DNA from: Acidovorax temperans | GTDB taxonomy: Bacteria; Pseudomonadota; Gammaproteobacteria; Burkholderiales; Burkholderiaceae_C | DNA: 64,000 nucleotides | Assembly (NCBI RefSeq): GCF_006716905.1 | Contig: NZ_VFPV01000001.1 | Span: 301,501-365,500, forward strand | Reading direction: 5' to 3' | In this document: positions 1-64,000 of the stretch, one piece after another | How the letters are laid out: the number at the start of each line of letters is the position of its first letter | Numbering within the stretch: position 1 is the stretch's first letter | The notes under the pieces: generated by a model | Seen by the model: the letters and a program-made list of their open reading frames with translations, nothing else | Told to the model about the DNA's origin: nothing | Database searches by the model: none | Position numbers and translations under genes: made by a program

Positions 1-1797
1 CACATCCAGGACGAGTCGGACAAATCCGGCATGCGCCTGGTGATCGAACTCAAGCGCGGCGAAGTGCCCGAGGTGGTGCTGAACAACCTGTACAAGCAGA
101 CGCAGCTGCAGGACACATTCGGCATGAACATGGTGGCGCTGATTGACGGCCAACCCCGCCTGTGCAACCTCAAGGACCTGATCAGCGTCTTCCTGCAGCA
201 CCGCCGCGAAGTGGTGACACGCCGCACGGTGTTCGAGCTGCGCAAAGCCCGTGATCGCGGGCACGTACTCGAAGGCTTGGCCGTGGCATTGGCCAACATT
301 GACGATTTCATTGCCATCATCCGCAACGCCCCAACCCCCCCAGTGGCCAAGGCTGAGCTGATGACCCGCTCTTGGGACAGCAAACTGGTGCGCGAGATGC
401 TGACCCGCACGCGCGCCGATGGCGGCGTGATCAACGCCGACGACTACCGCCCTGAAGGCCTGGAAAAAGAATTCGGCATGGGCCAGGACGGCCTGTACCG
501 ACTGTCTGAAACGCAGGCCCAGGAAATCCTGCAGATGCGCCTGCAGCGCCTCACGGGCCTGGAGCAAGACAAGATCGTGGCCGAGTACAAGGAAGTCATG
601 GCGGTCATCGAAGACCTGCTGGACATCCTGGCCAAGCCCGAGCGTGTCTCGACCATCATTGGCGAAGAGCTCACTTCCATCAAGCAGGAGTTCGGCCAGC
701 ACAAGCTGGGCGCACGCCGCTCGATCGTTGAATACAGTGCACAGGACCTCTCCACCGAAGACCTGATCACCCCCACCGACATGGTGGTGACGCTCAGCCA
801 CACCGGCTACATCAAGAGCCAGCCGCTGTCCGAATACCGCGCCCAAAAGCGTGGCGGCCGCGGCAAGCAGGCTACGGCTACGAAAGAAGACGACTGGATC
901 GACCAGCTCTTCATCGCCAACACGCACGACTACATCCTGTGCTTTTCCAATCGCGGCCGCCTGTACTGGCTCAAGGTGTGGGAAGTGCCAGCGGGCTCGC
1001 GCGGATCGCGTGGCCGCCCCATCGTCAACATGTTCCCCCTGCAGGACGGCGAGAAGATCAACGTGGTGCTGCCGCTCACCGGCGACATGCGCAGCTTCCC
1101 AGCCGACCGCTTCGTGTTCATGGCGACAAGCATGGGCACAGTCAAGAAAACGGCGCTGGACGAGTTCAGCAACCCGCGCAAGGGCGGCATCATTGCCGTG
1201 AACCTGGATGACGGCGACTACCTGATCGGCGCGGCCCTCACCGATGGCAAACATGACGTGATGCTGTTCAGCGACGGCGGCAAGGCCGTGCGCTTTGACG
1301 AAAACGATGTGCGTCCGCTGGGCCGTGCGGCGCGCGGTGTGCGCGGCATGATGCTGGAAGAAGGCCAGAGCGTGATCGCCATGCTGGTGGCCGAAGACGA
1401 AAGCCAAAGCGTGCTCACCGCCACCGAAAACGGCTATGGCAAACGCACCAGCATCGTCGAATACACGCGCCACGGCCGTGGCACCAAGGGCATGATCGCC
1501 ATCCAGCAAAGCGAGCGCAATGGCAAGGTCGTTGCCGCCACGCTGGTGCATGCTGAAGACGAGATCATGCTGATCACCGACAAGGGCGTGCTGGTGCGCA
1601 CCCGTGTGAGCGAGATCCGCGAACTGGGCCGCGCCACGCAGGGCGTGACGCTGATTGCACTGGACGAAGGCTCCAAGCTCAGCGGCCTGCAGCGCATTGT
1701 GGAAAACGATGCCAACGCTCCGGATTCAGCCACAGAGGCTGGTGATGAATCTGAAGGCGGTAACGCCAGCGAAGGCCGCACAACGCCTGAGGCTTGA
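1..1797 (+). CDS. gyrA: DNA gyrase subunit A, 3' part (5' end outside window)
   Basis: The reading frame is open from base 1, so the gene starts upstream. The 598 visible residues match the part of GyrA after the catalytic tyrosine: the coiled-coil and tower region, then the beta-pinwheel C-terminal domain that wraps DNA. The GyrA box, which separates gyrase from topoisomerase IV, is present as QKRGGRGK (nt 844-867). The protein ends in an acidic tail (DSATEAGDESEGG), usual for GyrA. It is the DNA-cleaving subunit of the ATP-dependent enzyme that puts negative supercoils into DNA. The quinolone-resistance region lies outside the window, so nothing can be said about resistance. serC follows in the same direction after a gap holding two repeats. 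Confidence 0.97.
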   Translation, partial: HIQDESDKSGMRLVIELKRGEVPEVVLNNLYKQTQLQDTFGMNMVALIDGQPRLCNLKDLISVFLQHRREVVTRRTVFELRKARDRGHVLEGLAVALANIDDFIAIIRNAPTPPVAKAELMTRSWDSKLVREMLTRTRADGGVINADDYRPEGLEKEFGMGQDGLYRLSETQAQEILQMRLQRLTGLEQDKIVAEYKEVMAVIEDLLDILAKPERVSTIIGEELTSIKQEFGQHKLGARRSIVEYSAQDLSTEDLITPTDMVVTLSHTGYIKSQPLSEYRAQKRGGRGKQATATKEDDWIDQLFIANTHDYILCFSNRGRLYWLKVWEVPAGSRGSRGRPIVNMFPLQDGEKINVVLPLTGDMRSFPADRFVFMATSMGTVKKTALDEFSNPRKGGIIAVNLDDGDYLIGAALTDGKHDVMLFSDGGKAVRFDENDVRPLGRAARGVRGMMLEEGQSVIAMLVAEDESQSVLTATENGYGKRTSIVEYTRHGRGTKGMIAIQQSERNGKVVAATLVHAEDEIMLITDKGVLVRTRVSEIRELGRATQGVTLIALDEGSKLSGLQRIVENDANAPDSATEAGDESEGGNASEGRTTPEA

Positions 1798-1837
1798 CCG
1801 CCAAGCCGCAGCCACGGCTTTGAGCCTTGGCTGCACT

Positions 1838-1893
1838 TGCTATCAAAATCAGAGCTTCTGCCGCTTACTCAGCAAGCGCTGGAAGCTCTTTTT
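1838..1893. repeat. dispersed palindromic repeat, copy 1
   Basis: This copy has the family layout: a CTATCAAAA edge, then AGAGCTTCTG, then an imperfect palindrome around CGCTTACTCAGCAAGCG. It lies between gyrA and serC, and the MITE-like element at 1895 is inserted at its right edge. Confidence 0.7.
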
Positions 1894-1894
1894 A

Positions 1895-2000
1895 GGCTCT
1901 TCTAGCGAATGCTAGTGATGCACTCGATAAATGTCGTACGTCGAAATCGTCGTTTACAGACGTGCGGCGATTTCCATCACTACTATTCGCTAGAAGAGCC
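1895..2000. mobile_element. MITE-like element with inverted repeats and 8-bp target duplication
   Basis: The 106-bp segment begins GGCTCTTCTAGCGAAT and ends with the reverse complement ATTCGCTAGAAGAGCC. After two mismatched positions the match continues with TAGTGATG, so the terminal repeat is about 26 bp. It is flanked exactly by an 8-bp direct repeat, TCTTTTTA, at 1887-1894 and 2001-2008, which is the signature of transposition. Inside is a second imperfect hairpin (GAAATCGTCG near 1942 against CGGCGATTTC near 1964). It has no coding capacity. An 8-bp duplication and GG-starting ends would fit mobilisation by an ISL3-type transposase, but that is a guess. The right end plus the T tract could also act as a terminator for gyrA. 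Confidence 0.85.
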
Positions 2001-2018
2001 TCTTTTTATCATTAACCG

Positions 2019-3128
2019 ATGAACCGCCCCTACAACTTCTCCGCCGGCCCGGCCGCCATCCCTGCCGAAGTCCTTGAACAAGCCGCTGCTGAAATGCTCG
2101 ACTGGCACGGCAGCGGTATGGGCGTGATGGAGATGAGCCACCGGGGCAAGGAATTCATCTCGATTTACGAGCAGGCAGAAGCCGACCTGCGCGAGCTGCT
2201 GGCGGTGCCGGCCAATTTCAAGATCCTGTTCATGCAAGGTGGTGGCTTGGCGGAAAACGCCATCGTTCCGCTGAATCTTTCGCGCGCAGCGACGGTGGAC
2301 TTTGTGGTGACGGGCGGCTGGAGCCAAAAGTCTCAAAAAGAAGCGCTCAAGTACGCATCGGAATCGCGCATTGCGGCCTCGGGACAAGAGTCAGGGTTCA
2401 CCACCCTGCCCGCGCCATCAACGTGGCAACTGAGCAAGGGCGCCAGCTATGTGCACCTGTGCAGCAATGAAACCATCCACGGGGTGGAGTTTCATGAACT
2501 GCCGGACCTCCAGAGCCTGGGTAGCGATGCACCGTTGGTCATCGACTTCTCCTCCCACGTGGCCTCGCGCGGTGTGGACTGGTCGCGCGTGGGTGTCGCG
2601 TTCGGCGGCGCCCAAAAGAACCTCGGCCCCGCCGGCCTGACGCTGGTCGTAGTGCGCGAAGACCTGCTCGGGCACGCCCTGCCGATCTGCCCCAGCGCGT
2701 TCGATTACAAGATCGTTGCGGACAACCAGTCGATGTACAACACACCGCCCACCTGGGGCATCTACATGGCCGGCCTCACCTTCCAGTGGCTCAAGCGCCA
2801 GCGCGAAGGTGGTTTGACGGGCATTGCCGCCATCGAGCAGCGCAACCTTGCCAAGGCCGAGTTGCTGTACAGCGCCATCGACAACTCCCAGTTTTACGTG
2901 AACAAAGTGGCAGTGAACTGCCGCTCGCGCATGAACATCCCGTTCTTCCTGCGCGATGAAAGCCGCAACGAGGCATTCCTGACCGGTGCCCGCGAACGCG
3001 GTCTGCTGCAACTCAAGGGCCACAAGTCCGTGGGCGGTATGCGTGCCAGCCTCTACAACGCCATGCCCTTGGAGGGCGTTCAGGCGCTGGTGACCTACAT
3101 GCGAGAATTTGAACAAAAGCACGCCTGA
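2019..3128 (+). CDS. serC: phosphoserine aminotransferase
   Basis: The 369-residue protein is a full-length class V aminotransferase that converts 3-phosphohydroxypyruvate and glutamate to phosphoserine in serine synthesis. It can also serve pyridoxine synthesis. The PLP-binding lysine is K200 in [11 protein letters not shown], and the N terminus NFSAGPA is typical of SerC. The ATG at 2019 is preceded by no clear ribosome binding site: the last 130 bp before it are a repeat and a MITE-like element whose target duplication ends 10 bp before the start codon. The gene is followed after 24 bp by pheA, so serC to aroA/cmk probably form one transcript. Confidence 0.97.
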
Positions 3129-3152
3129 GCGGCAGCCACCCACGCCCCACCC

Positions 3153-4250
3153 ATGAATACTCCGCAAGCATCCCCTGATCTCGCCAGCCTGCGCGTGCAG
3201 ATCGACACCATCGACCAGCAACTGCTCTCGCTGCTGAACCAGCGGGCGCTGGTGGCCGAGCAGGTGGGCGAGGTCAAGAAACGCGAAGGCACGCCGTTCT
3301 TCCGGCCTGATCGCGTTGCCCAGGTCATTGAAAAGATCACCACGGCCAATCCCGGCCCGCTCAAGGGCCCGCATGTGGCAGCCATCTGGCGCGAAATCAT
3401 GTCGGCTTGCCTGGCGCTTGAATCGCCGCAGCGTGTAGCCGTACTGGGCCCGGAAGGCACTTTCTGCGAGCAGGCAGCGATCGAGTTCTTTGGCGGCGCG
3501 GCCGACCTGATGTACTGCGCCAACTTCGACGAAGTCTTTCACGCCACCGCCGCGGGTAGCGCCCAGTACGGCGTGGTGGGTGTTGAAAACTCCACCGAAG
3601 GCGTGGTCACCCGCTCACTGGATTTGTTCCTGCACACCCCCACCCATGTGGTGGGCGAGGTGAGCTTGCTGGTGCGCCACAACCTGCTGCGCACTACCAA
3701 TTCTCTGGACAACATCGAAGCGGTGTTGGCGCACCCCCAGGCCTTGGCCCAATGCCAGGCATGGCTCTCCAAGCACTTGCCGCATGCAGAGCGCCGCCCC
3801 GTCTCCAGCAATGCAGAAGGCGCACGCCTGGCCACCACCAATCCGGCCTGGGCCGCGTTGTCCAGCGAACGGGCGGCCAGTCAGTTTGGCCTGCACATCG
3901 TGTCGCACGCCATCCAGGACGATGCGTACAACCGCACACGGTTTGCCATCATTTGCCTGCCGCACACGCTGCAGACCCCACCACCTTCCGGCAAAGATTG
4001 CACCAGCCTGATTGTTTCCGTGCCCAACCGGCCCGGAGCTGTGCATGACCTGCTGGTGCCGCTGAAGAACCACGGGGTATCCATGACTCGGTTTGAGTCG
4101 CGCCCCGCGCGCACCGGTCAATGGGAATACTATTTCTACATCGACCTGGACGGGCATCCCGCACAGCCCCATGTAGGCCGGGCGCTGGAAGAACTGCGCA
4201 GCCTGTGCGCCTTCTACAAAGTGCTGGGTACCTACCCGGTCACTGCGTGA
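3153..4250 (+). CDS. pheA: bifunctional chorismate mutase / prephenate dehydratase (P-protein)
   Basis: The 365-residue protein makes phenylpyruvate from chorismate in two steps. Residues 8-95 form the AroQ-type chorismate mutase helices (LRVQIDTIDQQLLSLLNQRA). Residues about 97-275 form the prephenate dehydratase domain, starting VAVLGPEGTF and carrying the catalytic TRF motif in YNRTRFAI. The C-terminal ACT domain holds the ESRP sequence (FESRPARTG) used in feedback inhibition by phenylalanine. The gene lies between serC and tyrA, the usual order in Burkholderiales. Confidence 0.97.
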   Translation: MNTPQASPDLASLRVQIDTIDQQLLSLLNQRALVAEQVGEVKKREGTPFFRPDRVAQVIEKITTANPGPLKGPHVAAIWREIMSACLALESPQRVAVLGPEGTFCEQAAIEFFGGAADLMYCANFDEVFHATAAGSAQYGVVGVENSTEGVVTRSLDLFLHTPTHVVGEVSLLVRHNLLRTTNSLDNIEAVLAHPQALAQCQAWLSKHLPHAERRPVSSNAEGARLATTNPAWAALSSERAASQFGLHIVSHAIQDDAYNRTRFAIICLPHTLQTPPPSGKDCTSLIVSVPNRPGAVHDLLVPLKNHGVSMTRFESRPARTGQWEYYFYIDLDGHPAQPHVGRALEELRSLCAFYKVLGTYPVTA

Positions 4251-4263
4251 GGAGAGTCGATCC

Positions 4264-5148
4264 ATGTTTGAACAACTGGGATTGATCGGCTGCGGCCTCA
4301 TGGGCGGCTCCTTTGCGCTGGCACTGAAAAAGGCCGGGCTGGTGAAGCGCGTCGTGGGGTACAGCAAGTCGCCCTCCACCACCGACCGGGCTCGCCAGCT
4401 CGGCGTCATCGATGTAGAGGCTCCCTCCGCCCTGCTCGCCGTGGCAGGCGCTGACATCGTGCTGGTGGCTGTGCCTGTGGCCGCGACCGAAGCCACGCTC
4501 AAGGCCATCAAGCACTTGGTCACCCCCCAGATGCTGATCATGGACGTGGGCTCCACCAAGGCCGACGTGGTGCAGGCTGCACGGCGTGCGCTGCGTGATC
4601 AGGTGGGTTCCTTCGTGCCAGCACACCCCATCACCGGCCGCGAAGTGGCAGGGGTGGAACATGCAGACGCTGAGCTGTATTACGGCCGTCAGGTCATTCT
4701 GACCCCGACGGAACGCACACTCACCGCGCAGTTGCTGCAAGCGCAAGAAGTGTGGCAAGCCATTGGCTGCCGCGTGAGCAGCATGTCCCCTGAATCGCAT
4801 GACAGCGCGTTTGCCGCCGTCAGCCACCTGCCCCATCTGCTGGCATTCGCGATGATGAACACCCTCACCGGCCAACCCGAGGGGGACGATTACCTGTCAT
4901 TGGCCGGCCCTGGTTTCCGGGACTTCACCCGCATCGCGGCTGGCGAGCCGAAGATGTGGCGCGACATCATGCTGGCCAACCGTGATGAGCTGCTGGCGCA
5001 ATCCAAGCTCTTTCAGCAAGCGCTGGCACAGCTGGAACAAGCCATCGCCAGTGGCAACGCCCAGGCACTCGAAGACATGCTGACGCTGGCCAGCGAAACC
5101 CGCGCCCACTGGCGCATGGGTGCACAACGCACATCCAAGCAACCATAA
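4264..5148 (+). CDS. tyrA: prephenate dehydrogenase
   Basis: The 294-residue protein oxidatively decarboxylates prephenate to 4-hydroxyphenylpyruvate for tyrosine synthesis. The N terminus has a dinucleotide-binding fold (GLIGCGLMGGSFALAL). HPITGREVAGVEHAD is the substrate-binding region of TyrA enzymes, and SHLPHLLAFAMMN belongs to the helical C-terminal domain. There is no chorismate mutase or ACT domain, so it is the monofunctional form. A good ribosome binding site (GAGGAG) lies 13 bp after the pheA stop. The stop codon directly abuts the ATG of aroA/cmk at 5149, implying translational coupling. Confidence 0.96.
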   Translation: MFEQLGLIGCGLMGGSFALALKKAGLVKRVVGYSKSPSTTDRARQLGVIDVEAPSALLAVAGADIVLVAVPVAATEATLKAIKHLVTPQMLIMDVGSTKADVVQAARRALRDQVGSFVPAHPITGREVAGVEHADAELYYGRQVILTPTERTLTAQLLQAQEVWQAIGCRVSSMSPESHDSAFAAVSHLPHLLAFAMMNTLTGQPEGDDYLSLAGPGFRDFTRIAAGEPKMWRDIMLANRDELLAQSKLFQQALAQLEQAIASGNAQALEDMLTLASETRAHWRMGAQRTSKQP

Positions 5149-7179
5149 ATGTTCACTACCGCTTTCCTTGATCTCCCCGCGCTGGATGCGGCTGCGGGTG
5201 AAGTGCTGCTGCCTGGCTCCAAAAGCATCTCCAACCGGGTTCTCCTGCTCTCCGCTTTGAGCCTGGGCACGACCACGGTGTACGACTTGCTGGCATCAGA
5301 CGACACGCGCGTCATGCTGGACGGCTTGCGCCAGATTGGTTGCGAAGTCGAAGAATCAGGTAGCACGGTGCGCATTACCGGCCTGGGTGGACGCAAACCC
5401 GTGTCGCCCTGCAGCCTGTTCATGGGCAATGCAGGCACGGCCATGCGCCCACTGACCGCTGCGCTGGCGCTGCTGGGTGGCGAGTTTGAACTCTCGGGCG
5501 TGCCGCGCATGCACGAACGCCCCATTGGCGACCTGGTGGATGCCCTGCGGCAACTGGGCTGCCACATCGACTACCTGGGCAATCCCGGCTACCCTCCGCT
5601 GCGCATCGCGCACAGCAACGGAGTTCCTGCACTGGCACTGAACCATCCCATCCAGGTGCGTGGGGATGTGTCCAGCCAGTTCCTCACAGCGCTGCTCATG
5701 GCGCTGCCCTTGGTCGCCACCCAGACCGCTGTACACATTGAAGTGGTGGGCGAGCTGATCTCCAAGCCCTACATCGCCATCACCCTGCAGTTGCTGGCGC
5801 GGTTCGGCATTCAGGTCCACCACGACAACTGGCAGCGGTTCACCATCCCTGCAGGCAGCCAGTACCAGTCGCCCGGCAGCATCTACGTGGAGGCGGATGC
5901 ATCTTCTGCTAGCTATTTCATAGCGCTTGGCGCAATAGCATCAAGCGCTGAAGCCTCAAACTCCATCAAGATTCAAGGCGTGGGGCTGGACTCGATCCAG
6001 GGCGACATCCGCTTTGTGGAAGCAGCCCAGGCCATGGGCGCCAAAGTCACCGGCGGCCCCAACTGGCTGGAGGTGCAGCGGGGTGCATGGCCCCTCAAGG
6101 CCATTGATCTGGACTGCAACCACATCCCTGACGCAGCCATGACCCTGGCCGTGATGGCGCTCTACGCCACGGGCACCACCACCCTGCGCAACATTGCCAG
6201 CTGGCGCGTCAAGGAAACCGACCGCATTGCGGCCATGGCCAATGAGCTCCGCAAATTGGGGGCCACCGTGCAGGAAGGCGCCGATTACATCCAGATCACG
6301 CCACCTGCCAGCATCGAGCACTGGAAAGCCGCAAGCATCCACACCTATGACGACCACCGGGTGGCAATGTGCTTCTCACTGGCGACCTTCAACCCCGCTC
6401 AGCTGCCGGTGCGCATTGAAGACCCTAAATGCGTGGCCAAGACTTTCCCGGACTACTTCGAGGCCTTCCTCGGAACCGCCGTCCTGCCCGCTCAGCGCAT
6501 TCCAGTGATCTGTATTGACGGCCCTACCGCTTCCGGCAAGGGCACCGTCGCGGCAGAAGTTGCAAAGCGCCTCGGGTACCACTTTCTCGATTCTGGGGCC
6601 ATGTACCGCATCACGGCCTACGCAGCACTCCAGGCGGGCTTGGTGATTGATCCAGCCCATGAAACAGCCATCGCCCAATTGGCCAAGAGCTTGCCAGTGC
6701 GCTTTGACGGTGGCCGTGTTTATCTGGGCAATGAAGACGTGACCGATGCTATCCGCACCGAAGAGGCGGGCATGAACGCATCACGCGTGTCTGCCCTGCC
6801 CTCCGTTCGCACGGCGCTGGTAGACCTGCAACACGGCTTCCAGCGCCTGCCCGGTCTGGTGGCAGACGGGCGCGACATGGGCACCGTGATCTTCCCAGAC
6901 GCCCCTTTGAAGGTGTTTTTGACTGCCAGTGCAGCCTGCCGGGCCGAGCGGCGGTATAAACAGTTGATTTCAAAGGGTTTTCAAGCTAACATCGATGACC
7001 TTCGTGCCGATTTGGAAGCGCGCGACGCACGGGACAGTTCCCGCAGCGTGGCTCCTCTCAAGCCAGCGCAAGATGCTTTGGTCCTGGACAACTCCACTTT
7101 GACGATTGAACAAGCCGTCAATCAGGTGATGAACTGGTGGCTGGAGCGTCAACCTTTCGCAACCCCTGCGCAAGGCTGA
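5149..7179 (+). CDS. aroA-cmk: fused EPSP synthase / cytidylate kinase
   Basis: One 676-codon frame encodes two enzymes. Residues 1 to about 445 are 3-phosphoshikimate 1-carboxyvinyltransferase of the shikimate pathway ([38 protein letters not shown]). From about residue 452 follows cytidylate kinase, with P-loop GPTASGKGT at 458-466, DSGAMYR, and [20 protein letters not shown]. The linker is only a few residues, so this is a true fusion rather than a frame error. Around residues 250-272 the EPSPS part carries extra sequence (ASSAEASNS) encoded by a copy of the dispersed palindromic repeat. The order tyrA-aroA-cmk-rpsA is otherwise standard. Confidence 0.96.
5899..5964. repeat. dispersed palindromic repeat inside aroA, copy 2
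   Basis: CTAGCTATTTCATAGCGCTT and AGCATCAAGCGCTGAAGCC show the family palindrome arms. The copy lies wholly within aroA, stays in frame, and encodes a short serine/alanine-rich insertion in a loop of EPSP synthase. Confidence 0.6.
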
Positions 7180-7209
7180 CAAGGCGGGTCGTAAGGCCCT
7201 GCCAAGCCC

Positions 7210-7256
7210 ATTCCGCCCCTACCGCGCGTCAGCGCACAGGCGGTTTGGTTTTTTAA
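7210..7256 (+). terminator. possible terminator after aroA/cmk
   Basis: CCGCC at 7213-7217 can pair with GGCGG at 7239-7243, with a short inner GC stem, and a T-rich tail (GGTTTTTTAA) follows. The pairing is imperfect, so this is a weak call. The rest of the 172-bp gap must hold the rpsA promoter. Confidence 0.4.
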
Positions 7257-7351
7257 CTTAACCCGCGGTCACACCGCAAAAAACCACCGCAAGCAGCTAT
7301 AAAAACGGTAGCAATGGTGCTACCGGAATCCTGTTTGTGGCAAGGAAACAC

Positions 7352-9037
7352 ATGTCCGAATCTTTTGCCGCCCTTTTTGAAGAATCCTTGCAGCGTACGG
7401 AAATGCGCCCAGGCGAAGTCATCACCGCTGAAGTCGTGCGCGTTGAGCACAACTTCGTGGTCGTGAACGCCGGCCTCAAGTCCGAAGCCTACGTGCCGCT
7501 GGAAGAGTTCAAGAACGACAAGGGCGAAGTTGAAGTCCAAGTCGGTGACTTCGTTTCGGTGGCCATCGGCTCCATCGAAAACGGTTACGGCGACACCATC
7601 CTGTCGCGTGACACCGCCAAGCGTCTGGCTTCCTGGATGAGCCTGGAAAAGGCCCTGGAATCCGGCGAATTCGTCACTGGCACGACCAGCGGCAAGGTCA
7701 AGGGCGGTCTGACCGTTCTGGTCAACGGCATCCGCGCATTCCTGCCCGGTTCGCTGATCGATACACGTCCGATCAAGGATCTGACGCCGTACGAAAACAA
7801 GACCATGGAATTCAAGGTCATCAAGCTGGACCGCAAGCGCAACAACGTGGTGCTGAGCCGCCGCGCTGTGGTGGAAGCTTCCATGGGCGAAGAACGCGCC
7901 AAGCTGATGGAAACCCTGAAGGAAGGCTCCATCGTTCAAGGCGTGGTCAAGAACATCACCGAATACGGTGCATTCGTGGACCTGGGCGGCATCGACGGCC
8001 TGCTGCACATCACCGACATGGCATGGCGCCGCGTGCGTCACCCGTCCGAAGTGGTGACCGCTGGTCAGGAAATCACTGCCAAGATCCTGAAGTTCGACAC
8101 CGAAAAGAACCGCGTGTCCCTGGGCCTGAAGCAAATGGGCGACGACCCATGGATGGGCGTGAACCGCCGCTACCCCCAAGGCACCCGCCTGTTCGGCAAG
8201 ATCACGAACATTGCCGACTACGGCGCGTTCGTCGAACTCGAACCCGGCATCGAAGGCCTGGTGCACGTGTCTGAAATGGACTGGACCAACAAGAACATCG
8301 CTCCCGCCAAGCTGGTTTCGCTGGGCGACGAAGTCGAAGTCATGGTTCTGGAAATCGACGAAGACAAGCGCCGTATCAGCCTGGGCATGAAGCAGTGCAA
8401 GGCCAACCCATGGCAAGAGTTTGCTCAGGAAACCAAGCGCGGTGACCGCGTGAAGGGCCCGATCAAGTCCATCACCGACTTCGGCGTGTTCGTGGGTCTG
8501 GCTGCCGGCATCGACGGTCTGGTGCACCTGTCCGACCTGTCCTGGAACGAGCCCGGCGAAGCCGCTGTTCGCAACTACAAGAAGGGCCAGGAAGTCGAGG
8601 CGATCGTGCTGGCCGTGGACGTGGACCGCGAGCGTATCTCCCTGGGCATCAAGCAGCTCGACGGCGACCCGTTCACCACCTTCGTGACGGTGAACGACAA
8701 GGGCCAGACGGTGACCGGCAAGGTCAAGACCGTGGACGCCCGTGGCGCTGAAATCGACCTGGGCGACGACATCGTCGGCTACCTGCGCGCTTCGGAAATC
8801 TCCCGCGACCGCGTGGAAGATGCCCGCAATGTGCTGAAGGAAGGCGACGAAGTGACAGCCGTGGTGGTGAACGTGGATCGCAAGACCCGCAACATCCAGC
8901 TGTCGATCAAGGCCAAGGACCAAGCTGACCAGCAAGAAGCCATGGCCAGCCTGAGCCAGCAATCGAGCCGCGAAAGCGCCGGCACGACCAGCCTGGGCGC
9001 CCTGCTGCGCGCGAAGCTGGACAATTCGGAAAAGTAA
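7352..9037 (+). CDS. rpsA: 30S ribosomal protein S1
   Basis: The 561-residue protein has six S1 (OB-fold) repeats, seen as recurring segments such as [40 protein letters not shown] and [20 protein letters not shown]1 binds mRNA leaders and the 30S subunit and is needed to start translation on most messages. The start at [13 protein letters not shown] is preceded by AAGGAAAC; an upstream in-frame start five codons earlier is unlikely. Gene order cmk-rpsA-ihfB is the normal one in proteobacteria. Confidence 0.98.
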
Positions 9038-9177
9038 AGCCGCTTCTGGCCGGGTAACCGGCCAGCTGGCAACATCGGGCGCACAAGTGCCCGCCGCTCG
9101 GGAAACCTCAAATTTCCCGGCGTGGTGGGTTTCTTATGCGCCCGTTCTCATTGGATAACGCGATGCCCCAAGACTCC

Positions 9178-9483
9178 ATGACCCGCTCTGACCTCGTCGA
9201 AGAACTGGCCGCCCGCTTTGGCCAACTCACGCACAAGGACGCTGAATTCGCCGTCAAGACCATCCTGGACGCCGTGGGCGAAGCCTTGGTCAAAGGCCAT
9301 CGGATCGAGATTCGGGGCTTTGGCAGTTTTTCCGTCAATCACCGCCCTCCTCGCATGGGCCGCAATCCACGCAGCGGCGAAGCCGTGGCGATCCCTGAAA
9401 AGCGCGTCCCGCACTTCAAGCCAGGCAAAGCCCTGCGCGAAGCGGTAGACCAGCGCACCCAGCCCCTCGACGTGCAACCTTGA
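9178..9483 (+). CDS. ihfB: integration host factor subunit beta
   Basis: The product is a 101-residue HU/IHF-family DNA-bending protein, the beta half of IHF. It begins [20 protein letters not shown] and has the DNA-arm region [14 protein letters not shown] and the family signature [20 protein letters not shown]. The frame is open upstream with ATGs at 9136 and 9163, but the start at 9178 aligns with the conserved IhfB N terminus. It follows rpsA, as in many proteobacteria. Confidence 0.95.
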
Positions 9484-9608
9484 GCAGCCCCAAGAACCTG
9501 TTCAAAGATCAGCGCTGCGAAAACCACACGCGGTACGGGCAGTCCGGCAAAGCGCGGCAGATCTGGCACTCAGGCCCCATGCCACTACACGGCACGGCAC
9601 GCAAGCAG

Positions 9609-9674
9609 CATCAAAATTCATAGCACCTCGCGCTTTATTCACGGGCGCTGCAGGCAATTTCTATTAAATTTTGA
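9609..9674. repeat. dispersed palindromic repeat, copy 3
   Basis: ATCAAAATTCATAGCACCTC, then CGCTTTATTCACGGGCGCTG, then an AT-rich edge (CTATTAAATTTT) follow the family layout. It lies in the 290-bp gap between ihfB and lapA. The rest of that gap shows nothing recognisable beyond a possible lapA promoter -10 (TAGAAT, 9747-9752). Confidence 0.6.
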
Positions 9675-9773
9675 GCATTCATACTTCTCCACAGCGCTCG
9701 AAAATAACGCTGAGGCGATCCAGACAGTCAGCCCAGGCGCTGCACGTAGAATCTCCGCACCACCGGGGACACC

Positions 9774-10094
9774 ATGAAATACCTGCTGTGGCTGCTGAAA
9801 GCGGCCATTTTCTTTACCCTGTTTGCGTTTGCGCTGAACAACCAGCAAGACGCCACCGTTCACTTCTTCTTTGGCACGCAATGGCGGGCGCCACTGGTGT
9901 TGGTGGTGCTGACCGCTTTTGCGGCAGGACTGGTCACCGGGGTGCTGGGCATGGTGCCGCGCTGGTGGCGGCATCGCAACATCGCGCTGAAGGCGCAGCA
10001 AACGGCGGCAACCACGCCCCCTGCGCAGACCACAGCGTCTGCTCCAGCAGTTCCCCCTGCACCTAACGACTACCCGCCTGTTCATGGAATTTGA
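9774..10094 (+). CDS. lapA: lipopolysaccharide assembly protein LapA
   Basis: The 106-residue inner-membrane protein has two predicted membrane helices (LLKAAIFFTLFAFALNN and APLVLVVLTAFAAGLVTGVL) around the short periplasmic segment NNQQDATVHFFFG, the hallmark of the LapA/DUF1049 family. A Pro/Ala-rich cytoplasmic tail follows. LapA works with LapB to control LPS synthesis, in enterobacteria through FtsH-dependent turnover of LpxC. Its last codons overlap the start of lapB by 11 bp. Confidence 0.9.
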   Translation: MKYLLWLLKAAIFFTLFAFALNNQQDATVHFFFGTQWRAPLVLVVLTAFAAGLVTGVLGMVPRWWRHRNIALKAQQTAATTPPAQTTASAPAVPPAPNDYPPVHGI

Positions 10095-11241
10095 TGCAAC
10101 CTGGATGCTGCTGGGGCTGCCCCTGGCCTTTGTGCTGGGCTGGCTGGCCTCGCGGTTTGATCTGCGCCAGCTGCGTGCAGAAAACCGCAGAGCCCCCAAG
10201 GCCTACTTCAAGGGCCTGAACTTTCTGCTGAACGAGCAGCAGGACCAGGCCATCGATGCCTTCATCGAGGCCGTGCAGAACGACCCCGACACCTCGGAAC
10301 TTCACTTTGCGCTGGGCAACCTGTTTCGCCGCCGTGGCGAGTACGACCGGGCGGTGCGGGTGCACGAGCACCTGCTCTCGCGTGGCGACCTGACACCGGC
10401 CGACAGGGAACGAGCCCAGCATGCCCTGGCCCTTGATTTTCTGAAGGCCGGCTTGCTCGACCGCGCCGAGGACGCCCTCAACCGCCTGGAGGGGACGCCC
10501 TTCGAGGCCCAGGCACGGCTTGCCTTGCTGGCCATTTACGAACGTTCACGCGACTGGTCGCACGCAGCCAGCATTGCTCAAAAAATGCATGCGGCAGACC
10601 AGGGTGACTTCAGCACCCGACAAGCCCATTACCTCTGCGAGCAAGCCCTGGCGCTGAGCGTGCAAGGTGATCGCGCAGGCGCGAAGGCGCTGCTTGAACA
10701 AGCCATTGCGGCTGCGCCCGACGCTGCCCGGGCCCGCATTGAGTTGGCACGGCTACAGCAATTGATGGGCCAGCCCGATGCCGTGCTGGCCACCCTGCAG
10801 ACGCTGGGCGAACGGGCCCCCGCCGCCCTGCCCTTGGCCGCCCCGCTGCTGGTAGAGGCCGGCAACGCCACTGGCCGCCAAGCCGAAGTGCATGCACGGC
10901 TGGTAGCACACTACGAGCAATCGCCCAGCCTGGATGTTCTGGAAAGCATCGTGGCCATGGAAGCCGCCAATGACGCCACCCAAGCCACCGCGCGGGTGAG
11001 GTATGTGCAGCACCTGGACAAGGAGCGCTCGCTGGTCGCGGCGGCCAAATGGCTGTCGGCAGAGAAGCTGGAACATGAAGAATTCCACCCACAGATCCAG
11101 CGCGCTCTGGAACACGCGGTGAAGCCCCTGACTCGCTACCGCTGCGCCGCCTGTGGTTTTGAAGCCCGCCAGCATTTCTGGCAATGCCCCGGTTGCCAGA
11201 CTTGGGACAGCTACCCCGCACGCCGGGTGGAAGAACTCTGA
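10084..11241 (+). CDS. lapB: lipopolysaccharide assembly protein LapB (YciM)
   Basis: The 385-residue protein has an N-terminal membrane anchor (MLLGLPLAFVLGWLASRFDL), a long run of TPR helices (for example AFIEAVQNDPDTSELHFALG), and a C-terminal rubredoxin-like zinc ribbon with CAAC and CPGC pairs (residues about 355-372). This is the full domain set of LapB, the adaptor that regulates LPS amount with LapA and FtsH. It overlaps lapA, so the two are co-translated. Confidence 0.94.
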   Translation: MEFDATWMLLGLPLAFVLGWLASRFDLRQLRAENRRAPKAYFKGLNFLLNEQQDQAIDAFIEAVQNDPDTSELHFALGNLFRRRGEYDRAVRVHEHLLSRGDLTPADRERAQHALALDFLKAGLLDRAEDALNRLEGTPFEAQARLALLAIYERSRDWSHAASIAQKMHAADQGDFSTRQAHYLCEQALALSVQGDRAGAKALLEQAIAAAPDAARARIELARLQQLMGQPDAVLATLQTLGERAPAALPLAAPLLVEAGNATGRQAEVHARLVAHYEQSPSLDVLESIVAMEAANDATQATARVRYVQHLDKERSLVAAAKWLSAEKLEHEEFHPQIQRALEHAVKPLTRYRCAACGFEARQHFWQCPGCQTWDSYPARRVEEL

Positions 11242-11293
11242 GCCCGGCGTACCAGCACGCTCCTTGTCAGTTTTCGTTTTCAGGCCGATCACC

Positions 11294-11701
11294 ATGCTCA
11301 AAAAACTCTTCTTTTGCGTTGCTTTCTTTTTTGCTGCCGCGGCCTTTGCTGCCGTGGATGTGAACCAGGCCACCGAGGCAGACCTGGACGGCGTCAATGG
11401 CATTGGCCCGGGCTTGTCCCAGCGGATCCTGGCCGAACGCGAGAAGGGCGAGTTCAAAGACTGGGCTGACTTGATTGAGCGCGTCAAAGGTATTGGCGAC
11501 AAGACTGCAACCAAGTTCTCGGCAGGCGGGCTGACCGTGCAAGGCAAACGCTTCAACGCGGCAGCCTGGGCCAGGGCACAAGCCAAAGCCAAGAACAAAG
11601 AAGGCACGGCACCACGGCAGACACCAACCAAAAGTGCTTCGCCCGCAAGTCAGGCCGCCGAGCCTGCAAGCCAGCAACCTGCTGCGCAGCCCAAGCCCTG
11701 A
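11294..11701 (+). CDS. ComEA-like helix-hairpin-helix DNA-binding protein
   Basis: The 135-residue protein begins with a signal peptide (MLKKLFFCVAFFFAAAAFAA). A ComEA-type double helix-hairpin-helix domain follows (VDVNQATEADLDGVNGIGPG and ERVKGIGDKTATKFSAGG). It ends in an Ala/Pro/Gln-rich tail. Secreted proteins of this kind bind double-stranded DNA in the periplasm and can act in DNA uptake. No other competence gene is nearby, so a role in transformation is an inference. The ATG at 11294 starts the signal peptide; the longer upstream frame has no support. Confidence 0.85.
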   Translation: MLKKLFFCVAFFFAAAAFAAVDVNQATEADLDGVNGIGPGLSQRILAEREKGEFKDWADLIERVKGIGDKTATKFSAGGLTVQGKRFNAAAWARAQAKAKNKEGTAPRQTPTKSASPASQAAEPASQQPAAQPKP

Positions 11702-11891
11702 ACTCAGGGCGTAGCAGCCCTTACTGAGTCAAAAGAAACCCTCGATCCTTTCCGCGGGGGTTACGAGAGGGTGCGTGCGACGCGGTGCACGCAGCTTCGC
11801 AGTGCCCTGTCTGCTCGGGCGGAGCAATAGCCCAAGCCCATACCGCCCTATTTTTTCAGTGCGAATGCCTACCTTCTAGAATGGGCCGCAC

Positions 11892-14800
11892 ATGTCTTTG
11901 ACCACCCTCGTACTCCTCCCATTCATTGGCAGCCTGCTGGCGGCCGTCCTGCCGACCAACGCGCGGAACACCGAGTCCACCTTGGCGGGTCTCGTCGCGG
12001 TGTTTTGCGCCATCCAGGCGGCTCTGTACTTTCCAGACATTGCCAATGGCGGCGTGCTGATTCAGCACATTGAATGGATTCCCCAGCTGGGGTTGAACCT
12101 GACGCTGCGACTGGACGGGTTTGCCTGGATGTTCTGCTTGCTGGTTCTGGGGGTGGGCAGCCTGGTGGTGCTCTATGCGCGCTACTACATGTCGGCGGCC
12201 GACCCGGTGCCGCGCTTCTTCTCGTTCTTCCTTGCCTTCATGGGCTCCATGGTGGGCGTGGTGCTGTCGGGCAACCTGATCCAGATCGCACTGTTCTGGG
12301 AACTGACCAGCCTGTTCTCGTTTCTGCTGATCGGGTATTGGCACCACCGCAAAGACGCCAGGCGAGGCGCCCGCATGGCGCTCACGGTCACCGGCACGGG
12401 CGGGCTGTGCATGCTGGCGGGGATGCTGGTGCTCGGCCATATCGTGGGCAGCTATGACCTGGACACAGTGCTGGCCTCGGCCGCCAAAATCCAGGCGCAT
12501 CCGCTGTACCTCACGGCGCTGGTGTTGATCCTGATGGGCGCACTCACCAAGAGCGCGCAGTTCCCCTTTCACTTCTGGCTGCCGCGTGCGATGGCTGCGC
12601 CCACCCCCGTGTCGGCGTACCTGCACTCGGCCACCATGGTCAAGGCGGGGGTTTTTTTGCTGGCACGGCTGTGGCCGGTGCTCAGCGGCACCGAGCCCTG
12701 GTTCTGGCTGGTGGGCGGTGCGGGCTTGTGCACCTTGCTGATTGGCGGCTATGCGGCCATGTTCCAGAACGACCTCAAAGGGCTGCTCGCCTATTCGACC
12801 ATCTCCCACCTGGGCCTCATCACCCTGCTGCTGGGCCTGAACAGCCCGTTGGCCGCCGTGGCCGCCGTGTTCCACATCATGAACCACGCCACCTTCAAGG
12901 CGTCGCTGTTCATGGCCGTGGGCATCATTGACCATGAAACCGGTACGCGCGATATCCGTCGCCTGTCGGGCCTGCGCAGCATGATGCCCATCACCGCCAC
13001 GCTGGCCATGGTGGCCAGTGCCGCCATGGCGGGGGTGCCGCTGCTCAACGGCTTTTTGTCCAAAGAGATGTTCTTTGCCGAAGCCGTGCTGGTAGACGCC
13101 ACCCCCTGGTTGCAGTGGTTGCTGCCCGTGGCCGCCACGGTGGCGGGCATGTTCAGCGTGGCCTATTCACTGCGTTTCACGGTAGACGTGTTTTGGGGCC
13201 CACGCGCCACCGATCTTCCCCTCACGCCCCACGAGCCCCCGCACTGGATGCGCGTGCCCGTGGAACTGCTGGTACTGGTGTGCGTGATTGTGGGCACGCT
13301 GCCCGCATGGTCGGTCGGCGCCTTCCTGGCAGCGGCAGCACGGCCCGTGGTGGGCGGCGACTTGCCTGAATACAGCCTGGCCATCTGGCATGGGGTGAAC
13401 ATGCCGCTGGTGATGAGCCTGGTGGCACTGGCAGGCGGAATCGTGCTGTATGCCCTGCTGCGTTGGCAACGCGCCAAAGGCACGCTGGACGCCCCACCGC
13501 TGATGCACCGGATTGACGGCGAACGCCTGTTTGCGGGGGGCCTCGCACGCCTGAGCCTGGGCGGGCGCAATGGCCGCCGCGCCCTGTCCACCAAGCGGCT
13601 TCAGTGGCAGATGCTGTGGCTGGTTGCAGCCGCCGTGGTGGCCAGCAGCTGGCCGCTTTGGTTGCGCGGCCTGCACATTGGCAACCGCGCTGGCCTGCCA
13701 CTGTCGCCCGTCTTTGCGGTGCTTTGGGTGATTGGCGGCACCTGCGCTTTGGCGGCCGCATGGCAGGCCAAATACCACCGCCTGGCGGCCCTGACGCTGG
13801 CCGGGGCTGCGGGGCTTTGCGTGTGCATCACGTTCCTGTGGTTCTCTGCGCCCGACCTGGCCCTCACACAGATCGTGGTGGAGGTGGTCACCACCATCCT
13901 GATCCTGCTGGGACTGCGCTGGTTACCGAAGCGTGACGAAAATCTGCGCCCCTCCTCACAGGCGCAGGAGCGACGCACCCTGCTGCGCCGCTGGCGTGAC
14001 ATGGCCCTGGCCATAGCGGCCGGCGGGGGCATGACGGTGCTGGCGCTGGCCATGATGAGCCGCCCCTTCCCTGAAAGCACTTCCACCTTCTTCCTGGAGC
14101 GGGCACTGAGCGAGGGCGGGGGCACCAACGTGGTCAACGTGATGCTGGTGGACTTCCGGGGCTTCGACACCTTCGGAGAAATTGTCGTGCTGGGCATCGT
14201 GGCCCTCACGGTGTACGCCCTGCTGCGGCGCTTCCGGCCCGCGCGCGAAGTCATGGACTTGCCCCCGCAACAGCGCGCCCTGCCGCCGGATGTGGCCACC
14301 GACCTGGCCAACCCGCGCCAGACCGCCGACACCGCCGTGGGCTATCTGACCGTACCCGCTGTGCTGGTGCGGCTGCTGCTGCCCTTTGCCACCTTGGTGG
14401 CGGTTTACCTGTTCATGCGCGGACACAATGAGCCCGGCGGCGGCTTTGTGGCCGGGCTCGTGTTTTCGGTGGCGCTGCTGCTGCAATACATCGTCTCGGG
14501 CACCACCTGGGTGGAGGCCCATCTGGCGCTCTATCCCCGCCGCTGGGTCGGCGCGGGCATGCTCGTGGCACTGGCCACAGGGCTGGGCTCCTGGTGGTTT
14601 GGTTATCCGTTCCTGACCAGCCACACCGCCCACTTCCACTGGCCGTGGGTGGGCGAGGTGCTCATCGCCAGCGCCTTGTTCTTTGACATCGGCGTGTTCA
14701 CACTGGTGGTGGGTTCCACCCTGCTCATCCTCACGGCCATTGCCCACCAATCGGTGCGCAGCCACCGATTCCACGCGCGCGTGCAGGCAGACGAAGCCGA

Positions 14801-14912
14801 GGCCGCCGAAGCTGCATCCACAAGTACAACAACAGTTCCACCGATGGATTCACCGGTTGCGCCCACAGCGGCCCGCGCACCCTTCACAAACCATCCCCAA
14901 GGAGGCCAATGA
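11892..14912 (+). CDS. mrpA: Mrp/Pha cation:proton antiporter subunit A-B fusion
   Basis: The 1006-residue protein joins MrpA and MrpB. The first 500 or so residues resemble complex I subunit NuoL (ALFWELTSLFSFLLIGYWHH, LPRAMAAPTPVSAYLHSATM). The extra C-terminal helices end in an MrpB-like module (MRGHNEPGGGFVAGLVFS). The Mrp complex exchanges cytoplasmic Na+ or K+ for protons and needs all its subunits. It is the first gene of a six-gene operon with 4-bp overlaps. A possible promoter -10 (TAGAAT) lies at 11876-11881, just before the ATG. The 190 bp before the gene hold no other clear feature. Confidence 0.94.
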   Translation: MSLTTLVLLPFIGSLLAAVLPTNARNTESTLAGLVAVFCAIQAALYFPDIANGGVLIQHIEWIPQLGLNLTLRLDGFAWMFCLLVLGVGSLVVLYARYYMSAADPVPRFFSFFLAFMGSMVGVVLSGNLIQIALFWELTSLFSFLLIGYWHHRKDARRGARMALTVTGTGGLCMLAGMLVLGHIVGSYDLDTVLASAAKIQAHPLYLTALVLILMGALTKSAQFPFHFWLPRAMAAPTPVSAYLHSATMVKAGVFLLARLWPVLSGTEPWFWLVGGAGLCTLLIGGYAAMFQNDLKGLLAYSTISHLGLITLLLGLNSPLAAVAAVFHIMNHATFKASLFMAVGIIDHETGTRDIRRLSGLRSMMPITATLAMVASAAMAGVPLLNGFLSKEMFFAEAVLVDATPWLQWLLPVAATVAGMFSVAYSLRFTVDVFWGPRATDLPLTPHEPPHWMRVPVELLVLVCVIVGTLPAWSVGAFLAAAARPVVGGDLPEYSLAIWHGVNMPLVMSLVALAGGIVLYALLRWQRAKGTLDAPPLMHRIDGERLFAGGLARLSLGGRNGRRALSTKRLQWQMLWLVAAAVVASSWPLWLRGLHIGNRAGLPLSPVFAVLWVIGGTCALAAAWQAKYHRLAALTLAGAAGLCVCITFLWFSAPDLALTQIVVEVVTTILILLGLRWLPKRDENLRPSSQAQERRTLLRRWRDMALAIAAGGGMTVLALAMMSRPFPESTSTFFLERALSEGGGTNVVNVMLVDFRGFDTFGEIVVLGIVALTVYALLRRFRPAREVMDLPPQQRALPPDVATDLANPRQTADTAVGYLTVPAVLVRLLLPFATLVAVYLFMRGHNEPGGGFVAGLVFSVALLLQYIVSGTTWVEAHLALYPRRWVGAGMLVALATGLGSWWFGYPFLTSHTAHFHWPWVGEVLIASALFFDIGVFTLVVGSTLLILTAIAHQSVRSHRFHARVQADEAEAAEAASTSTTTVPPMDSPVAPTAARAPFTNHPQGGQ

Positions 14913-15394
14913 TGGAAATGGTTTTGGCCCTGGCCATCGGGGTACTCACTGGTTCGGGTGTCTGGCTGCTGCTGCGCCCGCGCACCTTCCAGGTCATCAT
15001 GGGCCTGGCGCTGCTGTCCTACGCGGTCAATTTGTTCATCTTCAGCATGGGGCGGCTGGGTCTGGCCATTGGCAAGGAACCTGTGCTGCAGCCCGGCCTG
15101 CCGCAAGACCTGGCGCACTATGCCGACCCCATGCCCCAGGCGCTGGCCCTCACGGCCATCGTCATCGGCTTCGCCATGACGGCCCTTTTCCTGGTGGTCT
15201 TGCTGGCCTCGCGCGGCCTGGCGGGCACCGACCATGTGGACGGCACACACGCCGAAGATGCCGGTGACTGGCATGACTCCTACCAGGACTCTTACCACGA
15301 CGCCCTTCCCCGCTCCACCCCAGCGGGGCAAGGGCAAGGCACGCCGCAGCCCTCTCCATCCGGGCTAGCCAGCCCCGGAGGGCGCCAGCCATGA
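14912..15394 (+). CDS. mrpC: Mrp/Pha antiporter subunit C
   Basis: The 160-residue membrane protein is related to complex I subunit NuoK (GVWLLLRPRTFQVIMGLALL, DPMPQALALTAIVIGFAMTA). Two ATGs lie together at 14909 and 14912; the second is better spaced from GGAGG at 14901. After the conserved core of about 112 residues comes a hydrophilic tail of some 48 residues, rich in His, Asp, Gly and Pro, that usual MrpC proteins lack. Its DNA contains two GC-rich inverted repeats (near 15307-15333 and 15350-15388), suggesting repeat sequence captured into the frame. The stop overlaps the mrpD start. Confidence 0.92.
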   Translation: MEMVLALAIGVLTGSGVWLLLRPRTFQVIMGLALLSYAVNLFIFSMGRLGLAIGKEPVLQPGLPQDLAHYADPMPQALALTAIVIGFAMTALFLVVLLASRGLAGTDHVDGTHAEDAGDWHDSYQDSYHDALPRSTPAGQGQGTPQPSPSGLASPGGRQP

Positions 15395-17109
15395 ACGCCA
15401 TCCTCTCTTTCGTGGCCTCGCACTGGATGCCGCACCTCATCTTGGTTCCCATCGTGCTGCCACTGCTGACGGCGGGGCTGATGCTGTTGCTGCGCGAAGA
15501 GCAGCAGCGCAGCAAGGTGGCCCTCAACCTGGGCTCCACCGCGCTGGGGCTGCTGGTCGCCGTGCTGTTGTTGCTGCAAGTCAAGCAACCGGGCATGCCG
15601 GGCAGCCTGGGCATCTACCTGCCGGGCAACTGGCCGGCGCCCTTTGGCATTGTGCTGGCGCTGGACAGGCTCTCGGCCATGATGCTGGTGCTGTGCTACA
15701 GCGTGGCACTGGCCGCAGCCGCCTACGCCAGCGCACGCTGGCACCGGGCCGGTGTGCATTTTCATCCCCTGTTCCAGCTACAGCTGATGGGGCTGGCCGG
15801 GGCGTTTCTCACGGCAGATCTGTTCAACCTGTTCGTGTTTTTCGAGATCATGCTGGCCGCTTCGTACGGCCTGCTGCTGCACGGTTCGGGCCGCCCGCGC
15901 GTGTCTGCGGGCCTGCACTACATCGCCATCAACCTCGCGGCGTCTTCGCTGTTCCTGATCGGCGCGTCCATGCTGTACGGCATCACCGGCACGCTCAACA
16001 TGGCAGACCTTGCCCGCAGCATCGCCGGCGTGGCCAGCACCGACCGGGGGCTGCTGCACGCTGCCTGCGCCATTCTGGGCGTGGCCTTTCTCATCAAGGC
16101 AGCCCTGTGGCCGCTCAACTTCTGGCTGGTGCCCGCCTACAGCGCTGCCACCGCCCCGGTGGGCGCACTGTTTGCGCTGATGACCAAGGTGGGTGTGTAC
16201 GTCATCCTGCGCCTGTGGACCTTGCTGTTCAGCCCCGATGCCGGCCCCTCGGCCCAGTTCGGCAGTGCCTGGCTGGTGGGCGGCGGCATGGTGACCATGG
16301 CATTTGGCGCGGTGGGCATGCTGGGCTCGCAGCGGCTGGGGCACCTGGCGGGCTTTGCCGCCATCAGCTCATCGGGCACGCTGCTGGCCGCCGTGGGCAT
16401 GGGCCACAACCAGCTCACCGGGGGCCTGCTGTACTACCTGCTGAGCTCTACCGTGGCCGTGAGTGCGCTGTTCCTGCTCACCGACCTGATTGAGCGCTGG
16501 CGCAACGACGGCTTCAGCGTGGCCCCCTATGAACGCAAGGACGACGCCCCCTTCCTCTCGGCCGACCTGGTGCACAGCGCCTCTGCGCCGCTGGATGACG
16601 ATGAACAGGAAGTGATCGGCGAGGTCATTCCCGCTGCCGCCGCGTTTCTGGGTCTGGCCTTCATCACCTGCACGCTGGTGGTCGCGGGGCTGCCGCCGCT
16701 GTCGGGCTTCATCGGCAAATTTGCGCTCATCCACGCCCTGCTCAACCCGCTGGGCCTGGGCGCCGCGGGTGCCCCGCTGGCCATGAGCAGCTGGGTCATG
16801 GTGGGGTTGATGCTGGTGTCGGGCCTGTTCGCCCTGGTGGCGCTCACACGGGTGGGTGTCTTGCATTTCTGGTCGGCCCACGACCGCGCTGCACCCAAGC
16901 TGCTGGTAATGGAAGGCCTGCCAGTGGCCCTACTGGTGCTGATGTGCGCAGCCCTGGCCTGGAAGGCCGGGCCCGTGCTGCGCTACACCGAGGCCACCGC
17001 CAACGCGCTGCATGCACCGGCGGGTTACATCCGTGCCGTCATGTCTGCCCAGCCCGTTCCCAACCCCACAGCCGCACCCGCAGGGTCGCAGCAAGAAAGC
17101 AGGCCATGA
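15391..17109 (+). CDS. mrpD: Mrp/Pha antiporter subunit D
   Basis: The 572-residue polytopic membrane protein belongs to the NuoM/NuoN family of proton-translocating subunits (LFNLFVFFEIMLAASYGLLL, FLIKAALWPLNFWLVPAYSA). These carry the conserved glutamate and lysines of the antiporter-like fold. It is somewhat longer than usual MrpD because of a hydrophilic loop (residues about 370-410). It overlaps mrpC by 4 bp and mrpE by 4 bp. Confidence 0.94.
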   Translation: MNAILSFVASHWMPHLILVPIVLPLLTAGLMLLLREEQQRSKVALNLGSTALGLLVAVLLLLQVKQPGMPGSLGIYLPGNWPAPFGIVLALDRLSAMMLVLCYSVALAAAAYASARWHRAGVHFHPLFQLQLMGLAGAFLTADLFNLFVFFEIMLAASYGLLLHGSGRPRVSAGLHYIAINLAASSLFLIGASMLYGITGTLNMADLARSIAGVASTDRGLLHAACAILGVAFLIKAALWPLNFWLVPAYSAATAPVGALFALMTKVGVYVILRLWTLLFSPDAGPSAQFGSAWLVGGGMVTMAFGAVGMLGSQRLGHLAGFAAISSSGTLLAAVGMGHNQLTGGLLYYLLSSTVAVSALFLLTDLIERWRNDGFSVAPYERKDDAPFLSADLVHSASAPLDDDEQEVIGEVIPAAAAFLGLAFITCTLVVAGLPPLSGFIGKFALIHALLNPLGLGAAGAPLAMSSWVMVGLMLVSGLFALVALTRVGVLHFWSAHDRAAPKLLVMEGLPVALLVLMCAALAWKAGPVLRYTEATANALHAPAGYIRAVMSAQPVPNPTAAPAGSQQESRP

Positions 17110-17606
17110 AACGCATCGTCCACGCCCTCTTGCCCACGCCCGTGCTGTCGATAGCGCTGCTGGTGCTGTGGCTGCTGCTCAACCGTTCGATGAGTGCAGG
17201 GCACATCCTGCTTGGTACGCTGCTGGCCCTGGCCATTCCCCGCCTCACGGCCGGTTTGCGCCCGCTGCCAGTGCACATCCACAGCCCTTGGGCTGCGTTC
17301 AAGCTGGCCTGCACGGTGGTGGTTGATACCACCCAGTCCAACATGGCCGTGGTGCGGCTGCTGCTGCGGCCCAGCTCCCGAAAGCACCCGGCGGGTTTCG
17401 TGCGCATTCCCCTGGAGATGCGCGACCCCAACGCCCTGGCAACGCTGGCCATGATTGTCTGCATCACCCCCGGAACGGCCTGGGCAGAGCTGGCGCTGGA
17501 CCGCAGCGCCCTGCTGCTGCATGTGCTGGAGGTGGACGACCCCGAGGCCGTCATCGCCCATGTCAAACAGCGCTACGAACGCCCCCTCATGGAGATTTTT
17601 GAATGA
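17106..17606 (+). CDS. mrpE: Mrp/Pha antiporter subunit E
   Basis: The 166-residue protein has two N-terminal membrane helices (LLPTPVLSIALLVLWLLLN and ILLGTLLALAIPRLT) and the conserved MrpE C-terminal domain (NPLALATLAM-like sequence, then ITPGTAWAELALD). The start at MKRIVHALLP overlaps the mrpD stop; the longer upstream frame is only the shadow of mrpD. MrpE is thought to help assemble or stabilise the complex. Confidence 0.93.
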   Translation: MKRIVHALLPTPVLSIALLVLWLLLNRSMSAGHILLGTLLALAIPRLTAGLRPLPVHIHSPWAAFKLACTVVVDTTQSNMAVVRLLLRPSSRKHPAGFVRIPLEMRDPNALATLAMIVCITPGTAWAELALDRSALLLHVLEVDDPEAVIAHVKQRYERPLMEIFE

Positions 17607-17881
17607 CCCCCGTGCTGCAATGGGCCCTGCCGCTGGCCCTCATCATGCTGGCGCTGGCCATGGGTTGCGCGCTGCTGCGCATGCTCAAAGGCCCCTCGGC
17701 CCAAGACCGCGTGCTGGCGCTGGACTGCATGGCGCTCAACGGCATGTTGCTCATGCTGGTGCTGGGCCTGCACTACAGCAGCAAGAACTACTTTGAAGCC
17801 GCCCTGCTGCTGGCGCTGCTGAGTTTTGTGAGCACCATGGCCATGGCCAAATTTCTGCTGCGTGGCGAGGTGATCGAATGA
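17603..17881 (+). CDS. mrpF: Mrp/Pha antiporter subunit F
   Basis: The 92-residue protein has three membrane helices and the family sequence LLRMLKGPSAQDRVLALDCM. It overlaps mrpE and mrpG by 4 bp on each side, so translation is coupled along the operon. Confidence 0.93.
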   Translation: MTPVLQWALPLALIMLALAMGCALLRMLKGPSAQDRVLALDCMALNGMLLMLVLGLHYSSKNYFEAALLLALLSFVSTMAMAKFLLRGEVIE

Positions 17882-18258
17882 GCCCCGCTGCCGTGACTGC
17901 CCTGCCCCTGTGGGCCGAATGGCTGGTGGCGGCGCTGGTGCTGCTGGGCGCCGGGTTGGCGCTGCTGGGCACCATCGGCCTGCTGCGCCTGCCCACCTTC
18001 TTCGAGCGGGTGCACGCACCGGCCATCATCTCGACGCTGGCCTGCTGGTGCATTGTGTGGGGTTCGGTGCTGTACTTTTCGATGGAAAGCGGCGAGCTGG
18101 CGCTGCACGCCCTGCTGATTGCCGCCTTCGTGTCCATCACCGTGCCGGTGAGCACGATTTTTCTGATGCGTGCGGCGCTGTTTCGCGCGCGGCAGGCCAA
18201 TGACAACGTGCCCCCCAACCTCAGCGCGCCGGCTGGCAGCCCGCGCAAAAGCTCCTGA
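17878..18258 (+). CDS. mrpG: Mrp/Pha antiporter subunit G
   Basis: The 126-residue protein has three membrane helices and the MrpG signature LLGTIGLLRLPTFFERVHAP. It is the last gene of the antiporter operon. Its 3' end is followed by a dispersed palindromic repeat and then crcB. Confidence 0.93.
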   Translation: MSPAAVTALPLWAEWLVAALVLLGAGLALLGTIGLLRLPTFFERVHAPAIISTLACWCIVWGSVLYFSMESGELALHALLIAAFVSITVPVSTIFLMRAALFRARQANDNVPPNLSAPAGSPRKSS

Positions 18259-18305
18259 TTTGATAGCGCCTTGCGCTTGATAGACGAGCTTGCAGCCCGA
18301 AATTG
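18257..18305. repeat. dispersed palindromic repeat, copy 4
   Basis: ATTTGATAGCGCCTTGCGCT followed by TGATAGACGAGCTTGCAGCC is a diverged member of the family, lying between mrpG and crcB. Confidence 0.55.
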
Positions 18306-18343
18306 TGCTGAATCCACCCCCGCTTGAGCACTAGAATCGCGCC

Positions 18344-18727
18344 ATGATCTCTCCCCTTGCCATTTGCATCGGTGCCAGCCTGGGTGCGCTGGCCCGCTGG
18401 CGCCTGGGGTTGTGGCTCAGCCCCGGCGGGTTGATCCCCTGGGGCACGCTGGCAGCCAACCTCATCGGGGGTTACCTCATTGGCGTGTGTGTGGCCGTGT
18501 TCCAGGCCCTGCCGCAGCTGGACCCGGCCTGGCGCCTGGCGCTGGTCACCGGCTTTCTGGGCGCACTCACCACCTTCTCCAGCTTTTCTGCCGAAGTGGT
18601 GGGAATGCTGCAGCAGCAGCGCTACCTGCTGGCCGTGGGAACCACCGCCGTTCACTTGCTGGGCTCACTGCTGCTCACCATCGTCGGGCTGCACAACGCT
18701 ACATTCTTGATAGCTGATCGCGCTTGA
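18344..18727 (+). CDS. crcB: fluoride exporter CrcB/Fluc
   Basis: The 127-residue protein has four membrane helices and Fluc channel motifs: GASLGALARWRLGLW, GTLAANLIGGYLIGV, and TGFLGALTTFSSFSAEV, which carries the pore Phe-box region. Fluc proteins are dual-topology dimers that let fluoride out of the cell. No fluoride riboswitch is seen in the 85 bp upstream, which instead hold a dispersed repeat. The last codons (FLIADRA) run into another repeat copy. Confidence 0.94.
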   Translation: MISPLAICIGASLGALARWRLGLWLSPGGLIPWGTLAANLIGGYLIGVCVAVFQALPQLDPAWRLALVTGFLGALTTFSSFSAEVVGMLQQQRYLLAVGTTAVHLLGSLLLTIVGLHNATFLIADRA

Positions 18728-18772
18728 TACATCTGCCTTAACGCCACTTTTCACTATCAAAGCAGGCCGCGC
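18703..18772. repeat. dispersed palindromic repeat overlapping crcB 3' end, copy 5
   Basis: CTTGATAGCTGATCGCGCTT and TTTTCACTATCAAAGCAGGC match the family edges, with a diverged centre. The copy supplies the crcB stop codon and the last residues of the protein. Confidence 0.5.
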
Positions 18773-18820
18773 GCCAAAGCACTCGCCATTCCTTTTGTGA
18801 CCCTATCCGACGCCAAAACC

Positions 18821-19684
18821 ATGGAAGCCAACACCCAACTCAACGAACGCCGCCTGGCCGATGCCTGGGCAGAGTTGCACGCACACACCATCAACGGAAA
18901 CCCGCTGCAAGCCGACGCCTATCGCATGGCTTTTGCCGACCCTGAATTTCTCTTCCGCCGCGAAACGCGCGGCATCCGTTTCCAGCTCGAAATGCTCAAG
19001 CCCGACCTGGGGCAGGCCGAAGCAGGCATTGAAAGCACCGTGGTGGTGTTCGGCAGCGCCCGGTTCGTAGACCCGGAGACAGCCCAGCAGCGCTTGGCCG
19101 AAGCCGAGGCCAGCGGCGACGCAGCCCGCATCGCACTGGCCAAGCGCGACGTGCGCAACGCCCGCCATTACGACCTGGCCCGCCAGTTCTCACGCCTGGT
19201 GGCGCAATACAGCAATGGCAAGCCTGAAGCCGAACGCCTGTACATCTGCACCGGCGGCGGCCCCGGCATCATGGAAGCGGCCAACCGTGGCGCACACGAC
19301 GTGGGCGCCATGAACGTGGGCCTGAACATCGCCCTGCCCCATGAGCAAAACGGCAACCCGTACATCACGCCGTCGCTAAGCTTCAAGTTCCACTACTTCG
19401 CGCTGCGCAAGATGCACTTCATGATGCGCGCCAAGGCACTGGTGGCCTTCCCCGGCGGTTTTGGCACGCTAGACGAACTGTTTGAAGTGCTCACGCTGGT
19501 ACAAACCGGCAAGGCCAAGCCCGTGCCCATCGTGCTGTTTGGCACCACCTTCTGGAAGAAGCTCATCAACTTCGAGGCCTTGGTCGAAGAAGGCACGATC
19601 TCGCCCCAAGACCTGGGCCTCTTCCTCTATACCGACGACCCGCAAGAAGCCTGGGATTTCATCAAGGGGTTCTACGGGCTGTAA
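18821..19684 (+). CDS. LOG-family protein (TIGR00730), possible nucleotide phosphoribohydrolase
   Basis: The 287-residue protein has the Rossmann-type LOG/lysine-decarboxylase-like fold with both signatures: ICTGGGPGIMEAANRGAHD and the PGGxGTxxE active-site motif in FPGGFGTLDELFE. Family members cut nucleoside monophosphates, for example in cytokinin activation or nucleotide salvage. The substrate here cannot be read from sequence. The N-terminal 90 residues are an extension found in the long proteobacterial subgroup. The ATG at 18821 is preferred over a GTG 24 bp upstream. Confidence 0.85.
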   Translation: MEANTQLNERRLADAWAELHAHTINGNPLQADAYRMAFADPEFLFRRETRGIRFQLEMLKPDLGQAEAGIESTVVVFGSARFVDPETAQQRLAEAEASGDAARIALAKRDVRNARHYDLARQFSRLVAQYSNGKPEAERLYICTGGGPGIMEAANRGAHDVGAMNVGLNIALPHEQNGNPYITPSLSFKFHYFALRKMHFMMRAKALVAFPGGFGTLDELFEVLTLVQTGKAKPVPIVLFGTTFWKKLINFEALVEEGTISPQDLGLFLYTDDPQEAWDFIKGFYGL

Positions 19685-19755
19685 AAGCCTGTTGACGGTC
19701 ACTGGCACGCCCCGGCACCGCACCAGGCTGCCGGGTGCGAAGCCGAAACCTCAGC

Positions 19756-20314
19756 TCAGTCCTCAATGCCGCGCTGTGCAGGCACGCCTGCCTTGAAGGC
19801 GTGCTTGATGAGCTTCATCTCGGTCACCGTGTCGGCCAGCTCGTTGATCTCTTCGGGGCAGCGGCGGCCGGTGAGCACCACGTGCACGTCCTTGGGCCGG
19901 TCGCGCAGGGTTTGCAGCACGCCTTCCAGCGGCAGCCAGCCGTAAATCAGCGGGTAGGTGATCTCATCGAGCACCACCATGAAATGCTCGCCCCCCATGA
20001 TGGTGGCGCGGGCCTTTTCCCAGCCATCGCGGGCCAGTTGGGCGGAATGCTCCAAGTCCTGGCTCTTCCAGCTGAAGCCGTCGCCCAGCCCTTCGATGGG
20101 GATGCCGATCTGCTCGAACATGCGGTGCTCGCCGAACCGGGCGGTGGGCACTTTCATGAACTGGTAGATCTTGACGGCCTTGCCCCGGCCATGGGCGCGC
20201 AGGGCCAGGCCAAACGCTGCGGTGCTTTTGCCCTTGCCATCGCCGGTGTTGACGATGATGAGGCCACGGCGTTCGCCCTCGGGTTTTTCGTAGCGCTTTT
20301 CGGTGGGGGCGGCT

Positions 20315-20325
<11 letters not shown>
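19756..20325 (-). CDS. cobO: cob(I)yrinic acid a,c-diamide adenosyltransferase
   Basis: The 189-residue CobA/CobO/BtuR-type enzyme transfers the adenosyl group of ATP to cobalt(I) corrinoids, giving the coenzyme form of B12. It has the P-loop NTGDGKGKSTAAFGLALRAH, the FMKVPTARFGE segment, and VVLDEITYPLIYGWL, all typical. It is the last gene of the minus-strand cobalamin operon and overlaps the upstream ABC ATPase gene by 11 bp. Confidence 0.95.
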
Positions 20326-21153
<828 letters not shown>

Positions 21154-21157
<4 letters not shown>

Positions 21158-22212
21158 AGCACGCCCCCTTGGCCGGTGCGCCGGTGCATCAGCCACAGCA
21201 GGTAGCCGCCGCCCAGCACGGCGGTGAGCACGCCCACCGGCAGCTCTTGCGGGGCGATGACCCAGCGGGCCATCACATCGGCGCCCATCAGCAACACGCC
21301 GCCCATCAGGCTGGCCAGCAACACCAGCCAGGCGTGGGTGACTTTGGCCATGGAGCGCACCAGGTGCGGCGCGGCCAGGCCCACAAAGGCGATGAGCCCG
21401 GTTTGCGCCACGGCCGTGCCAGTGGCCAGGGCCAGCACCACCACCAGCGCCAGACGCATGGGGGCCAGCGGCAGGCCCAGGCTGGCGGCCGTGGCCTCTC
21501 CCAGGCTCAGGCCATCCAGCGCACGGCTGAACACCCAGGCCGCCAAAGCGCACACGCACCAGGCCGCAGCCATCAGCACGCATGAGGCCCAGCCGATGAA
21601 GCCCGCACTGCCCAGATTGAAGCCCTGCATGGACGGGATGATGTCCGGCGCGGCCAAAGTAATGAGGTCTTTGACGGCGCCCAGCACCACGCCCACGATC
21701 ACCCCGGCCAGCAGCAGCCGCAGGGTGTGCTGCACGCCGCGCGCCAGTTGCAGCGTGAGCAGCACGGCCAGCACAGCGCCTGCAAAGGCAGCCCCCGTGA
21801 GCCCCAGCTTCACCAGCCATACGGTGGCCGGGGCCACGCCAAACAACGCCAGGGCCAATGCCACACCCAGCGATGCGCCCGAGGCACTGCCCAGCAAAAA
21901 CGGATCGGCCAGCGGGTTGCGAAACAAGCCCTGCGCCACGGCGCCCGCCAGGCCCAGCAGTGCCCCCGCCAGCCAGGCGCCCAGGCTGCGCGGCAGGCGA
22001 ATGTCCCACACGATGCGGGCGGCCAAGGGGTCGTCGGCCAGGCGAAGCACGCTGTCAAAACCCGTGCTGCCCACGCTAGCGCCCAGCCCCGCCAGCAGCA
22101 CGGAGAGCACGATCAAGCCCAGCAACAGCAAGGCTGCGCGCTGGCGCGCCGTGGCAATGCCGGCGTGGGCTGTGGCGCGGCGCGCGGCTGAGGGCATGGC
22201 AGATTCGCTCAT
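21154..22212 (-). CDS. btuC: cobalamin ABC transporter permease (FecCD family)
   Basis: The 352-residue permease of the BtuC/FecCD family has about ten membrane helices. Family sequences are visible: DIRLPRSLGAWLAGALLGLAG-like start, GNPLADP-type sequence FRNPLADPFLLGSASGASLG, and GLAAPHLVRSM. The start at MSESAMPSAARR overlaps btuF by 4 bp; upstream frame is shadow. It forms the translocation path with the BtuD ATPase. Confidence 0.92.
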
Positions 22213-23168
22213 GGCCGGGCCGCCAAGGGCTTGGGTTGGCGGGCCATCTTGTCGTTGATGCACTGGGCCATCAGCCGGGCGGCCTCGGCCATGCGGGGGC
22301 CGGGGCGCACCACGGTGTCCGAATCGTCCGGCCCAAACACGCACACGCGCTGCTCACGCACAGCCTTGATGGTGTCCCACCCGGGGTACGGCACCATGCT
22401 TTGCATGCTGCGGTTGCCCATCATGATGAGGTCGGGGTTGGCGCGCACCACAAACTCAGGGTTCAGGCGCGGAAACGGCCCGAGCGATGCGGGCACGATG
22501 TTCTTCACGCCCAGGCGCGTGAGCGTCTCGCCAATGAACGACGACTCGCCCGCGCCGTAGGGGCCCCGGCTTACTTCAAAGTACACGCGGGTGTTTCGCG
22601 CCTCGGGCGCCAGGCTCTGGGCGGCGGCAGACACAGCGGCATCAATCACGCGCCACACCTTGCGCGCGGCATCGTCGGGCTGGCCGAGCAAGCGGGCCAT
22701 GGTGGCCAGCACACGCTGCACGTCGGCATGGGTCTTGGGCTCCAGCGTGACGACTTTCACACCCAGCGCCTCCAGCCGCTCGCCTGCGCGGGATGAGACG
22801 GACATCACCACCACGTCGGGCCGCAGGGCCACGATGGCCTCGATGTTGGGGTCCAGCCCACCGCCCACCTTGGGCAGCTTTTGCACGCTGGCGGGGTAAT
22901 TGGAATAACGGTCCACACCCACCAGGCGGTGACACTGGTCCAGCGCACAGACGGTTTCGGTCAGCGATGGCAGCAGGCTGACGATGCGCTGCGGCACCTG
23001 GGGCAAAGCCACCGTGCGGCCCCGGTCGTCTGTGACGCGCACGCCCGTGGTAGCGGGCGATGCATTCGCCGCAGCGCCCTGCGCGCGCGCCAGTGACACC
23101 ATCAGCACCAGCAACAACAGCACGATGGCCAGCACCATCAGAATGCGGCGCACGGGGGTGGGTTTCAT
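22209..23168 (-). CDS. btuF: cobalamin ABC transporter substrate-binding protein
   Basis: The 319-residue periplasmic protein has an N-terminal hydrophobic signal (ILMVLAIVLLLLVLMVSLARA) and a helical-backbone metal-receptor fold (RIVSLLPSLTETVCALDQ, LRPDVVVMS, FGPDDSDTVVRPGPRM). This is the intact btuF of the window. Residues about 46-93 are nearly identical to the truncated copy at 25792-26070, while the flanking parts have diverged. It overlaps cobU (4 bp) and btuC (4 bp). Confidence 0.92.
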   Translation of the reverse strand: MKPTPVRRILMVLAIVLLLLVLMVSLARAQGAAANASPATTGVRVTDDRGRTVALPQVPQRIVSLLPSLTETVCALDQCHRLVGVDRYSNYPASVQKLPKVGGGLDPNIEAIVALRPDVVVMSVSSRAGERLEALGVKVVTLEPKTHADVQRVLATMARLLGQPDDAARKVWRVIDAAVSAAAQSLAPEARNTRVYFEVSRGPYGAGESSFIGETLTRLGVKNIVPASLGPFPRLNPEFVVRANPDLIMMGNRSMQSMVPYPGWDTIKAVREQRVCVFGPDDSDTVVRPGPRMAEAARLMAQCINDKMARQPKPLAARP

Positions 23169-23770
23169 CGCAAGGGTTCTTTCAAGGTCAGCGGCAAGCC
23201 AGCCGCCATCAACGTGACGCGCTCACACGCCTGCGCCACTTGCTGGTTGAGCACGCCCAGCGCATCGACAAAGGCACGCACTTCGCGGCCCATGGGGATG
23301 ACGCCCAGGCCAATCTCGTTGCCCACCAGCACCACAGGGCCTGGGGCTTGCTCAATCGCTATTAAAAAGTGAGCTGCTTGCGCTTTCCAGTCAAGCGCCA
23401 GAGCCTGTTTTTGCTTCAAATCCAGAGCCTCATCGCCTGCAGGCATGAGCCAGTGGGTCAGCCACAGCGTGAGGCAGTCCACCACCACCAGCGTGCGCGC
23501 CGTGCTGTGCTGCGCCAGTGCGGTGGCCAAGTCGCGGGGTTCTTCCAGCGTTTGCAGGCCGGGCACGCGCTCGGCCCGGTCGCGCTGGTGGCGGGCAATG
23601 CGCTCGCGCATCTCGCCGTCCCACGGCTGGGCGGTGGCGATGAGCAGGGCGTGGTGCGCGGGCGATTGGGCCAGCCAGTCACGCGCCAGCAGCTCGGCAC
23701 GGCGGGACTTGCCGCTTTTCTGGCCGCCGAGGATCAGCTCAGAGCGGCTGACTTGCATGGCGTGGCTCAC
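23165..23770 (-). CDS. cobU: adenosylcobinamide kinase / guanylyltransferase (copy 1)
   Basis: The 201-residue bifunctional enzyme phosphorylates adenosylcobinamide and then adds GMP, in B12 nucleotide-loop assembly. It has the P-loop LGGQKSGKSRRAELLA, the RIARHQRDR segment, TLVVVDCLTLWLTHWL, and LVGNEIGLGVIPMGREVR. Between residues about 116 and 142 it carries extra sequence (LKQKQALALDWKAQAAH) encoded by a dispersed palindromic repeat, shared with copy 2 at 26070. It overlaps btuF and cobB by 4 bp each. Confidence 0.92.
   Translation of the reverse strand: MSHAMQVSRSELILGGQKSGKSRRAELLARDWLAQSPAHHALLIATAQPWDGEMRERIARHQRDRAERVPGLQTLEEPRDLATALAQHSTARTLVVVDCLTLWLTHWLMPAGDEALDLKQKQALALDWKAQAAHFLIAIEQAPGPVVLVGNEIGLGVIPMGREVRAFVDALGVLNQQVAQACERVTLMAAGLPLTLKEPLR
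23356..23424. repeat. dispersed palindromic repeat inside cobU copy 1
   Basis: CTATTAAAAAGTGAGCTGCT, TGCGCTTTCCAGTCAAGCGC and CAGAGCCTGTTTTTGCTTC give the complete family layout. It is translated in frame within cobU. Confidence 0.75.
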
Positions 23771-25137
23771 GCAGCCACCCCGCCCAGCAGCCGCGCCACC
23801 GCCACCGGATTGGAAGGGAACCAGGCGTGGAAATAGCTGGCGTGGATGCTGCCCAGGCGGTACAGCGCCTCGCCCGCATCGGCCGCCACAGGCTCATCGG
23901 GCCGCGAGGTGCGCGACACCACGGGCGCATCGCTTTGCGCGGTGGAGTAGTGGAAGGTGTGCCCACGCAGCGTGTGCCCATCCACCACCAGTTGCTGCGG
24001 GCCCAGCGCGGCCAGGCGCTTGTGCACCGTGACATGGCCGGGCAGTAGGCCCCACACGGGGTGCTGGGTGCCGTCGGTCAACGTGATGGATTCGAACAGC
24101 GCCATCATGCCGCCGCACTCGGCCCACAGGGGTTTGCGCTGCAGCACATGGGCCATCAGGCTGGCCTTCATGCCGGTGTTGGCTGCGATGCGATCGGTGT
24201 GCAGCTCGGGGTAGCCGCCGGGCAGCCACACGGCGTCGCATTCGGGCAAGGCGGCGTCATCCAAGGGCGAGAAGAACACCACGCGCGCGCCCAGTTGCTC
24301 CAGCGTTTGCAGATTCGCCGCGTAGGTAAAGCAAAACGCGGCGTCACGCCCCACGGCCACGGTGCGGCCCGCAAGCAAGGCGGGCACGGGCGTGGTGTTG
24401 TCAGGCGCCGAAAAGTCCACCGCCCAGCGCTGCAGGTCTTGAGCGGTCATCTGGCCCAGCGGGGTGGCGGCCAAGGCATCGGCCGCAGCGTCCAGGCGCT
24501 GGGCGCTGTCGGCCAGCTCGTGTGCCGCCACCAGGCCCAGGTGGCGCTCGGGCAGCAAGGCGGCGCCCTGTTTGCTGGCGGCGGGGGCATCGCCATGGCT
24601 CACGCGCATCAGCGCGCCCATCCAGTCGGCGCTGTCGCGCAGGCCATCGCGCAGCATTTGCGCATGCCGCTCGCTGCCCACGCGGTTGGCCAGCACACCC
24701 GCCCAGGGCATGCCGGGGCGGTAGTGCTGCAGGCCAAAGGCCAGCGCGCCAAAAGTGCCCGCCATGGCCGATGCATCGACCACCGCCAGCACCGGCACGC
24801 CAAAGTGCTGTGCCAGGTCTGCTGCGCTGGGGGTGCCGTCGAACAGGCCCATCACGCCTTCGATGAGGATGAGGTCGTTGCTTTGCGCCGCCGCATGCAA
24901 GCGCTGGCGGCAGTCGGCCTCGCCGTTCATCCACAGGTCCAGCTGGTGCACCGGCTGGCCGCTGGCGAGCTGGTGCCAGTGCGGGTCCAGAAAGTCTGGC
25001 CCGCACTTGAACACCTGCACGCGAAGACCCCGGCGCGCATGCAGCCGCGCCAGCGCCGCCGTCACCGTGGTCTTGCCCTGCCCCGAGGCCGGGGCGGCAA
25101 TCAGCAAAGCGGGGCAGCGGGCGGCGGGCTGTGTCAT
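23767..25137 (-). CDS. cobB: cobyrinate a,c-diamide synthase
   Basis: The 456-residue CobB/CbiA-type enzyme amidates the a and c side chains of cobyrinic acid using glutamine and ATP. Its N-terminal dethiobiotin-synthetase-like domain has the P-loop APASGQGKTTVTAALARLHA, and the glutaminase domain has the nucleophile region in LWAECGGMMALFE. The start at MTQPAARCPALL is chosen because it places the P-loop at the usual distance; the longer frame adds 13 residues without support. It lies directly downstream of a broken TonB receptor gene. Confidence 0.92.
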   Translation of the reverse strand: MTQPAARCPALLIAAPASGQGKTTVTAALARLHARRGLRVQVFKCGPDFLDPHWHQLASGQPVHQLDLWMNGEADCRQRLHAAAQSNDLILIEGVMGLFDGTPSAADLAQHFGVPVLAVVDASAMAGTFGALAFGLQHYRPGMPWAGVLANRVGSERHAQMLRDGLRDSADWMGALMRVSHGDAPAASKQGAALLPERHLGLVAAHELADSAQRLDAAADALAATPLGQMTAQDLQRWAVDFSAPDNTTPVPALLAGRTVAVGRDAAFCFTYAANLQTLEQLGARVVFFSPLDDAALPECDAVWLPGGYPELHTDRIAANTGMKASLMAHVLQRKPLWAECGGMMALFESITLTDGTQHPVWGLLPGHVTVHKRLAALGPQQLVVDGHTLRGHTFHYSTAQSDAPVVSRTSRPDEPVAADAGEALYRLGSIHASYFHAWFPSNPVAVARLLGGVAA

Positions 25138-25160
25138 GGCATTCCAGGGCGATGGTGTGG

Positions 25161-25791
25161 TCACTGGGGAGCCCACTTCAGGCCCACAAACAGCGTGCGG
25201 CCGGGCGTGGCATAGGTGCGGGCCAACTGGTAGTCCTTGTCGGCCAGATTGTCCACGCGGGCCAGCAGGGTGTAGTCGCGCGCAATGCGGGTGCTGGCGT
25301 ACAGGTTGACCAGGGTGTAGCCGCCCAGCACGTAGGTGTTGCCAACGGTGTCATAGTCATAGCGGCGGCCCGAGGCCTGCACTTCTGCCCCCAGCGTCCA
25401 CCCAGCCACCACGGTATCGGCCCCGAAGGTGCCGTGGTGCTTGGCGCGGCGGGCCAGTTGCTTGCCAGTGTCCAGATCACGCGGGCGCTGCAGGTCGAGC
25501 GAGCCGCGCAATTGCACGGGGCCCAGGCGGTGCGATGCGGCCAGCGTCACGCCCTTGTATTCGGCACGGGTGTTGGCGTAGCAGCCCTGAGTTTGCAGCG
25601 GCGAGCATGCCGATGCGTCCACAAAGCTGATCAGGTTGGTGACGCGGTTGCGATAGGCCACGGCCGAGAAGCTGCTGTCCCCCTGCGCGTAACGCAAGCC
25701 CAGTTCCGCATTGCGCGCAGACTCTGGCCGCAGCGAGGCAACGCCGTACTGGCTGAAACGCTGGTACAGCGTGGGCGCACGGAAGGCCGTG
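25161..25791 (-). pseudogene. 3' fragment of a TonB-dependent cobalamin receptor gene
   Basis: About 210 codons encode the last strands of a TonB-dependent outer-membrane barrel (GTAFRAPTLYQRFSQYG, LRPESARNAELGLRY, and a final strand ending GRTLFVGLKW). Plug, signal peptide and most of the barrel are missing. The upstream end joins, out of frame, the 5' part of a btuF gene at about 25792. The sequence differs clearly from the intact receptor at 26690 (which reads SFRLANVDEF at the matching place), so it is the remnant of a second, different btuB-like gene. Confidence 0.85.
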
Positions 25792-26070
25792 CCCACCGCC
25801 CACCTTGGGCAGCTTTTGCACGCTGGCGGGGTAATTGGAATAACGGTCCACACCCACCAGGCGGTGACACTGGTCCAGCGCACAGACGGTTTCGGTCAGC
25901 GACGGCAGCAGGCTGACGATGCGCTGTGGCGGACGGGGCAGATTGACAACGCGGCCCCGGTCGTCGGTGATCTGCACCGCTTGTGCTTGCGCCAGCCCGG
26001 CCATGAGCAGGCCCAGCGCGACAAGAATGGCGATCACCCACAGGATGTGGCGAACGGGGGTGGGTTTCAT
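25792..26070 (-). pseudogene. 5' fragment of a second btuF gene, fused to the receptor remnant
   Basis: It starts with an ATG overlapping the cobU copy 2 stop and encodes a signal peptide and the first 93 residues of a BtuF-like protein (MKPTPVRHILWVIAILVALG, then RIVSLLPSLTETVCALDQ). After KVGGG the homology stops and the DNA becomes the 3' end of a receptor gene. Intact btuF reads GGGLDPN at this point. The frame runs on into the receptor part out of frame, so neither half is made whole. Confidence 0.88.
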
Positions 26071-26687
26071 CAGGCAGAGTCTTTCAAAGTGAGGGGCAGG
26101 CCCGCCGCCATCAGCGTGACGCGCGGGCACACCTGGGCCACTTGCTGGTTCAGCATGCCGAGGGCATCCACAAAGGCGCGCACCTCGCGCCCCAGCGGGA
26201 TGACGCCCAGGCCAATTTCGTTGCCCACCAGAACCACAGGCCCGGGGGATTGCCGAAGCGCTTCCAAAAACATAGCTGCTTGCGCTTGCCAGTCAAGCGC
26301 CAGGGCCTGTTTTTGTTCAAATTCCATGGTTTCTACACCCAGCGGCATCGCCCAGTGCGTGAGCCACAGCGTGAGGCAGTCCACCACCACCAGGGTCTGC
26401 GGCGTGCTGTGCCGCTTGATGGCAGCGGCCACGTCGTGCGGCTCCTCCACCGTTTGCAGGCCCGGCACGCGCTCGGCGCGGTCGCGCTGGTGGCGCGCGA
26501 TGCGCTCGCGCATTTCATCATCCCAGGCCTGGCCCGTGGCGATGAGCACGGCGCGGTGGTCCGGCGATTGCGCGAGCCAGTCGCGCGCCAGCAGCTCGGC
26601 GCGACGCGATTTGCCGCTTTTCTGGCCGCCGAGGATGAACTCGCTACGGGCGACGCCCGGGTCCGCTCTGGCGCTGCCCGTGTTCAT
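26070..26687 (-). CDS. cobU: adenosylcobinamide kinase / guanylyltransferase (copy 2)
   Basis: The 205-residue protein has the same motifs as copy 1: P-loop LGGQKSGKSRRAELLA, RIARHQRDRAERVPG, VVVDCLTLWLTHW, LVGNEIGLGVIPLGREVR. The two copies are alike over most of their length but differ at the N terminus and at many third positions, so the duplication is not very recent. It also carries the in-frame repeat insertion (FEQKQALALDWQAQAAMF). It starts 2 bp after the btuB stop and appears intact, so the cell may have two functional CobU enzymes. Confidence 0.9.
   Translation of the reverse strand: MNTGSARADPGVARSEFILGGQKSGKSRRAELLARDWLAQSPDHRAVLIATGQAWDDEMRERIARHQRDRAERVPGLQTVEEPHDVAAAIKRHSTPQTLVVVDCLTLWLTHWAMPLGVETMEFEQKQALALDWQAQAAMFLEALRQSPGPVVLVGNEIGLGVIPLGREVRAFVDALGMLNQQVAQVCPRVTLMAAGLPLTLKDSA
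26264..26328. repeat. dispersed palindromic repeat inside cobU copy 2
   Basis: ACATAGCTGCTTGCGCTTGC, CAGTCAAGCGCCAGGGCCTG and a TTTTTGTTC edge match the family. It sits at the same codon position as the repeat in cobU copy 1, so the insertion preceded the gene duplication. Confidence 0.75.
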
Positions 26688-26689
26688 CG

Positions 26690-28636
26690 TCAGAACGTGT
26701 AGCGCAGCGCCGCCGTGACCGCGCGACCGGCTTCAGGGTAAATGGACGTGGTGATCCCGCCCACGCAACCAAAAGCCTGGGTGTAGAACTTACGGTCAGA
26801 CAGGTTGCTCACCCCCAGCGAGAGTTCGGTGTTGCGCCATTGGTAGGCATAGCGCACATCCGCCGTCGTGTAGCCAGGCATACGACACTGGTTGGCAAAA
26901 TCCGGCCGCTGCGAAGACACCAGGTTGATACCGCCCGTCAGGCGCTGCGATGGCGAAACCTGCCAACCAGCGCGCAGCGAAAGCGTGCGATTGGGTGACA
27001 ACGGCACCTGGCGACCGGCGTACGGCCCCGAGCGGAAGGTGGAACGGCGCAGCGCGGCGTTGGCAGTCAGGTCCACCGTGCGGCTCACGGCATGGCTGGC
27101 GTTGATCTCGATGCCCTGGCGGCGGGTCGGGTCGAAGTTGATGTTGGAGCCAAAGGGGCCGAAGGGGCCAATGCCATTGGGGTCGAAGCCGATTTCGTTG
27201 TCGATCGCACTGCGGTACAGGCGGGCATCGACCTTGGTGCCCACAGCCACCCAACGCACGCCCAGCTCGGTGTCGCGCGAGGTCTGTGGCCGCAGCGCCA
27301 CTGCGGGGTTGGTGAAACCAAACTCGTCCACATTGGCCAGGCGAAAACTGCGGCCCAGCCGGGCATATACCGTCCAGGCAGCGCCCAGCGGCTGGCTCAC
27401 GCCCAGCTCCCAGGCGTTCTGGCGGTCGTCCACGCCGTTCGTCGTATTGGCCGAGGTCTTTTCGATGCGCTCGGTGCGCAGGCCCGCACTCAAACGGGTG
27501 CGGCTGCCCGGCAGCGTCAGGTCGTCCTTCAGATAGAAGGCGCGCGAAGTCGCCTTGGACACCGAGCCGATAGCACCCTGCACGTCGCGCGTCCAGCGGC
27601 CATGGTCGGTGCCGACAACGAACACGTTGTCGAAGCCCGCCAGACGGGTGGCATGGCGAGCGCGCAGCGCGGCGTTGTCGGCCTCGATGTCGTAGTCATA
27701 AGGGCCGAAGGCGCTGATGGAACGCAACTGCTTCTCGCGGTGGCCGACATCGGCCGCCAGCTGCCAATCGCCCAGAGTGGCGGCGGCAAACACGGTGGTG
27801 CGCTGGTTGTCGATGTTGGCGTGGTCGCCCGGCGTGGTGGTCTGGCGCGGGTTGGCTGCATACTCGGCCGCGGTCAGCGAGCCCGGCAGGCCCGTATCGA
27901 GCCTGTCTTCAGCGTAGCGCACGCCCGCGCGCAACCAATCGTTGGCCCACTGGCCAGTAACAGACACCCCATCCAGGTCCGACTGGAAGTTATCGCGGTG
28001 GTTGTCGGCCTTGCGCTTGACACCGGACATGTCCACCGAAAACCCGCCGCCCGCCACCGTGGCATTAGCGCGGCCTTCACGCAGACCATTGCTGCCCGCA
28101 CCCGCATAGACCGAGGCGCTGTTTTTGCGCTCCTTGCCTGCACCGGCCTTGGTGGTGATGATGATGGCGCCCGCCGTGGCGCCCTCGCCGTAGAGCACCG
28201 CGCCGCTGCCGCGCAGCACTTCGATGCGCTCCACACTCTCGATCGGGATGCCGGCCAGGCGCGTACCGCCCAGGTCGGCTTCATTGATCTTGATGCCATC
28301 GACAATCACTGCCTGGTTGCTATCGGCCGTGGCGCCGAATCCGCGCAAGTCCAGCGCATAGTCGCCGCCTCCATACAAATCCTGGCGCCCTACCACGCCC
28401 AACAAACGCATCAGGGCCTCGTTCACGGTGCTCACGCCGGCGGCGCGGATCTCTGGGGCCGTGATCACACTCACACCCAGCGGCAGGCTGGCAGCCTGTT
28501 CGGGAAAGCGTGTCGCGGTGATCACCGTTTCCGGCAGCATGCCGGCATTCATCTGGGCCAGGGCGGCCAGCGGAAATGCGCCAGCAACGGCGAGGGGCAG
28601 CGCAGCCAGGCGCGCGTACGAGATATGTTTATTCAT
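26690..28636 (-). CDS. btuB: TonB-dependent outer-membrane receptor, BtuB-like
   Basis: The protein is a TonB-dependent receptor with a signal peptide (LAALPLAVAGAFPLAALAQ), a TonB-box-like region (PETVITATRFPEQAASLPL), a plug domain (RGFGATADSNQAVIVDGIKI, SVERIEVLRGSGAVLYGEGA) and a 22-strand-type barrel ending in aromatic AALRYTF. The ATG at 28636 (MNKHISYARLAAL) gives a proper signal peptide; an upstream in-frame start at 28696 would add 20 residues inside the leader. The cobalamin riboswitch upstream and the salvage genes downstream point to vitamin B12 or another corrinoid as substrate. Confidence 0.9.
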   Translation of the reverse strand: MNKHISYARLAALPLAVAGAFPLAALAQMNAGMLPETVITATRFPEQAASLPLGVSVITAPEIRAAGVSTVNEALMRLLGVVGRQDLYGGGDYALDLRGFGATADSNQAVIVDGIKINEADLGGTRLAGIPIESVERIEVLRGSGAVLYGEGATAGAIIITTKAGAGKERKNSASVYAGAGSNGLREGRANATVAGGGFSVDMSGVKRKADNHRDNFQSDLDGVSVTGQWANDWLRAGVRYAEDRLDTGLPGSLTAAEYAANPRQTTTPGDHANIDNQRTTVFAAATLGDWQLAADVGHREKQLRSISAFGPYDYDIEADNAALRARHATRLAGFDNVFVVGTDHGRWTRDVQGAIGSVSKATSRAFYLKDDLTLPGSRTRLSAGLRTERIEKTSANTTNGVDDRQNAWELGVSQPLGAAWTVYARLGRSFRLANVDEFGFTNPAVALRPQTSRDTELGVRWVAVGTKVDARLYRSAIDNEIGFDPNGIGPFGPFGSNINFDPTRRQGIEINASHAVSRTVDLTANAALRRSTFRSGPYAGRQVPLSPNRTLSLRAGWQVSPSQRLTGGINLVSSQRPDFANQCRMPGYTTADVRYAYQWRNTELSLGVSNLSDRKFYTQAFGCVGGITTSIYPEAGRAVTAALRYTF

Positions 28637-28732
28637 GAAAATCGAAAAGCAAGCAAACAACCCGAGCCGGCTTCCCCGCCAGCATGTGGGAGACAAGGCT
28701 TCGCTGCCTCAAAGGGCGCGCGAAACCACCGT

Positions 28733-28943
28733 GTTGGCCGGTATCCGGGCTGGCGGAACGCCCTCCAATGCCTTCCCAGGCGCTTGTTCAAGGCGCCCAG
28801 TGGCTTGTGAATGGAGAGGGAATCGGATGATTCGTCCGCTGACCGTTGCGGGGGCAGCGCAGGCTGGGCGCACCCATGTTGGGTGAAACCTCCCTGCTTC
28901 CCGTTGAACTGCAGTCTGTGAACCAGCCTGCGAGCACCAACCG
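28733..28943 (-). promoter_or_regulatory. cobalamin (AdoCbl) riboswitch
   Basis: Read on the minus strand, the leader contains the conserved blocks in order: a GGTGCTCG start, AACGGGAAGCAGGGAGG, CCTGCGCTGCCCCCGCAACG, the B12-box element AAGCCACTGGGCGCC, GGGAAGGC, and the closing AGCCCGGATACCGGCC. This is the classic cobalamin riboswitch core. It lies about 100 bp before the btuB start, where it would turn down receptor and salvage gene expression when adenosylcobalamin is plentiful. Confidence 0.93.
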
Positions 28944-29004
28944 TCGGATTTTAAAACCTTGCGGCACCCCGTCCCAAAAAGACAACCCTACAATTGCGAT
29001 CTCT

Positions 29005-29238
29005 ATGGCTGAACCCTCCACCACCGACCAGATCGCCGAGCGTGTCGAGCGCCTGCTCTTGCGCCACGCCGAGTTGCAACGCACCAATGCCTTGTTGGCA
29101 GATCAGGTCAGCGCCCTGACGCAGGAACGCGACTCCCTGAAATCGCGCCTGAACGCGGCTCGCGCCCGGATTGACGCACTGCTCGAGCGGCTGCCTGCCA
29201 ACGCCCCTGTCACCCCTGTCCACAAGGACGCCGAATGA
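29005..29238 (+). CDS. small coiled-coil protein, ZapB-like
   Basis: The 77-residue protein is almost wholly a heptad-patterned coiled coil (ERVERLLLRHAELQRTNALL and SRLNAARARIDALLERL). Its position directly before zapA, overlapping it by 4 bp, and its size match the ZapB-like/TIGR02449 family of cell-division proteins. A TACAAT -10 box at 28989-28994 ends 10 bp before the ATG, so the message may be nearly leaderless. Function is inferred from context. Confidence 0.75.
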   Translation: MAEPSTTDQIAERVERLLLRHAELQRTNALLADQVSALTQERDSLKSRLNAARARIDALLERLPANAPVTPVHKDAE

Positions 29239-29582
29239 AGCAAATCGAGGTCCAAATCCTGCAGCAAAGCTACCTGCTGGCCTGCCCAGACGGACAGGAA
29301 TCACGTTTGCTGGACGCCGTGGAACGGGTGGACACGGCCATGACCCGAATCCGCGATGCAGGCAAGGTGCGTGCACGCGAGCGCATTGCTGTATTGGCGG
29401 CGTTGAACCTGGCTTTTGAAGTGGCCGACCGTGATGCCGCCGCAGCCCAGGCAGCCGCGCAACCTGCGCCCGCCGGTGCACCCATTTCTGCAGTCGCTCC
29501 AACTGAAGAAGATACATTGCGCCTGCAGAGCTTGCTAAGTCGGCTGGACCAAGCCCTCGGGCAGGACGGACAGTTGTTGTAA
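29235..29582 (+). CDS. zapA: cell division protein ZapA
   Basis: The 115-residue protein has the ZapA N-terminal domain (QIEVQILQQSYLLACPDGQE, then RVDTAMTRIRDAGKVRARER and IAVLAALNLAFEV) followed by a coiled-coil C terminus. ZapA bundles FtsZ filaments at the division ring. The 6S RNA gene follows, the same arrangement as in gammaproteobacteria. Confidence 0.92.
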   Translation: MKQIEVQILQQSYLLACPDGQESRLLDAVERVDTAMTRIRDAGKVRARERIAVLAALNLAFEVADRDAAAAQAAAQPAPAGAPISAVAPTEEDTLRLQSLLSRLDQALGQDGQLL

Positions 29583-29755
29583 CTCCCTTCCAGCTGGGTG
29601 AGGCCATCGCTACGCGGTGCCCCCCCGCGCCACCCTCACAGGGGTCATGCCCCATGGGCTTGAAGATGGGCACGCACCAGCGACCTGATCCGAACGCCCG
29701 CCACGGTACTGGCCTATCCGCCTGCAGGGCGATAGCCAAGCGCCTACAATGCAAG

Positions 29756-29930
29756 GGTCTGCGGTGCTGCCGGGCTTTATATTTCCTTGAACCAATGCTC
29801 ACTGAGCACGGGCTTGGTACATCGCCTGATGAGCGTGATCGTCTCGCGTTAGATGAACCCAACGTTAGGCTGCCCTCGCCCACCTGAACCCCCGGTTCAG
29901 GATGCCGGTTCGGTGGCATTCGCAGACACC
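29756..29930 (+). ncRNA. ssrS: 6S RNA
   Basis: The ends pair to form a closing stem (TCTGCG with CGCAGA, TGCC with GGCA). The middle is an open-bubble arrangement between two imperfect arms. A CCTGAACCCCCGGTTCAGG hairpin near 29883-29902 matches the small hairpin on the 3' side of known 6S RNAs. A TACAAT -10 sits at 29745-29750, six bases before the probable start. The position after zapA is the classical locus. 6S RNA mimics an open promoter and sequesters sigma-70 RNA polymerase in stationary phase. End positions are approximate. Confidence 0.85.
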
Positions 29931-30009
29931 TTCTTCCTGGCTGGTGGTCCCACTCATCATCCCGGGTGCGGCCTCTACGCCCCTTCAATGCCCCTCCTGT
30001 GATTCTTCG

Positions 30010-30825
30010 ATGCTGGATCCCCTATTGATTGTTGAGCTGGGTTTATTGGGTTTGTGCACCGGCTTCCTGGCGGGGCTCTTGGGCATTGGTGGCGGCATGC
30101 TGCTGGTGCCTTTTCTGACCTACCTGCTGGGCGCAAGGCAGGTGGCACCAGACCTGGCCGTCAAGATGGCCATCGCCACATCGATGGCCACCATCGTGTT
30201 CACCTCGGTATCCAGCGTGCGTGCACACCACAAGCGTGGAGCCGTGCGTTGGGACATCGTCACCAAGCTCGCTCCAGGCATTGTGCTGGGTGGCTTTGTG
30301 GCCAGCCTCGGTGTGTTCGCACTGCTCAAAGGCAGCTTCCTCGCCGTTTTCTTTGGCCTGTTTGTGAGTTTCTCAGCCGTGCAGATGTTTCTGGACAAGA
30401 AGCCTGCCCCCACACGCCAGATGCCTGGAACCACAGGCCAACTGGGCGCTGGTGGCTTCATCGGCTTTCTGTCTGGGCTGGTCGGTGCAGGAGGTGGCTT
30501 TGTCAGCGTGCCCTTCATGACATGGTGCAACGTACCCATCCACAATGCGGTTGCCACCAGTGCTGCCCTTGGTTTTCCCATCGCGCTGGCCAACGTGCTG
30601 GGCTATGTGATCAGCGGCCAGTCGGTTACCTCGTTGCCTGCAGGTTCTTTGGGCTACGTGTGGCTACCTGCTCTGGGCGTCATTGCCACCTGCAGCGTGC
30701 TCACTGCCCCTCTGGGAGCCAAGGCAGCGCATAACCTTCCGGTCAAAAAGCTCAAACGGGTGTTTGCCAGCCTGCTCTTCGGCTTGGCCGCCTACATGTT
30801 CTGGAAGGGCGCCTTCGCGTCCTGA
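30010..30825 (+). CDS. TauE/SafE-family membrane transporter
   Basis: The 271-residue protein has about eight membrane helices in two repeats, with the paired glycine-rich motifs GFLAGLLGIGGGMLLVPF and GFLSGLVGAGGGFVSVPFM that define the TauE/SafE (DUF81) family. Members export sulfite, sulfoacetate or related organosulfur anions; the substrate here is unknown. The start at MLDPLLIVELGL is chosen because the 36 codons upstream overlap the end of the 6S RNA region and lack membrane-protein character. Confidence 0.85.
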   Translation: MLDPLLIVELGLLGLCTGFLAGLLGIGGGMLLVPFLTYLLGARQVAPDLAVKMAIATSMATIVFTSVSSVRAHHKRGAVRWDIVTKLAPGIVLGGFVASLGVFALLKGSFLAVFFGLFVSFSAVQMFLDKKPAPTRQMPGTTGQLGAGGFIGFLSGLVGAGGGFVSVPFMTWCNVPIHNAVATSAALGFPIALANVLGYVISGQSVTSLPAGSLGYVWLPALGVIATCSVLTAPLGAKAAHNLPVKKLKRVFASLLFGLAAYMFWKGAFAS

Positions 30826-30910
30826 TGCGCCAGCGACCGCGCGGGCTCTGACTACATTGGTGGGCTCGCTGCGATGCGCAGCAATCCCGGGCGCAGCGCC
30901 GGGGAACTGA

Positions 30911-33337
30911 TCAACCCTGAATCCGCTGCTGCACCAGCTCAGGGTTGAGCAGCAGTTCACCCAAGTCCTCGGGCGTAAGGCCCGGGGCACATAAAAAACC
31001 TTGGAATTGGTCGCAGCCCATTTGCTGCAGCAGCTCTTTTTGGGCCAACGTTTCCACCCCCTCGGCCACCACTTCTATGCGCAGTGCATGCCCCATGCTG
31101 ATGACGGCACCCACGATGGCACGGTCGCCCTCATCTTCAGGCAAGCCACGCACGAAGGACTGATCCACCTTGAGCTTCTGGATAGGTAACTTCTTGAGGT
31201 AGCCCAGATTGGAGTACCCCGTCCCGAAGTCATCAATGGCCAGGCGCACACCCAGGTCGCCCAGAAGTCTCAAACGCTGCTCTGTTTCATGCGCATCTTG
31301 GAGCAGGATGCTTTCCGTCAACTCCAATTCCAGCCAGTGAGCTGGGAGCTGGTACGTGGCCAGCAACGCAGTCAGCCGATCGATAAAGTCAGGCTGCCTG
31401 AACTCTAGTGCCGATACGTTGACCGACACCACCATGGGGTGCCCCAACTCCACCCATCCGGCGCACTGACGGATGGCCTGCTCCATGACCCAGGCGCCCA
31501 AAGCAACGATGTAGCCACACTCTTCCGCCAAAGGAATGAACACTGCAGGAGACACCGCACCAAGATCCGGATCCCGCCACCGAAGCAAGGCTTCGGCACC
31601 CGTGATGCGACCTGTCTCCAGATTGACCTGAGGCTGGTAATGCACAGCCATGCGATCCAATCCCAATGCCTGCCGCATGGAATGCTCCAGCTTCATGCGA
31701 GATAGCAAGTTGGCATTCATTTGGGGTTGGTAAAAGCCATAGCTCCCGCGCCCCCTGTCCTTGATGCGGTACATGGCCGTATCTGCCTGCTTGATCAGAT
31801 CGTCCAGTGACAAGCCATCATGCGGGTACAACGCAATACCGATGCTGCACTGAATGGAGAAACCCATGTCATCCAGCGTGAACGGCCGCAGCATCTCATC
31901 CAGAATGCGCCGCGAAACGCCCTCAGCCACCTTGGCATTTCCTCCATGCAGGTAGATCACAAACTCATCTCCACCCAGCCGACAGAGCATGTCGGTCTGG
32001 CGCAGGCAGGTTTGCAGTCGCTCCGCCACCAGCTGAAGAACCCGGTCACCAAAGGGATGCCCCAACGAATCGTTGATGATCTTGAAACGATCGAGATCCA
32101 AAAACAACACGGCGAAGCCATCAGACTGCTCCTGCGCATCCGCAATCGCGGTTTCCACACGCTGTGACAGCAACAATCGGTTGGGCAATCCCGTGAGGAC
32201 ATCGGTGTAAGCGAGCTCCTTGATCCGCTTTTGAGCGTTATGCTGGGCAGTCAGATCGCGCATGAAGCCAATGCTCTGCATGACCTTCCCGCCATCGTCG
32301 TACACGACGACCCAGGAAAGCTGCACCGCACAAGGCGGCAAGCCGACCCGCGGCAGCCAAAGCTCCCCCTCCCAGAAACCCGATGTCTTCCATCCCGCTT
32401 TCACGTCAGTCATCCAGCGGTCTGGACTTTCTAGCTCAAAGAGCGAGACTGCGGGCTGGCCCACGTGCAACTCTGTTGCCGAGCCAATCAGCTTCAGGCA
32501 ACCAGGATTCATGCGCAGGATACGGTGCTGGCTGTCTGCGATGAAAATGGCGTCGAGACTGGATTCGAACACCCGGGCAGCCAGACGCAAATGGGCCTGC
32601 GTTTCCGCCTGACGCGTGACGTCACGGAATGAATACACCCTGCCCACCGGCAGACCACGACTGAACTGCGGTACCGAGCGGCGCTCCAGCACGGTGCCTT
32701 CGGTCAGTTCAAGGATGTCCGAGCTCTCCTGCATCGGATCGGCAGCAATCTCCCGCAACCGCTCGGAATACAGTTCTGCCTCACGCACCTGTTTTGCCAT
32801 GTGCGCAAAAACAGCCGGATCATCACGTCGCGTGAGCAGCTCCGCAGGGATGCGCCAGATGTTGACCAACCGCTGGTTGAAAGCTCGAATGCTGCCATCC
32901 ATGGCGCACACCAGCATGCCATCTGCTGCGGAGTCCAGGGTTGCCCTTAATTCCGATAGCAAAGTCTCCAGCTCTCGCTCGGTAGAACGTTGAGCCGTCA
33001 GATCAATCATGGTCAGGAGGAGAGCCCCTCCCCCATTTGGGAGGGTCACTCCGCGTACGCTTCGCTCCACAGGCACAAGGGCACCGCTGGCATGCAACAC
33101 GCTGGTCTCTGAATGAATGCCTTCTGCCAGGGCCTGCACCGGCTGAGACCAAAACACAAAGTCTTGTGGAGTGGCTGCCAAGCCTTGAACGGGCGTGTTT
33201 ACCAATTCGTGGACGGGCTTACCCACCAGCTCGGCCACAGCGTGGTTGGCGGCAAGAATGAGCAGGGAGGCTTCATCTACCAGGCAAACCGCTTCCAGCA
33301 TCGCGTCCAGCCAGGACTGCGGCAAGGAATAAGTCAC
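30911..33337 (-). CDS. PAS-GGDEF-EAL cyclic-di-GMP signalling protein
   Basis: The 808-residue protein has two or three PAS sensory domains (residues about 10-120, 135-240 and 250-370), a GGDEF diguanylate cyclase domain with intact RLGGDEFVIYLH, and an EAL phosphodiesterase domain with EALLRW and the DDFGTGYSNLGYL loop. Both catalytic signatures look intact, so either or both activities are possible. There is no membrane segment, so it should be cytosolic. The start codon overlaps the stop of the HD-GYP gene upstream by 4 bp, pairing two cyclic-di-GMP enzymes in one transcript. Confidence 0.92.
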   Translation of the reverse strand: MTYSLPQSWLDAMLEAVCLVDEASLLILAANHAVAELVGKPVHELVNTPVQGLAATPQDFVFWSQPVQALAEGIHSETSVLHASGALVPVERSVRGVTLPNGGGALLLTMIDLTAQRSTERELETLLSELRATLDSAADGMLVCAMDGSIRAFNQRLVNIWRIPAELLTRRDDPAVFAHMAKQVREAELYSERLREIAADPMQESSDILELTEGTVLERRSVPQFSRGLPVGRVYSFRDVTRQAETQAHLRLAARVFESSLDAIFIADSQHRILRMNPGCLKLIGSATELHVGQPAVSLFELESPDRWMTDVKAGWKTSGFWEGELWLPRVGLPPCAVQLSWVVVYDDGGKVMQSIGFMRDLTAQHNAQKRIKELAYTDVLTGLPNRLLLSQRVETAIADAQEQSDGFAVLFLDLDRFKIINDSLGHPFGDRVLQLVAERLQTCLRQTDMLCRLGGDEFVIYLHGGNAKVAEGVSRRILDEMLRPFTLDDMGFSIQCSIGIALYPHDGLSLDDLIKQADTAMYRIKDRGRGSYGFYQPQMNANLLSRMKLEHSMRQALGLDRMAVHYQPQVNLETGRITGAEALLRWRDPDLGAVSPAVFIPLAEECGYIVALGAWVMEQAIRQCAGWVELGHPMVVSVNVSALEFRQPDFIDRLTALLATYQLPAHWLELELTESILLQDAHETEQRLRLLGDLGVRLAIDDFGTGYSNLGYLKKLPIQKLKVDQSFVRGLPEDEGDRAIVGAVISMGHALRIEVVAEGVETLAQKELLQQMGCDQFQGFLCAPGLTPEDLGELLLNPELVQQRIQG

Positions 33338-34656
33338 GACGCCTGGGCCTCTGAGTCAGGAGCGTCGGAGTTCACGGCACGCTCAAAGAAATAGCAGATG
33401 CGCTTGCGTGGAGACAGATAGTCCAGCGCATCACGGGGCAACTGCGATGGCTTCAAGCTACGACGAATACCCAGCTCAGGGACGGACTCCAGGTCCAAGA
33501 TCGGGGCCTCGTCTTTGGGAACGCGCGAGTCATGCACGATCACCCGAGGGCGCAGGGGGCGCGAGGAATTGACCGAGGCCACGATGGCATAACGGTCATT
33601 CACCAATTGCACGATGGAGCCGGGGGGATAGACCCCCATCATGCGGATGAAAGCGCCGAGCACTACAGAATCGAAACGTGCCTTGTGCTGCGCAAAGATG
33701 ATCGACAGGGTTTCGTGGGGGGTCAACCCTCCCCCCCCCACCGGACTGCACATGCGGTCGTAGTGGTTGACCAGAGCCACCACCTGGCTGGAACGCCCCA
33801 ACTCCGAAGCACGCCTTTGCAGCGGGAACCCAGAGCCATCCACCATTTCGTGGTGCTGGGCAATCGTCGCGAGGACTGCCTTGCCCCATCCCATGCGGGT
33901 GGCAAGAGCGACCGATGCAGCAACATGGCTTTCATACTTCACACGCTCTGCTGGCGTCATGGCGGGTGAGGCAAAAGCGACGCGCAACGGCATGCCGACC
34001 TTGCCGATGTCATGCAACAGCGCTGCGACTCCCAAATCATGAAGCTCGGCGCTCTTCATCCCGAGTGCCTTGCCCAGCAGCAGACTGAGAACCATCACAT
34101 TGACGGGGTGCAAGGCCCCGGGTTCTCCTACCCCCTCGGAAAGAAGGCGAATGGCCGAGTCCCCATTTTCCAGAAGGTCTGTAACGCACTCGGCAACCAA
34201 AGACTGCCCTTCTGCCTGAGCCTGCTGGGGCTGCTGGACCACCAGCTTTTCCATCGACATGTATTGCTTGGTAGCCTGCCTAAACCGCCGGTCACAAGCG
34301 AGGAGCGACGCGTTCTGAGCTGCAAGCAACATTCTGCGGCGCAACGCTGCCGACTCGCCTGGCGAGGAGTAAGTGGGCTGTTCAGCAGGCGCGCCGCTGG
34401 AGTCCGCCGAGCCATCAGTTGCATTGCCGGATGAATTTACAGGGGTGGCCAGTAACCCATCACGAAATTCTGGATCGCTCTTTTTGGGAAGAACTTTGAC
34501 GCTTGTGAGCCCCAATTCGCGCAAAGTGGCAATCTGCTCTGCCGAACCAATCCGAAAGCTGCTCACCGGAAAGGGATGGTGCATCCAGCCCAGATCCAAC
34601 TGGATATACATGCCAATACGCAATTGGCTTATATCGATGAGAACGAACGTATTCAC
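33334..34656 (-). CDS. HD-GYP-domain cyclic-di-GMP phosphodiesterase, degenerate GYP
   Basis: The 440-residue protein starts with the DUF3391-type domain (VLIDISQLRIGMYIQLDLGW). An HD-GYP domain follows: LHDIGKVGMPLRVAF supplies the HD metal site and HHEMVDGSGFPLQR the GYP region, which here reads GFP. A C-terminal part (VYPPGSIVQLVNDRYAIV) matches the family. HD-GYP enzymes hydrolyse cyclic-di-GMP; the changed tyrosine may or may not matter. No ATG lies near the domain start. The GTG at 34656 fits best, with another GTG at 34698 as the alternative. Confidence 0.88.
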   Translation of the reverse strand: MNTFVLIDISQLRIGMYIQLDLGWMHHPFPVSSFRIGSAEQIATLRELGLTSVKVLPKKSDPEFRDGLLATPVNSSGNATDGSADSSGAPAEQPTYSSPGESAALRRRMLLAAQNASLLACDRRFRQATKQYMSMEKLVVQQPQQAQAEGQSLVAECVTDLLENGDSAIRLLSEGVGEPGALHPVNVMVLSLLLGKALGMKSAELHDLGVAALLHDIGKVGMPLRVAFASPAMTPAERVKYESHVAASVALATRMGWGKAVLATIAQHHEMVDGSGFPLQRRASELGRSSQVVALVNHYDRMCSPVGGGGLTPHETLSIIFAQHKARFDSVVLGAFIRMMGVYPPGSIVQLVNDRYAIVASVNSSRPLRPRVIVHDSRVPKDEAPILDLESVPELGIRRSLKPSQLPRDALDYLSPRKRICYFFERAVNSDAPDSEAQAS

Positions 34657-34698
34657 AACAGCCCGGGAATAGGAAGCAAAAGGTAACAATAGAACCAC

Positions 34699-34971
34699 AA
34701 TTGTTGGGGCCCATTATCACCACTTCTGATGCTTCCTTGAGGAACGTGGTGTCTCGCCTCGGATGCAAATGTCTTTTGCATGCTCAGTGCAGACAGCCTC
34801 TTAACAAGGGAGAGATTGGTTCACGTTAGCTGCGATGTAATCGCTCCTGACGTATGCAGAGCGCGGGCTCACCACACAAAGGAATGCGGAGCGGCTCGAA
34901 CGTCAATGCGCACGGTCGCCCTTCGACACGCTCGGTTCTGAAAGCGCTGCGGCCTCAGGCCTATGAACACC
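34699..34971. other. intergenic gap without recognised features
   Basis: These 273 bp separate the HD-GYP gene (leaving leftward) from the 3' end of the DsbD-like gene. I see no ORF with codon character, no RNA gene and none of the repeat families in it. It should contain the promoter of the HD-GYP/GGDEF pair. Confidence 0.5.
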
Positions 34972-35709
34972 TCAACGGCACCAGAGCGAGGGCTTGTATA
35001 CCAAATCCATCCACAACGCCCACACGGCGACACCGCAGAGAAGAGCGCCACTGATGCGCGTGCCCCAGTCACCCCGCAGTGAACCCAAACGCTGCCGTAC
35101 CCACCGCCAGGCTAAGGGGCCACCCACGAGCCAAAGACCGCTGCCCACAGCAAACAGCGCCATGGTCCAAGCACCCTGCAAAGGCCCGCCGCTGAGTGCT
35201 GCCACCAGCAAGGCCGAATAGAGCAAACCGCACGGCATGAATGCCCACAATGCGCCCGCACTGGCCACACCTGTTGACGAACCAAGCAGCGGCTGGACAC
35301 GCCCCCAGACTGAACGGCCCGCCTGTTCAATCCAGGCTGGCTGTCGCGACTGGATCAGCATCATCAAACCCCAGGCCAGAATGGCGACGTGCGTCAGGGT
35401 CCACAAAGGCCTAAGTGCCATGGTTTGCTGTGTAAGCCAAGCCAAACTGTCCATGGCCCAGGCCGCCATGGCACCCAGCGCCGCATACCCAACGATGCGC
35501 CCGGCATGAAAAACCCCTGTGCGCAACCACGGCTGGACGGAACGAGGCTTTTTATTTGTCCATTGAATAGGCTGCTCAAGCGCAGTCAAGCCTTCCGGCT
35601 TGCGCCCTACCCCCACCACCGCAGCGCACGGAGCAGAGCACATGGCCAAGCAGTGGCTACCACCCACCAAACCCATGACCAGGGCGGTCCATGCAACAGT
35701 AGCCGACAT
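34972..35709 (-). CDS. DsbD/TauE-like membrane protein of the cbb3 cluster
   Basis: The 245-residue protein has about six membrane helices and the COG2836 pattern GLVGGSHCLAMCSAPCAAV near the N terminus and WAFMPCGLLYSALLVAALSG in the middle, with paired cysteines. Such proteins (annotated sulfite exporter TauE/SafE or cytochrome biogenesis DsbD_2) are common neighbours of ccoGHIS and hemN and are thought to act in metal or redox handling during cbb3 oxidase assembly. The specific role is inferred from this neighbourhood. Confidence 0.8.
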   Translation of the reverse strand: MSATVAWTALVMGLVGGSHCLAMCSAPCAAVVGVGRKPEGLTALEQPIQWTNKKPRSVQPWLRTGVFHAGRIVGYAALGAMAAWAMDSLAWLTQQTMALRPLWTLTHVAILAWGLMMLIQSRQPAWIEQAGRSVWGRVQPLLGSSTGVASAGALWAFMPCGLLYSALLVAALSGGPLQGAWTMALFAVGSGLWLVGGPLAWRWVRQRLGSLRGDWGTRISGALLCGVAVWALWMDLVYKPSLWCR

Positions 35710-35726
35710 GCTGTTCGTAGCCCTGC

Positions 35727-37109
35727 TCAGATGATGCGGGAGAAGCGGGCGCGGGTGCGATCGGCCTGCAGGTAACGATCAAAGACCATCGCAATACCGC
35801 GCACAAAGAACCAGCCCATGGGCGTCACTCGAACGCCTTCACTGCCCAACTCCACCAGACCTTGGGTTTCCATGTCCTTCAAACGGTCCAGTTCAGCAGC
35901 AAAGTACTTTTTGAAGTCGATCAGCCATGCCTGCTCCATCGGCTCAATCAGCAGTTCACCTTGGCACATCAACGCCATGATGGCAGCGCGTCTCACCAAG
36001 TCATCCCGGTTCAATGCCAGCCCCCGAACGACTGGCAGGCGACCCTGGTCAAGGAAATCGTAATACTCATCCAGGGTCTTGGCGTTTTGGCTGTAGGTCG
36101 CCCCAATGCGTCCAATCGCTGACACGCCCAGCCCAATCAAATCGCAATCGGGTTGGGTGCTGTATCCCTGGAAATTGCGGTGCAGGCGCCCCTGCCGTTT
36201 TGCAATGGCCAACGCATCAGTAGGCAAAGCGAAATGATCCATGCCGACGTATACATAGCCAGCGTCAATAAATGCATCCAGCGAACGCGAAAGCATGGCG
36301 ACTTTGGCACCTGCTGTGGGCAACTCCGCTGAAATGATGCGACGCTGGGGCTTGAAGCGCTCAGGCAGATGTGCATATGCGTACAACGCAATGCGATCGG
36401 GTCGAAGCTGGGCAATCTGTGACAACGTCCGATCAAATGACTCAGGGGTTTGGCGTGGCAAGCCGTAAATCAAGTCCACATTGATGGAGTCAAACCCGAT
36501 GGTGCGTGCAGATTCGACCAAAGCAAAAACTTGCTCTGCGGGCTGAACACGGTGTACTGCCTTTTGGACTTCAGAGTCGAAGTCTTGGACGCCAAAACTC
36601 AACCGGTTGAAACCCAACTCTGCCAACAATGCCAGACGCTCCGCGTTGACCGTGCGGGGATCCACTTCGATGGAATATTCCCCACCGGGAGCCAGAGTGA
36701 AGCTGCGCTTGAGCATGGACATCAACTCACACAGCCCATCATCAGACAGGAACGTGGGGGTCCCGCCACCCAGATGCAACTGGCTAACCACCTGCCCCAC
36801 ACCACATTGGGCTGTATGCAAGTCGATTTCGCGGCTCAGGTACCGCAAATAGACATCAGCACGATCATGGTGTTTGGTAATGATCTTGTTGCAAGCGCAG
36901 TAGTAGCATAGCGACTCGCAAAATGGGATGTGTACATACAGCGACAACGGCATGGCTTTGGAGCCTGTCCCCAAATGCCTTTGGGCCAACGCCAAGGCAT
37001 AGTCCTCCTGACCAAAAGCCTCCACAAAACGGTCTGCCGTTGGATAAGAGGTGTATCGGGGACCCGGCACATCAAACCGGGTAAGGAGTTCTGGGGTAAC
37101 AGCGGTCAT
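35727..37109 (-). CDS. hemN: oxygen-independent coproporphyrinogen III oxidase
   Basis: The 460-residue radical SAM enzyme converts coproporphyrinogen III to protoporphyrinogen IX without oxygen, supplying heme under microaerobic conditions. The cluster-binding cysteines are in HIPFCESLCYYCACNKI, and GGGTPTFLSDDGL and the N-terminal YTSYPTADRF are typical of true HemN rather than HemW. It is divergent from fnr, with an FNR box between them at 37161-37174, so induction by Fnr is likely. Confidence 0.95.
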   Translation of the reverse strand: MTAVTPELLTRFDVPGPRYTSYPTADRFVEAFGQEDYALALAQRHLGTGSKAMPLSLYVHIPFCESLCYYCACNKIITKHHDRADVYLRYLSREIDLHTAQCGVGQVVSQLHLGGGTPTFLSDDGLCELMSMLKRSFTLAPGGEYSIEVDPRTVNAERLALLAELGFNRLSFGVQDFDSEVQKAVHRVQPAEQVFALVESARTIGFDSINVDLIYGLPRQTPESFDRTLSQIAQLRPDRIALYAYAHLPERFKPQRRIISAELPTAGAKVAMLSRSLDAFIDAGYVYVGMDHFALPTDALAIAKRQGRLHRNFQGYSTQPDCDLIGLGVSAIGRIGATYSQNAKTLDEYYDFLDQGRLPVVRGLALNRDDLVRRAAIMALMCQGELLIEPMEQAWLIDFKKYFAAELDRLKDMETQGLVELGSEGVRVTPMGWFFVRGIAMVFDRYLQADRTRARFSRII

Positions 37110-37160
37110 GAGATATCCTTGCGTACTCGGTTACTGTGCCGCACCTTACCCTCTTCGTCC

Positions 37161-37174
37161 TTGACCTGAATCAA
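37161..37174. promoter_or_regulatory. FNR box between hemN and fnr
   Basis: TTGACCTGAATCAA matches the FNR consensus TTGAT-N4-ATCAA at 9 of 10 positions. It lies 52 bp before hemN and 124 bp before fnr, so it could activate hemN and autoregulate fnr. Confidence 0.8.
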
Positions 37175-37297
37175 GTGAACCCACTGCTGGTGGAGCGACA
37201 ATTTGATGCATATCATCCGCTTCTAAGCACTGTGCGAGGCACTTCGGCCTCTCTCGTCGAGCACGATATGCTCGAACAACCAACTGGTTTCTGCGCC

Positions 37298-38020
37298 ATG
37301 AATCCGCTCACCATCAAAGTCGCCTGCTCCAACTGCAATCTCCGTGAGCTTTGCATGCCTGTGGGGCTCAACGAAGAGCAGCTGCAACGCATCGACGAAG
37401 TGGTAGCCGTGCGGCGCAAGATCAAGCGCGGCGGAACGCTTTTCCGCAACGGAGAAGCTTTCACCTCGCTGTATGCCATTCGCACGGGCTTCTTCAAGAC
37501 CTGCGTGGCGACAGAAGATGGTCGCGACCAAGTCACAGGATTCCAGATGGCCGGTGAAATCATTGGTCTGGATGGCATTGTGAATGACCATCACACCTGC
37601 GATGCCGTCGCTCTGGAAGACGCGGAAGTTTGCGTCATGCCCTTTGATCGCATAGAGGAATTCTCGCGAGAAGTCACTGCGCTACAGCACCATGTGCACA
37701 AAATCATGAGCCGTGAAATCGTGCGTGAGCATGGCGTGATGCTGCTGCTCGGAAGCATGCGAGCAGAAGAGCGTCTGGCAGCGTTTTTGCTCAATTTGGT
37801 GCAACGCCTGCACGCGCGAGGTTTCTCTCAATCGGAACTGGTGTTGCGAATGACGCGAGAAGAAATTGGCAGTTATCTCGGCCTCAAGCTTGAAACCGTG
37901 AGCCGCACCTTCTCCAAGTTCGTAGAAGAAGGCACCGTGGAAGTGCGGCAAAGACATGTCCGCATTCTAGATACCGATGCCCTACGCCGCATCGTGAACA
38001 ACCAACAAGCCTGCCACTGA
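37298..38020 (+). CDS. fnr: anaerobic regulator Fnr
   Basis: The 240-residue protein is a CRP/FNR-family regulator with the oxygen-sensing [4Fe-4S] ligands: Cys10, Cys13 and Cys19 in ACSNCNLRELC, plus Cys112 in AEVCVMPF. The recognition helix carries the FNR-specific E-x2-SR pattern (LKLETVSRTFSKF), fitting the TTGAT-type boxes seen nearby. The start at MNPLTIKVAC is the usual Fnr N terminus; the frame is open for 54 more codons upstream but these cross the FNR box. It is followed by a strong terminator. Confidence 0.95.
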   Translation: MNPLTIKVACSNCNLRELCMPVGLNEEQLQRIDEVVAVRRKIKRGGTLFRNGEAFTSLYAIRTGFFKTCVATEDGRDQVTGFQMAGEIIGLDGIVNDHHTCDAVALEDAEVCVMPFDRIEEFSREVTALQHHVHKIMSREIVREHGVMLLLGSMRAEERLAAFLLNLVQRLHARGFSQSELVLRMTREEIGSYLGLKLETVSRTFSKFVEEGTVEVRQRHVRILDTDALRRIVNNQQACH

Positions 38021-38076
38021 AAAATTTTCGACAGAGGTGCCGGACAACTGACGAGCACTTCGCTGACGCCTCCGAC

Positions 38077-38109
38077 AATGCCGCGCCATACAGCGCGGCA
38101 TTTTTTTTA
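38077..38109 (+). terminator. rho-independent terminator of fnr
   Basis: AATGCCGCGC pairs with GCGCGGCATT around a CATACA loop and is followed directly by eight T residues. It separates fnr from the convergent end of the cco operon. Confidence 0.92.
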
Positions 38110-38110
38110 T

Positions 38111-38404
38111 TCAAGTGCAGGAGGGATGCTTGCGGCAATCGTCAGGGCGCTCCTCGTCAGGCACCGGGCAGCGATTCAGTTCAAAGGGGGACATCGCAAG
38201 CAAGGTGGTGAGCGCACTGGACACCATGGTGAGCGCCCAGAACCCAAAGAACGCCAAGGTGTAGACGCCTGTTCTCGACAAGGTGACAGGCTGCCCGAAC
38301 CAGTGAAGGTCTTGCGGGTCCACCATCGCAAAGACGAGCATCTCAATCACACCTGCCACCAAAAAGGCTGGCCAGGCAATCCACATCAGGCGCTGTGTCC
38401 ACAT
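38111..38404 (-). CDS. small membrane protein at the end of the cco operon
   Basis: The 97-residue protein has two membrane helices (LMWIAWPAFLVAGVIEMLVF and TLAFFGFWALTMVSSALTTLL) joined by a conserved-looking loop with DPQDLHWFGQPV, and a Cys-containing tail (LNRCPVPDEERPDDCRKH). A good ribosome binding site (AAGGAAA) precedes the ATG. I do not recognise a named family. Its place behind ccoH suggests an accessory of the cbb3 oxidase, which is inference only. Confidence 0.7.
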   Translation of the reverse strand: MWTQRLMWIAWPAFLVAGVIEMLVFAMVDPQDLHWFGQPVTLSRTGVYTLAFFGFWALTMVSSALTTLLAMSPFELNRCPVPDEERPDDCRKHPSCT

Positions 38405-38471
38405 CGTGCTGTTTCCTTGCGGTGTTGTATTGGGTCGTTGCGAAATTCAGTGAACCAGAGTGACTTCACAA

Positions 38472-38747
38472 TCACCTCGGCTGCGCTTCTGGCGGGGTCG
38501 CAGCGTGATTGCGCCCTTTCATCGCGGGCGCCAAGCTCTTCTCTGGGTGTTCCAGGGTCTTGTTGATGTCGATACCTCGCTGGTAGTAATCCTCCGCGAC
38601 CACAGGATCTGGGCGCGACATCGCAAGCCACAAAGTAATGAACCCCGCAACAATGACCACCAAGGGGCCCGCCAATACCAGCCACACATGGCCAAACTTC
38701 CACCATGGGGCTGCGGCTGGCGTGGCTGAGGAAGAAACAGTAGACAT
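38472..38747 (-). CDS. ccoH: FixH/CcoH family protein of cbb3 oxidase assembly
   Basis: The 91-residue protein has one N-terminal membrane helix (HVWLVLAGPLVVIVAGFITLW) and the FixH-type segment DPVVAEDYYQRGIDINKTLE. CcoH helps assemble the cbb3 oxidase together with the copper pump CcoI. GGAG lies 7 bases before the ATG at 38747; another ATG 12 bp upstream is less well placed. The protein is shorter than enterobacterial or rhizobial FixH, as is usual for this lineage. Confidence 0.85.
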   Translation of the reverse strand: MSTVSSSATPAAAPWWKFGHVWLVLAGPLVVIVAGFITLWLAMSRPDPVVAEDYYQRGIDINKTLEHPEKSLAPAMKGRNHAATPPEAQPR

Positions 38748-38792
38748 AGCAAACTCCATTAACTCAGGCTTGTACGTTGAATGAGAACGGTA

Positions 38793-40250
38793 CTACCTGG
38801 GAACCAAAAATACGGTTTTTTCTGCCACGTGGGCACCGCCACCCTCGGCACCAATTTCAAAGGTGATGGGATGAGACCCAGGTGAAGCAGACCCATAAGG
38901 CACCTGCAATCGCACAGCGACCCAGCGAGACTGAGCGGGATCGACCTCCACCGACACTTCAGACACCACTTCAAGCCCCTCAAGACCCTTGGCATCTATG
39001 CGGTAGCGCTGCGGAGTTTCGGTAGCGTTCATGATCTGAATGCGGTAGATGTTTTCCAACTTACCCCCAGCCACGATGCGCGACAAGGCGGCCCGGTCGC
39101 GAACCACGTCCACTTTCAGCGGTGTTCTCGTCACCAGGCTCGCCAACATCGCCACACACAAGGCGACAAGCACGGCACTGTAGACCAAGACGCGGGGACG
39201 CAGCACACGCCGCAACATCTGCGATTGGGTCCAGCGTTTGACCACACCATTCTGGGTAGTGAAGCGAATCAACCCGCGTGGGTACTTCATCTTGTCCATG
39301 ACGGTATTGCACGCATCAACGCACAAACCGCAACCGATGCACTCGTACTGCAAACCCTTGCGGATATCGATGCCCACCGGACACACCTGAACACACAACG
39401 TGCAATCAATGCAATCGCCCAGGCCTTTCGCCTTGTAATCCACCGTCTTGTTACGTGGGCCACGAGGCTCGCCACGCTCTACGTCATAGCTGACGATCAA
39501 GGTGTCTTTGTCGAACATGGCGCTCTGGAAGCGGGCATAAGGGCACATGTACTTGCACACCTGCTCGCGCATGAAGCCAGCGTTCCCATAGGTAGCGAAC
39601 CCGTAGAAGAGCACCCAGAAAATCTGCCAACCGCCCTGCCATGCCAGCAACTCCGCACCCAACTCGCGGATCGGCACGAAGTAGCCCACAAAAGTAAAGC
39701 CTGTCCACAAGGCTACGGTGATCCAGACAATCTGCTTGAAGAATTTTTTGCGGATCTTCTCGAAAGTCCAAGGCCCACCATCCAGGCGCAAACGGGCACT
39801 GCGATCACCTTCGATCTTGTGCTCGATCCACATGAAAATTTCGGTGTACACCGTTTGCGGACATGAAAAGCCACACCACAAACGCCCGGCCACGGCGGTG
39901 AACAGGAACAGTGAGAGCGCTGAAATGATCAGCAAACCCGTCAGGTAGATGAAGTCCTGCGGGTACAGCACCAAGCCAAAGATATAAAAGCGACGCGCTC
40001 CCAAATCGAAGAGCACCATCTGGCGCTGCACCCACTCCAGCCAGGGCAAGCCATAAAACACCAGTTGTGTGAGAAACACCATCGCCCAGCGCCACCGGGC
40101 AAATACTCCGCTGATGGATCGCGGGTAGATCTTCTTTTGCGCTTCGTACAGGGAGACGATCTCGACCTGGCTGCTGGGCACTTCCGAACCATCTGCGGCA
40201 ACAGGAGCGACAGGAATAACCTTGCGAGGAGACTCGCTGGGTGGCTTCAT
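38793..40250 (-). CDS. ccoG: cytochrome oxidase accessory protein CcoG (polyferredoxin)
   Basis: The 485-residue membrane protein has helices flanking a region with GRLWCGFSCPQTVYTEIFMW and two ferredoxin motifs, CIDCTLCVQVCPVGID and CIGCGLCVDACN, for two [4Fe-4S] clusters. A periplasmic immunoglobulin-like C-terminal domain follows. CcoG is a copper(II) reductase that helps supply copper to the cbb3 oxidase. It lies between ccoP and ccoH, the standard order. Confidence 0.94.
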   Translation of the reverse strand: MKPPSESPRKVIPVAPVAADGSEVPSSQVEIVSLYEAQKKIYPRSISGVFARWRWAMVFLTQLVFYGLPWLEWVQRQMVLFDLGARRFYIFGLVLYPQDFIYLTGLLIISALSLFLFTAVAGRLWCGFSCPQTVYTEIFMWIEHKIEGDRSARLRLDGGPWTFEKIRKKFFKQIVWITVALWTGFTFVGYFVPIRELGAELLAWQGGWQIFWVLFYGFATYGNAGFMREQVCKYMCPYARFQSAMFDKDTLIVSYDVERGEPRGPRNKTVDYKAKGLGDCIDCTLCVQVCPVGIDIRKGLQYECIGCGLCVDACNTVMDKMKYPRGLIRFTTQNGVVKRWTQSQMLRRVLRPRVLVYSAVLVALCVAMLASLVTRTPLKVDVVRDRAALSRIVAGGKLENIYRIQIMNATETPQRYRIDAKGLEGLEVVSEVSVEVDPAQSRWVAVRLQVPYGSASPGSHPITFEIGAEGGGAHVAEKTVFLVPR

Positions 40251-40327
40251 GGTGGCGCTCTCTACTTAATCCAAAACTTCAGAAACAACAAAGGGGCGGC
40301 GCCCTCAGGCACCGCCCCGCGTTCACA

Positions 40328-41236
40328 TCACTGCGCCTTGTTGTTTGACAATCCCCAAACATACGAGGCCAGCACCTTGATCTGCGCTTCGGTCAACTTG
40401 TCTGCCTGTGCAGGCATCTGATTGACCTTGCCATTGTTGATCATGGCGGTAATCGCGGCTTCACCCCAGCCATGCAGCCAGATGTCGTCAGTCAGGTTGG
40501 GCGCACCCAAAGCCTGATTGCCCTTGCCGTCCATGCCGTGGCAGGCGGCGCAAGCACCAAACTTGGACTTGCCCAAAGAAGCACGCAGAGAATCGTGGGG
40601 GCTACCCGACAGACTGAGCACATAGTGCGAGAGGTTACGCACATCTTCTGGAGAACCTACGGCAGCAGCCATGGGAGGCATGTTGCCAATGCGGCCCTTT
40701 TGCAGGGTTTCCAGAATCTTGTCGTGTGTGCCACCGTACAACCAGTCGCCGTCGGCCAAGTTGGGGAAACCCTTGCTGCCGCGGGCGTCAGAGCCATGGC
40801 ACTGAGCGCAATTGTTCATGAACAGGCGTTCACCGATGGCCTTGGCTTGCGTGTCCACGGCAATCGCTTCAGGGGTCATGGATGCAAAGCGGGCGTACAG
40901 GGGTTCCAACTCCTTGTTGGCCTTGGCCACTTCTGCCTCATATTCGCCCTTCTGGGTCCAGCCAAGCTTGCCGGCTGAACTACCCAAACCTGGGTAGGCA
41001 GCCAGGTAGCCCAAGCCAAAGATGATGGTCAGAACGAACATCCACACCCACCAGCGCGGCAGGGGGTTGTTCATTTCCACCAGGTCTTCATCCCAGACGT
41101 GGCCTGTAGTGTTGTCGGCCGTTGATACGACCTTCTTGCGGCCTGCCATCCAAAGCAGCACGGCGCAGCCAATGATGCCGACCAAGGTCAGCGCGGTCAC
41201 AAAGACCGACCAGAAATTGCTGGTGAAGTCACTCAT
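40328..41236 (-). CDS. ccoP: cbb3-type cytochrome c oxidase subunit III
   Basis: The 302-residue diheme cytochrome has N-terminal membrane helices (FVTALTLVGIIGCAVLLWMAG and WWVWMFVLTIIFGLGYLAAY) and two CXXCH heme sites, CAQCHG and CAACHG. It passes electrons from soluble cytochrome c to CcoO and CcoN. The N-terminal domain with two helices is the normal form. Confidence 0.95.
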   Translation of the reverse strand: MSDFTSNFWSVFVTALTLVGIIGCAVLLWMAGRKKVVSTADNTTGHVWDEDLVEMNNPLPRWWVWMFVLTIIFGLGYLAAYPGLGSSAGKLGWTQKGEYEAEVAKANKELEPLYARFASMTPEAIAVDTQAKAIGERLFMNNCAQCHGSDARGSKGFPNLADGDWLYGGTHDKILETLQKGRIGNMPPMAAAVGSPEDVRNLSHYVLSLSGSPHDSLRASLGKSKFGACAACHGMDGKGNQALGAPNLTDDIWLHGWGEAAITAMINNGKVNQMPAQADKLTEAQIKVLASYVWGLSNNKAQ

Positions 41237-41260
41237 GGGTTTTTCTCATTCTGGTGGAGT

Positions 41261-41398
41261 TCATTCTTGCTCAAAGGGCAAGCGAGCAGCCTCATCAAAT
41301 TTGGCACGGTTGCGGCCCATGTAGGCCCACACCCAGATGCCGATGAAGCAGACCATTGAAGCCAGCGTGGCCACAATGCGCATGGTGGTGATGTCCAT
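41261..41398 (-). CDS. ccoQ: cbb3 oxidase subunit CcoQ
   Basis: A 45-codon frame between ccoO and ccoP encodes one membrane helix (IVATLASMVCFIGIWVWAY) followed by a short charged tail (GRNRAKFDEAARLPFEQE). Length, position and topology match CcoQ (FixQ), the small stabilising subunit. It was found by reading the gap, as it is too short for common gene-calling limits. Confidence 0.88.
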   Translation of the reverse strand: MDITTMRIVATLASMVCFIGIWVWAYMGRNRAKFDEAARLPFEQE

Positions 41399-41412
41399 AT
41401 GCCAACCCTCCC

Positions 41413-42045
41413 TTACTTGAGCGCGCGGCCCATGACTTGCAGATAGGCGATCAGTGCATCCAACTCCGTCTTGCCCTTGACCTCATCAGCGGCAGCGGTG
41501 ATTTGCGCGTCGGTGTATGGAACGCCCACAGTGCGCAGCGCCTTCATGCGAGGAGCCAAATCGGCCGGATTGACCAGGGTCTTCTCAAGCCAGGGGTAGG
41601 CAGGCATGTTGGACTCAGGCACCACGTCACGTGGGTTGTTCAAGTGGATGCGATGCCATTCGTCGCTGTACTTGCCGCCCACGCGATGCAGGTCAGGACC
41701 TGTGCGCTTGCTGCCCCATTGGAAGGGGTGGTCATACACGAACTCACCCGCCACCGAGTAGTGGCCATAGCGCAGGGTTTCTGCACGGAAGGGACGGATC
41801 ATCTGCGAGTGGCAGTTGTAGCAACCCTCACGGATGTACACATCACGCCCGATCAGCTGGGTGGCTGTGTAGGGCTCCACGCCCTTCACAGCCTCCGTGG
41901 TGGACTTCTGGAAGAACAGGGGCACGATCTCCACCAGGCCGCCAATGGCGATCACCAGCAGGATCAGCACGATCATCAAGAAGTTGTTGGTTTCAATCTT
42001 CTCGTGGCTGAAACCGGCAGAAGCTTGCTTGTTGTTTTGAGACAT
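41413..42045 (-). CDS. ccoO: cbb3-type cytochrome c oxidase subunit II
   Basis: The 210-residue monoheme cytochrome has one membrane helix ([21 protein letters not shown]) and the heme site [14 protein letters not shown] typical of CcoO. It ends with the conserved [15 protein letters not shown] strong AAGGAG ribosome binding site precedes the ATG, 18 bp after the ccoN stop. Confidence 0.96.
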
Positions 42046-42063
42046 GGGTTAGCTCCTTGAGGC

Positions 42064-43503
42064 TCAAGCGTGGGCAGTGTTCACGGCGGGGATAGCCACC
42101 TTGACCGAACGGCCAGAGATTGCGGTTGCCCACACGTTCCATGCCATCACCAGCATGCCGCCCAGATACAGCAGACCACCGGCCACACGGATCACATAGA
42201 AGGGATAAGTAGCCTTCACGCTTTCAACGAAGGTGTAGGTCAGCGTGCCATCAGGGTTCACAGCGCGCCACATCAGGCCTTGCATCACACCGGCAATCCA
42301 CATTGCAGCGATGTACAGCACGATACCGATGGTGGCCATCCAGAAGTGCAGTTCAATCGCCTTGATGGAGTGCATCTTTTCGCGGCCAAACAGGCGGGGC
42401 ACCAGGTAGTACAGCGAGCCCATGGAGATCAGACCCACCCAGCCCAGGGCACCAGAGTGCACGTGGCCCACGGTCCAGTCGGTGTAGTGGCTCAGTGCGT
42501 TCACGGTCTTGATGGACATCATCGGACCTTCGAACGTGGACATGCCGTAGAACGACAGCGACACGATCAGGAAGCGCAGGATAGGATCGTCGCGCAGCTT
42601 GTGCCATGCGCCCGACAGGGTCATGATCCCGTTGATCATGCCGCCCCAGCTGGGAGCCAGCAGGATCAGGGAGAACACCATACCGACGGACTGCGTCCAG
42701 TCAGGCAACGCGGTGTAGTGCAGATGGTGAGGACCCGCCCACATGTAAGTGAAGATCAGGGCCCAGAAGTGCACGATCGACAGGCGATACGAGTACACGG
42801 GGCGGCCAGCCTGCTTGGGGATGAAGTAATACATCATGCCCAGGAAGCCTGCGGTCAGGAAGAAGCCCACGGCATTGTGGCCATACCACCACTGCACCAT
42901 GGCATCCTGCACACCCGCATAGGCCGAGTAGCTCTTCATGAAGCCTGCGGGCACTGCAGCACTGTTCACCAGGTGCAGCAATGCCACAGCCAGAATGAAG
43001 GCGCCAAAGAACCAGTTGGCCACGTAGATGTGCTTGACCTTGCGCGTACCTACCGTGCCAAAGAACACGATGGCATAGGACACCCAGACCAGCGTGATCA
43101 GGATGTCGATAGGCCATTCCAGTTCAGCGTATTCCTTGCCGGAGGTGTAACCCAGCGGCAGGCTGATGGCGGCAGCCAGAATGACTAACTGCCAACCCCA
43201 GAACGTGAACGATGCGAGGGCCGGCGCAAACAACCGAACCTGGCAGGTACGCTGCACCACGTAGTAGCTGGTGGCGAACAAAGCGCAGCCACCAAAAGCA
43301 AAAATCACCGCATTGGTATGCAGTGGGCGCAAACGGCCATAACTAAGCCATGAAATGCCTAGGTTGAGTTCTGGCCATGCCAACTGGGCGGCAATGATGA
43401 CGCCCACCAGCATGCCGACCACCCCCCAAACCACGGCCATGATTGAGAACTGACGCACGACCGTGTCGTTGTAATGCGCAGCATTTGTTTTTGGAAAATC
43501 CAT
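42064..43503 (-). CDS. ccoN: cbb3-type cytochrome c oxidase subunit I
   Basis: The 479-residue heme-copper oxidase subunit holds the catalytic centre that reduces oxygen with high affinity. Visible sequences include [11 protein letters not shown] (heme b ligand), [20 protein letters not shown] (copper B histidine and the cross-linked tyrosine region), [19 protein letters not shown] and the [16 protein letters not shown] ligands. The start at [13 protein letters not shown] has an AGAGGTG ribosome binding site. A palindromic FNR box lies 54 bp upstream, so ccoNOQPGH should be induced by Fnr at low oxygen. Confidence 0.97.
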
Positions 43504-43557
43504 CGGACACCTCTTTGTATTGCGATACAAGTTTTAACCAGACTGCCATTGCGGTTA

Positions 43558-43571
43558 TTGACGAAAGTCAA
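43558..43571. promoter_or_regulatory. FNR box upstream of ccoN
   Basis: TTGACGAAAGTCAA is a perfect inverted repeat (TTGAC/GTCAA) matching the FNR consensus apart from the outer T/A pair. It overlaps the ccoS stop codon and lies 54 bp before the ccoN ATG. Confidence 0.78.
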
Positions 43572-43705
43572 CCGTCTCGGAGAATGCGCTCCCCCTCTTG
43601 TTCCACACTTTCAAACTGTCCGCGGTACACGGCCCACCACAGGCCGGCCAGGATCATCAGCACCAGAACCACAGACAGAGGAATCAATAAATAAAGGATG
43701 TCCAT
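43568..43705 (-). CDS. ccoS: cbb3 oxidase maturation protein CcoS
   Basis: The 45-residue protein is a single membrane helix (MDILYLLIPLSVVLVLMILA) followed by GLWWAVYRGQFESVEQEGER, the family pattern. CcoS is needed for insertion of cofactors into cbb3 oxidase. Its ATG overlaps the ccoI stop codon. Confidence 0.92.
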   Translation of the reverse strand: MDILYLLIPLSVVLVLMILAGLWWAVYRGQFESVEQEGERILRDG

Positions 43706-46218
43706 CAGGCGGGCTCCGCAGTTTGAAATGACGACACGGCAGCAGATGAACCCCCTGCTGCCTGCGAAATAGAAGGCGACGGATCGCCATGAGCGCCACC
43801 CGGCGCCTCTGGCAATCCCTTGGAAAGGCGGGCGGCATTGAGCACCACCAACAGCGAACTGAGCGCCATGCCCAATCCCGCAAGCCAGGCAGGCATCCAG
43901 CCCACCACAGCCAAAGGAACACACAGAGCGTTGTACCCAGCGGCCCACCATAGATTTTGCCGCACAATCTGTAAGGTTTTGCGCGCCAGAAGCACTGCCT
44001 GGGGCACCTGAGTCAAACTGTCCCGCAGCACCACGAAATCTGCGCGCGAGCGCGCCAAGGGCACGGCCCGGCCAAAAGCGAATGACACATGGGCCCCCGC
44101 CATCACGGGGCCATCGTTCAAGCCATCGCCCACCATGGCCACGCGGTGGCCCTGGGCCTGCAGGCTTTGCAGCGCCGCCAGTTTGTCTTGCGGCGTACAA
44201 GCCCCGCGGGCCTCGGTGATACCCGCCTGCGCAGCCACACGTTGCACGGCTTCTGGGCGGTCGCCAGACAGCATCTGCACACTCAAACCCGCATCGGCCA
44301 GCGCACGCACCACCATGGCAGCCTCTGCGCGCAGGTCTTCAACCAATCCAAACCGGGCCATTTCCAGCGTCTGCGCATGGCCTGGCTGACCACGCTCCTC
44401 GGCCAAAACGACCCACAGGGCAGCGCCGTCCGCATCTTCTGCGAATTCGGTAGCACCAGCCTCACGCGCCACCACACCAGCATGAATGGCAGAGCCCAGG
44501 CGCACGCGGCGTGGCGGGCATTGCCCCGTGCGGTCTTGCACATCAGCACTCAAACCGAGCCCTGCCTGCTCTTCCAGATGGGAAACCAGCCAACGACCAT
44601 CGTCCGCGCCAGCAGCTTCCACCAGGGCACGCGATGCCGGATGCAAGGACTGCCGCGCCAACGCGGCAGCCAACGACAAGGCACTTGCCCGATCCAGATC
44701 GCCACCCGCCAGCCGCACCGTGTGCAATGCCATCGCATCGCGGGTGAGCGTGCCCGTTTTGTCAAACACCACCGTATCGATCTGCGCCAGGGCCTCCAGC
44801 CCTTGCAGGTTGCGCACCAGCACGCCCTGCCGCGCCAGCGTACCTGCTGCCGTCAACATCGCCACCGGGGTGGCCAACGACAACGCACAGGGGCAAGTGA
44901 CGATGAGCACCGCCACCGCCACCATCAGCGCGTGCCCTGGGTCTTTGGGCCACCACCAGGCAGCAGCAGCAAAGGCGGCCAGCAACACTGCCACCAAAAA
45001 CGGTTTGGCGATGCGGTCCGCCAGCTGGGCCAGACGTGGCTTTTGCAGGCCAGCGCTCTCCATTAAGGCCACGATCTGTGCAAAGCGGGTTTGGGCGCCC
45101 ACACATTCCACGCGAACTTCTACCGACGACTGCAGGTTGTAGCTGCCAGCCGTTACCGCGCTGCCTTCGGGCTTGTGCACCGGGGTCGATTCACCAGTCA
45201 GCAGGGCTTCGTCGGCCTGGGTGCTGCCTTTGAGAATCGTGCCGTCGGCCGGAAACGCCTCTCCTGGCAAGACGCGCACCGTGTCGCCCACCACCAGGCG
45301 ACGCACCGCCACGCGGGTGAATGCACCGTCAGCGCCCAAGCGCTCCACGCTGTCGGGCAGGCGATTGAGCACCGCTTCCAGCGCACCTGCCGTGCGGTCA
45401 CGCAGGCGCAGCTCCAGCCAGCGCCCGGTGAGCAGGAAGAAAACGAACATGGTCAGCGAGTCGAAGTACACCTCGCGACCAAAAATGCCATTGGGGTCGA
45501 AGGTGCCTGCCGTGCTCACCACAAAGGTGATGCCCATGCCAAGCGCCACGGGCAGGTCCATGCTCACCTGCCGCTGGCGTACATCGCGCAAGGCACTGGT
45601 AAAGAAAGGGCCGCAGGCAAAAAAGACCACGGGCAGCGAAATCACCCACGAGGCCCAGCGCAGCAGCGTTTCCATCTCTTGCGACAAATCGCCGGGCTGC
45701 GCCACGTACGCAGGCCATGCGTACATCATCACCTGCATCATGCAAAAACCGGCCACCAGCCAGCGCCACAGCGCACGGCGACTTTCCACCAGCCGCTGGC
45801 CGCGCACAAAAGCATCCATGGCCGGAACCGCGCGATACCCCGCGCTGCGCACCGCTGCCATCCACTGCGATGGCAACACCCTGCCCGGCTGCCACACCAC
45901 GCGGGCGCGACGGGTGGCTGCGCTCACATCGGCCTGCAACACACCGGGCACAGACTTCAAGGCATCTTCAATGGTGAGGGCACAGGCCGCGCAATGCATT
46001 CCATCCAGCACCACATGCGAATCCCAGGTTGAGCTGGCAGGGTCTGCCACGGCACTTGCGTCCAGCGCAGAGCCTGAAGGCGTGCAAGGCCGACCAAAAC
46101 CCAGCCACTCTTGTGGGTCGTCCAGAAGAGACACGGCTGCTGGGTCCACCGCCGCCTCGGAAGCGCCAACCACAGGCGCCACCGGAATTTCCGGCGCACC
46201 GGAGCGAAACATTGACAT
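43705..46218 (-). CDS. ccoI: copper-translocating P1B-type ATPase CcoI
   Basis: The 837-residue pump has an N-terminal heavy-metal domain (GMHCAACALTIEDAL), the CPC ion-binding helix (IVTCPCALSLATPVAM), the phosphorylation site DKTGTLT, the TGES loop and the hinge GDGLNDGPV. It belongs to the FixI/CcoI type that delivers copper for the cbb3 oxidase rather than the CopA detoxification type, as shown by its place next to ccoS and ccoN. An N-terminal extension of about 70 residues precedes the metal domain. An FNR box at 46253 lies just upstream. Confidence 0.95.
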   Translation of the reverse strand: MSMFRSGAPEIPVAPVVGASEAAVDPAAVSLLDDPQEWLGFGRPCTPSGSALDASAVADPASSTWDSHVVLDGMHCAACALTIEDALKSVPGVLQADVSAATRRARVVWQPGRVLPSQWMAAVRSAGYRAVPAMDAFVRGQRLVESRRALWRWLVAGFCMMQVMMYAWPAYVAQPGDLSQEMETLLRWASWVISLPVVFFACGPFFTSALRDVRQRQVSMDLPVALGMGITFVVSTAGTFDPNGIFGREVYFDSLTMFVFFLLTGRWLELRLRDRTAGALEAVLNRLPDSVERLGADGAFTRVAVRRLVVGDTVRVLPGEAFPADGTILKGSTQADEALLTGESTPVHKPEGSAVTAGSYNLQSSVEVRVECVGAQTRFAQIVALMESAGLQKPRLAQLADRIAKPFLVAVLLAAFAAAAWWWPKDPGHALMVAVAVLIVTCPCALSLATPVAMLTAAGTLARQGVLVRNLQGLEALAQIDTVVFDKTGTLTRDAMALHTVRLAGGDLDRASALSLAAALARQSLHPASRALVEAAGADDGRWLVSHLEEQAGLGLSADVQDRTGQCPPRRVRLGSAIHAGVVAREAGATEFAEDADGAALWVVLAEERGQPGHAQTLEMARFGLVEDLRAEAAMVVRALADAGLSVQMLSGDRPEAVQRVAAQAGITEARGACTPQDKLAALQSLQAQGHRVAMVGDGLNDGPVMAGAHVSFAFGRAVPLARSRADFVVLRDSLTQVPQAVLLARKTLQIVRQNLWWAAGYNALCVPLAVVGWMPAWLAGLGMALSSLLVVLNAARLSKGLPEAPGGAHGDPSPSISQAAGGSSAAVSSFQTAEPA

Positions 46219-46252
46219 GGTTCAAGCCTATCCGCGGAACATGACATCCTTA

Positions 46253-46266
46253 TTGACCTGAATCAA
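46253..46266. promoter_or_regulatory. FNR box between ccoI and uspA
   Basis: TTGACCTGAATCAA is identical to the box between hemN and fnr. It lies 35 bp before ccoI and 55 bp before uspA, which are divergent, so it may serve both. Confidence 0.8.
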
Positions 46267-46320
46267 GCCACAAAAGATGATGCATCCTAAGCTTGTTACA
46301 TCACTTTGAGGAGCCCCCCC

Positions 46321-46764
46321 ATGTACAAACGCATCCTGATTGCAACCGACGGTTCACCTTTGTCCGACAAGGCTGTTGAAAGCGGCCTGTCTCTGGCGGC
46401 TTTGACCGGCGCCTCCGTGGTCGCACTCAAAGTGGTGCCCCGCTACCCCCGCAGCTACTTTGAAGGGGGCATGCCGGTGGACGCAAGCGACGTGAAACGC
46501 ATCGAAGGCCAGTGGGGCGACGCCGCCCAGGCCATGGTGGATGCCGTCAAGGCCCAGGGCGCAGCCCAAGGCGTGACCGTGAAAGCCGTCACCGCCAAGT
46601 CCGACCTGGTGGCCGAGGCCGTGATTTCTGCCGCCAAAAAGCACAAGTGCGACCTGATCGTGATGGCATCGCACGGCCGCAAGGGCCTCAAGCGCCTGCT
46701 GCTGGGCAGCGAAACCCAGCACGTGCTGACGCACTCGCACATCCCCGTGCTGGTGCTGCGCTAA
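46321..46764 (+). CDS. universal stress protein
   Basis: The 147-residue protein is a UspA-fold protein with the ATP-binding glycine motif (ASHGRKGLKRLLLGSETQHV) and the N-terminal MYKRILIATDGSPLSDKAV. The start at MYKR follows GAGGAG. Usp genes are often induced by FNR or ANR during oxygen limitation, and the box at 46253 fits that. A clear terminator follows. Confidence 0.92.
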   Translation: MYKRILIATDGSPLSDKAVESGLSLAALTGASVVALKVVPRYPRSYFEGGMPVDASDVKRIEGQWGDAAQAMVDAVKAQGAAQGVTVKAVTAKSDLVAEAVISAAKKHKCDLIVMASHGRKGLKRLLLGSETQHVLTHSHIPVLVLR

Positions 46765-46778
46765 TCACCAAGTTAAGC

Positions 46779-46839
46779 ATCAAAACAGGCTCTAGCGCTT
46801 ATTCAGCAAGCGCTAGCAGCTATGCAAATCATAGCAAAA
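46779..46839. repeat. dispersed palindromic repeat, copy 8 (best preserved)
   Basis: ATCAAAACAGGCTCTAGCGC, TTATTCAGCAAGCGCTAGCA and GCTATGCAAATCATAGC give a near-perfect palindrome. This copy is a good reference for the family. It lies between uspA and its terminator. Confidence 0.85.
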
Positions 46840-46874
46840 CACCGAGAAGGCTCTGCGCCCTCTCGGTGTTTTTT
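46838..46874 (+). terminator. rho-independent terminator after uspA
   Basis: ACACCGAGAAGG pairs with the CCCTCTCGGTGT arm around a short loop, followed by six T residues. Confidence 0.9.
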
Positions 46875-46915
46875 CATTCCCGACTGGTTTGCGGGCAGCC
46901 CAGCGGCGGCCCATT

Positions 46916-47054
46916 GGCAGAGCAATGCCTGCCGCCCCGCCTGGGCCACTTCAAGCGCACGCTGCCGCAGGTGTCGCTGAACTTCGTGCGCTACCAGCAC
47001 GCGCACGACTTTGCGACGCCGCACGAGTTCGACGCCGCCATCCAGTACGGCTAG
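46916..47054 (+). pseudogene. 3' end of an unidentified gene (remnant)
   Basis: A frame ending at the TAG at 47052 reads LPPRLGHFKRTLPQVSLNFV and continues RYQHAHDFATPHEFDAAIQ. It has the amino-acid balance of a real protein and a strongly GC-biased third position, but it has no start, no upstream domain and follows the uspA terminator directly. I read it as the tail of a gene whose front was lost, perhaps when the island to its right formed. I cannot name the family. Confidence 0.45.
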
Positions 47055-47262
47055 GGATGTCCTTACATGGACGTCTCCAGAAGAGCAAGATTCGGCGGCG
47101 TGAAGGTCTGAAGGGTTTGCAGTCTTACATACGGCCTGTCGGTGCAGGGTGTTCGTCCTGCTGGCCCTGATGGCATTCGCGGGTGAGGCTCCTGTCTGCA
47201 CATCGGGCTTGATGCCCTGTATCCCTATCGGATTGCCCCCACCCCGGTTTGACCTGTTGACC
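47055..47262. other. gap between gene remnant and IS element
   Basis: These 208 bp hold no ORF with coding character, no attC-like core pair and no recognised repeat. They mark the left edge of the accessory island. Confidence 0.4.
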
Positions 47263-47316
47263 GGCTTTGTTGCATAAATCGGCCATAGGCCAAGGCATCC
47301 CCAATCCCAAAAAGAT

Positions 47317-47706
47317 TTACGCAGCAGCGACCGTCTGGGGCGTGCCCAGATCGGTAAATTGATTGAGGATTGAAGCTCGGATGTGCAGCTCGGTCACCTG
47401 GCGCTCAAACGTCCTGGCCATGACCTTCTCGCCCAGGCGCTTGAAGCAATTCATCTTGGTCTCCACCAGTGACCTTCGGTGGTAGCCGCTCCAGCGTTTC
47501 CAGATAGCCCGCCCCAACTGCCTACACGCCTTGACCGCTTCATTGCGGTGAGCAAATGCCAGCCCTTTGCGCAGCTTCGCTCCTTTGCGCGGCGGGATGA
47601 TTGGAATGGCTCCCCGCAGGTAGCACGCCTTATGTACATCCTGCGTGTCGTACGCCCCATCACCGGTAAAGCTAGCTATCTCTTCATTGCTTGGAATTTG
47701 ACCTAG
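47317..47706 (-). pseudogene. IS5-family transposase, C-terminal part
   Basis: When the inserted IS and one CTAG are removed, the frame runs smoothly from LAADLL-type sequence into GQIPSNEEIASFTGDGAYDT, then RGAIPIIPPRKGAKLRKG, GYHRRSLVETKMNCFKRLGE and a stop at 47317. These are the second and third catalytic motifs of the DDE transposase (D in GDGAYDT, E in SLVETKM), so the catalytic part was intact before the insertion. Confidence 0.85.
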
Positions 47707-49029
47707 CAGGCTGCTGAAATACTCCCCGCCGCAGCCCAGCCCACCTCCCCGCTTTTGACGGAACCGCCTGATTTTTCAGCAGTCTGGGCCTGTTTTGCTC
47801 GTTTTTGAGCCCTTTTCTTCGCCCTTTACACCCCGCTGGCACCCTGCAGACGCACCTGTCCCAAGGTGCGCATGCGCGTGAGGTTGTACGCAGCCATGTT
47901 CAGCACAAACAACTGGTCGACCTTTTGCAGTCCGCGCACCATCACTTGCCGGATGCTGCCGATCATCTTGGCCCAGCCAAAGCCTTGTTCGATCAGCTTT
48001 CTCTTTTGCTGGGAGATGGCGTAGCCTTCGCTGTTTGCAATCGCGTCAGGAACTGCCGACTGGCGCCCCGACTTGTTCTGCGCTACATGGGGCAGCACGT
48101 TCATCTCTTGCAGCGCGTCGATGAACTCCCTGGCGTCGTAACCCTTGTCTGCGCCCAGCGTGATCGTGATGGGGTCATCGCCGGGCAGTGCCTGTCGCGC
48201 ATCGTTGATCATGGCCTTGGCCGCTTCGCGCTCTGCATATCCGTCGGCCTGTGTGACCACGGCGCTGACCACCAGCCCGTGGCGGTTGTCGGTGAGTGTG
48301 TGGCCCATGAAGCGCAACTCACTGGCCGTCTTGCCCTTGCGGTACAGCCTTGCATCCGCGTCCGTTGTGGACTCGTGGGTGTCGTTGCTGCGCTTTTGGT
48401 CTTTGAAGTTCCCCGCGTCGGTATCGTCGTCGCCCTGGCGGTCTTTGCGCACAAAACTCTTGTGGCCCGCCCAGGCCTGGATCAGGGTGCCATCCACGCT
48501 GAAGTGCTCGCCCGAGAGCAGTTCCTGCTCCTGGGCTTGTTGCACGATCTGATTGAAGAACTCGATGACCGCATCGTGCTCGATCAGGCGTTCGCGGTTC
48601 TTGCTGAAGACGGTGGGCACCCAAACGGCATCGTCCATGGCCAGGCCAATGAACCAGCGAAACAGAAGGTTGTACTGGGTCTGCTCCATGAGCTGGCGCT
48701 CCGAGCGCACGCTGTAGAGCACCTGGATGAGCATGGCGCGCAGCAGCTTCTCGGGGGCAATGCTGGGGCGCCCGCCCTTGATGTCGGCCGCATACATCTG
48801 GGCAAACAGATCGTCCATCTTCTGCAGGGCCTTGTTGACCATGATGCGGATCACCCGCAGGGGGTGATCAAGGGGCACGAAGTCATCGAGATGGCGCATC
48901 GTGAACAGGCTCTCGGTGAAGGTGTCGGCTCCGCGCATGGATGGCTCGTCTGTCTGGTCAGTGGGGGGCTTGATTGTCGCGGCTGGGCGGCTGTCGCGGA
49001 CTGTCGGTGGGGAGTATTTCAGCAGCCTG
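47707..49029 (-). mobile_element. second IS5-family element, inserted in the first
   Basis: The 1323-bp element is bounded by inverted repeats beginning CAGGCTGCTGAAATACTCCC and is flanked by a 4-bp target duplication, CTAG, at 47703-47706 and 49030-49033. That YTAR-type duplication is typical of IS5-family members. It carries one intact transposase gene. The clean ends and duplication show an insertion that has not decayed. Confidence 0.93.
47826..48938 (-). CDS. IS5-family transposase (DUF772 + DDE)
   Basis: The 370-residue transposase begins MRGADTFTESLFTMRHLDDF. It has the DUF772-type N-terminal domain (GGRPSIAPEKLLRAMLIQVL and RSERQLMEQTQYNLLFRWFI), a DDE domain with FSVDGTLIQAW and TLGADKGYDAREF, and ends with a region containing RKLIEQGFGWAKMIG, which holds the final glutamate. 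It is full length with no frame break, so the element may still be mobile. Confidence 0.93.
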   Translation of the reverse strand: MRGADTFTESLFTMRHLDDFVPLDHPLRVIRIMVNKALQKMDDLFAQMYAADIKGGRPSIAPEKLLRAMLIQVLYSVRSERQLMEQTQYNLLFRWFIGLAMDDAVWVPTVFSKNRERLIEHDAVIEFFNQIVQQAQEQELLSGEHFSVDGTLIQAWAGHKSFVRKDRQGDDDTDAGNFKDQKRSNDTHESTTDADARLYRKGKTASELRFMGHTLTDNRHGLVVSAVVTQADGYAEREAAKAMINDARQALPGDDPITITLGADKGYDAREFIDALQEMNVLPHVAQNKSGRQSAVPDAIANSEGYAISQQKRKLIEQGFGWAKMIGSIRQVMVRGLQKVDQLFVLNMAAYNLTRMRTLGQVRLQGASGV

Positions 49030-49033
49030 CTAG

Positions 49034-49578
49034 CAGGTCTGCTGCCATGGGCGAGTCGCCCACTTCATTGGTTGTTACTGCGATGGCCCGAATCTGCAGT
49101 GTCTGGGCATCAATACCCAGATGCACCTTGCGCCACTGGCGGCGCCGCTGTGCGCCGTGCTTTTTGGTTTTCCACTCACCTTCGCCCAAGAACTTGATGC
49201 CCGTGGAGTCGGCCAGCATGTGCAAGCCTTTGTCACTTGCACGGTAGCGCACCTGCACATCCAAGCTCTTTTGCCTGCGACACACCGTGCTGTAGTCGGG
49301 CACTGGCCAATATCCAGGCCTGCCATACCCAATAGCGACTCAACCAGGCCCAGTGTCTGGCGCAAGGGCTGGCCAAACAAGCACTTGATGGTCAGGCAAA
49401 ACTGAATGGCCGCATCTGAGAATTTTTGGCAACGACCACGCTTGCCCGTGGGCTGAGCTAGCCACTGCATATCCCTATCGAGCCAAATGGTCAGCTCACC
49501 TCGCGCCTTCAACGCTGCGTTGTAAGCCTTCCAGTTCGTTGTGCGGTACTTAACCCGACCCCAGCTCGTCTCTCTCAT
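49034..49578 (-). pseudogene. IS5-family transposase, N-terminal part with frameshift
   Basis: Starting at 49578 the frame reads MRETSWGRVKYRTTNWKAYN, GKRGRCQKFSDAAIQFCLTI and LFGQPLRQTLGLVESLLGMA. Near 49300 it shifts: homologues read GLDWPVPDYSTVC, but two extra bases (AT) after GLD move the frame. The rest (PDYSTVCRRQKSLDVQVRY, DSTGIKFLGEGEW) is in another frame. So the gene was broken independently of the IS insertion. Confidence 0.85.
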
Positions 49579-49633
49579 CTCCCGAGCCTACATCAGCTGC
49601 GACCGGCATTTGTGCAACAACGCCCTTCTGATC

Positions 49634-49693
49634 TACTAACAGCCCAGATAAGCCGCCCGCCGTAGGCGGGTCGGCTTGAGCGCAAAGTTAGAC
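49634..49693 (-). other. attC site 1 (distal end of cassette array)
   Basis: Read on the minus strand it starts with the core GTCTAAC (49693-49687) and ends with GTTAGTA (49640-49634), enclosing inverted arms AGCCGACCCGCC and GGCGGGCGGCTT. The 60-bp layout is that of integron attC recombination sites. Confidence 0.85.
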
Positions 49694-49881
49694 CCGAAGG
49701 CCAAAAGGGAGCGCCCAGCCTTGAAGACGGGCGCAGCCCAAGAAAAACCGCTGGGCCACGAAAGCGGAGCAGCGCTGCAAGAAGGATAGCTGGTGGCGCT
49801 TGCTGCACAAGCGCTGGAGGCCCAAAAGGCTTGAAAGCCTTTGGAACAGGGCGGAGCGCTGAAATAAGTGGCTGCGCGCAT
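49636..49881 (-). CDS. cassette A ORF (81 aa), short-type cassette
   Basis: The frame opens 15 bp after the core of attC site 2 and encodes [20 protein letters not shown] through to a tail that is the translation of attC ([13 protein letters not shown]). It stops at the TAG of the attC core. About four fifths of its residues match those of the cassette F product. The composition (Ser, Ala, Pro, Arg rich) and the absence of a ribosome binding site leave open whether it is translated. No family is recognised. Its middle is encoded by a copy of the dispersed palindromic repeat. Confidence 0.45.
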
Positions 49882-49895
49882 AAAGCGGGTGATGG

Positions 49896-49954
49896 GACTA
49901 ACGCCCTGAGTTCAGCCGCCGCCGTAGGCGGTCGGCTGCGACGAATAGTTAGAC
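49896..49954 (-). other. attC site 2
   Basis: Minus strand: GTCTAAC at 49954-49948, arms GCAGCCGACCGCC and GGCGGCGGCTGA, and GTTAGTC at 49902-49896. Its arms differ from the other sites, and the cassette B frame ends at a TGA inside it. Confidence 0.87.
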
Positions 49955-50196
49955 CCGAAGGCCAGAAGGGAGCGCCCAAACTTAAAGACGGGTGCGGCCC
50001 AGGAAAAAGCGCTGGGCCTCGGGAGCGGCGCAACGCTGCAAGAATGATAGCTGGCAGCGCTTGCTGAACAAGGGCTAGAGGCCAAAAAGGCTTGAAACTT
50101 GCGCGGCGAATGCAGGCGAAGCCCGGCGCAGCGCCGAAACCCCAAAGGAGAAACCTGTGAGAAAGGCGAACCGCTGGAGTAAATGCTGGCCTGCAT
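49912..50196 (-). CDS. cassette B ORF (94 aa), long-type cassette
   Basis: The frame begins [20 protein letters not shown] and ends [13 protein letters not shown] at a TGA in the arm of attC site 2. It is the only small cassette whose frame does not reach the core TAG. It belongs to the longer of the two cassette types (about 318 bp), which has an extra segment ([17 protein letters not shown]) before the repeat-encoded part. No family is recognised. Confidence 0.4.
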
Positions 50197-50213
50197 AAAG
50201 CGGAATATGAAGG

Positions 50214-50273
50214 GACTAACGGCCAAGGTAAGCGGCTGGCTGAAAGCCAGTCCGCTTGAGCGCAGAGTTAGAC
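50214..50273 (-). other. attC site 3
   Basis: Minus strand: GTCTAAC at 50273-50267, arms CAAGCGGACTGGCT and AGCCAGCCGCTT, and GTTAGTC at 50220-50214. The hairpin tip differs from that of its neighbours while the pairing is kept. Confidence 0.88.
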
Positions 50274-50515
50274 CCGAAGGCCAAAAAGGGGCGCCCTGAC
50301 TTGAAGACGGGCACAACCCACGCAAAAGCGCTGGGCCACGGAAGCGGCGCAGCGCTGCAAGAAAGATAGCAGGTGGCGCTGGATAAACGGGCGCCAGAGG
50401 CCAAAAAGGCTTGAACCTGCCGAAGCGAACGCAGGCGAAGCCCCGCAGAGCGCCAAAACCCCCAAGGAGAAACCTTGGAGAAAGGCGAAGCGCTGGAGTT
50501 AATGGCGGCCTGCAT
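50216..50515 (-). CDS. cassette C ORF (99 aa), long-type cassette
   Basis: The frame begins [20 protein letters not shown] and ends in the attC-encoded tail [18 protein letters not shown], stopping at the TAG of the core site. It is clearly related to the cassette B and E products. The middle again comes from the palindromic repeat. Translation is unproven. Confidence 0.45.
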
Positions 50516-50532
50516 GACGCGGAATATGAAGG

Positions 50533-50592
50533 GACTAACGCCCAAGGTAAGCCGCCCGCCGTAGGCGGGTCGGCTTGAACGCCGGGTTAGAC
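50533..50592 (-). other. attC site 4
   Basis: Minus strand: GTCTAAC at 50592-50586, arms TTCAAGCCGACCCGCC and GGCGGGCGGCTTACC, and GTTAGTC at 50539-50533. Confidence 0.9.
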
Positions 50593-50780
50593 CCGAAAGC
50601 CAAAAGGGAGCGCCCGGACTTGAACAAGGGCGCAGCCCACGAAAAAGCGCTGGGCCACGAAAGCGGCGCAGCGCTGCAAGAATGATAGCTGGTGGCGCTT
50701 GCTGCAAAAGCGCTGGAGGCCAAAAAGGCTTCAAAGCCCCTGGAATAGGGCCGAGCGCTGGAATAAGTGGCTGTGCGCAT
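50535..50780 (-). CDS. cassette D ORF (81 aa), short-type cassette
   Basis: The frame begins [20 protein letters not shown] and ends in the attC-encoded tail [13 protein letters not shown] at the TAG of the core site. It is the same type as cassettes A and F (262-bp units). The frame is open upstream through attC site 5 into the next cassette, which is a consequence of the core TAG being in another frame there rather than evidence for a longer gene. Confidence 0.45.
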
Positions 50781-50794
50781 AAAGCGGGTAATGG

Positions 50795-50854
50795 GACTAA
50801 CGCCCAAGGTAAGCCGCCCGCAGTATGCGGGTCGGCTTGAACGCCGGGTTAGAC
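50795..50854 (-). other. attC site 5
   Basis: Minus strand: GTCTAAC at 50854-50848, arms TTCAAGCCGACCCGC and GCGGGCGGCTTACC, and GTTAGTC at 50801-50795. It differs from site 4 only near the hairpin tip. Confidence 0.9.
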
Positions 50855-51096
50855 CCGAAGGCCAAAAGGGAACGCCCTGACTTGAAGAAGGGCGCGGCCC
50901 ACGAAAAAGCGCTGCGCCACGGAAGCGGCGCAGCGCTGCAAGAATGATAGCTGGTGGCGCTTGACTGGCAAGCGCTAGGGGCCAAAAAGACTGAAAACTT
51001 GCCCAACGCATGCAGGCGAAGCCCAGCGGGCGGCCCAAACTCCAAAGGAGAAACCTTTGAGAAAGGCAAAACCTTGGAATTAATAACGGCCTGCAT
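50797..51096 (-). CDS. cassette E ORF (99 aa), long-type cassette
   Basis: The frame begins [20 protein letters not shown] and ends in the attC-encoded tail [13 protein letters not shown] at the TAG of the core site. It is a long-type cassette related to B and C, with more divergence in the first 20 residues. The repeat-encoded middle reads [13 protein letters not shown]. Translation is unproven. Confidence 0.45.
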
Positions 51097-51110
51097 AAAG
51101 CGGGTGATGG

Positions 51111-51170
51111 GACTAACGGCCAAGGTAAGCGGCCCGCAGAATGCGGGTCCGCTTGACCGCAGAGTTAGAC
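51111..51170 (-). other. attC site 6
   Basis: Minus strand: GTCTAAC at 51170-51164, arms CAAGCGGACCCGCA and TGCGGGCCGCTTACC, and GTTAGTC at 51117-51111. Confidence 0.9.
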
Positions 51171-51358
51171 CCGAAGGCCAAAAGGGGGCGCCCAGACTTG
51201 AAGACGGGCGCAGCCCAAGAAAAACCGCTGGGCCACGGAAGCGACGCAGCGCTGCAAGAAGGATAGCTGGTGGCGCTTGCTGCACAAGTGCTGGAGGCCA
51301 AAAAGGCTTGAAAGCCTTTGGAACAGGGCCGAGCGCTGGAACAGGTGGCTGCGCGCAT
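51113..51358 (-). CDS. cassette F ORF (81 aa), short-type cassette
   Basis: The frame begins [20 protein letters not shown] and ends in the attC-encoded tail [13 protein letters not shown] at the TAG of the core site. Its product is the closest relative of the cassette A product, although the two are the outermost of the six small cassettes. It is the first small cassette after the two-gene cassette, so it is the one nearest to the presumed promoter side. Confidence 0.45.
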
Positions 51359-51372
51359 GGAACGGGTGATGG

Positions 51373-51432
51373 GACTAACGTTGGAATTAACGGGCGCGCT
51401 TTAGCGCGTCCCTGTTGAATGATTTGTTAGCT
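51373..51432 (-). other. attC site 7 (of the two-gene cassette)
   Basis: Minus strand: AGCTAAC at 51432-51426, arms CAACAGGGACGCGCT and AGCGCGCCCGTTAATT, and GTTAGTC at 51379-51373. Its arms are unrelated in sequence to the other six sites but fold the same way, as expected for a cassette of different origin. Confidence 0.85.
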
Positions 51433-52114
51433 TTTCTTTGTGCTTAGCCCACCACATGTCTATCACCGCAGACATTTCAGGCTTAAATTCCGAGATGTAA
51501 TCATCAGCTACGCCCTGTGCCCCTGTGGCATGCGGTAGGACAACAACAGTCAGCTTCTCATACTGCTGAAAACCAAATCGGAAGCGCCTTCGTGGCTTAC
51601 CGTTGAAATATACGTCTTTTTGAAGCCACCTAGTTTCCCCTTTACGAGCGCCAAAGATGGATTCGACCCTAATGCTTAGGGCAGGTGAAGTAAATGCCCA
51701 AAGAAGTTCTCTGCCAAAGAAAAAAATTACGCTTGGTTTCAATGCTTCGCACGTCTGGAAGAATGACTCGTTATTCTCGATGCATGCCTGCTGAGTGTTT
51801 ATGCCATCCATATTGTTTGAGCATGTTTGTAGCCAGTTTGTTTGAACGATTGACCTTTCGAACGAACCTGCTCTCTCGCTACTTCGTGCAAGCTCGTAGC
51901 CCCATAGTGAAAACCAAGAAACAATACGATTCCTAAATGGATAGTCATTGACCTCGCCGTCTGAAAAAAAAGATTTATGCGGGTCTGCCCTGTTAATTCC
52001 GGCAGCATCTTGTCGCTCATCTTCTTTACTATAGCCGTGATTTAGGCCGCATAGTAGAAGTCCTCCTTCTCTATTTTCGCGGCCAATCAATGTGTGAACT
52101 GGCAATTCAATCAT
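51401..52114 (-). CDS. cassette G gene 2: unknown 237-aa protein, possibly of the uracil-DNA glycosylase fold
   Basis: The 237-residue soluble protein has no signal peptide or membrane segment. A glycine/asparagine turn after a hydrophobic strand ([17 protein letters not shown], residues 17-33), a hydrophobic strand [14 protein letters not shown] near 133 and [13 protein letters not shown] near 190 recall the motif order of the uracil-DNA glycosylase superfamily. I could not confirm membership. The C terminus (NHSTGTR) is encoded by attC site 7. It starts 4 bp after the upstream gene. The base composition is markedly more AT-rich than the surrounding genome, a sign of transfer. Confidence 0.75.
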
Positions 52115-52118
52115 CGAG

Positions 52119-52439
52119 TTACCAGAGCCTTAGAGCCAATTGACCAGCAACAACTAAAATTGGCGATCTTCCTATTTCGTAGGTATTAGATGAGTTAGCG
52201 CCGGTTTTTGGTTTTGCTTTTTGACCTTCAATAACCCATGTATTTGAGAAAGATGCTCCTGTTTTTGGCTTCAATTCTTTGCCATCCCAAATCCAAGTGT
52301 TTGAAAAGGACGCACCGGTTTTTGGTTTTATTTCCTTGCCATCAAAAACCCAAGTGTTTGAAAAAGAGGCGCCACTTTTTGGCTTGAGTTCTTTTCCGTC
52401 ACAGACCCAGTTGCTCGGTAGTTCAGTTTTATTCGCCAT
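52119..52439 (-). CDS. cassette G gene 1: 106-aa protein of four tandem repeats
   Basis: The protein consists mainly of four 19-residue repeats of the pattern NTWVFDGKEIKPKTGASFS, followed by a short hydrophobic tail. Each unit has an aromatic (W), an Asp-Gly turn and a KPKTGA turn, suggesting stacked beta hairpins. A good ribosome binding site (AAAGGAT) precedes the ATG. The 57-bp DNA period is obvious. The gene is AT-rich and sits first in the cassette, 4 bp before the 237-aa gene. I do not recognise a function. Confidence 0.78.
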   Translation of the reverse strand: MANKTELPSNWVCDGKELKPKSGASFSNTWVFDGKEIKPKTGASFSNTWIWDGKELKPKTGASFSNTWVIEGQKAKPKTGANSSNTYEIGRSPILVVAGQLALRLW

Positions 52440-52676
52440 AATAATATCCTTTGTTTATCTAGAAGCTAGGCTTCGATTCAGTGAAAGCTAACTAGATTTA
52501 GACGACAACAATAAAATTGACAGAAGTCTGATAACACATTTCAACACTGCGATTTCGGCGGCAGTATGCACCCCCTCGCCTTTTAGGCAAACCTAAAGTT
52601 TTGCGGATGGATGCGCATTCCGATGCTTGCGCTGCTCGGGCCCGCCAAGGCGGGCTTAGATGTCGGCCTCCAACCA
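52440..52676. other. gap at the promoter-side end of the cassette array
   Basis: On the minus strand a core-like GTTAGCT lies at 52492-52486 and would be the left edge of cassette G. The bases to its right hold a small palindrome (TTTAGG-CAAA-CCTAAA near 52585-52600). If an attI site existed it should be here, but no integrase gene or remnant is visible before matB ends at 52677. Confidence 0.5.
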
Positions 52677-54230
52677 TCAAGCAAACAACCCCTTGTACTG
52701 ATCCCGCAGCAGATTCTTCTGCACCTTCCCCATCGTGTTGCGCGGCAACTCCGCCACCACAAAGCACTTCTTGGGAATCTTGAAATTGGCCAGTTGCGAC
52801 TTGAGCTGGGCCACGATGGCGTCGGCATCCAGTTGGGCGCCGGGCTTGGCGATGACCACGGCCACGCCCACTTCGCCAAAGTCAGGGTGGGGCACGCCGA
52901 CCAGGGCGCTTTCGGCCACGCCGGGCATTTCGTTGATGTAGCCCTCGATCTCTGCGGGGTAGACGTTGTAGCCGCCGCTGATGATCAGGTCTTTGCTACG
53001 GCCCACGATGTGGACGTACCCGCGCTCGTCGACCTTGCCCACGTCGCCGGTTTTGAAGTAACCGTCCTTCGTGAACTCTTCCGCCGTCTTCTCGGGCATG
53101 CGCCAGTAGCCCTTGAACACGTTGGGGCCCTTGACCTGGATGCCGCCGATCTCGCCCACGGGCAGGTCTTTGCCGTCGTCGCCCTGCACGCGCAGGCTCA
53201 CGCCCGGCAGGGGGAAGCCGACGGTGCCGCCACGGCGTTCGTCCTGGCCTTGGTAGCGCTTGTCAGCGGCGTAGGGGTTGCTGGTGAGCATGATGGTTTC
53301 GCTCATGCCGTAGCGTTCGAGAATGGTGTGGCCGGTGCGTTGCTGCCATTCCTTGAAGGTTTCGATGAGCAGCGGTGCAGAGCCTGCGATGAACAGGCGC
53401 ATGTTCTTCACCGCATCCTTGTTCAAAGCCGCCTCAGCCAGCATGCGCACGTACAGCGTGGGCACACCCATGAACACAGTGGCGCGGGGCATGGCGGCGA
53501 TGACGGCCTTAGGGTCGAACTTGGGGCACCAGATCATCTTGCTGCCGTTGATGAGCGCACCGTGGATGGCGACGAACAGGCCGTGGACGTGGAAGATGGG
53601 CAAGGCGTGGATGAGCACGTCACCCTTCTTCCAACCCCAGTAGTCTTTGAGCATGACGGCGTTGCTGAGCATGTTGCCGTGCGTGAGCATGGCGCCCTTG
53701 CTGCGGCCGGTGGTGCCGCTGGTGTAGAGGATGGCGGCCAGGTCGTCGGCGCTGCGGGCCACTGCCTGGTGCTCGTCGCCGTGGTGGGCGGCACGATCGA
53801 GCAGGCTGCCGGTGCGGTCATCGCCCAGGGTGAACACATGCTGCGTGCCCAGGGTGAAGGCGATTTTGCTGACCCAGCCAAAGTTGCCGGGGCTGCACAC
53901 CACCACGGCGGGCTCGGCGTTGCCGATGAAGTATTCGATCTCGGCGCTTTGGTAGGCGGTGTTGAGTGGCAAGAACACGTAGCCCGCACGCAGCGTGGCC
54001 AGGTACAGGGCCATGGCTTCGACGGACTTTTCGACCTGCACGGCCACGCGGCTGCCTTCGGGCAGCTTGAGCGATGCGAGCAGGTTGGCGATGCGGGCGC
54101 TGGCGCGGTCCAGGTCGCGCCAGGTGTAGAACAGCGGGCTGCCGTCTGCGGCGGTGGTCTCGACGGCGGTGCTGTCCAGGTCAGACGGGAAGGCGGCGCG
54201 CAGGGCGCTGAAGAGGTTTTGGTTGCTCAT
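52677..54230 (-). CDS. matB: malonyl-CoA synthetase (malonate-CoA ligase)
   Basis: The 517-residue adenylate-forming enzyme joins malonate to CoA using ATP. It has the AMP-binding signature YTSGTTGRSKGAMLTHGN, the ERYGMSETIMLTSNPY region and the C-terminal GGYNVYPAEIEGYINEMPGV and LPRNTMGKVQKNLLR with the catalytic lysine. RYGMSE with MLTSNPY agrees with malonate-specific MatB. Its place in an operon with malonyl-CoA decarboxylase supports the substrate assignment. Confidence 0.93.
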   Translation of the reverse strand: MSNQNLFSALRAAFPSDLDSTAVETTAADGSPLFYTWRDLDRASARIANLLASLKLPEGSRVAVQVEKSVEAMALYLATLRAGYVFLPLNTAYQSAEIEYFIGNAEPAVVVCSPGNFGWVSKIAFTLGTQHVFTLGDDRTGSLLDRAAHHGDEHQAVARSADDLAAILYTSGTTGRSKGAMLTHGNMLSNAVMLKDYWGWKKGDVLIHALPIFHVHGLFVAIHGALINGSKMIWCPKFDPKAVIAAMPRATVFMGVPTLYVRMLAEAALNKDAVKNMRLFIAGSAPLLIETFKEWQQRTGHTILERYGMSETIMLTSNPYAADKRYQGQDERRGGTVGFPLPGVSLRVQGDDGKDLPVGEIGGIQVKGPNVFKGYWRMPEKTAEEFTKDGYFKTGDVGKVDERGYVHIVGRSKDLIISGGYNVYPAEIEGYINEMPGVAESALVGVPHPDFGEVGVAVVIAKPGAQLDADAIVAQLKSQLANFKIPKKCFVVAELPRNTMGKVQKNLLRDQYKGLFA

Positions 54231-54252
54231 AAGTAGGCGGGCAGTTCAGCGG

Positions 54253-55074
54253 TTAAAACACAGGGGGTCTTTTGGCAAGAAACGCGGTAATGCCTTCGCG
54301 GTGCTCGGCACTGTCGGCGTAGGCATAGGGGTCGTGCGGGCCATTTACTATCATTTCAATAGCTGCTGGCGCTTTCCCATCAAGCGCTGGATGCGTTTTT
54401 AATGCTCGAAGCACTTGCTTGTTCATGCGTGCGGCGCCCGGGGCCAGGGCGGCGATGCGGCGGGCGCTGGCCAGGGCTTCGGCGGGCACATCGTCGTCGG
54501 GCACCACGCGGCTCAAAAAGCCGCGCGCCAGCATGTCAGCGGCGGTGAAGGTGGCGGCTTCCAGCAGCATTTGGCGGGCAGCGGTTTCGCCCACGGCGGC
54601 GGCTACCAGCTGCGCCTCGCGCGGGGCCATGGGAAAGCCGAGCTTGGCAATGGGCGCGCCAAAGCGGGCCGCAGCGCCCGCCACGCGCACATCGCAGCAG
54701 CTGGCAATCTCGACCCCCGCGCCCATGCAGGCGCCGCTGATGCTGGCGACGATGGGCACATCGCACGCCAGCATGGCATTCAGGCCGCCCCACACGTCGT
54801 TTTCGTGAAAGTCGCGCAGCGCGGCTGCGTCAAACCGGAAACCGGGGTATTCCGAAATGTCTCCCCCGGCGCAGAAGGCGCCGCCCTCGCCCGCAATTAC
54901 CACGCAGCGCGCGTTGCTGGCCTGGATGCCTTCAAACACCGACCGCAACTGGCGCCACATGGTGCGCGACATGGCATTGAGCCGCCCGGTGTGGCGCAAC
55001 GTGACGCACACCACACCGGCTTCGCCGTCCTGAACCAGCACCTCACCCGACATCTTGGTATCCATTTCCTTCAC
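54253..55074 (-). CDS. enoyl-CoA hydratase/isomerase family protein
   Basis: The 273-residue crotonase-fold protein has the oxyanion-hole motifs CVVIAGEGGAFCAGGDISEY and SISGACMGAGVEIASCCDVR. The acid residues typical of true hydratases are not obvious, so the reaction is uncertain. Near residue 225 it carries an extra stretch (THPALDGKAPAAIEMIVNG) encoded by a dispersed palindromic repeat, immediately before DPYAYADSAEHREGI. Being between the Bug receptor gene and matB, it may act on a malonate-derived or related acyl-CoA. Confidence 0.88.
   Translation of the reverse strand: MKEMDTKMSGEVLVQDGEAGVVCVTLRHTGRLNAMSRTMWRQLRSVFEGIQASNARCVVIAGEGGAFCAGGDISEYPGFRFDAAALRDFHENDVWGGLNAMLACDVPIVASISGACMGAGVEIASCCDVRVAGAAARFGAPIAKLGFPMAPREAQLVAAAVGETAARQMLLEAATFTAADMLARGFLSRVVPDDDVPAEALASARRIAALAPGAARMNKQVLRALKTHPALDGKAPAAIEMIVNGPHDPYAYADSAEHREGITAFLAKRPPVF
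54347..54402. repeat. dispersed palindromic repeat inside the enoyl-CoA hydratase gene
   Basis: CTATCATTTCAATAGCTGCT, GGCGCTTTCCCATCAAGCGC and TGGATGCGTTTTTAATG follow the family layout. It is in frame and adds about 19 residues near the C terminus of the enzyme. Confidence 0.75.
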
Positions 55075-55349
55075 ATTCCCCGCAACCTTCGCACCCGCAC
55101 TGCACTATCACCAGCGCCACCGTGGAACTGGCTCTGCCAGGCCACCGGTGGCGTCCCCCTTCAGGGGGAAGGCGCAAAGCGCGGACGGTGCGAATAAGCC
55201 CGGCGTGCCCGAGCGCGCCGCACAAGCACGCTCCGTCTAGGCGCAAAGCGCAGCCATAGCACTGGCTATGGCGAGCATTTGCAACAACGACGGTGTGCGC
55301 TTGTGCGGAACGAGCGGGCATGGCGGGTTTGTTTGCACCGTCTTGGGGG
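55075..55349. repeat. intergenic gap with a second repeat family and a GC-rich palindrome
   Basis: The gap between the hydratase and Bug receptor genes contains CCCCCTTCAGGGGGAAGG near 55158 and, at 55238-55290, the sequence GGCGCAAAGCGCAGCCATAG continuing into CTATGGCGAGCATTTGCAAC. The latter recurs inverted at 60664-60745. No coding ORF is supported here. Confidence 0.65.
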
Positions 55350-56348
55350 TTAGTCCAATTTGGCGCCAGAGGCCTTGACCACGTCAGACCAGCGCTTGAC
55401 TTCGCCGCTCACGAAGGCGGCGAATTGCTGCTGCGTCATGCCGCCGTACTCTGCGCCGTTGCTGGCCCAGATGGACTTGAGTTCGTCAAACGAACCGAGC
55501 TTGCGAATTTCTTCCACGATTTTGGCCTGCACGTCGGCGGGCGTGCCCTTGGGCGCCCACAGGCCGTACCAGGTGGTGACGGTGTAGTCCGGCAAGCCCA
55601 CTTCGGCGGCGCAGGGCACATCGGGGAAGGCGGGGTTGCGCTTGGTGCCCGACACCATCAGCGCCTTGATGCGCCCACCCTTGATGTGCGCGGCGGACGA
55701 GCCCAGGCCGTCAAACATCATGTCCACATTGCCGCCAATCAGGTCTTGCAATGCGGGGCCCGCGCCACGGTAAGGGATGTGCGTGATAAAGGTGCCCGTT
55801 TGCTGCTTGAACAGCTCGCCCGCCAGGTGGTGCGACGTGCCTGCGCCGGCCGAGCCGTAGTTGAGCTTGGCAGGGTTCTTCTTCACATGGTCGAGGAACT
55901 GCTTGAAGTTGGCCGAGGGCGTCTTGGGGTTGACCACCAGCACCTGGGGCACTTGGGCCAGCAGGGCTAGGGGGATGAAGTCTTTCTCGATGTCGTAATC
56001 GAGCTTGGGGTACATGGCGGGGGCAATGGAATGGTGCACGCCGCCCATGAACAGCGTGTAGCCATCGGCCGCCGCGCGGGCCGCAAAGCTGGCGCCCACG
56101 GTGCCGCCCGCGCCGCCGCGGTTGTCAATCACCAGCGTCTTGCCCGTGGCTTTGGAGAACTGCGCTGCCAGGGGGCGCGCAAAGGCATCGGTGCCCCCAC
56201 CGGCAGGAAACGGCACCACCAGGTTCACCGGCTTGGTGGGCCAGGCCGATGCCTGCGCCCACACGCTGCCCGCGCCCAGCAAGCCCAGGCCAGCACCTGC
56301 GGCGGTTCGCAGCACGTCGCGGCGCTGCACCATGTTTTCTGTTGTCAT
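55350..56348 (-). CDS. Bug-family periplasmic solute-binding protein
   Basis: The 332-residue protein is a tripartite tricarboxylate-type (Bug) extracytoplasmic receptor. A twin-arginine-like signal (QRRDVLRTAAGAGLGLLGAG) precedes the mature start AWPTKPVNLVVPFPAGGGTD, and GASFAARAAADGYTLFMG, GSAGAGTSHHLAGELF and IPYRGAGPALQDLIGG are family motifs. Malonate or a derivative is the likely ligand from its operon. No membrane components (TctA/TctB) are encoded nearby, which is common for Bug proteins. Confidence 0.92.
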   Translation of the reverse strand: MTTENMVQRRDVLRTAAGAGLGLLGAGSVWAQASAWPTKPVNLVVPFPAGGGTDAFARPLAAQFSKATGKTLVIDNRGGAGGTVGASFAARAAADGYTLFMGGVHHSIAPAMYPKLDYDIEKDFIPLALLAQVPQVLVVNPKTPSANFKQFLDHVKKNPAKLNYGSAGAGTSHHLAGELFKQQTGTFITHIPYRGAGPALQDLIGGNVDMMFDGLGSSAAHIKGGRIKALMVSGTKRNPAFPDVPCAAEVGLPDYTVTTWYGLWAPKGTPADVQAKIVEEIRKLGSFDELKSIWASNGAEYGGMTQQQFAAFVSGEVKRWSDVVKASGAKLD

Positions 56349-56435
56349 TCCTTGTCTCCTGTCGTCGTTATAAAAAAGGAAGTCCGTCCCTGGCGGAGCC
56401 TCTGAGAACCTGTTCAGTGGCCCGCGAACCGACCA

Positions 56436-57935
56436 TCAATGGCGGCAAAGGCTGTCGATGTCTCCCGACGCTGGCACTTTGCCCTGCGCCAGCAAGCTCC
56501 GGTGCTTGTCTATGCGCTTCAAGTCGTACAGGTAATTCACCATCAACCCATACGATTGTTTCAATCCCTTGGCAGACGGGTCGCCCGCCCAGTTCAGCCG
56601 TTCTACCCGCGCGCCGTTGCCCAGGTGAAAGCGTGCCACGGCATCCACCGGCTTGCCGTCCACCATTTCGCGGGCGAGGTAGTGGGCCGCGCATTCGAGC
56701 AGCATTTGCCGCACGGGCGATTTGGCGTCCAGGTCGAGCGGTTTATCTACCGCCGCCAGAAAGTGCGTGGCCTGTGGCGGCTCAAACCCCACGGCCCGGC
56801 CCAGTTCGCTGCGGCGCTTGTCGTCCAGGCGGTCAAGCATGGCCCCCGCGTTCTTGGAAAGCCATGCGCGGAACCCCGGAATGGGCGACAGCGTGGCAAA
56901 GGTGCGCAGGCGCGGAAACTCCTGCGTCAGCGTCTCCACCACATGCTTGATGAGCGAGTCGCCAAAGCTCACGCCACGCAGGCCGGTTTGCGTGTTGCTG
57001 ATGGAGTAAAAAATCGCCGTGGTGGCGCGGGTGATATCGACGGGTGCGGCAGATTCATCCAGCAGCGGCGTGATGCTGGGCGAGATTTTGTCGACCAGCG
57101 CCACTTCCACAAAAATCAGCGGCTCGTTGGGCAGCCGGGGGTGGAAGAAGCCATAGCAGCGGCGGTCGCTGTCCAGCCGGTTTTTCAGGTCGGCCCAGCT
57201 GCGAATGTCGTGCACGGCCTCGTACTTGATGAGCTTTTCGATCAGCGAGGCAGGCGAGTCCCACGACAGGCGGCGCAGCTCCAAAAACGCCACGTCAAAC
57301 CAGGTAGAGAACAACTGCTCCAGCTCGGCATCGAGCGCCAGCAGGCGCTTGTCGCTTTTGAGCAGGGGCAGCAACTCGGCGCGCATGTCCACCAAAAAGC
57401 GCATCCCATCGGGGAACACCGCAAACCGCTGCAGCAGCCGGGTGCGCGGCGACACCAGCGCACGGCGCAGCGAGATTTCGGCCTGCCCCTCTTCGGCCGT
57501 GCCTGCGGCGGCCTCGTAGCGCTGGCGGGCCGATTTGAATTCGGTGGCGTCGGGCGCAAACTGCTCGCACAGCAGCAGCCACATGTCGCGGCGCTCTTCC
57601 AGCTCGGCGGTGGCATACCACTCGGCCACGGCCTGGGCGCGGCGGCCGCCTTCCAGCTCGCTCACCTGCGGGGCCACCACGGCTTGCAAATCAGTGTGCA
57701 GGCGGCGCAGTGCGCGGGGCGACAGGGCCTCTTGCCCCCGGCGCAGGGTGGCCTGCAGCCGTTCGTGCGTGGAGCGCGGCGCGGCCACCTTGGGTACCAC
57801 ATCGGTCACGCCCGATTTATCGGTGCTGGCACGGGCCAGTTTTTCAGGGCCCTTGGCGCCCTCCTTGTCGGCCACGGGGGCGGCAGCGCGCAGACGGGAG
57901 ACACTGCGGGAGATCCATTCGGCGGTGCTGTTCAT
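56436..57935 (-). CDS. matA: malonyl-CoA decarboxylase
   Basis: The 499-residue protein converts malonyl-CoA to acetyl-CoA. It has an N-terminal helical domain and the C-terminal acetyltransferase-like catalytic domain (NEPLIFVEVALVDKISPSI, IFYSISNTQTGLRGVSFGD, LATLSPIPGFRAWL), where the family's Ser and His lie (the His in FHLGNGARVERLNWAGD). The start overlaps the gntR stop by 4 bp. With matB it degrades malonate to acetyl-CoA. Confidence 0.93.
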   Translation of the reverse strand: MNSTAEWISRSVSRLRAAAPVADKEGAKGPEKLARASTDKSGVTDVVPKVAAPRSTHERLQATLRRGQEALSPRALRRLHTDLQAVVAPQVSELEGGRRAQAVAEWYATAELEERRDMWLLLCEQFAPDATEFKSARQRYEAAAGTAEEGQAEISLRRALVSPRTRLLQRFAVFPDGMRFLVDMRAELLPLLKSDKRLLALDAELEQLFSTWFDVAFLELRRLSWDSPASLIEKLIKYEAVHDIRSWADLKNRLDSDRRCYGFFHPRLPNEPLIFVEVALVDKISPSITPLLDESAAPVDITRATTAIFYSISNTQTGLRGVSFGDSLIKHVVETLTQEFPRLRTFATLSPIPGFRAWLSKNAGAMLDRLDDKRRSELGRAVGFEPPQATHFLAAVDKPLDLDAKSPVRQMLLECAAHYLAREMVDGKPVDAVARFHLGNGARVERLNWAGDPSAKGLKQSYGLMVNYLYDLKRIDKHRSLLAQGKVPASGDIDSLCRH

Positions 57936-58600
57936 GGTGTCAACCTCGATTGCTGGTTACGGGCCACATCGCGCAGCGCATCGCGCTGGCGTAACAAATG
58001 GGTGCGCATGGCATCTTCGGCGGCGGCGCTGTCGCCCGCCTTCAGCGCGGTGAACACTGCCAGGTGCTCGGCCAGGCTTTGCTGCAACCGGCCCGGCGCG
58101 TGCAACTGCTGCAGGCGGGCCAGCCGCAAAATCTTGCGCAAATCGCCAATCACCTGCGCCAGCCAGCGGTTGTCGGCCAGGGTGATGAAGGCCTCGTGGA
58201 TGGCGTGGTTGGCGGCGTAGTAGTCGGGGATGCGGCCTTCGCTGGCGCATTGCTGCAGGCGCTGGTGCAGGGTCTCGAGCGCCGCCACATCGGCACTGCT
58301 GGCCTTTTGCGTGGCCTCGTGGGCGGCACGGCCTTCCAGCAAGGCGATCACGGGGAAGATTTCGTCGAGGTCGCGCTCCGTCACCTCGGCCACAAAGCAG
58401 CCCCGGCGCGGTTCGTGGCGCAGCAGCCCCTCGGCCACCAGCACCTTCAGCGCCTCGCGCAGCGGGGTGCGCGAAATCTCCAGCCGCTCGCACAGCGCAG
58501 CCTCGTCCAGAAAGCTGCCTGGCGGCAGTGCGCCACCAAAAATCTGCTCGCGCAGCCGCGAGGCGACTTCATCGTGCAGTGAATTGGGAACCGGGCGCAT
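57932..58600 (-). CDS. GntR/FadR-family transcriptional regulator, likely of the malonate operon
   Basis: The 222-residue protein has an N-terminal winged helix (LREQIFGGALPPGSFLDEAA, RLEISRTPLREALKVLVAEG) and an FCD ligand-binding domain (ALLEGRAAHEATQKAS, NHAIHEAFITLADNRWL with metal-binding histidines). It is the first gene of the mat operon and overlaps the decarboxylase gene, matching MatR of malonate operons, whose inducer is malonate. Confidence 0.9.
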   Translation of the reverse strand: MRPVPNSLHDEVASRLREQIFGGALPPGSFLDEAALCERLEISRTPLREALKVLVAEGLLRHEPRRGCFVAEVTERDLDEIFPVIALLEGRAAHEATQKASSADVAALETLHQRLQQCASEGRIPDYYAANHAIHEAFITLADNRWLAQVIGDLRKILRLARLQQLHAPGRLQQSLAEHLAVFTALKAGDSAAAEDAMRTHLLRQRDALRDVARNQQSRLTP

Positions 58601-58740
58601 GGTCTGAAGCAGCTCCTGGAAAATGAAAGCACGCCCCCCGAATGGGAGGACGACGGATGCTGAAGAACGTAAGCCGGGGGTGTTTTTTCACCCTACCGCG
58701 TTCAACAGCACGGCATCTGTCGATTTCGTTTGTAATTTCT

Positions 58741-58750
58741 CATAATTATG
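58741..58750. promoter_or_regulatory. candidate operator palindrome CATAATTATG
   Basis: A perfect 10-bp palindrome in an AT-rich segment (about 40% GC against about 65% around it), 140 bp upstream of the gntR start. A role as operator is inferred from position alone. Confidence 0.3.
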
Positions 58751-58887
58751 AAAAATCACAAGATGGAAACCCCGAGTTTTGGCCCGGGCGGGGTAAATAG
58801 CCGCAGTCTGCGGCGGTTGCACAACACTTGGAGGGTGATGAGTGGGCGGCCGGGTCTGGGCGAAGCGCCAGCGGTGCTTGGCTGAAA

Positions 58888-58953
58888 TTTGAGCCAAATG
58901 AGGCTCTAGCGCCCGATAGAAAAGCGCAAGCAGCTATTAAAATAATAGCAATT
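58888..58953. repeat. dispersed palindromic repeat, copy 10
   Basis: GAGGCTCTAGCGCCCGATAG, AAAAGCGCAAGCAGCTATTA and AAATAATAGCAATTC follow the family layout in the opposite sense to most copies. Confidence 0.7.
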
Positions 58954-59109
58954 CACGAAGGCGGTCGATGCGCAGCAGGATGCCCGGCCAGCAACGTTGC
59001 GTTGCTGGCACTGAGGTCGGACCACAAAGATTTCAGCGCACAGAAAGCGCCTGGAGGACGGCGCCCCCAGCTCAACAACCCGGAGCCGGGGAATTGAACA
59101 ACGCGCGGC

Positions 59110-59931
59110 TTAACGGCGTGCAGCCACCGGCTGGCGCTGCGCCCACACCCAGAGTGCCACGCCCGCAGCCACCATGGGCACGCACAGCCACTGACCCATG
59201 CTCATACCCAGCGACAACAGGCCGAGGAAGCTGTCGGGTTCGCGGAAATATTCGGCAATGAAGCGGAAGCTGCCGTAGCCCACCAGGAAGGCGGCGGCCA
59301 CTTGGCCCTGTTTGCGCTCGCGCCGGGCATACAGCCACAGCAGCACGAACAGCAGCAGCCCTTCCAGCAAGAACTGGTAGACCTGCGAAGGGTGGCGCGG
59401 CTGCAGCGAACCGCTGTGCGCAAACACCATGCCCCAGGGCAGATCGGGGCTGGCAAAGCGGCCCCACAGTTCGCCGTTGATGAAGTTACCCACACGGCCT
59501 GCAGCCAGGCCAGTGGGTACGCAGGGCGCCACAAAATCAGCCACCTGCAGCCAGGGGCGTTTGCGCGAATGGGCAAACCACAGCATGGCGGCAATCACCC
59601 CCAGCAGGCCACCGTGAAACGCCATGCCGCCCTGCCACACCGCAAAAATCTCCAGCGGGTGGGTGAGGTAGTAGCCGGGCTTGTAGAACAGGCAGTACCC
59701 TAGCCGCCCGCCAATGACCACGCCCACCACGCCGAGGAAAAGAATGTCCTCGACATCCTTGCGCGTCCAGGCGCTGGGGCCGGTGATGGAGGCAAAGGGC
59801 TCGTGCCGCAGGCGGCGCGTGCCCAGGAACATGAACAGCCCAAACGCCACCAGATACGTGATGCCGTACCAGTGAATGGCGAGGGGGCCCAACTGCAGGG
59901 CAACGGGGTCGATGTGGGGGTAAGTCAGCAT
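59110..59931 (-). CDS. lgt: prolipoprotein diacylglyceryl transferase
   Basis: The 273-residue inner-membrane enzyme attaches diacylglycerol to the lipobox cysteine of prolipoproteins. It has about seven membrane helices and the Lgt signature [18 protein letters not shown] with the catalytic region, plus [12 protein letters not shown] and the [15 protein letters not shown] start. The ATG at 59931 ([14 protein letters not shown]) matches the family N terminus; the longer upstream frame is not supported. Confidence 0.96.
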
Positions 59932-60039
59932 GGTGGGCGGTATTGTGCCCGCAAGCCATGACGGGCCTGGCGTGGGGCCAAAGGGCGCTGCGTGCCAAAG
60001 CTCAACGCAGCCAGGCATGGGCACGTGAACGGGATGGAT

Positions 60040-60076
60040 GCAACTTTGACATAATTGATAAGCATTCCCATTTGCA
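60040..60076 (+). promoter_or_regulatory. possible Fur-controlled promoter of fecI
   Basis: TTGACA at 60045-60050 could be a -35 box, and ATTGATAAGCATTCCCATTTG around 60054-60074 partly resembles the Fur box hexamer array (GATAAT/ATTATC-like units). The match is imperfect, so this is a tentative call consistent with the iron-related genes downstream. Confidence 0.35.
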
Positions 60077-60129
60077 TTCACATCCCTCCAACTGGTTCCG
60101 CCCGTCTGCCCCTTGGCCCGTTCTTTGCC

Positions 60130-60627
60130 GTGCAAGAGCTTTACCTAGACCACCACCCCTGGCTGCAAAGCCTGCTGCGCAAGCGACTGGGCAACCGCGA
60201 GGACGCGGCGGACCTGGCGCACGACACCTTTGTGCGGGTGATGCGCTCAGAGTTGTCGCCTACAGACCTGTGCGAGCCGCGGGGCTTTTTGGCAACGGTG
60301 GCGCGTGGGCTGGTGGCGGACCTGTTCAGGCGGCGCACTCTGGAGCAGGCCTACCTGGAATACCTGGTTGCCTTACCCGAGGAACAAGCCCCCTCCCCCG
60401 AGGAACAAGCCCCCTCCCCCGAGGACCAGGCCCAAGCCCAGCAGGCCCTGCTGGAGGTAGACGCCCTGCTGCGCGCCTTGCCCACCAAGGTGCGGCAGGC
60501 GTTTTTGCTGGCGCAGCTGGAAGAGCTGCCCTATGCAGAAATCGCCCGGCGCCTGGGCATATCGCACCGCACGGTGAGCAACTACCTGACGCGCGCCATG
60601 GAGCACTGCTGCCTGGCCTTGGCCTGA
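60130..60627 (+). CDS. fecI: FecI-type ECF sigma factor
   Basis: The 165-residue ECF sigma factor has region 2 ([35 protein letters not shown]) and region 4 ([20 protein letters not shown]). The linker contains a tandem duplication, [19 protein letters not shown], from a 24-bp DNA repeat near 60379-60426. The GTG at 60130 ([12 protein letters not shown]) is preferred over a TTG at 60055, which would place a Fur-box-like sequence inside the gene. It pairs with fecR and the TonB receptor for iron-siderophore signalling. Confidence 0.9.
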
Positions 60628-60663
60628 GAGGCTGAAAGTCTTTTGCCTATGCCCGCCTTGCAC

Positions 60664-60745
60664 GCCAAAACACCGCTGCTCGTCGTTGCAAATGCTCGCC
60701 TTAGCCCGAGCTATGCCTGCGCTTTCCGCCTCGATCAGCGGCGTT
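60664..60745. repeat. second dispersed repeat family, inverted copy
   Basis: CGTTGCAAATGCTCGCCTTA followed by GCCCGAGCTATGCCTGCGCT is the reverse complement of the element at 55238-55290 (GCGCAG-CATAGC-GGC-GGCGAGCATTTGCAAC), with an indel in the middle. It lies between fecI and fecR. Confidence 0.65.
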
Positions 60746-60812
60746 TTGACGCACCTTTCGGGCACGGGCAAAAAACTCTGAGCCTCTGAATCGTTGCACC
60801 CTGCCCGCCTGC

Positions 60813-61772
60813 ATGAAATCCGCCGCCACCCGCACCCCGGCCGAGCGCCAAGCCCTGAACGAGGCCGCACGCTGGCACACCCGCCTGCATGACGAGGCCG
60901 CCACGCCCGAAGACCTGCAGGCCTGGCAGCAGTGGCACAGCGCCCACCCCAGCCACCAGTGGGCCTGGCAAACGGTGCAGGCCGTGAGCCAGCGGTTGGC
61001 GCGCATTCCAGCCCCCGTGGCGATGCAGGCTTTGGCGCAACCGCCGATGGCGCGACGCGCGGCGCTGCGTGGCGTGGCGCTGGGCCTGGGCGGGTGCGCA
61101 GCCACCTGGCTGGCGTGGCAAGCCAGCCCCTGGCAGGCGCTGGGCGCCAGCTACCACACCGCCACGGGCGAGCGCCAGCAGCTGGGCCTGCCCGATGGGT
61201 CAGAGCTGGCGCTGGACACCGCCACGGCGGTGGACGAGCACTTTGACGCCAACGACCGCAGGCTGAGTCTGCGGTCTGGCCGCATCCAGATCACCACCCG
61301 CCCGGACCTGCACCAACGCCCCTTCAGCGTGCAAACGCCACAGGGCAGCGTGCTGGCGCTGGGCACACAGTTCACCGTGCAGGTGCTGGACGCCCAGCAC
61401 ACCCGCGTGGCGGTGCAAGAAAAATCGGTGCGCGTGCAGCCCACCCATGGCGAGGCGCGCCTGCTGGTGGCCGGGCAGCAGATGGTTTTTTCGTCCACCG
61501 AAGCCCTGCCCCCTCAACCGGCCCATCTGGCGCAGGCCAGCTGGCGCGACGGCGGGCTGGTCGCCCTGGACATGCCGCTGGCCGAGCTGGTGCAAGAGCT
61601 GGCCCGCTACCGCCCCGGCTATCTGGGCTGCGCGCCCGAAGTGGCCCACCTGCAGGTGTCTGGCGCTTTTACGCTGGACAACACCGACCGAGCGCTGGCC
61701 GCCCTGGCCGCCAGCTTTGCCGTGCAGGTGCACTACCGCACGCGCTACTGGGTGCGGGTGGAGGCTGCATGA
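60813..61772 (+). CDS. fecR: FecR-family anti-sigma / signal transducer
   Basis: The 319-residue protein has a cytoplasmic N-terminal FecR_N (DUF4880) domain (NEAARWHTRLHDEAATPEDL, QQWHSAHPSHQWAW), one membrane helix (MARRAALRGVALGLGGCAAT) and a periplasmic FecR domain (YHTATGERQQLGLPDGSELA, DTATAVDEHF, RPFSVQTPQGSVLALGTQF). It passes the signal from the receptor's signalling domain to the FecI sigma factor. Confidence 0.92.
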   Translation: MKSAATRTPAERQALNEAARWHTRLHDEAATPEDLQAWQQWHSAHPSHQWAWQTVQAVSQRLARIPAPVAMQALAQPPMARRAALRGVALGLGGCAATWLAWQASPWQALGASYHTATGERQQLGLPDGSELALDTATAVDEHFDANDRRLSLRSGRIQITTRPDLHQRPFSVQTPQGSVLALGTQFTVQVLDAQHTRVAVQEKSVRVQPTHGEARLLVAGQQMVFSSTEALPPQPAHLAQASWRDGGLVALDMPLAELVQELARYRPGYLGCAPEVAHLQVSGAFTLDNTDRALAALAASFAVQVHYRTRYWVRVEAA

Positions 61773-61833
61773 AGGGCCCGAGGGCCCGAGGGCCTGAGCC
61801 CAACGCCCCTTGCCACCGCCCTGCCCGCTTCAA

Positions 61834-61897
61834 AAAACTATCAAATTGATAGCTGACCGCGATTTACCCATAAGCGCTAGGTGCCTAAATGGCTTAT
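61834..61897. repeat. dispersed palindromic repeat, copy 11
   Basis: ACTATCAAATTGATAGCTGA, CCGCGATTTACCCATAAGCG and CTAGGTGCCTAAATGGCTTA follow the family layout. It lies between fecR and the TonB receptor gene. Confidence 0.6.
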
Positions 61898-62021
61898 AAA
61901 TTGGGCACACGCTGCCTGAATTTTTTCCGCAAATTTGTAACAACCTTTGCATGATCGGCGCGCCTCGTTCGGCATACCAGTGAAGCGAATTTTTTCCATC
62001 CCACCGAACCGAGGAAGCTCC

Positions 62022-64000
62022 ATGTCCCGCACCCGAATGAACGGCGGCCGCGCCGATCACCCCCAATTTGCCCTGCCCCCCCTGGCCCGTGCCGCCCGCA
62101 TTGCGGCGCTGAGCGCCGCTGCACTGCTCACGCCGCTGGCTTACGCACAGGGCACGGCCACCACCGCACCGGCCACGGCCGCCAAGTCCTTTGCGATTGA
62201 GGCAGGCCCCCTGGCCCAGGTGCTGGCGCAGTACGCACACGCTGCCGGTGTGACCCTGGCCTTTGACGCCGCGCAGCTGGGCGGTGCCCGCTCTGGCGGA
62301 CTGCAAGGCAGCTATGGCGTGGACGCAGGTTTTGCCAAGGCGCTGGAGGGCACCGGCTGGCGCGCCGTGCGCGAGGCCAACGGCGCCTATGTGCTGCGCG
62401 CCGCGGCTGCGCCCGTGCAAAAGGCAGCGCTGGCCGAGGTGGTGGTTTCGGAAGAGGCCGAGGCCATTGGCGGCCTGCAAAAGACCTATTCGGGCGGCCA
62501 ACTGGCGCGTGGGGGCGACCTGGGCATGCTGGGCAAGACCGACTTGATGAACGTGCCGTTCAGCACCACCAACTACACCTCGGAGCTGATCGAAAACCAG
62601 CAGGCCCAAAGCGTGTCGGACGTGGTGATGAACGACGCATCGGTGCGCCCCCTGGCCGCACGCGGCGGCTTCGGTGACGAGTTCCAGATTCGTGGCCTCA
62701 CCCTGCCCAACGGCGACCTGGCCATCAACGGCCTGTATGGGCTGGCCCCCTCCACCCGCATTCCGCTGGAATCCATCGAGCGTGTGGAGGTGCTCAAAGG
62801 CCCGGGGGCGCTGACCAACGGCGTGGGCCCGAGCGGCAGCGTGGGCGGCAGCATCAACACCGTGCTCAAGCGCGCAGGCGATGTGCCGCTTACGCGCGTC
62901 ACCACCACATTCATGAGCCAAGCCAACCTGGCCGCGCATCTGGACGTGGGCCGCCGCTTTGGCGAAGACAACCAGTGGGGGGTGCGCGTCAACGGCCTGG
63001 TGCGCGGCGGCGAGGGCACCATTGACGAGGGCAAGCAGAACCTGAACCTGGGCTCGGTGGCGCTGGACTACGCAGGCGCACGCACCCGCTGGTCGCTGGA
63101 CGCCATGGCCACGCGCGGCCAGACCGACAACTTCCGCAACCACATCACCCTGCCAGCCGCTGTTGCCATCCCTGCCGTGCCCGACACGCGCACGGCCTGG
63201 TACCCAGGCACCCAGTTGAAAGACAACTTCAAACTGATGACGTCGCGCCTGGAGCATGACCTCACCGACAGCACCACCCTCTATGGCGGCGTGGGCTGGT
63301 CCAAGCTGGACTACATGCAGGACTTTCCTGGCGGCTCGGGGCTGAACGCGGCGGGCGACTTCACCGTGCGCAATGCGTGGTACGACCAGTACACCGACTC
63401 CAAGGCCGCCGACGCAGGCCTTCGCACCCGCTTCACGACGGGCTCCGTCAAGCACACCGTGGCGGTGGGCGTGAACTACATGGAGCAGGAGACGGGCTAC
63501 TTCTACGCCACCGGATCATCCGCAGCGTCCAACCTCTACAACCCGGTGCCTGCCCCGGCCATGACGGGCGTGCGCGGAGCACCCGCCAAGAGCGTGGAGA
63601 ACCTCCAGCACAGCGTGGCCATCGCCGACACCATGGGTTTTCTGGACGGGCGCCTGCTGGTCACGCTGGGGCTGCGCAGGCAGACCATGGACTACCAGGG
63701 CTTCAACGTGACCACGGGCGCGTCCACCAGCCAGTACAAGGCCAGCAGCACCACACCGCTGGCGGGGGTGGTCTTCAAGCCCGCCAAAAACACATCGATT
63801 TACGCCAACTACACCGCAGGCCTTTCGCGCGGCAGCAAGGTGTCGGAAACAGCCACCCCGCCCTATGACAATGCAGGCGAAACCATTCCGCCCTTCAAGT
63901 CCAAGCAGATCGAAGTGGGCGTGAAGGTGGACTGGGGCCGCATCACGACGCAGGCCGCCATCTACCAAATCAAACGGCCCAGCGCCTACGCTACGCCGTC
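62022..64000 (+). CDS. fecA: TonB-dependent siderophore receptor with signalling domain (3' end outside window)
   Basis: The frame is open from the ATG at 62022, with GAGGAAG as ribosome binding site, to the end of the window (659 codons). A signal peptide (RIAALSAAALLTPLAYAQG) is followed by a secretin/TonB short N-terminal (STN) signalling domain (FAIEAGPLAQVLAQYAHAAG, GGLQGSYGVDAGFAKALEGT), then the plug (LAARGGFGDEFQIRGLTLPN, ESIERVEVLKGPGALTNG) and the first part of the barrel. The STN domain together with fecI and fecR just upstream marks it as a transducing receptor that switches on its own transport genes. The siderophore cannot be named from the sequence. Confidence 0.93.
   Translation, partial: MSRTRMNGGRADHPQFALPPLARAARIAALSAAALLTPLAYAQGTATTAPATAAKSFAIEAGPLAQVLAQYAHAAGVTLAFDAAQLGGARSGGLQGSYGVDAGFAKALEGTGWRAVREANGAYVLRAAAAPVQKAALAEVVVSEEAEAIGGLQKTYSGGQLARGGDLGMLGKTDLMNVPFSTTNYTSELIENQQAQSVSDVVMNDASVRPLAARGGFGDEFQIRGLTLPNGDLAINGLYGLAPSTRIPLESIERVEVLKGPGALTNGVGPSGSVGGSINTVLKRAGDVPLTRVTTTFMSQANLAAHLDVGRRFGEDNQWGVRVNGLVRGGEGTIDEGKQNLNLGSVALDYAGARTRWSLDAMATRGQTDNFRNHITLPAAVAIPAVPDTRTAWYPGTQLKDNFKLMTSRLEHDLTDSTTLYGGVGWSKLDYMQDFPGGSGLNAAGDFTVRNAWYDQYTDSKAADAGLRTRFTTGSVKHTVAVGVNYMEQETGYFYATGSSAASNLYNPVPAPAMTGVRGAPAKSVENLQHSVAIADTMGFLDGRLLVTLGLRRQTMDYQGFNVTTGASTSQYKASSTTPLAGVVFKPAKNTSIYANYTAGLSRGSKVSETATPPYDNAGETIPPFKSKQIEVGVKVDWGRITTQAAIYQIKRPSAYATP

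Follow-up and report, generated by a model that had tools for sequence, protein, structure and literature searches.

A cassette array beside matB in Acidovorax temperans retains an attI site and a putative start-codon relic of a lost integron integrase gene

The window analyzed here, a stretch of 64,000 nucleotides from the Acidovorax temperans genome, contains a cassette array bordered on its attI side by a gene that we take to be matB and at its distal end by overlapping frames that are presumably remnants of IS transposases (Table 1). A preliminary description made from the sequence alone had placed seven attC sites of 59-60 bp here, all in minus orientation. We searched the window with R1, a covariance model of attC whose 26 training sites come from loci L033-L107, all assigned to other genera. 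All seven sites were matched at these positions with scores of 38-52 bits and E-values of 1.6e-10 to 3.1e-7. The R and L boxes and the paired arms of attC are thereby recognized by a model built from other taxa. A relaxed attC motif search recovered six of the seven (site 7 was missed), the R1 search of the window up to E = 5 revealed no eighth attC site, and no Rfam family matched the array at gathering level. Position 52492, the right end of the array, is presumably the G of the attI crossover G^TT.

Table 1 Features of the matB locus (positions in the window).
Feature	Position	Strand	Remarks
IS transposase remnants (presumed)	49019..49578	-	overlapping frames adjoining the distal end of the array
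attC site 1	49634..49693	-	distal end of the array; R1 40.4 bits, E 9.8e-8
attC site 2	49896..49954	-	R1 38.3 bits, E 3.1e-7
attC site 3	50214..50273	-	R1 48.7 bits
attC site 4	50533..50592	-	R1 51.8 bits
attC site 5	50795..50854	-	R1 48.3 bits
attC site 6	51111..51170	-	R1 51.9 bits
attC site 7	51373..51432	-	attI-proximal; R1 48.6 bits
Cassette W7	49640..49901	-	262 bp, DUF1010
Cassette W6	49902..50219	-	318 bp, DUF1010, C-terminal end differs
Cassette W5	50220..50538	-	319 bp, DUF1010
Cassette W4	50539..50800	-	262 bp, DUF1010
Cassette W3	50801..51116	-	316 bp, DUF1010
Cassette W2	51117..51378	-	262 bp, DUF1010
Cassette W1	51379..52491	-	1113 bp, two ORFs
237-aa ORF in W1	51401..52114	-	
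106-aa ORF in W1	52119..52439	-	57-nt (19 aa) repeats
attI core GTCGTCTAAATCTAGTTAG	52488..52506	-	18/19 bases match the intI-linked attI on contig C3
Palindrome TTTAGG-N4-CCTAAA	52582..52597	.	91 bp from the attI core
Putative intI relic	52607..52615	+	start codon and about two codons; direct sequence reading
matB (presumed), malonyl-CoA ligase	52677..54230	-	conserved flank on the attI side

The cassette array and the sizes first assigned to its seven cassettes were confirmed, but the DUF1010 genes (PF06231) predicted in the six short cassettes had gone unnoticed; these six copies score 100-124 bits against a Pfam cut-off of 25 bits. A non-coding reading of the short cassettes was mostly dropped, the open frame being kept from ATG to FGSN in 31 of 31 copies, a set picked by the motif TTCGGGTCTAAC that excludes members lacking it such as stretches in L185 and L031. 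None of the 25 distinct 83-codon copies contains a stop; for independent copies free of constraint, 9.1 would be expected to have one. Omega in the coding frame is 0.64 for the 83-codon set and 0.50 for the 65-codon set, whereas the other forward frames give 0.83-0.88 and 0.70-1.62, the reverse frames 0.69-0.94 and 0.58-1.38, and in the larger set the most variable codon position is not the third. The codon evidence for DUF1010 coding is thus weak, and some doubt persists, since attC forms the 3' end of the gene and some copies contain a dispersed genomic repeat. The DUF1010 profile also gives 28.6 bits on the bare attC of an unrelated cassette. As for W1, its 237-aa ORF has one homologue (73% identity, UniRef name 'Uracil-DNA glycosylase-like'), a single weak PADLOC match (E 0.014) and no match in Pfam or NCBIfam at E <= 0.1, and the 106-aa ORF has one sub-cut-off Pfam match (PF05357, E 0.0029).

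The preliminary description had found no integrase gene near the array, and this was borne out by a search of the whole genome, in which all six TIGR02249 matches (E <= 0.001) lie elsewhere. The closest one on the same contig is more than 600 kb away and below the cut-off. The only match above the cut-off is an intact intI of 344 aa (467 bits) on contig C3; accompanied there by an attI and an attC array of its own, it forms a complete second integron that the earlier description had missed. This array comprises 12 attC sites in its own search, 11 of which were recovered when R1 was run on the whole genome. At E <= 1 the latter run gave at least 18 matches, seven in the window and 11 on C3, among the best 150 of 4372 first-look candidates that were scored. 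A DNA search of the genome with a single attC returned the same two clusters and four short chance matches, and a further large attC cluster elsewhere in the genome is unlikely, though isolated sites may exist.

Beyond W1, the attI-proximal cassette of the window array, lies a site that resembles the intI-linked attI of C3 in both its core and a palindrome, situated 91 bp from the core in the window and 92 bp on C3. With up to one mismatch allowed the palindrome occurs only at the two attI sites of the genome; the reversed pattern, used as a control, gave five matches, and such 12-base motifs are thus not rare in themselves. The segment 52582-52609 corresponds to the 5' leader of intI with its start codon, and of intI itself only this start-codon relic adjoins attI. 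The frame of this putative relic reads PKVLRMDA, compared with PKILRMDA in the Comamonas IntI of L033, although a start codon followed by one or two codons is close to chance expectation for one genome. The array without integrase noted earlier stands, but the attI site and the intI leader with its start codon had escaped attention; their retention argues that the array is a decapitated integron.

Orphan attI sites were also found in relatives, beside matB in three genomes of the same genus (G025, G011 and G070) and at four further loci in this genus and one other. All 16 same-genus attI sites found by their core carry the palindrome 90-92 bp away, and it is perfect in 13 of them, including all eight orphans. 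At the matB sites of G025, G011 and G070 the intI start codon stands at the identical junction, the third codon differing in G011, whereas in G018, G014 and G015 LysR adjoins matB and there is no attI between them. Two of these genomes, G025 (420 contigs) and G070, keep the orphan attI although intI was not found in them at E <= 1e-60.

Taken together, these observations lead us to propose, with a probability of about 0.82, that the array belongs to a sedentary chromosomal integron which lost intI in place at the matB site and which the integrase encoded on C3 could serve in trans. A complete integron with intI, attI and cassettes would formerly have stood between matB and a lysR gene. A deletion, the most plausible route, would have begun near the third codon of intI, ended in the matB terminator region and spared the leader with the palindrome, the attI core and the cassettes; insertion sequences would later have cut the distal end of the array. 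The preliminary description had envisaged a loose attC cluster or an array cut off from its integrase by rearrangement. The missing integrase holds, but removal of the array is disfavored by the occurrence of attI and start codon at the same junction in four genomes, and the best reading of these sequences is that intI loss preceded the split of the lineages sharing the matB-site attI, the array itself not having been carried off.

Another explanation is that palindrome, spacer and core spread as a unit of their own and that intI never resided at such loci. The orphan modules at five loci indeed have flanks without similarity to each other (E <= 1e-10) and a clean edge beside the palindrome, and no intI fragment was detected at the eight same-genus orphans (tblastn, E <= 1e-8) or at the G298 orphan (E <= 1e-3), though frameshifted or truncated intI genes exist at other attI sites in G015, G029 and G006. 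We nevertheless consider a spreading module improbable: the intI start codon and the next codon are kept at the matB sites, and an unsystematic look brought no end repeats or transposase to light. It is very unlikely that the C3 integrase inserted the cassettes singly at a secondary site (attG) of a locus that never held an integron. A full integrase is encoded in the genome and off-site insertion is described in the accessible part of PMC12444791, but a true attI is present at the junction, with a core 18/19 identical and the palindrome at 91 bp as at intI-linked sites, the intI start-codon relic adjoins it, and the same attI is common to four genomes. An assembly artefact, in which the C3 array had been collapsed or misjoined to give a second copy, is extremely unlikely. 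Similar, assembly-breaking repeats make up both arrays and the G025 contig ends 128 bases beyond its attI core, but identity between the arrays does not exceed 92% and the same attI lies at the same place in G011 (one contig) and G070 (two contigs).

If intI was lost in place, the orphan attI could in principle be served in trans, since the attI core on C3 differs at only one base of 19; the evidence for such service comes from relatives. Orphan and complete arrays of one genome share cassette sequence at 99.7% identity over 325 bp in G027 and at 99.1% over 324 bp in G065, and 653 bp at 98.3% in G298, which is consistent with service in trans. Cross-genome sharing within the genus also reaches 98.5-99.1%, however, so that the sharing within G027 and G065 is no proof of trans action. 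In the window genome the orphan and C3 arrays share nothing at >=97% over 200 bp. With a best identity of 91.9% over 272 bp there is no sign of recent exchange between them, an idea that we rejected, and as no cassettes are shared the window array looks dormant from its sequence.

A promoter scan revealed no cassette promoter Pc at the window attI. In a test of the consensus only, all eight intI-linked modules of the genus, but none of nine orphans, had TTGN3-N16-18-TAN3T immediately upstream of the core; two orphans (L196 and L188) carry it elsewhere in the module, and the intI-linked modules L240 and L241 from outside the genus lack it just upstream of the core. The palindrome persists at orphan sites that lack both intI and the cassette promoter. 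It does not match a LexA box (CTG-N10-CAG in 0/20 modules), nor as a universal fixed-distance part of attI, the search pattern being absent in 20 of 33 intI relatives; in Gallionellales-type relatives it precedes intI but stands farther from the core. Its position beside the intI start speaks for an original function in controlling intI. One tentative and rather doubtful idea is that the attI of this clade has two parts, the core and, at a distance of about 91 bp, a palindrome of 16 bp that would act in cis on recombination in addition to controlling intI. Integrase-less arrays with such sites would then be satellites that the single complete integron of the genome maintains and refills in trans.

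CALINs are as frequent as complete integrons (2961 versus 2760 in the accessible part of PMC9024848), and the matB locus bears on whether they are defunct relics or functional satellites. The question can be tested directly here: a single cell has one intact integrase, the orphan attI and a partner attI that is nearly identical to it. An attI outside class 1 integrons is described down to a conserved distal palindrome that tools could search for, and DUF1010, a passenger of resistance integrons, is tied to the chromosomal integrons of the window's bacterial family. Using as query a C3 relative of the window cassettes we found 15 plasmids with at least 80% of it, and the common plasmid DUF1010 form is 76% identical over 72% of this query. 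The class 1 cassette between dfrA12 and aadA2 of resistance plasmids, whose ORF we take to be gcuF/orfF, resembles the short cassettes in Pfam family and cassette form, but the window has six tandem chromosomal copies. The order dfrA12-orfF-aadA2 is named in a published abstract.

With two or more tandem attC sites (seven R1 matches) and no integron integrase nearby, the window element is a CALIN by definition, but unlike an ordinary CALIN it has a recognizable attI, a putative intI start-codon relic and a leader palindrome. According to the accessible part of PMC12444791, about half of Xanthomonas genomes carry CALINs that are not at the intI locus and whose positions are relatively conserved, and the ilvD-locus integrons with inactivated intI have likewise lost integrase activity and kept their cassettes; the window genome differs in that it also contains a second, intact integron whose attI core is nearly identical. 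The delta-attI-type cassettes of mobile integrons also place attI sequence away from the attI-intI pair, but at the level of the abstract (PMC12901181) they hold parts of attI within cassettes, whereas here a whole attI heads the array. CALINs themselves are already known, and what is new is a CALIN bearing an attI in such a layout.

Because any test of the window sites had to avoid circularity, we trained a covariance model on 26 attC sites from other taxa (loci L033 to L107). The preliminary description had reported seven attC sites, and the model recovered all of them where they had been placed, with seven matches in the window, all on the minus strand and with E-values from 1.6e-10 to 3.1e-7. 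No eighth attC was found in the window with this model up to E = 5. A genome-wide run, in which 150 of 4372 candidates were scored, gave at least 18 matches at E <= 1, seven in the window and 11 in one cluster on C3, another contig of the same genome. Since this run scored only 150 candidates and one of the 12 C3 sites found otherwise was not recovered, single attC sites may still lie elsewhere in the genome. The sites thus behave neither as places without model matches nor as a genome-wide repeat, and their identification as attC stands. Elsewhere in the window, a cobalamin riboswitch (28718-28956, minus strand, 78 bits) is the only Rfam match at gathering level.

The array had also been described as having no integrase among its neighbouring genes, which is correct. 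A TIGR02249 search of the 4.65-Mb genome returned a single protein above cut-off (C3:284305-285267, 467 bits), so that the window array has no integrase in cis, yet the genome encodes one. The C3 intI gene (344 aa from the ATG, stop-free) heads a 12-cassette array and adjoins what we take, from its sequence, to be a glycine dehydrogenase gene. A second, more distant clade of integron integrases, 54-59% identical to C3 IntI, was also observed.

On C3 the first cassette beside intI begins at GTCGTCTAATTCTAGTTAG, and a palindrome lies between intI and attI. An attI core and the same palindrome are present in the window, and with up to one mismatch the palindrome occurs in this genome only at the window and C3 attI sites. 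Nine bases past it the window retains ATG GAT GCG, and the window reading PKVLRMDA, obtained partly by direct reading, resembles PKILRMDA, the start of Comamonas IntI (L033). Beyond ATG GAT GCG follows the matB terminator region, its hairpin read by eye; the remainder of intI is missing.

Features of the attI sites and their surroundings (G, compared genomes, G000 being that of the window; L, fetched loci; orphan, attI without intI beside it)
Feature	Position or locus	Strand	Genome
attI core GTCGTCTAAATCTAGTTAG, exactly at start of first cassette	window 52488-52506	minus	G000
Palindrome TTTAGGTTTGCCTAAA	window 52582-52597		G000
Shedu (SduA) gene, first behind orphan attI	L196 8437-9513	minus	G070
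attI with intI above family cut-off			G000 C3, G027 C33, G061, G065, G026
attI with broken intI			G015, G029, G006
Same-genus orphans			window, G025, G011, G070, G027 C17, G065 C1:1954148, G019, G062
Distant integrase clade	L197-L201, L203, L204		G011, G022, G064, G062, G017, G012, G026

The gene matB, on the conserved flank at the attI side of the array, has a strong match (E 1e-138 or better) in 34 of 35 same-genus neighbours, G026 giving only a weak one. We fetched the matB loci of 16 of these neighbours, plus the G070 locus with its attI. Almost nothing separates the universal-stress gene from matB in some genomes (for example L145, L151, L152, L154 and L155), and 6-7 kb with lysR at the matB end do so in L142, L147 and L150. 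Of a LysR gene that relatives carry intact close to matB, the window has a piece at 46914-47057 (residues 105-152, 90% identity); insertion sequences seem to have taken away the remainder of the gene and also, judging from G011 and G070, a transporter operon. An orphan attI module (core, spacer and palindrome) also lies beside matB in G025, G011 and G070, and each of the four matB orphans retains the intI start ATG GAY at an identical junction; in G011 the codon that follows deviates. The sequence behind attI varies among these four genomes: seven cassettes in the window's genome, a 358-aa Shedu defence protein (SduA, 533 bits) in G070, in G011 a 367-aa protein that matches nothing in Pfam or NCBIfam and, in G025, a contig that stops 128 bases on from attI. 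Because the SduA gene comes first behind the G070 attI, a defence gene may have been acquired at this docking site. Behind that gene there is no clear attC, and the G070 and G011 matB loci gave no attC model match at E <= 0.01, the weak candidates being one 17.5-bit match in G070 (E 0.076) and one long fold in G011.

Of 47 same-genus genomes, 13 carry the attI core when it is sought alone with one mismatch allowed, at 16 sites in total. An intI adjoins eight of these sites (five above the family cut-off, three broken); at the other eight tblastn at E <= 1e-8 shows none. The palindrome lies 90-92 bp from the core at all 16 sites, with perfect arms at 8/8 orphans and 5/8 intI-linked sites. Flank comparison distinguishes four orphan loci in the genus, namely matB in four genomes, one common to G027 and G065 (L185, L190), one in G019 and one in G062. 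The gene adjoining the second locus, as read in L185, is presumably 3-hydroxyisobutyrate-dehydrogenase-like. There the G027 orphan heads 18 attC sites and a weak one within the fetched stretch, a size that cannot be compared with that of the G027 intI-linked array because the latter runs off its contig. In a 299-genome sample of the family, the exact module pattern, which requires the palindrome and so carries no independent word on its conservation, matched 12 sites, which are spread over 10 genomes from eight genera (control with the pattern reversed, 0). Eight of them adjoin an intI above cut-off, one of these with stops (G142), and two have intI remnants (G093, G135). At the last two, the window and G298 C1:2179956, neither the intI places in these genomes nor tblastn gave a trace of intI other than the start codon. 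The G298 orphan heads 12 attC sites, and the only intI listed for this single-contig genome is 1.55 Mb away.

With the four matB orphans taken as having diverged after intI loss in place, the palindrome arms are invariant at 12/12 positions and the spacer at 35/76 (Fisher p = 2.5e-4); one of the four has all four central bases changed and both arms kept. Adding five further orphans gave 12/12 and 5/77, but these rows were chosen by palindrome, which leaves the four-genome test as the one clean comparison. Against a role that persists without intI, the palindrome of those intI-linked relatives that have it sits some 10 bp ahead of the start of intI, and in Gallionellales-type relatives it is farther from the core, so that its first role was likely intI control. 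Upstream of the core, at a constant position, 8/8 same-genus intI-linked modules and 0/9 orphans show a match to the cassette promoter; L240 and L241, which are intI-linked but come from other genera, also lack it there, and in two orphans such a match lies elsewhere in the module. With the promoter match gone and the palindrome kept, orphans seem to have retained recombination parts and lost expression parts.

Four genomes hold both kinds of array, which we compared within each. Orphan and intI-linked arrays share 99.7% identity over 325 bp in G027, 99.1% over 324 bp in G065 and 98.3% over 653 bp in G298. In the window's genome the best is 91.9% (272 bp), with no shared stretch of at least 200 bp at 97%. 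Different genomes also share cassettes with one another (complete arrays of G000 and G065, 99.1%; orphans of G027 and G065, 98.8%; G027 orphan and G065 complete array, 98.5%), so that the sharing within genomes may stem from common descent or from transfer. The cleanest case for service in trans is G298, whose arrays show no more than 92.0% identity to those of the other three genomes. Such service is plausible in the clade; the window array itself shows no sign of it.

Loss of intI with retention of the array, CALINs (clustered attC sites with no intI beside them) at fixed loci and possible use in trans are already described in PMC12444791. The window array is a CALIN that in addition bears attI, a relic of the intI start and the palindrome. 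The titles and abstract starts of the open-licence papers retrieved on integrons and on the cassettes gave no mention of an attI-bearing CALIN with such a relic, nor of an attI palindrome of the TTTAGG-N4-CCTAAA type.

The first window cassette (1113 bp) has two ORFs, one for a repeat protein of 106 aa and one for a protein of 237 aa. The 237-aa protein has no match in Pfam or NCBIfam; at E <= 0.001 it matches 94 proteins in the database, among them one that UniRef names Uracil-DNA glycosylase-like. The remaining six are cassettes of the Pfam family DUF1010, of which the genome contains 16 full copies (six in the window, ten on C3). Its frame is open in 31/31 motif-extracted copies from the window, C3 and related loci. 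In 21 of 27 listed copies the gene stops at the TAG within the attC core GTTAG, and their C-terminus is therefore encoded by attC; five others end differently and one is truncated at the edge of its locus. A bare attC of an unrelated cassette (C3:288158-288229) scores 28.6 bits with the Pfam DUF1010 model (cut-off 25; profile 42-66), which means that the model consists in part of translated attC. At 42 places across the genome there is a dispersed element of 32 bp, AGCGCTT-N8-AAGCGCT-N4-GCTATNA (reversed control, 0). Two of the 42 fall within DUF1010 genes in the C3 array, and part of DUF1010 may thus stem from an intergenic repeat. Searched with a C3 cassette, a plasmid collection gave 1837 matching records, 15 covering at least 80% of it. 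In class 1 integrons DUF1010 makes up 42 of 195 listed cassettes, according to PMC11616780. DUF1010 is also the family of the class 1 integron ORF that an E. coli plasmid carries between dfrA12 and aadA2.
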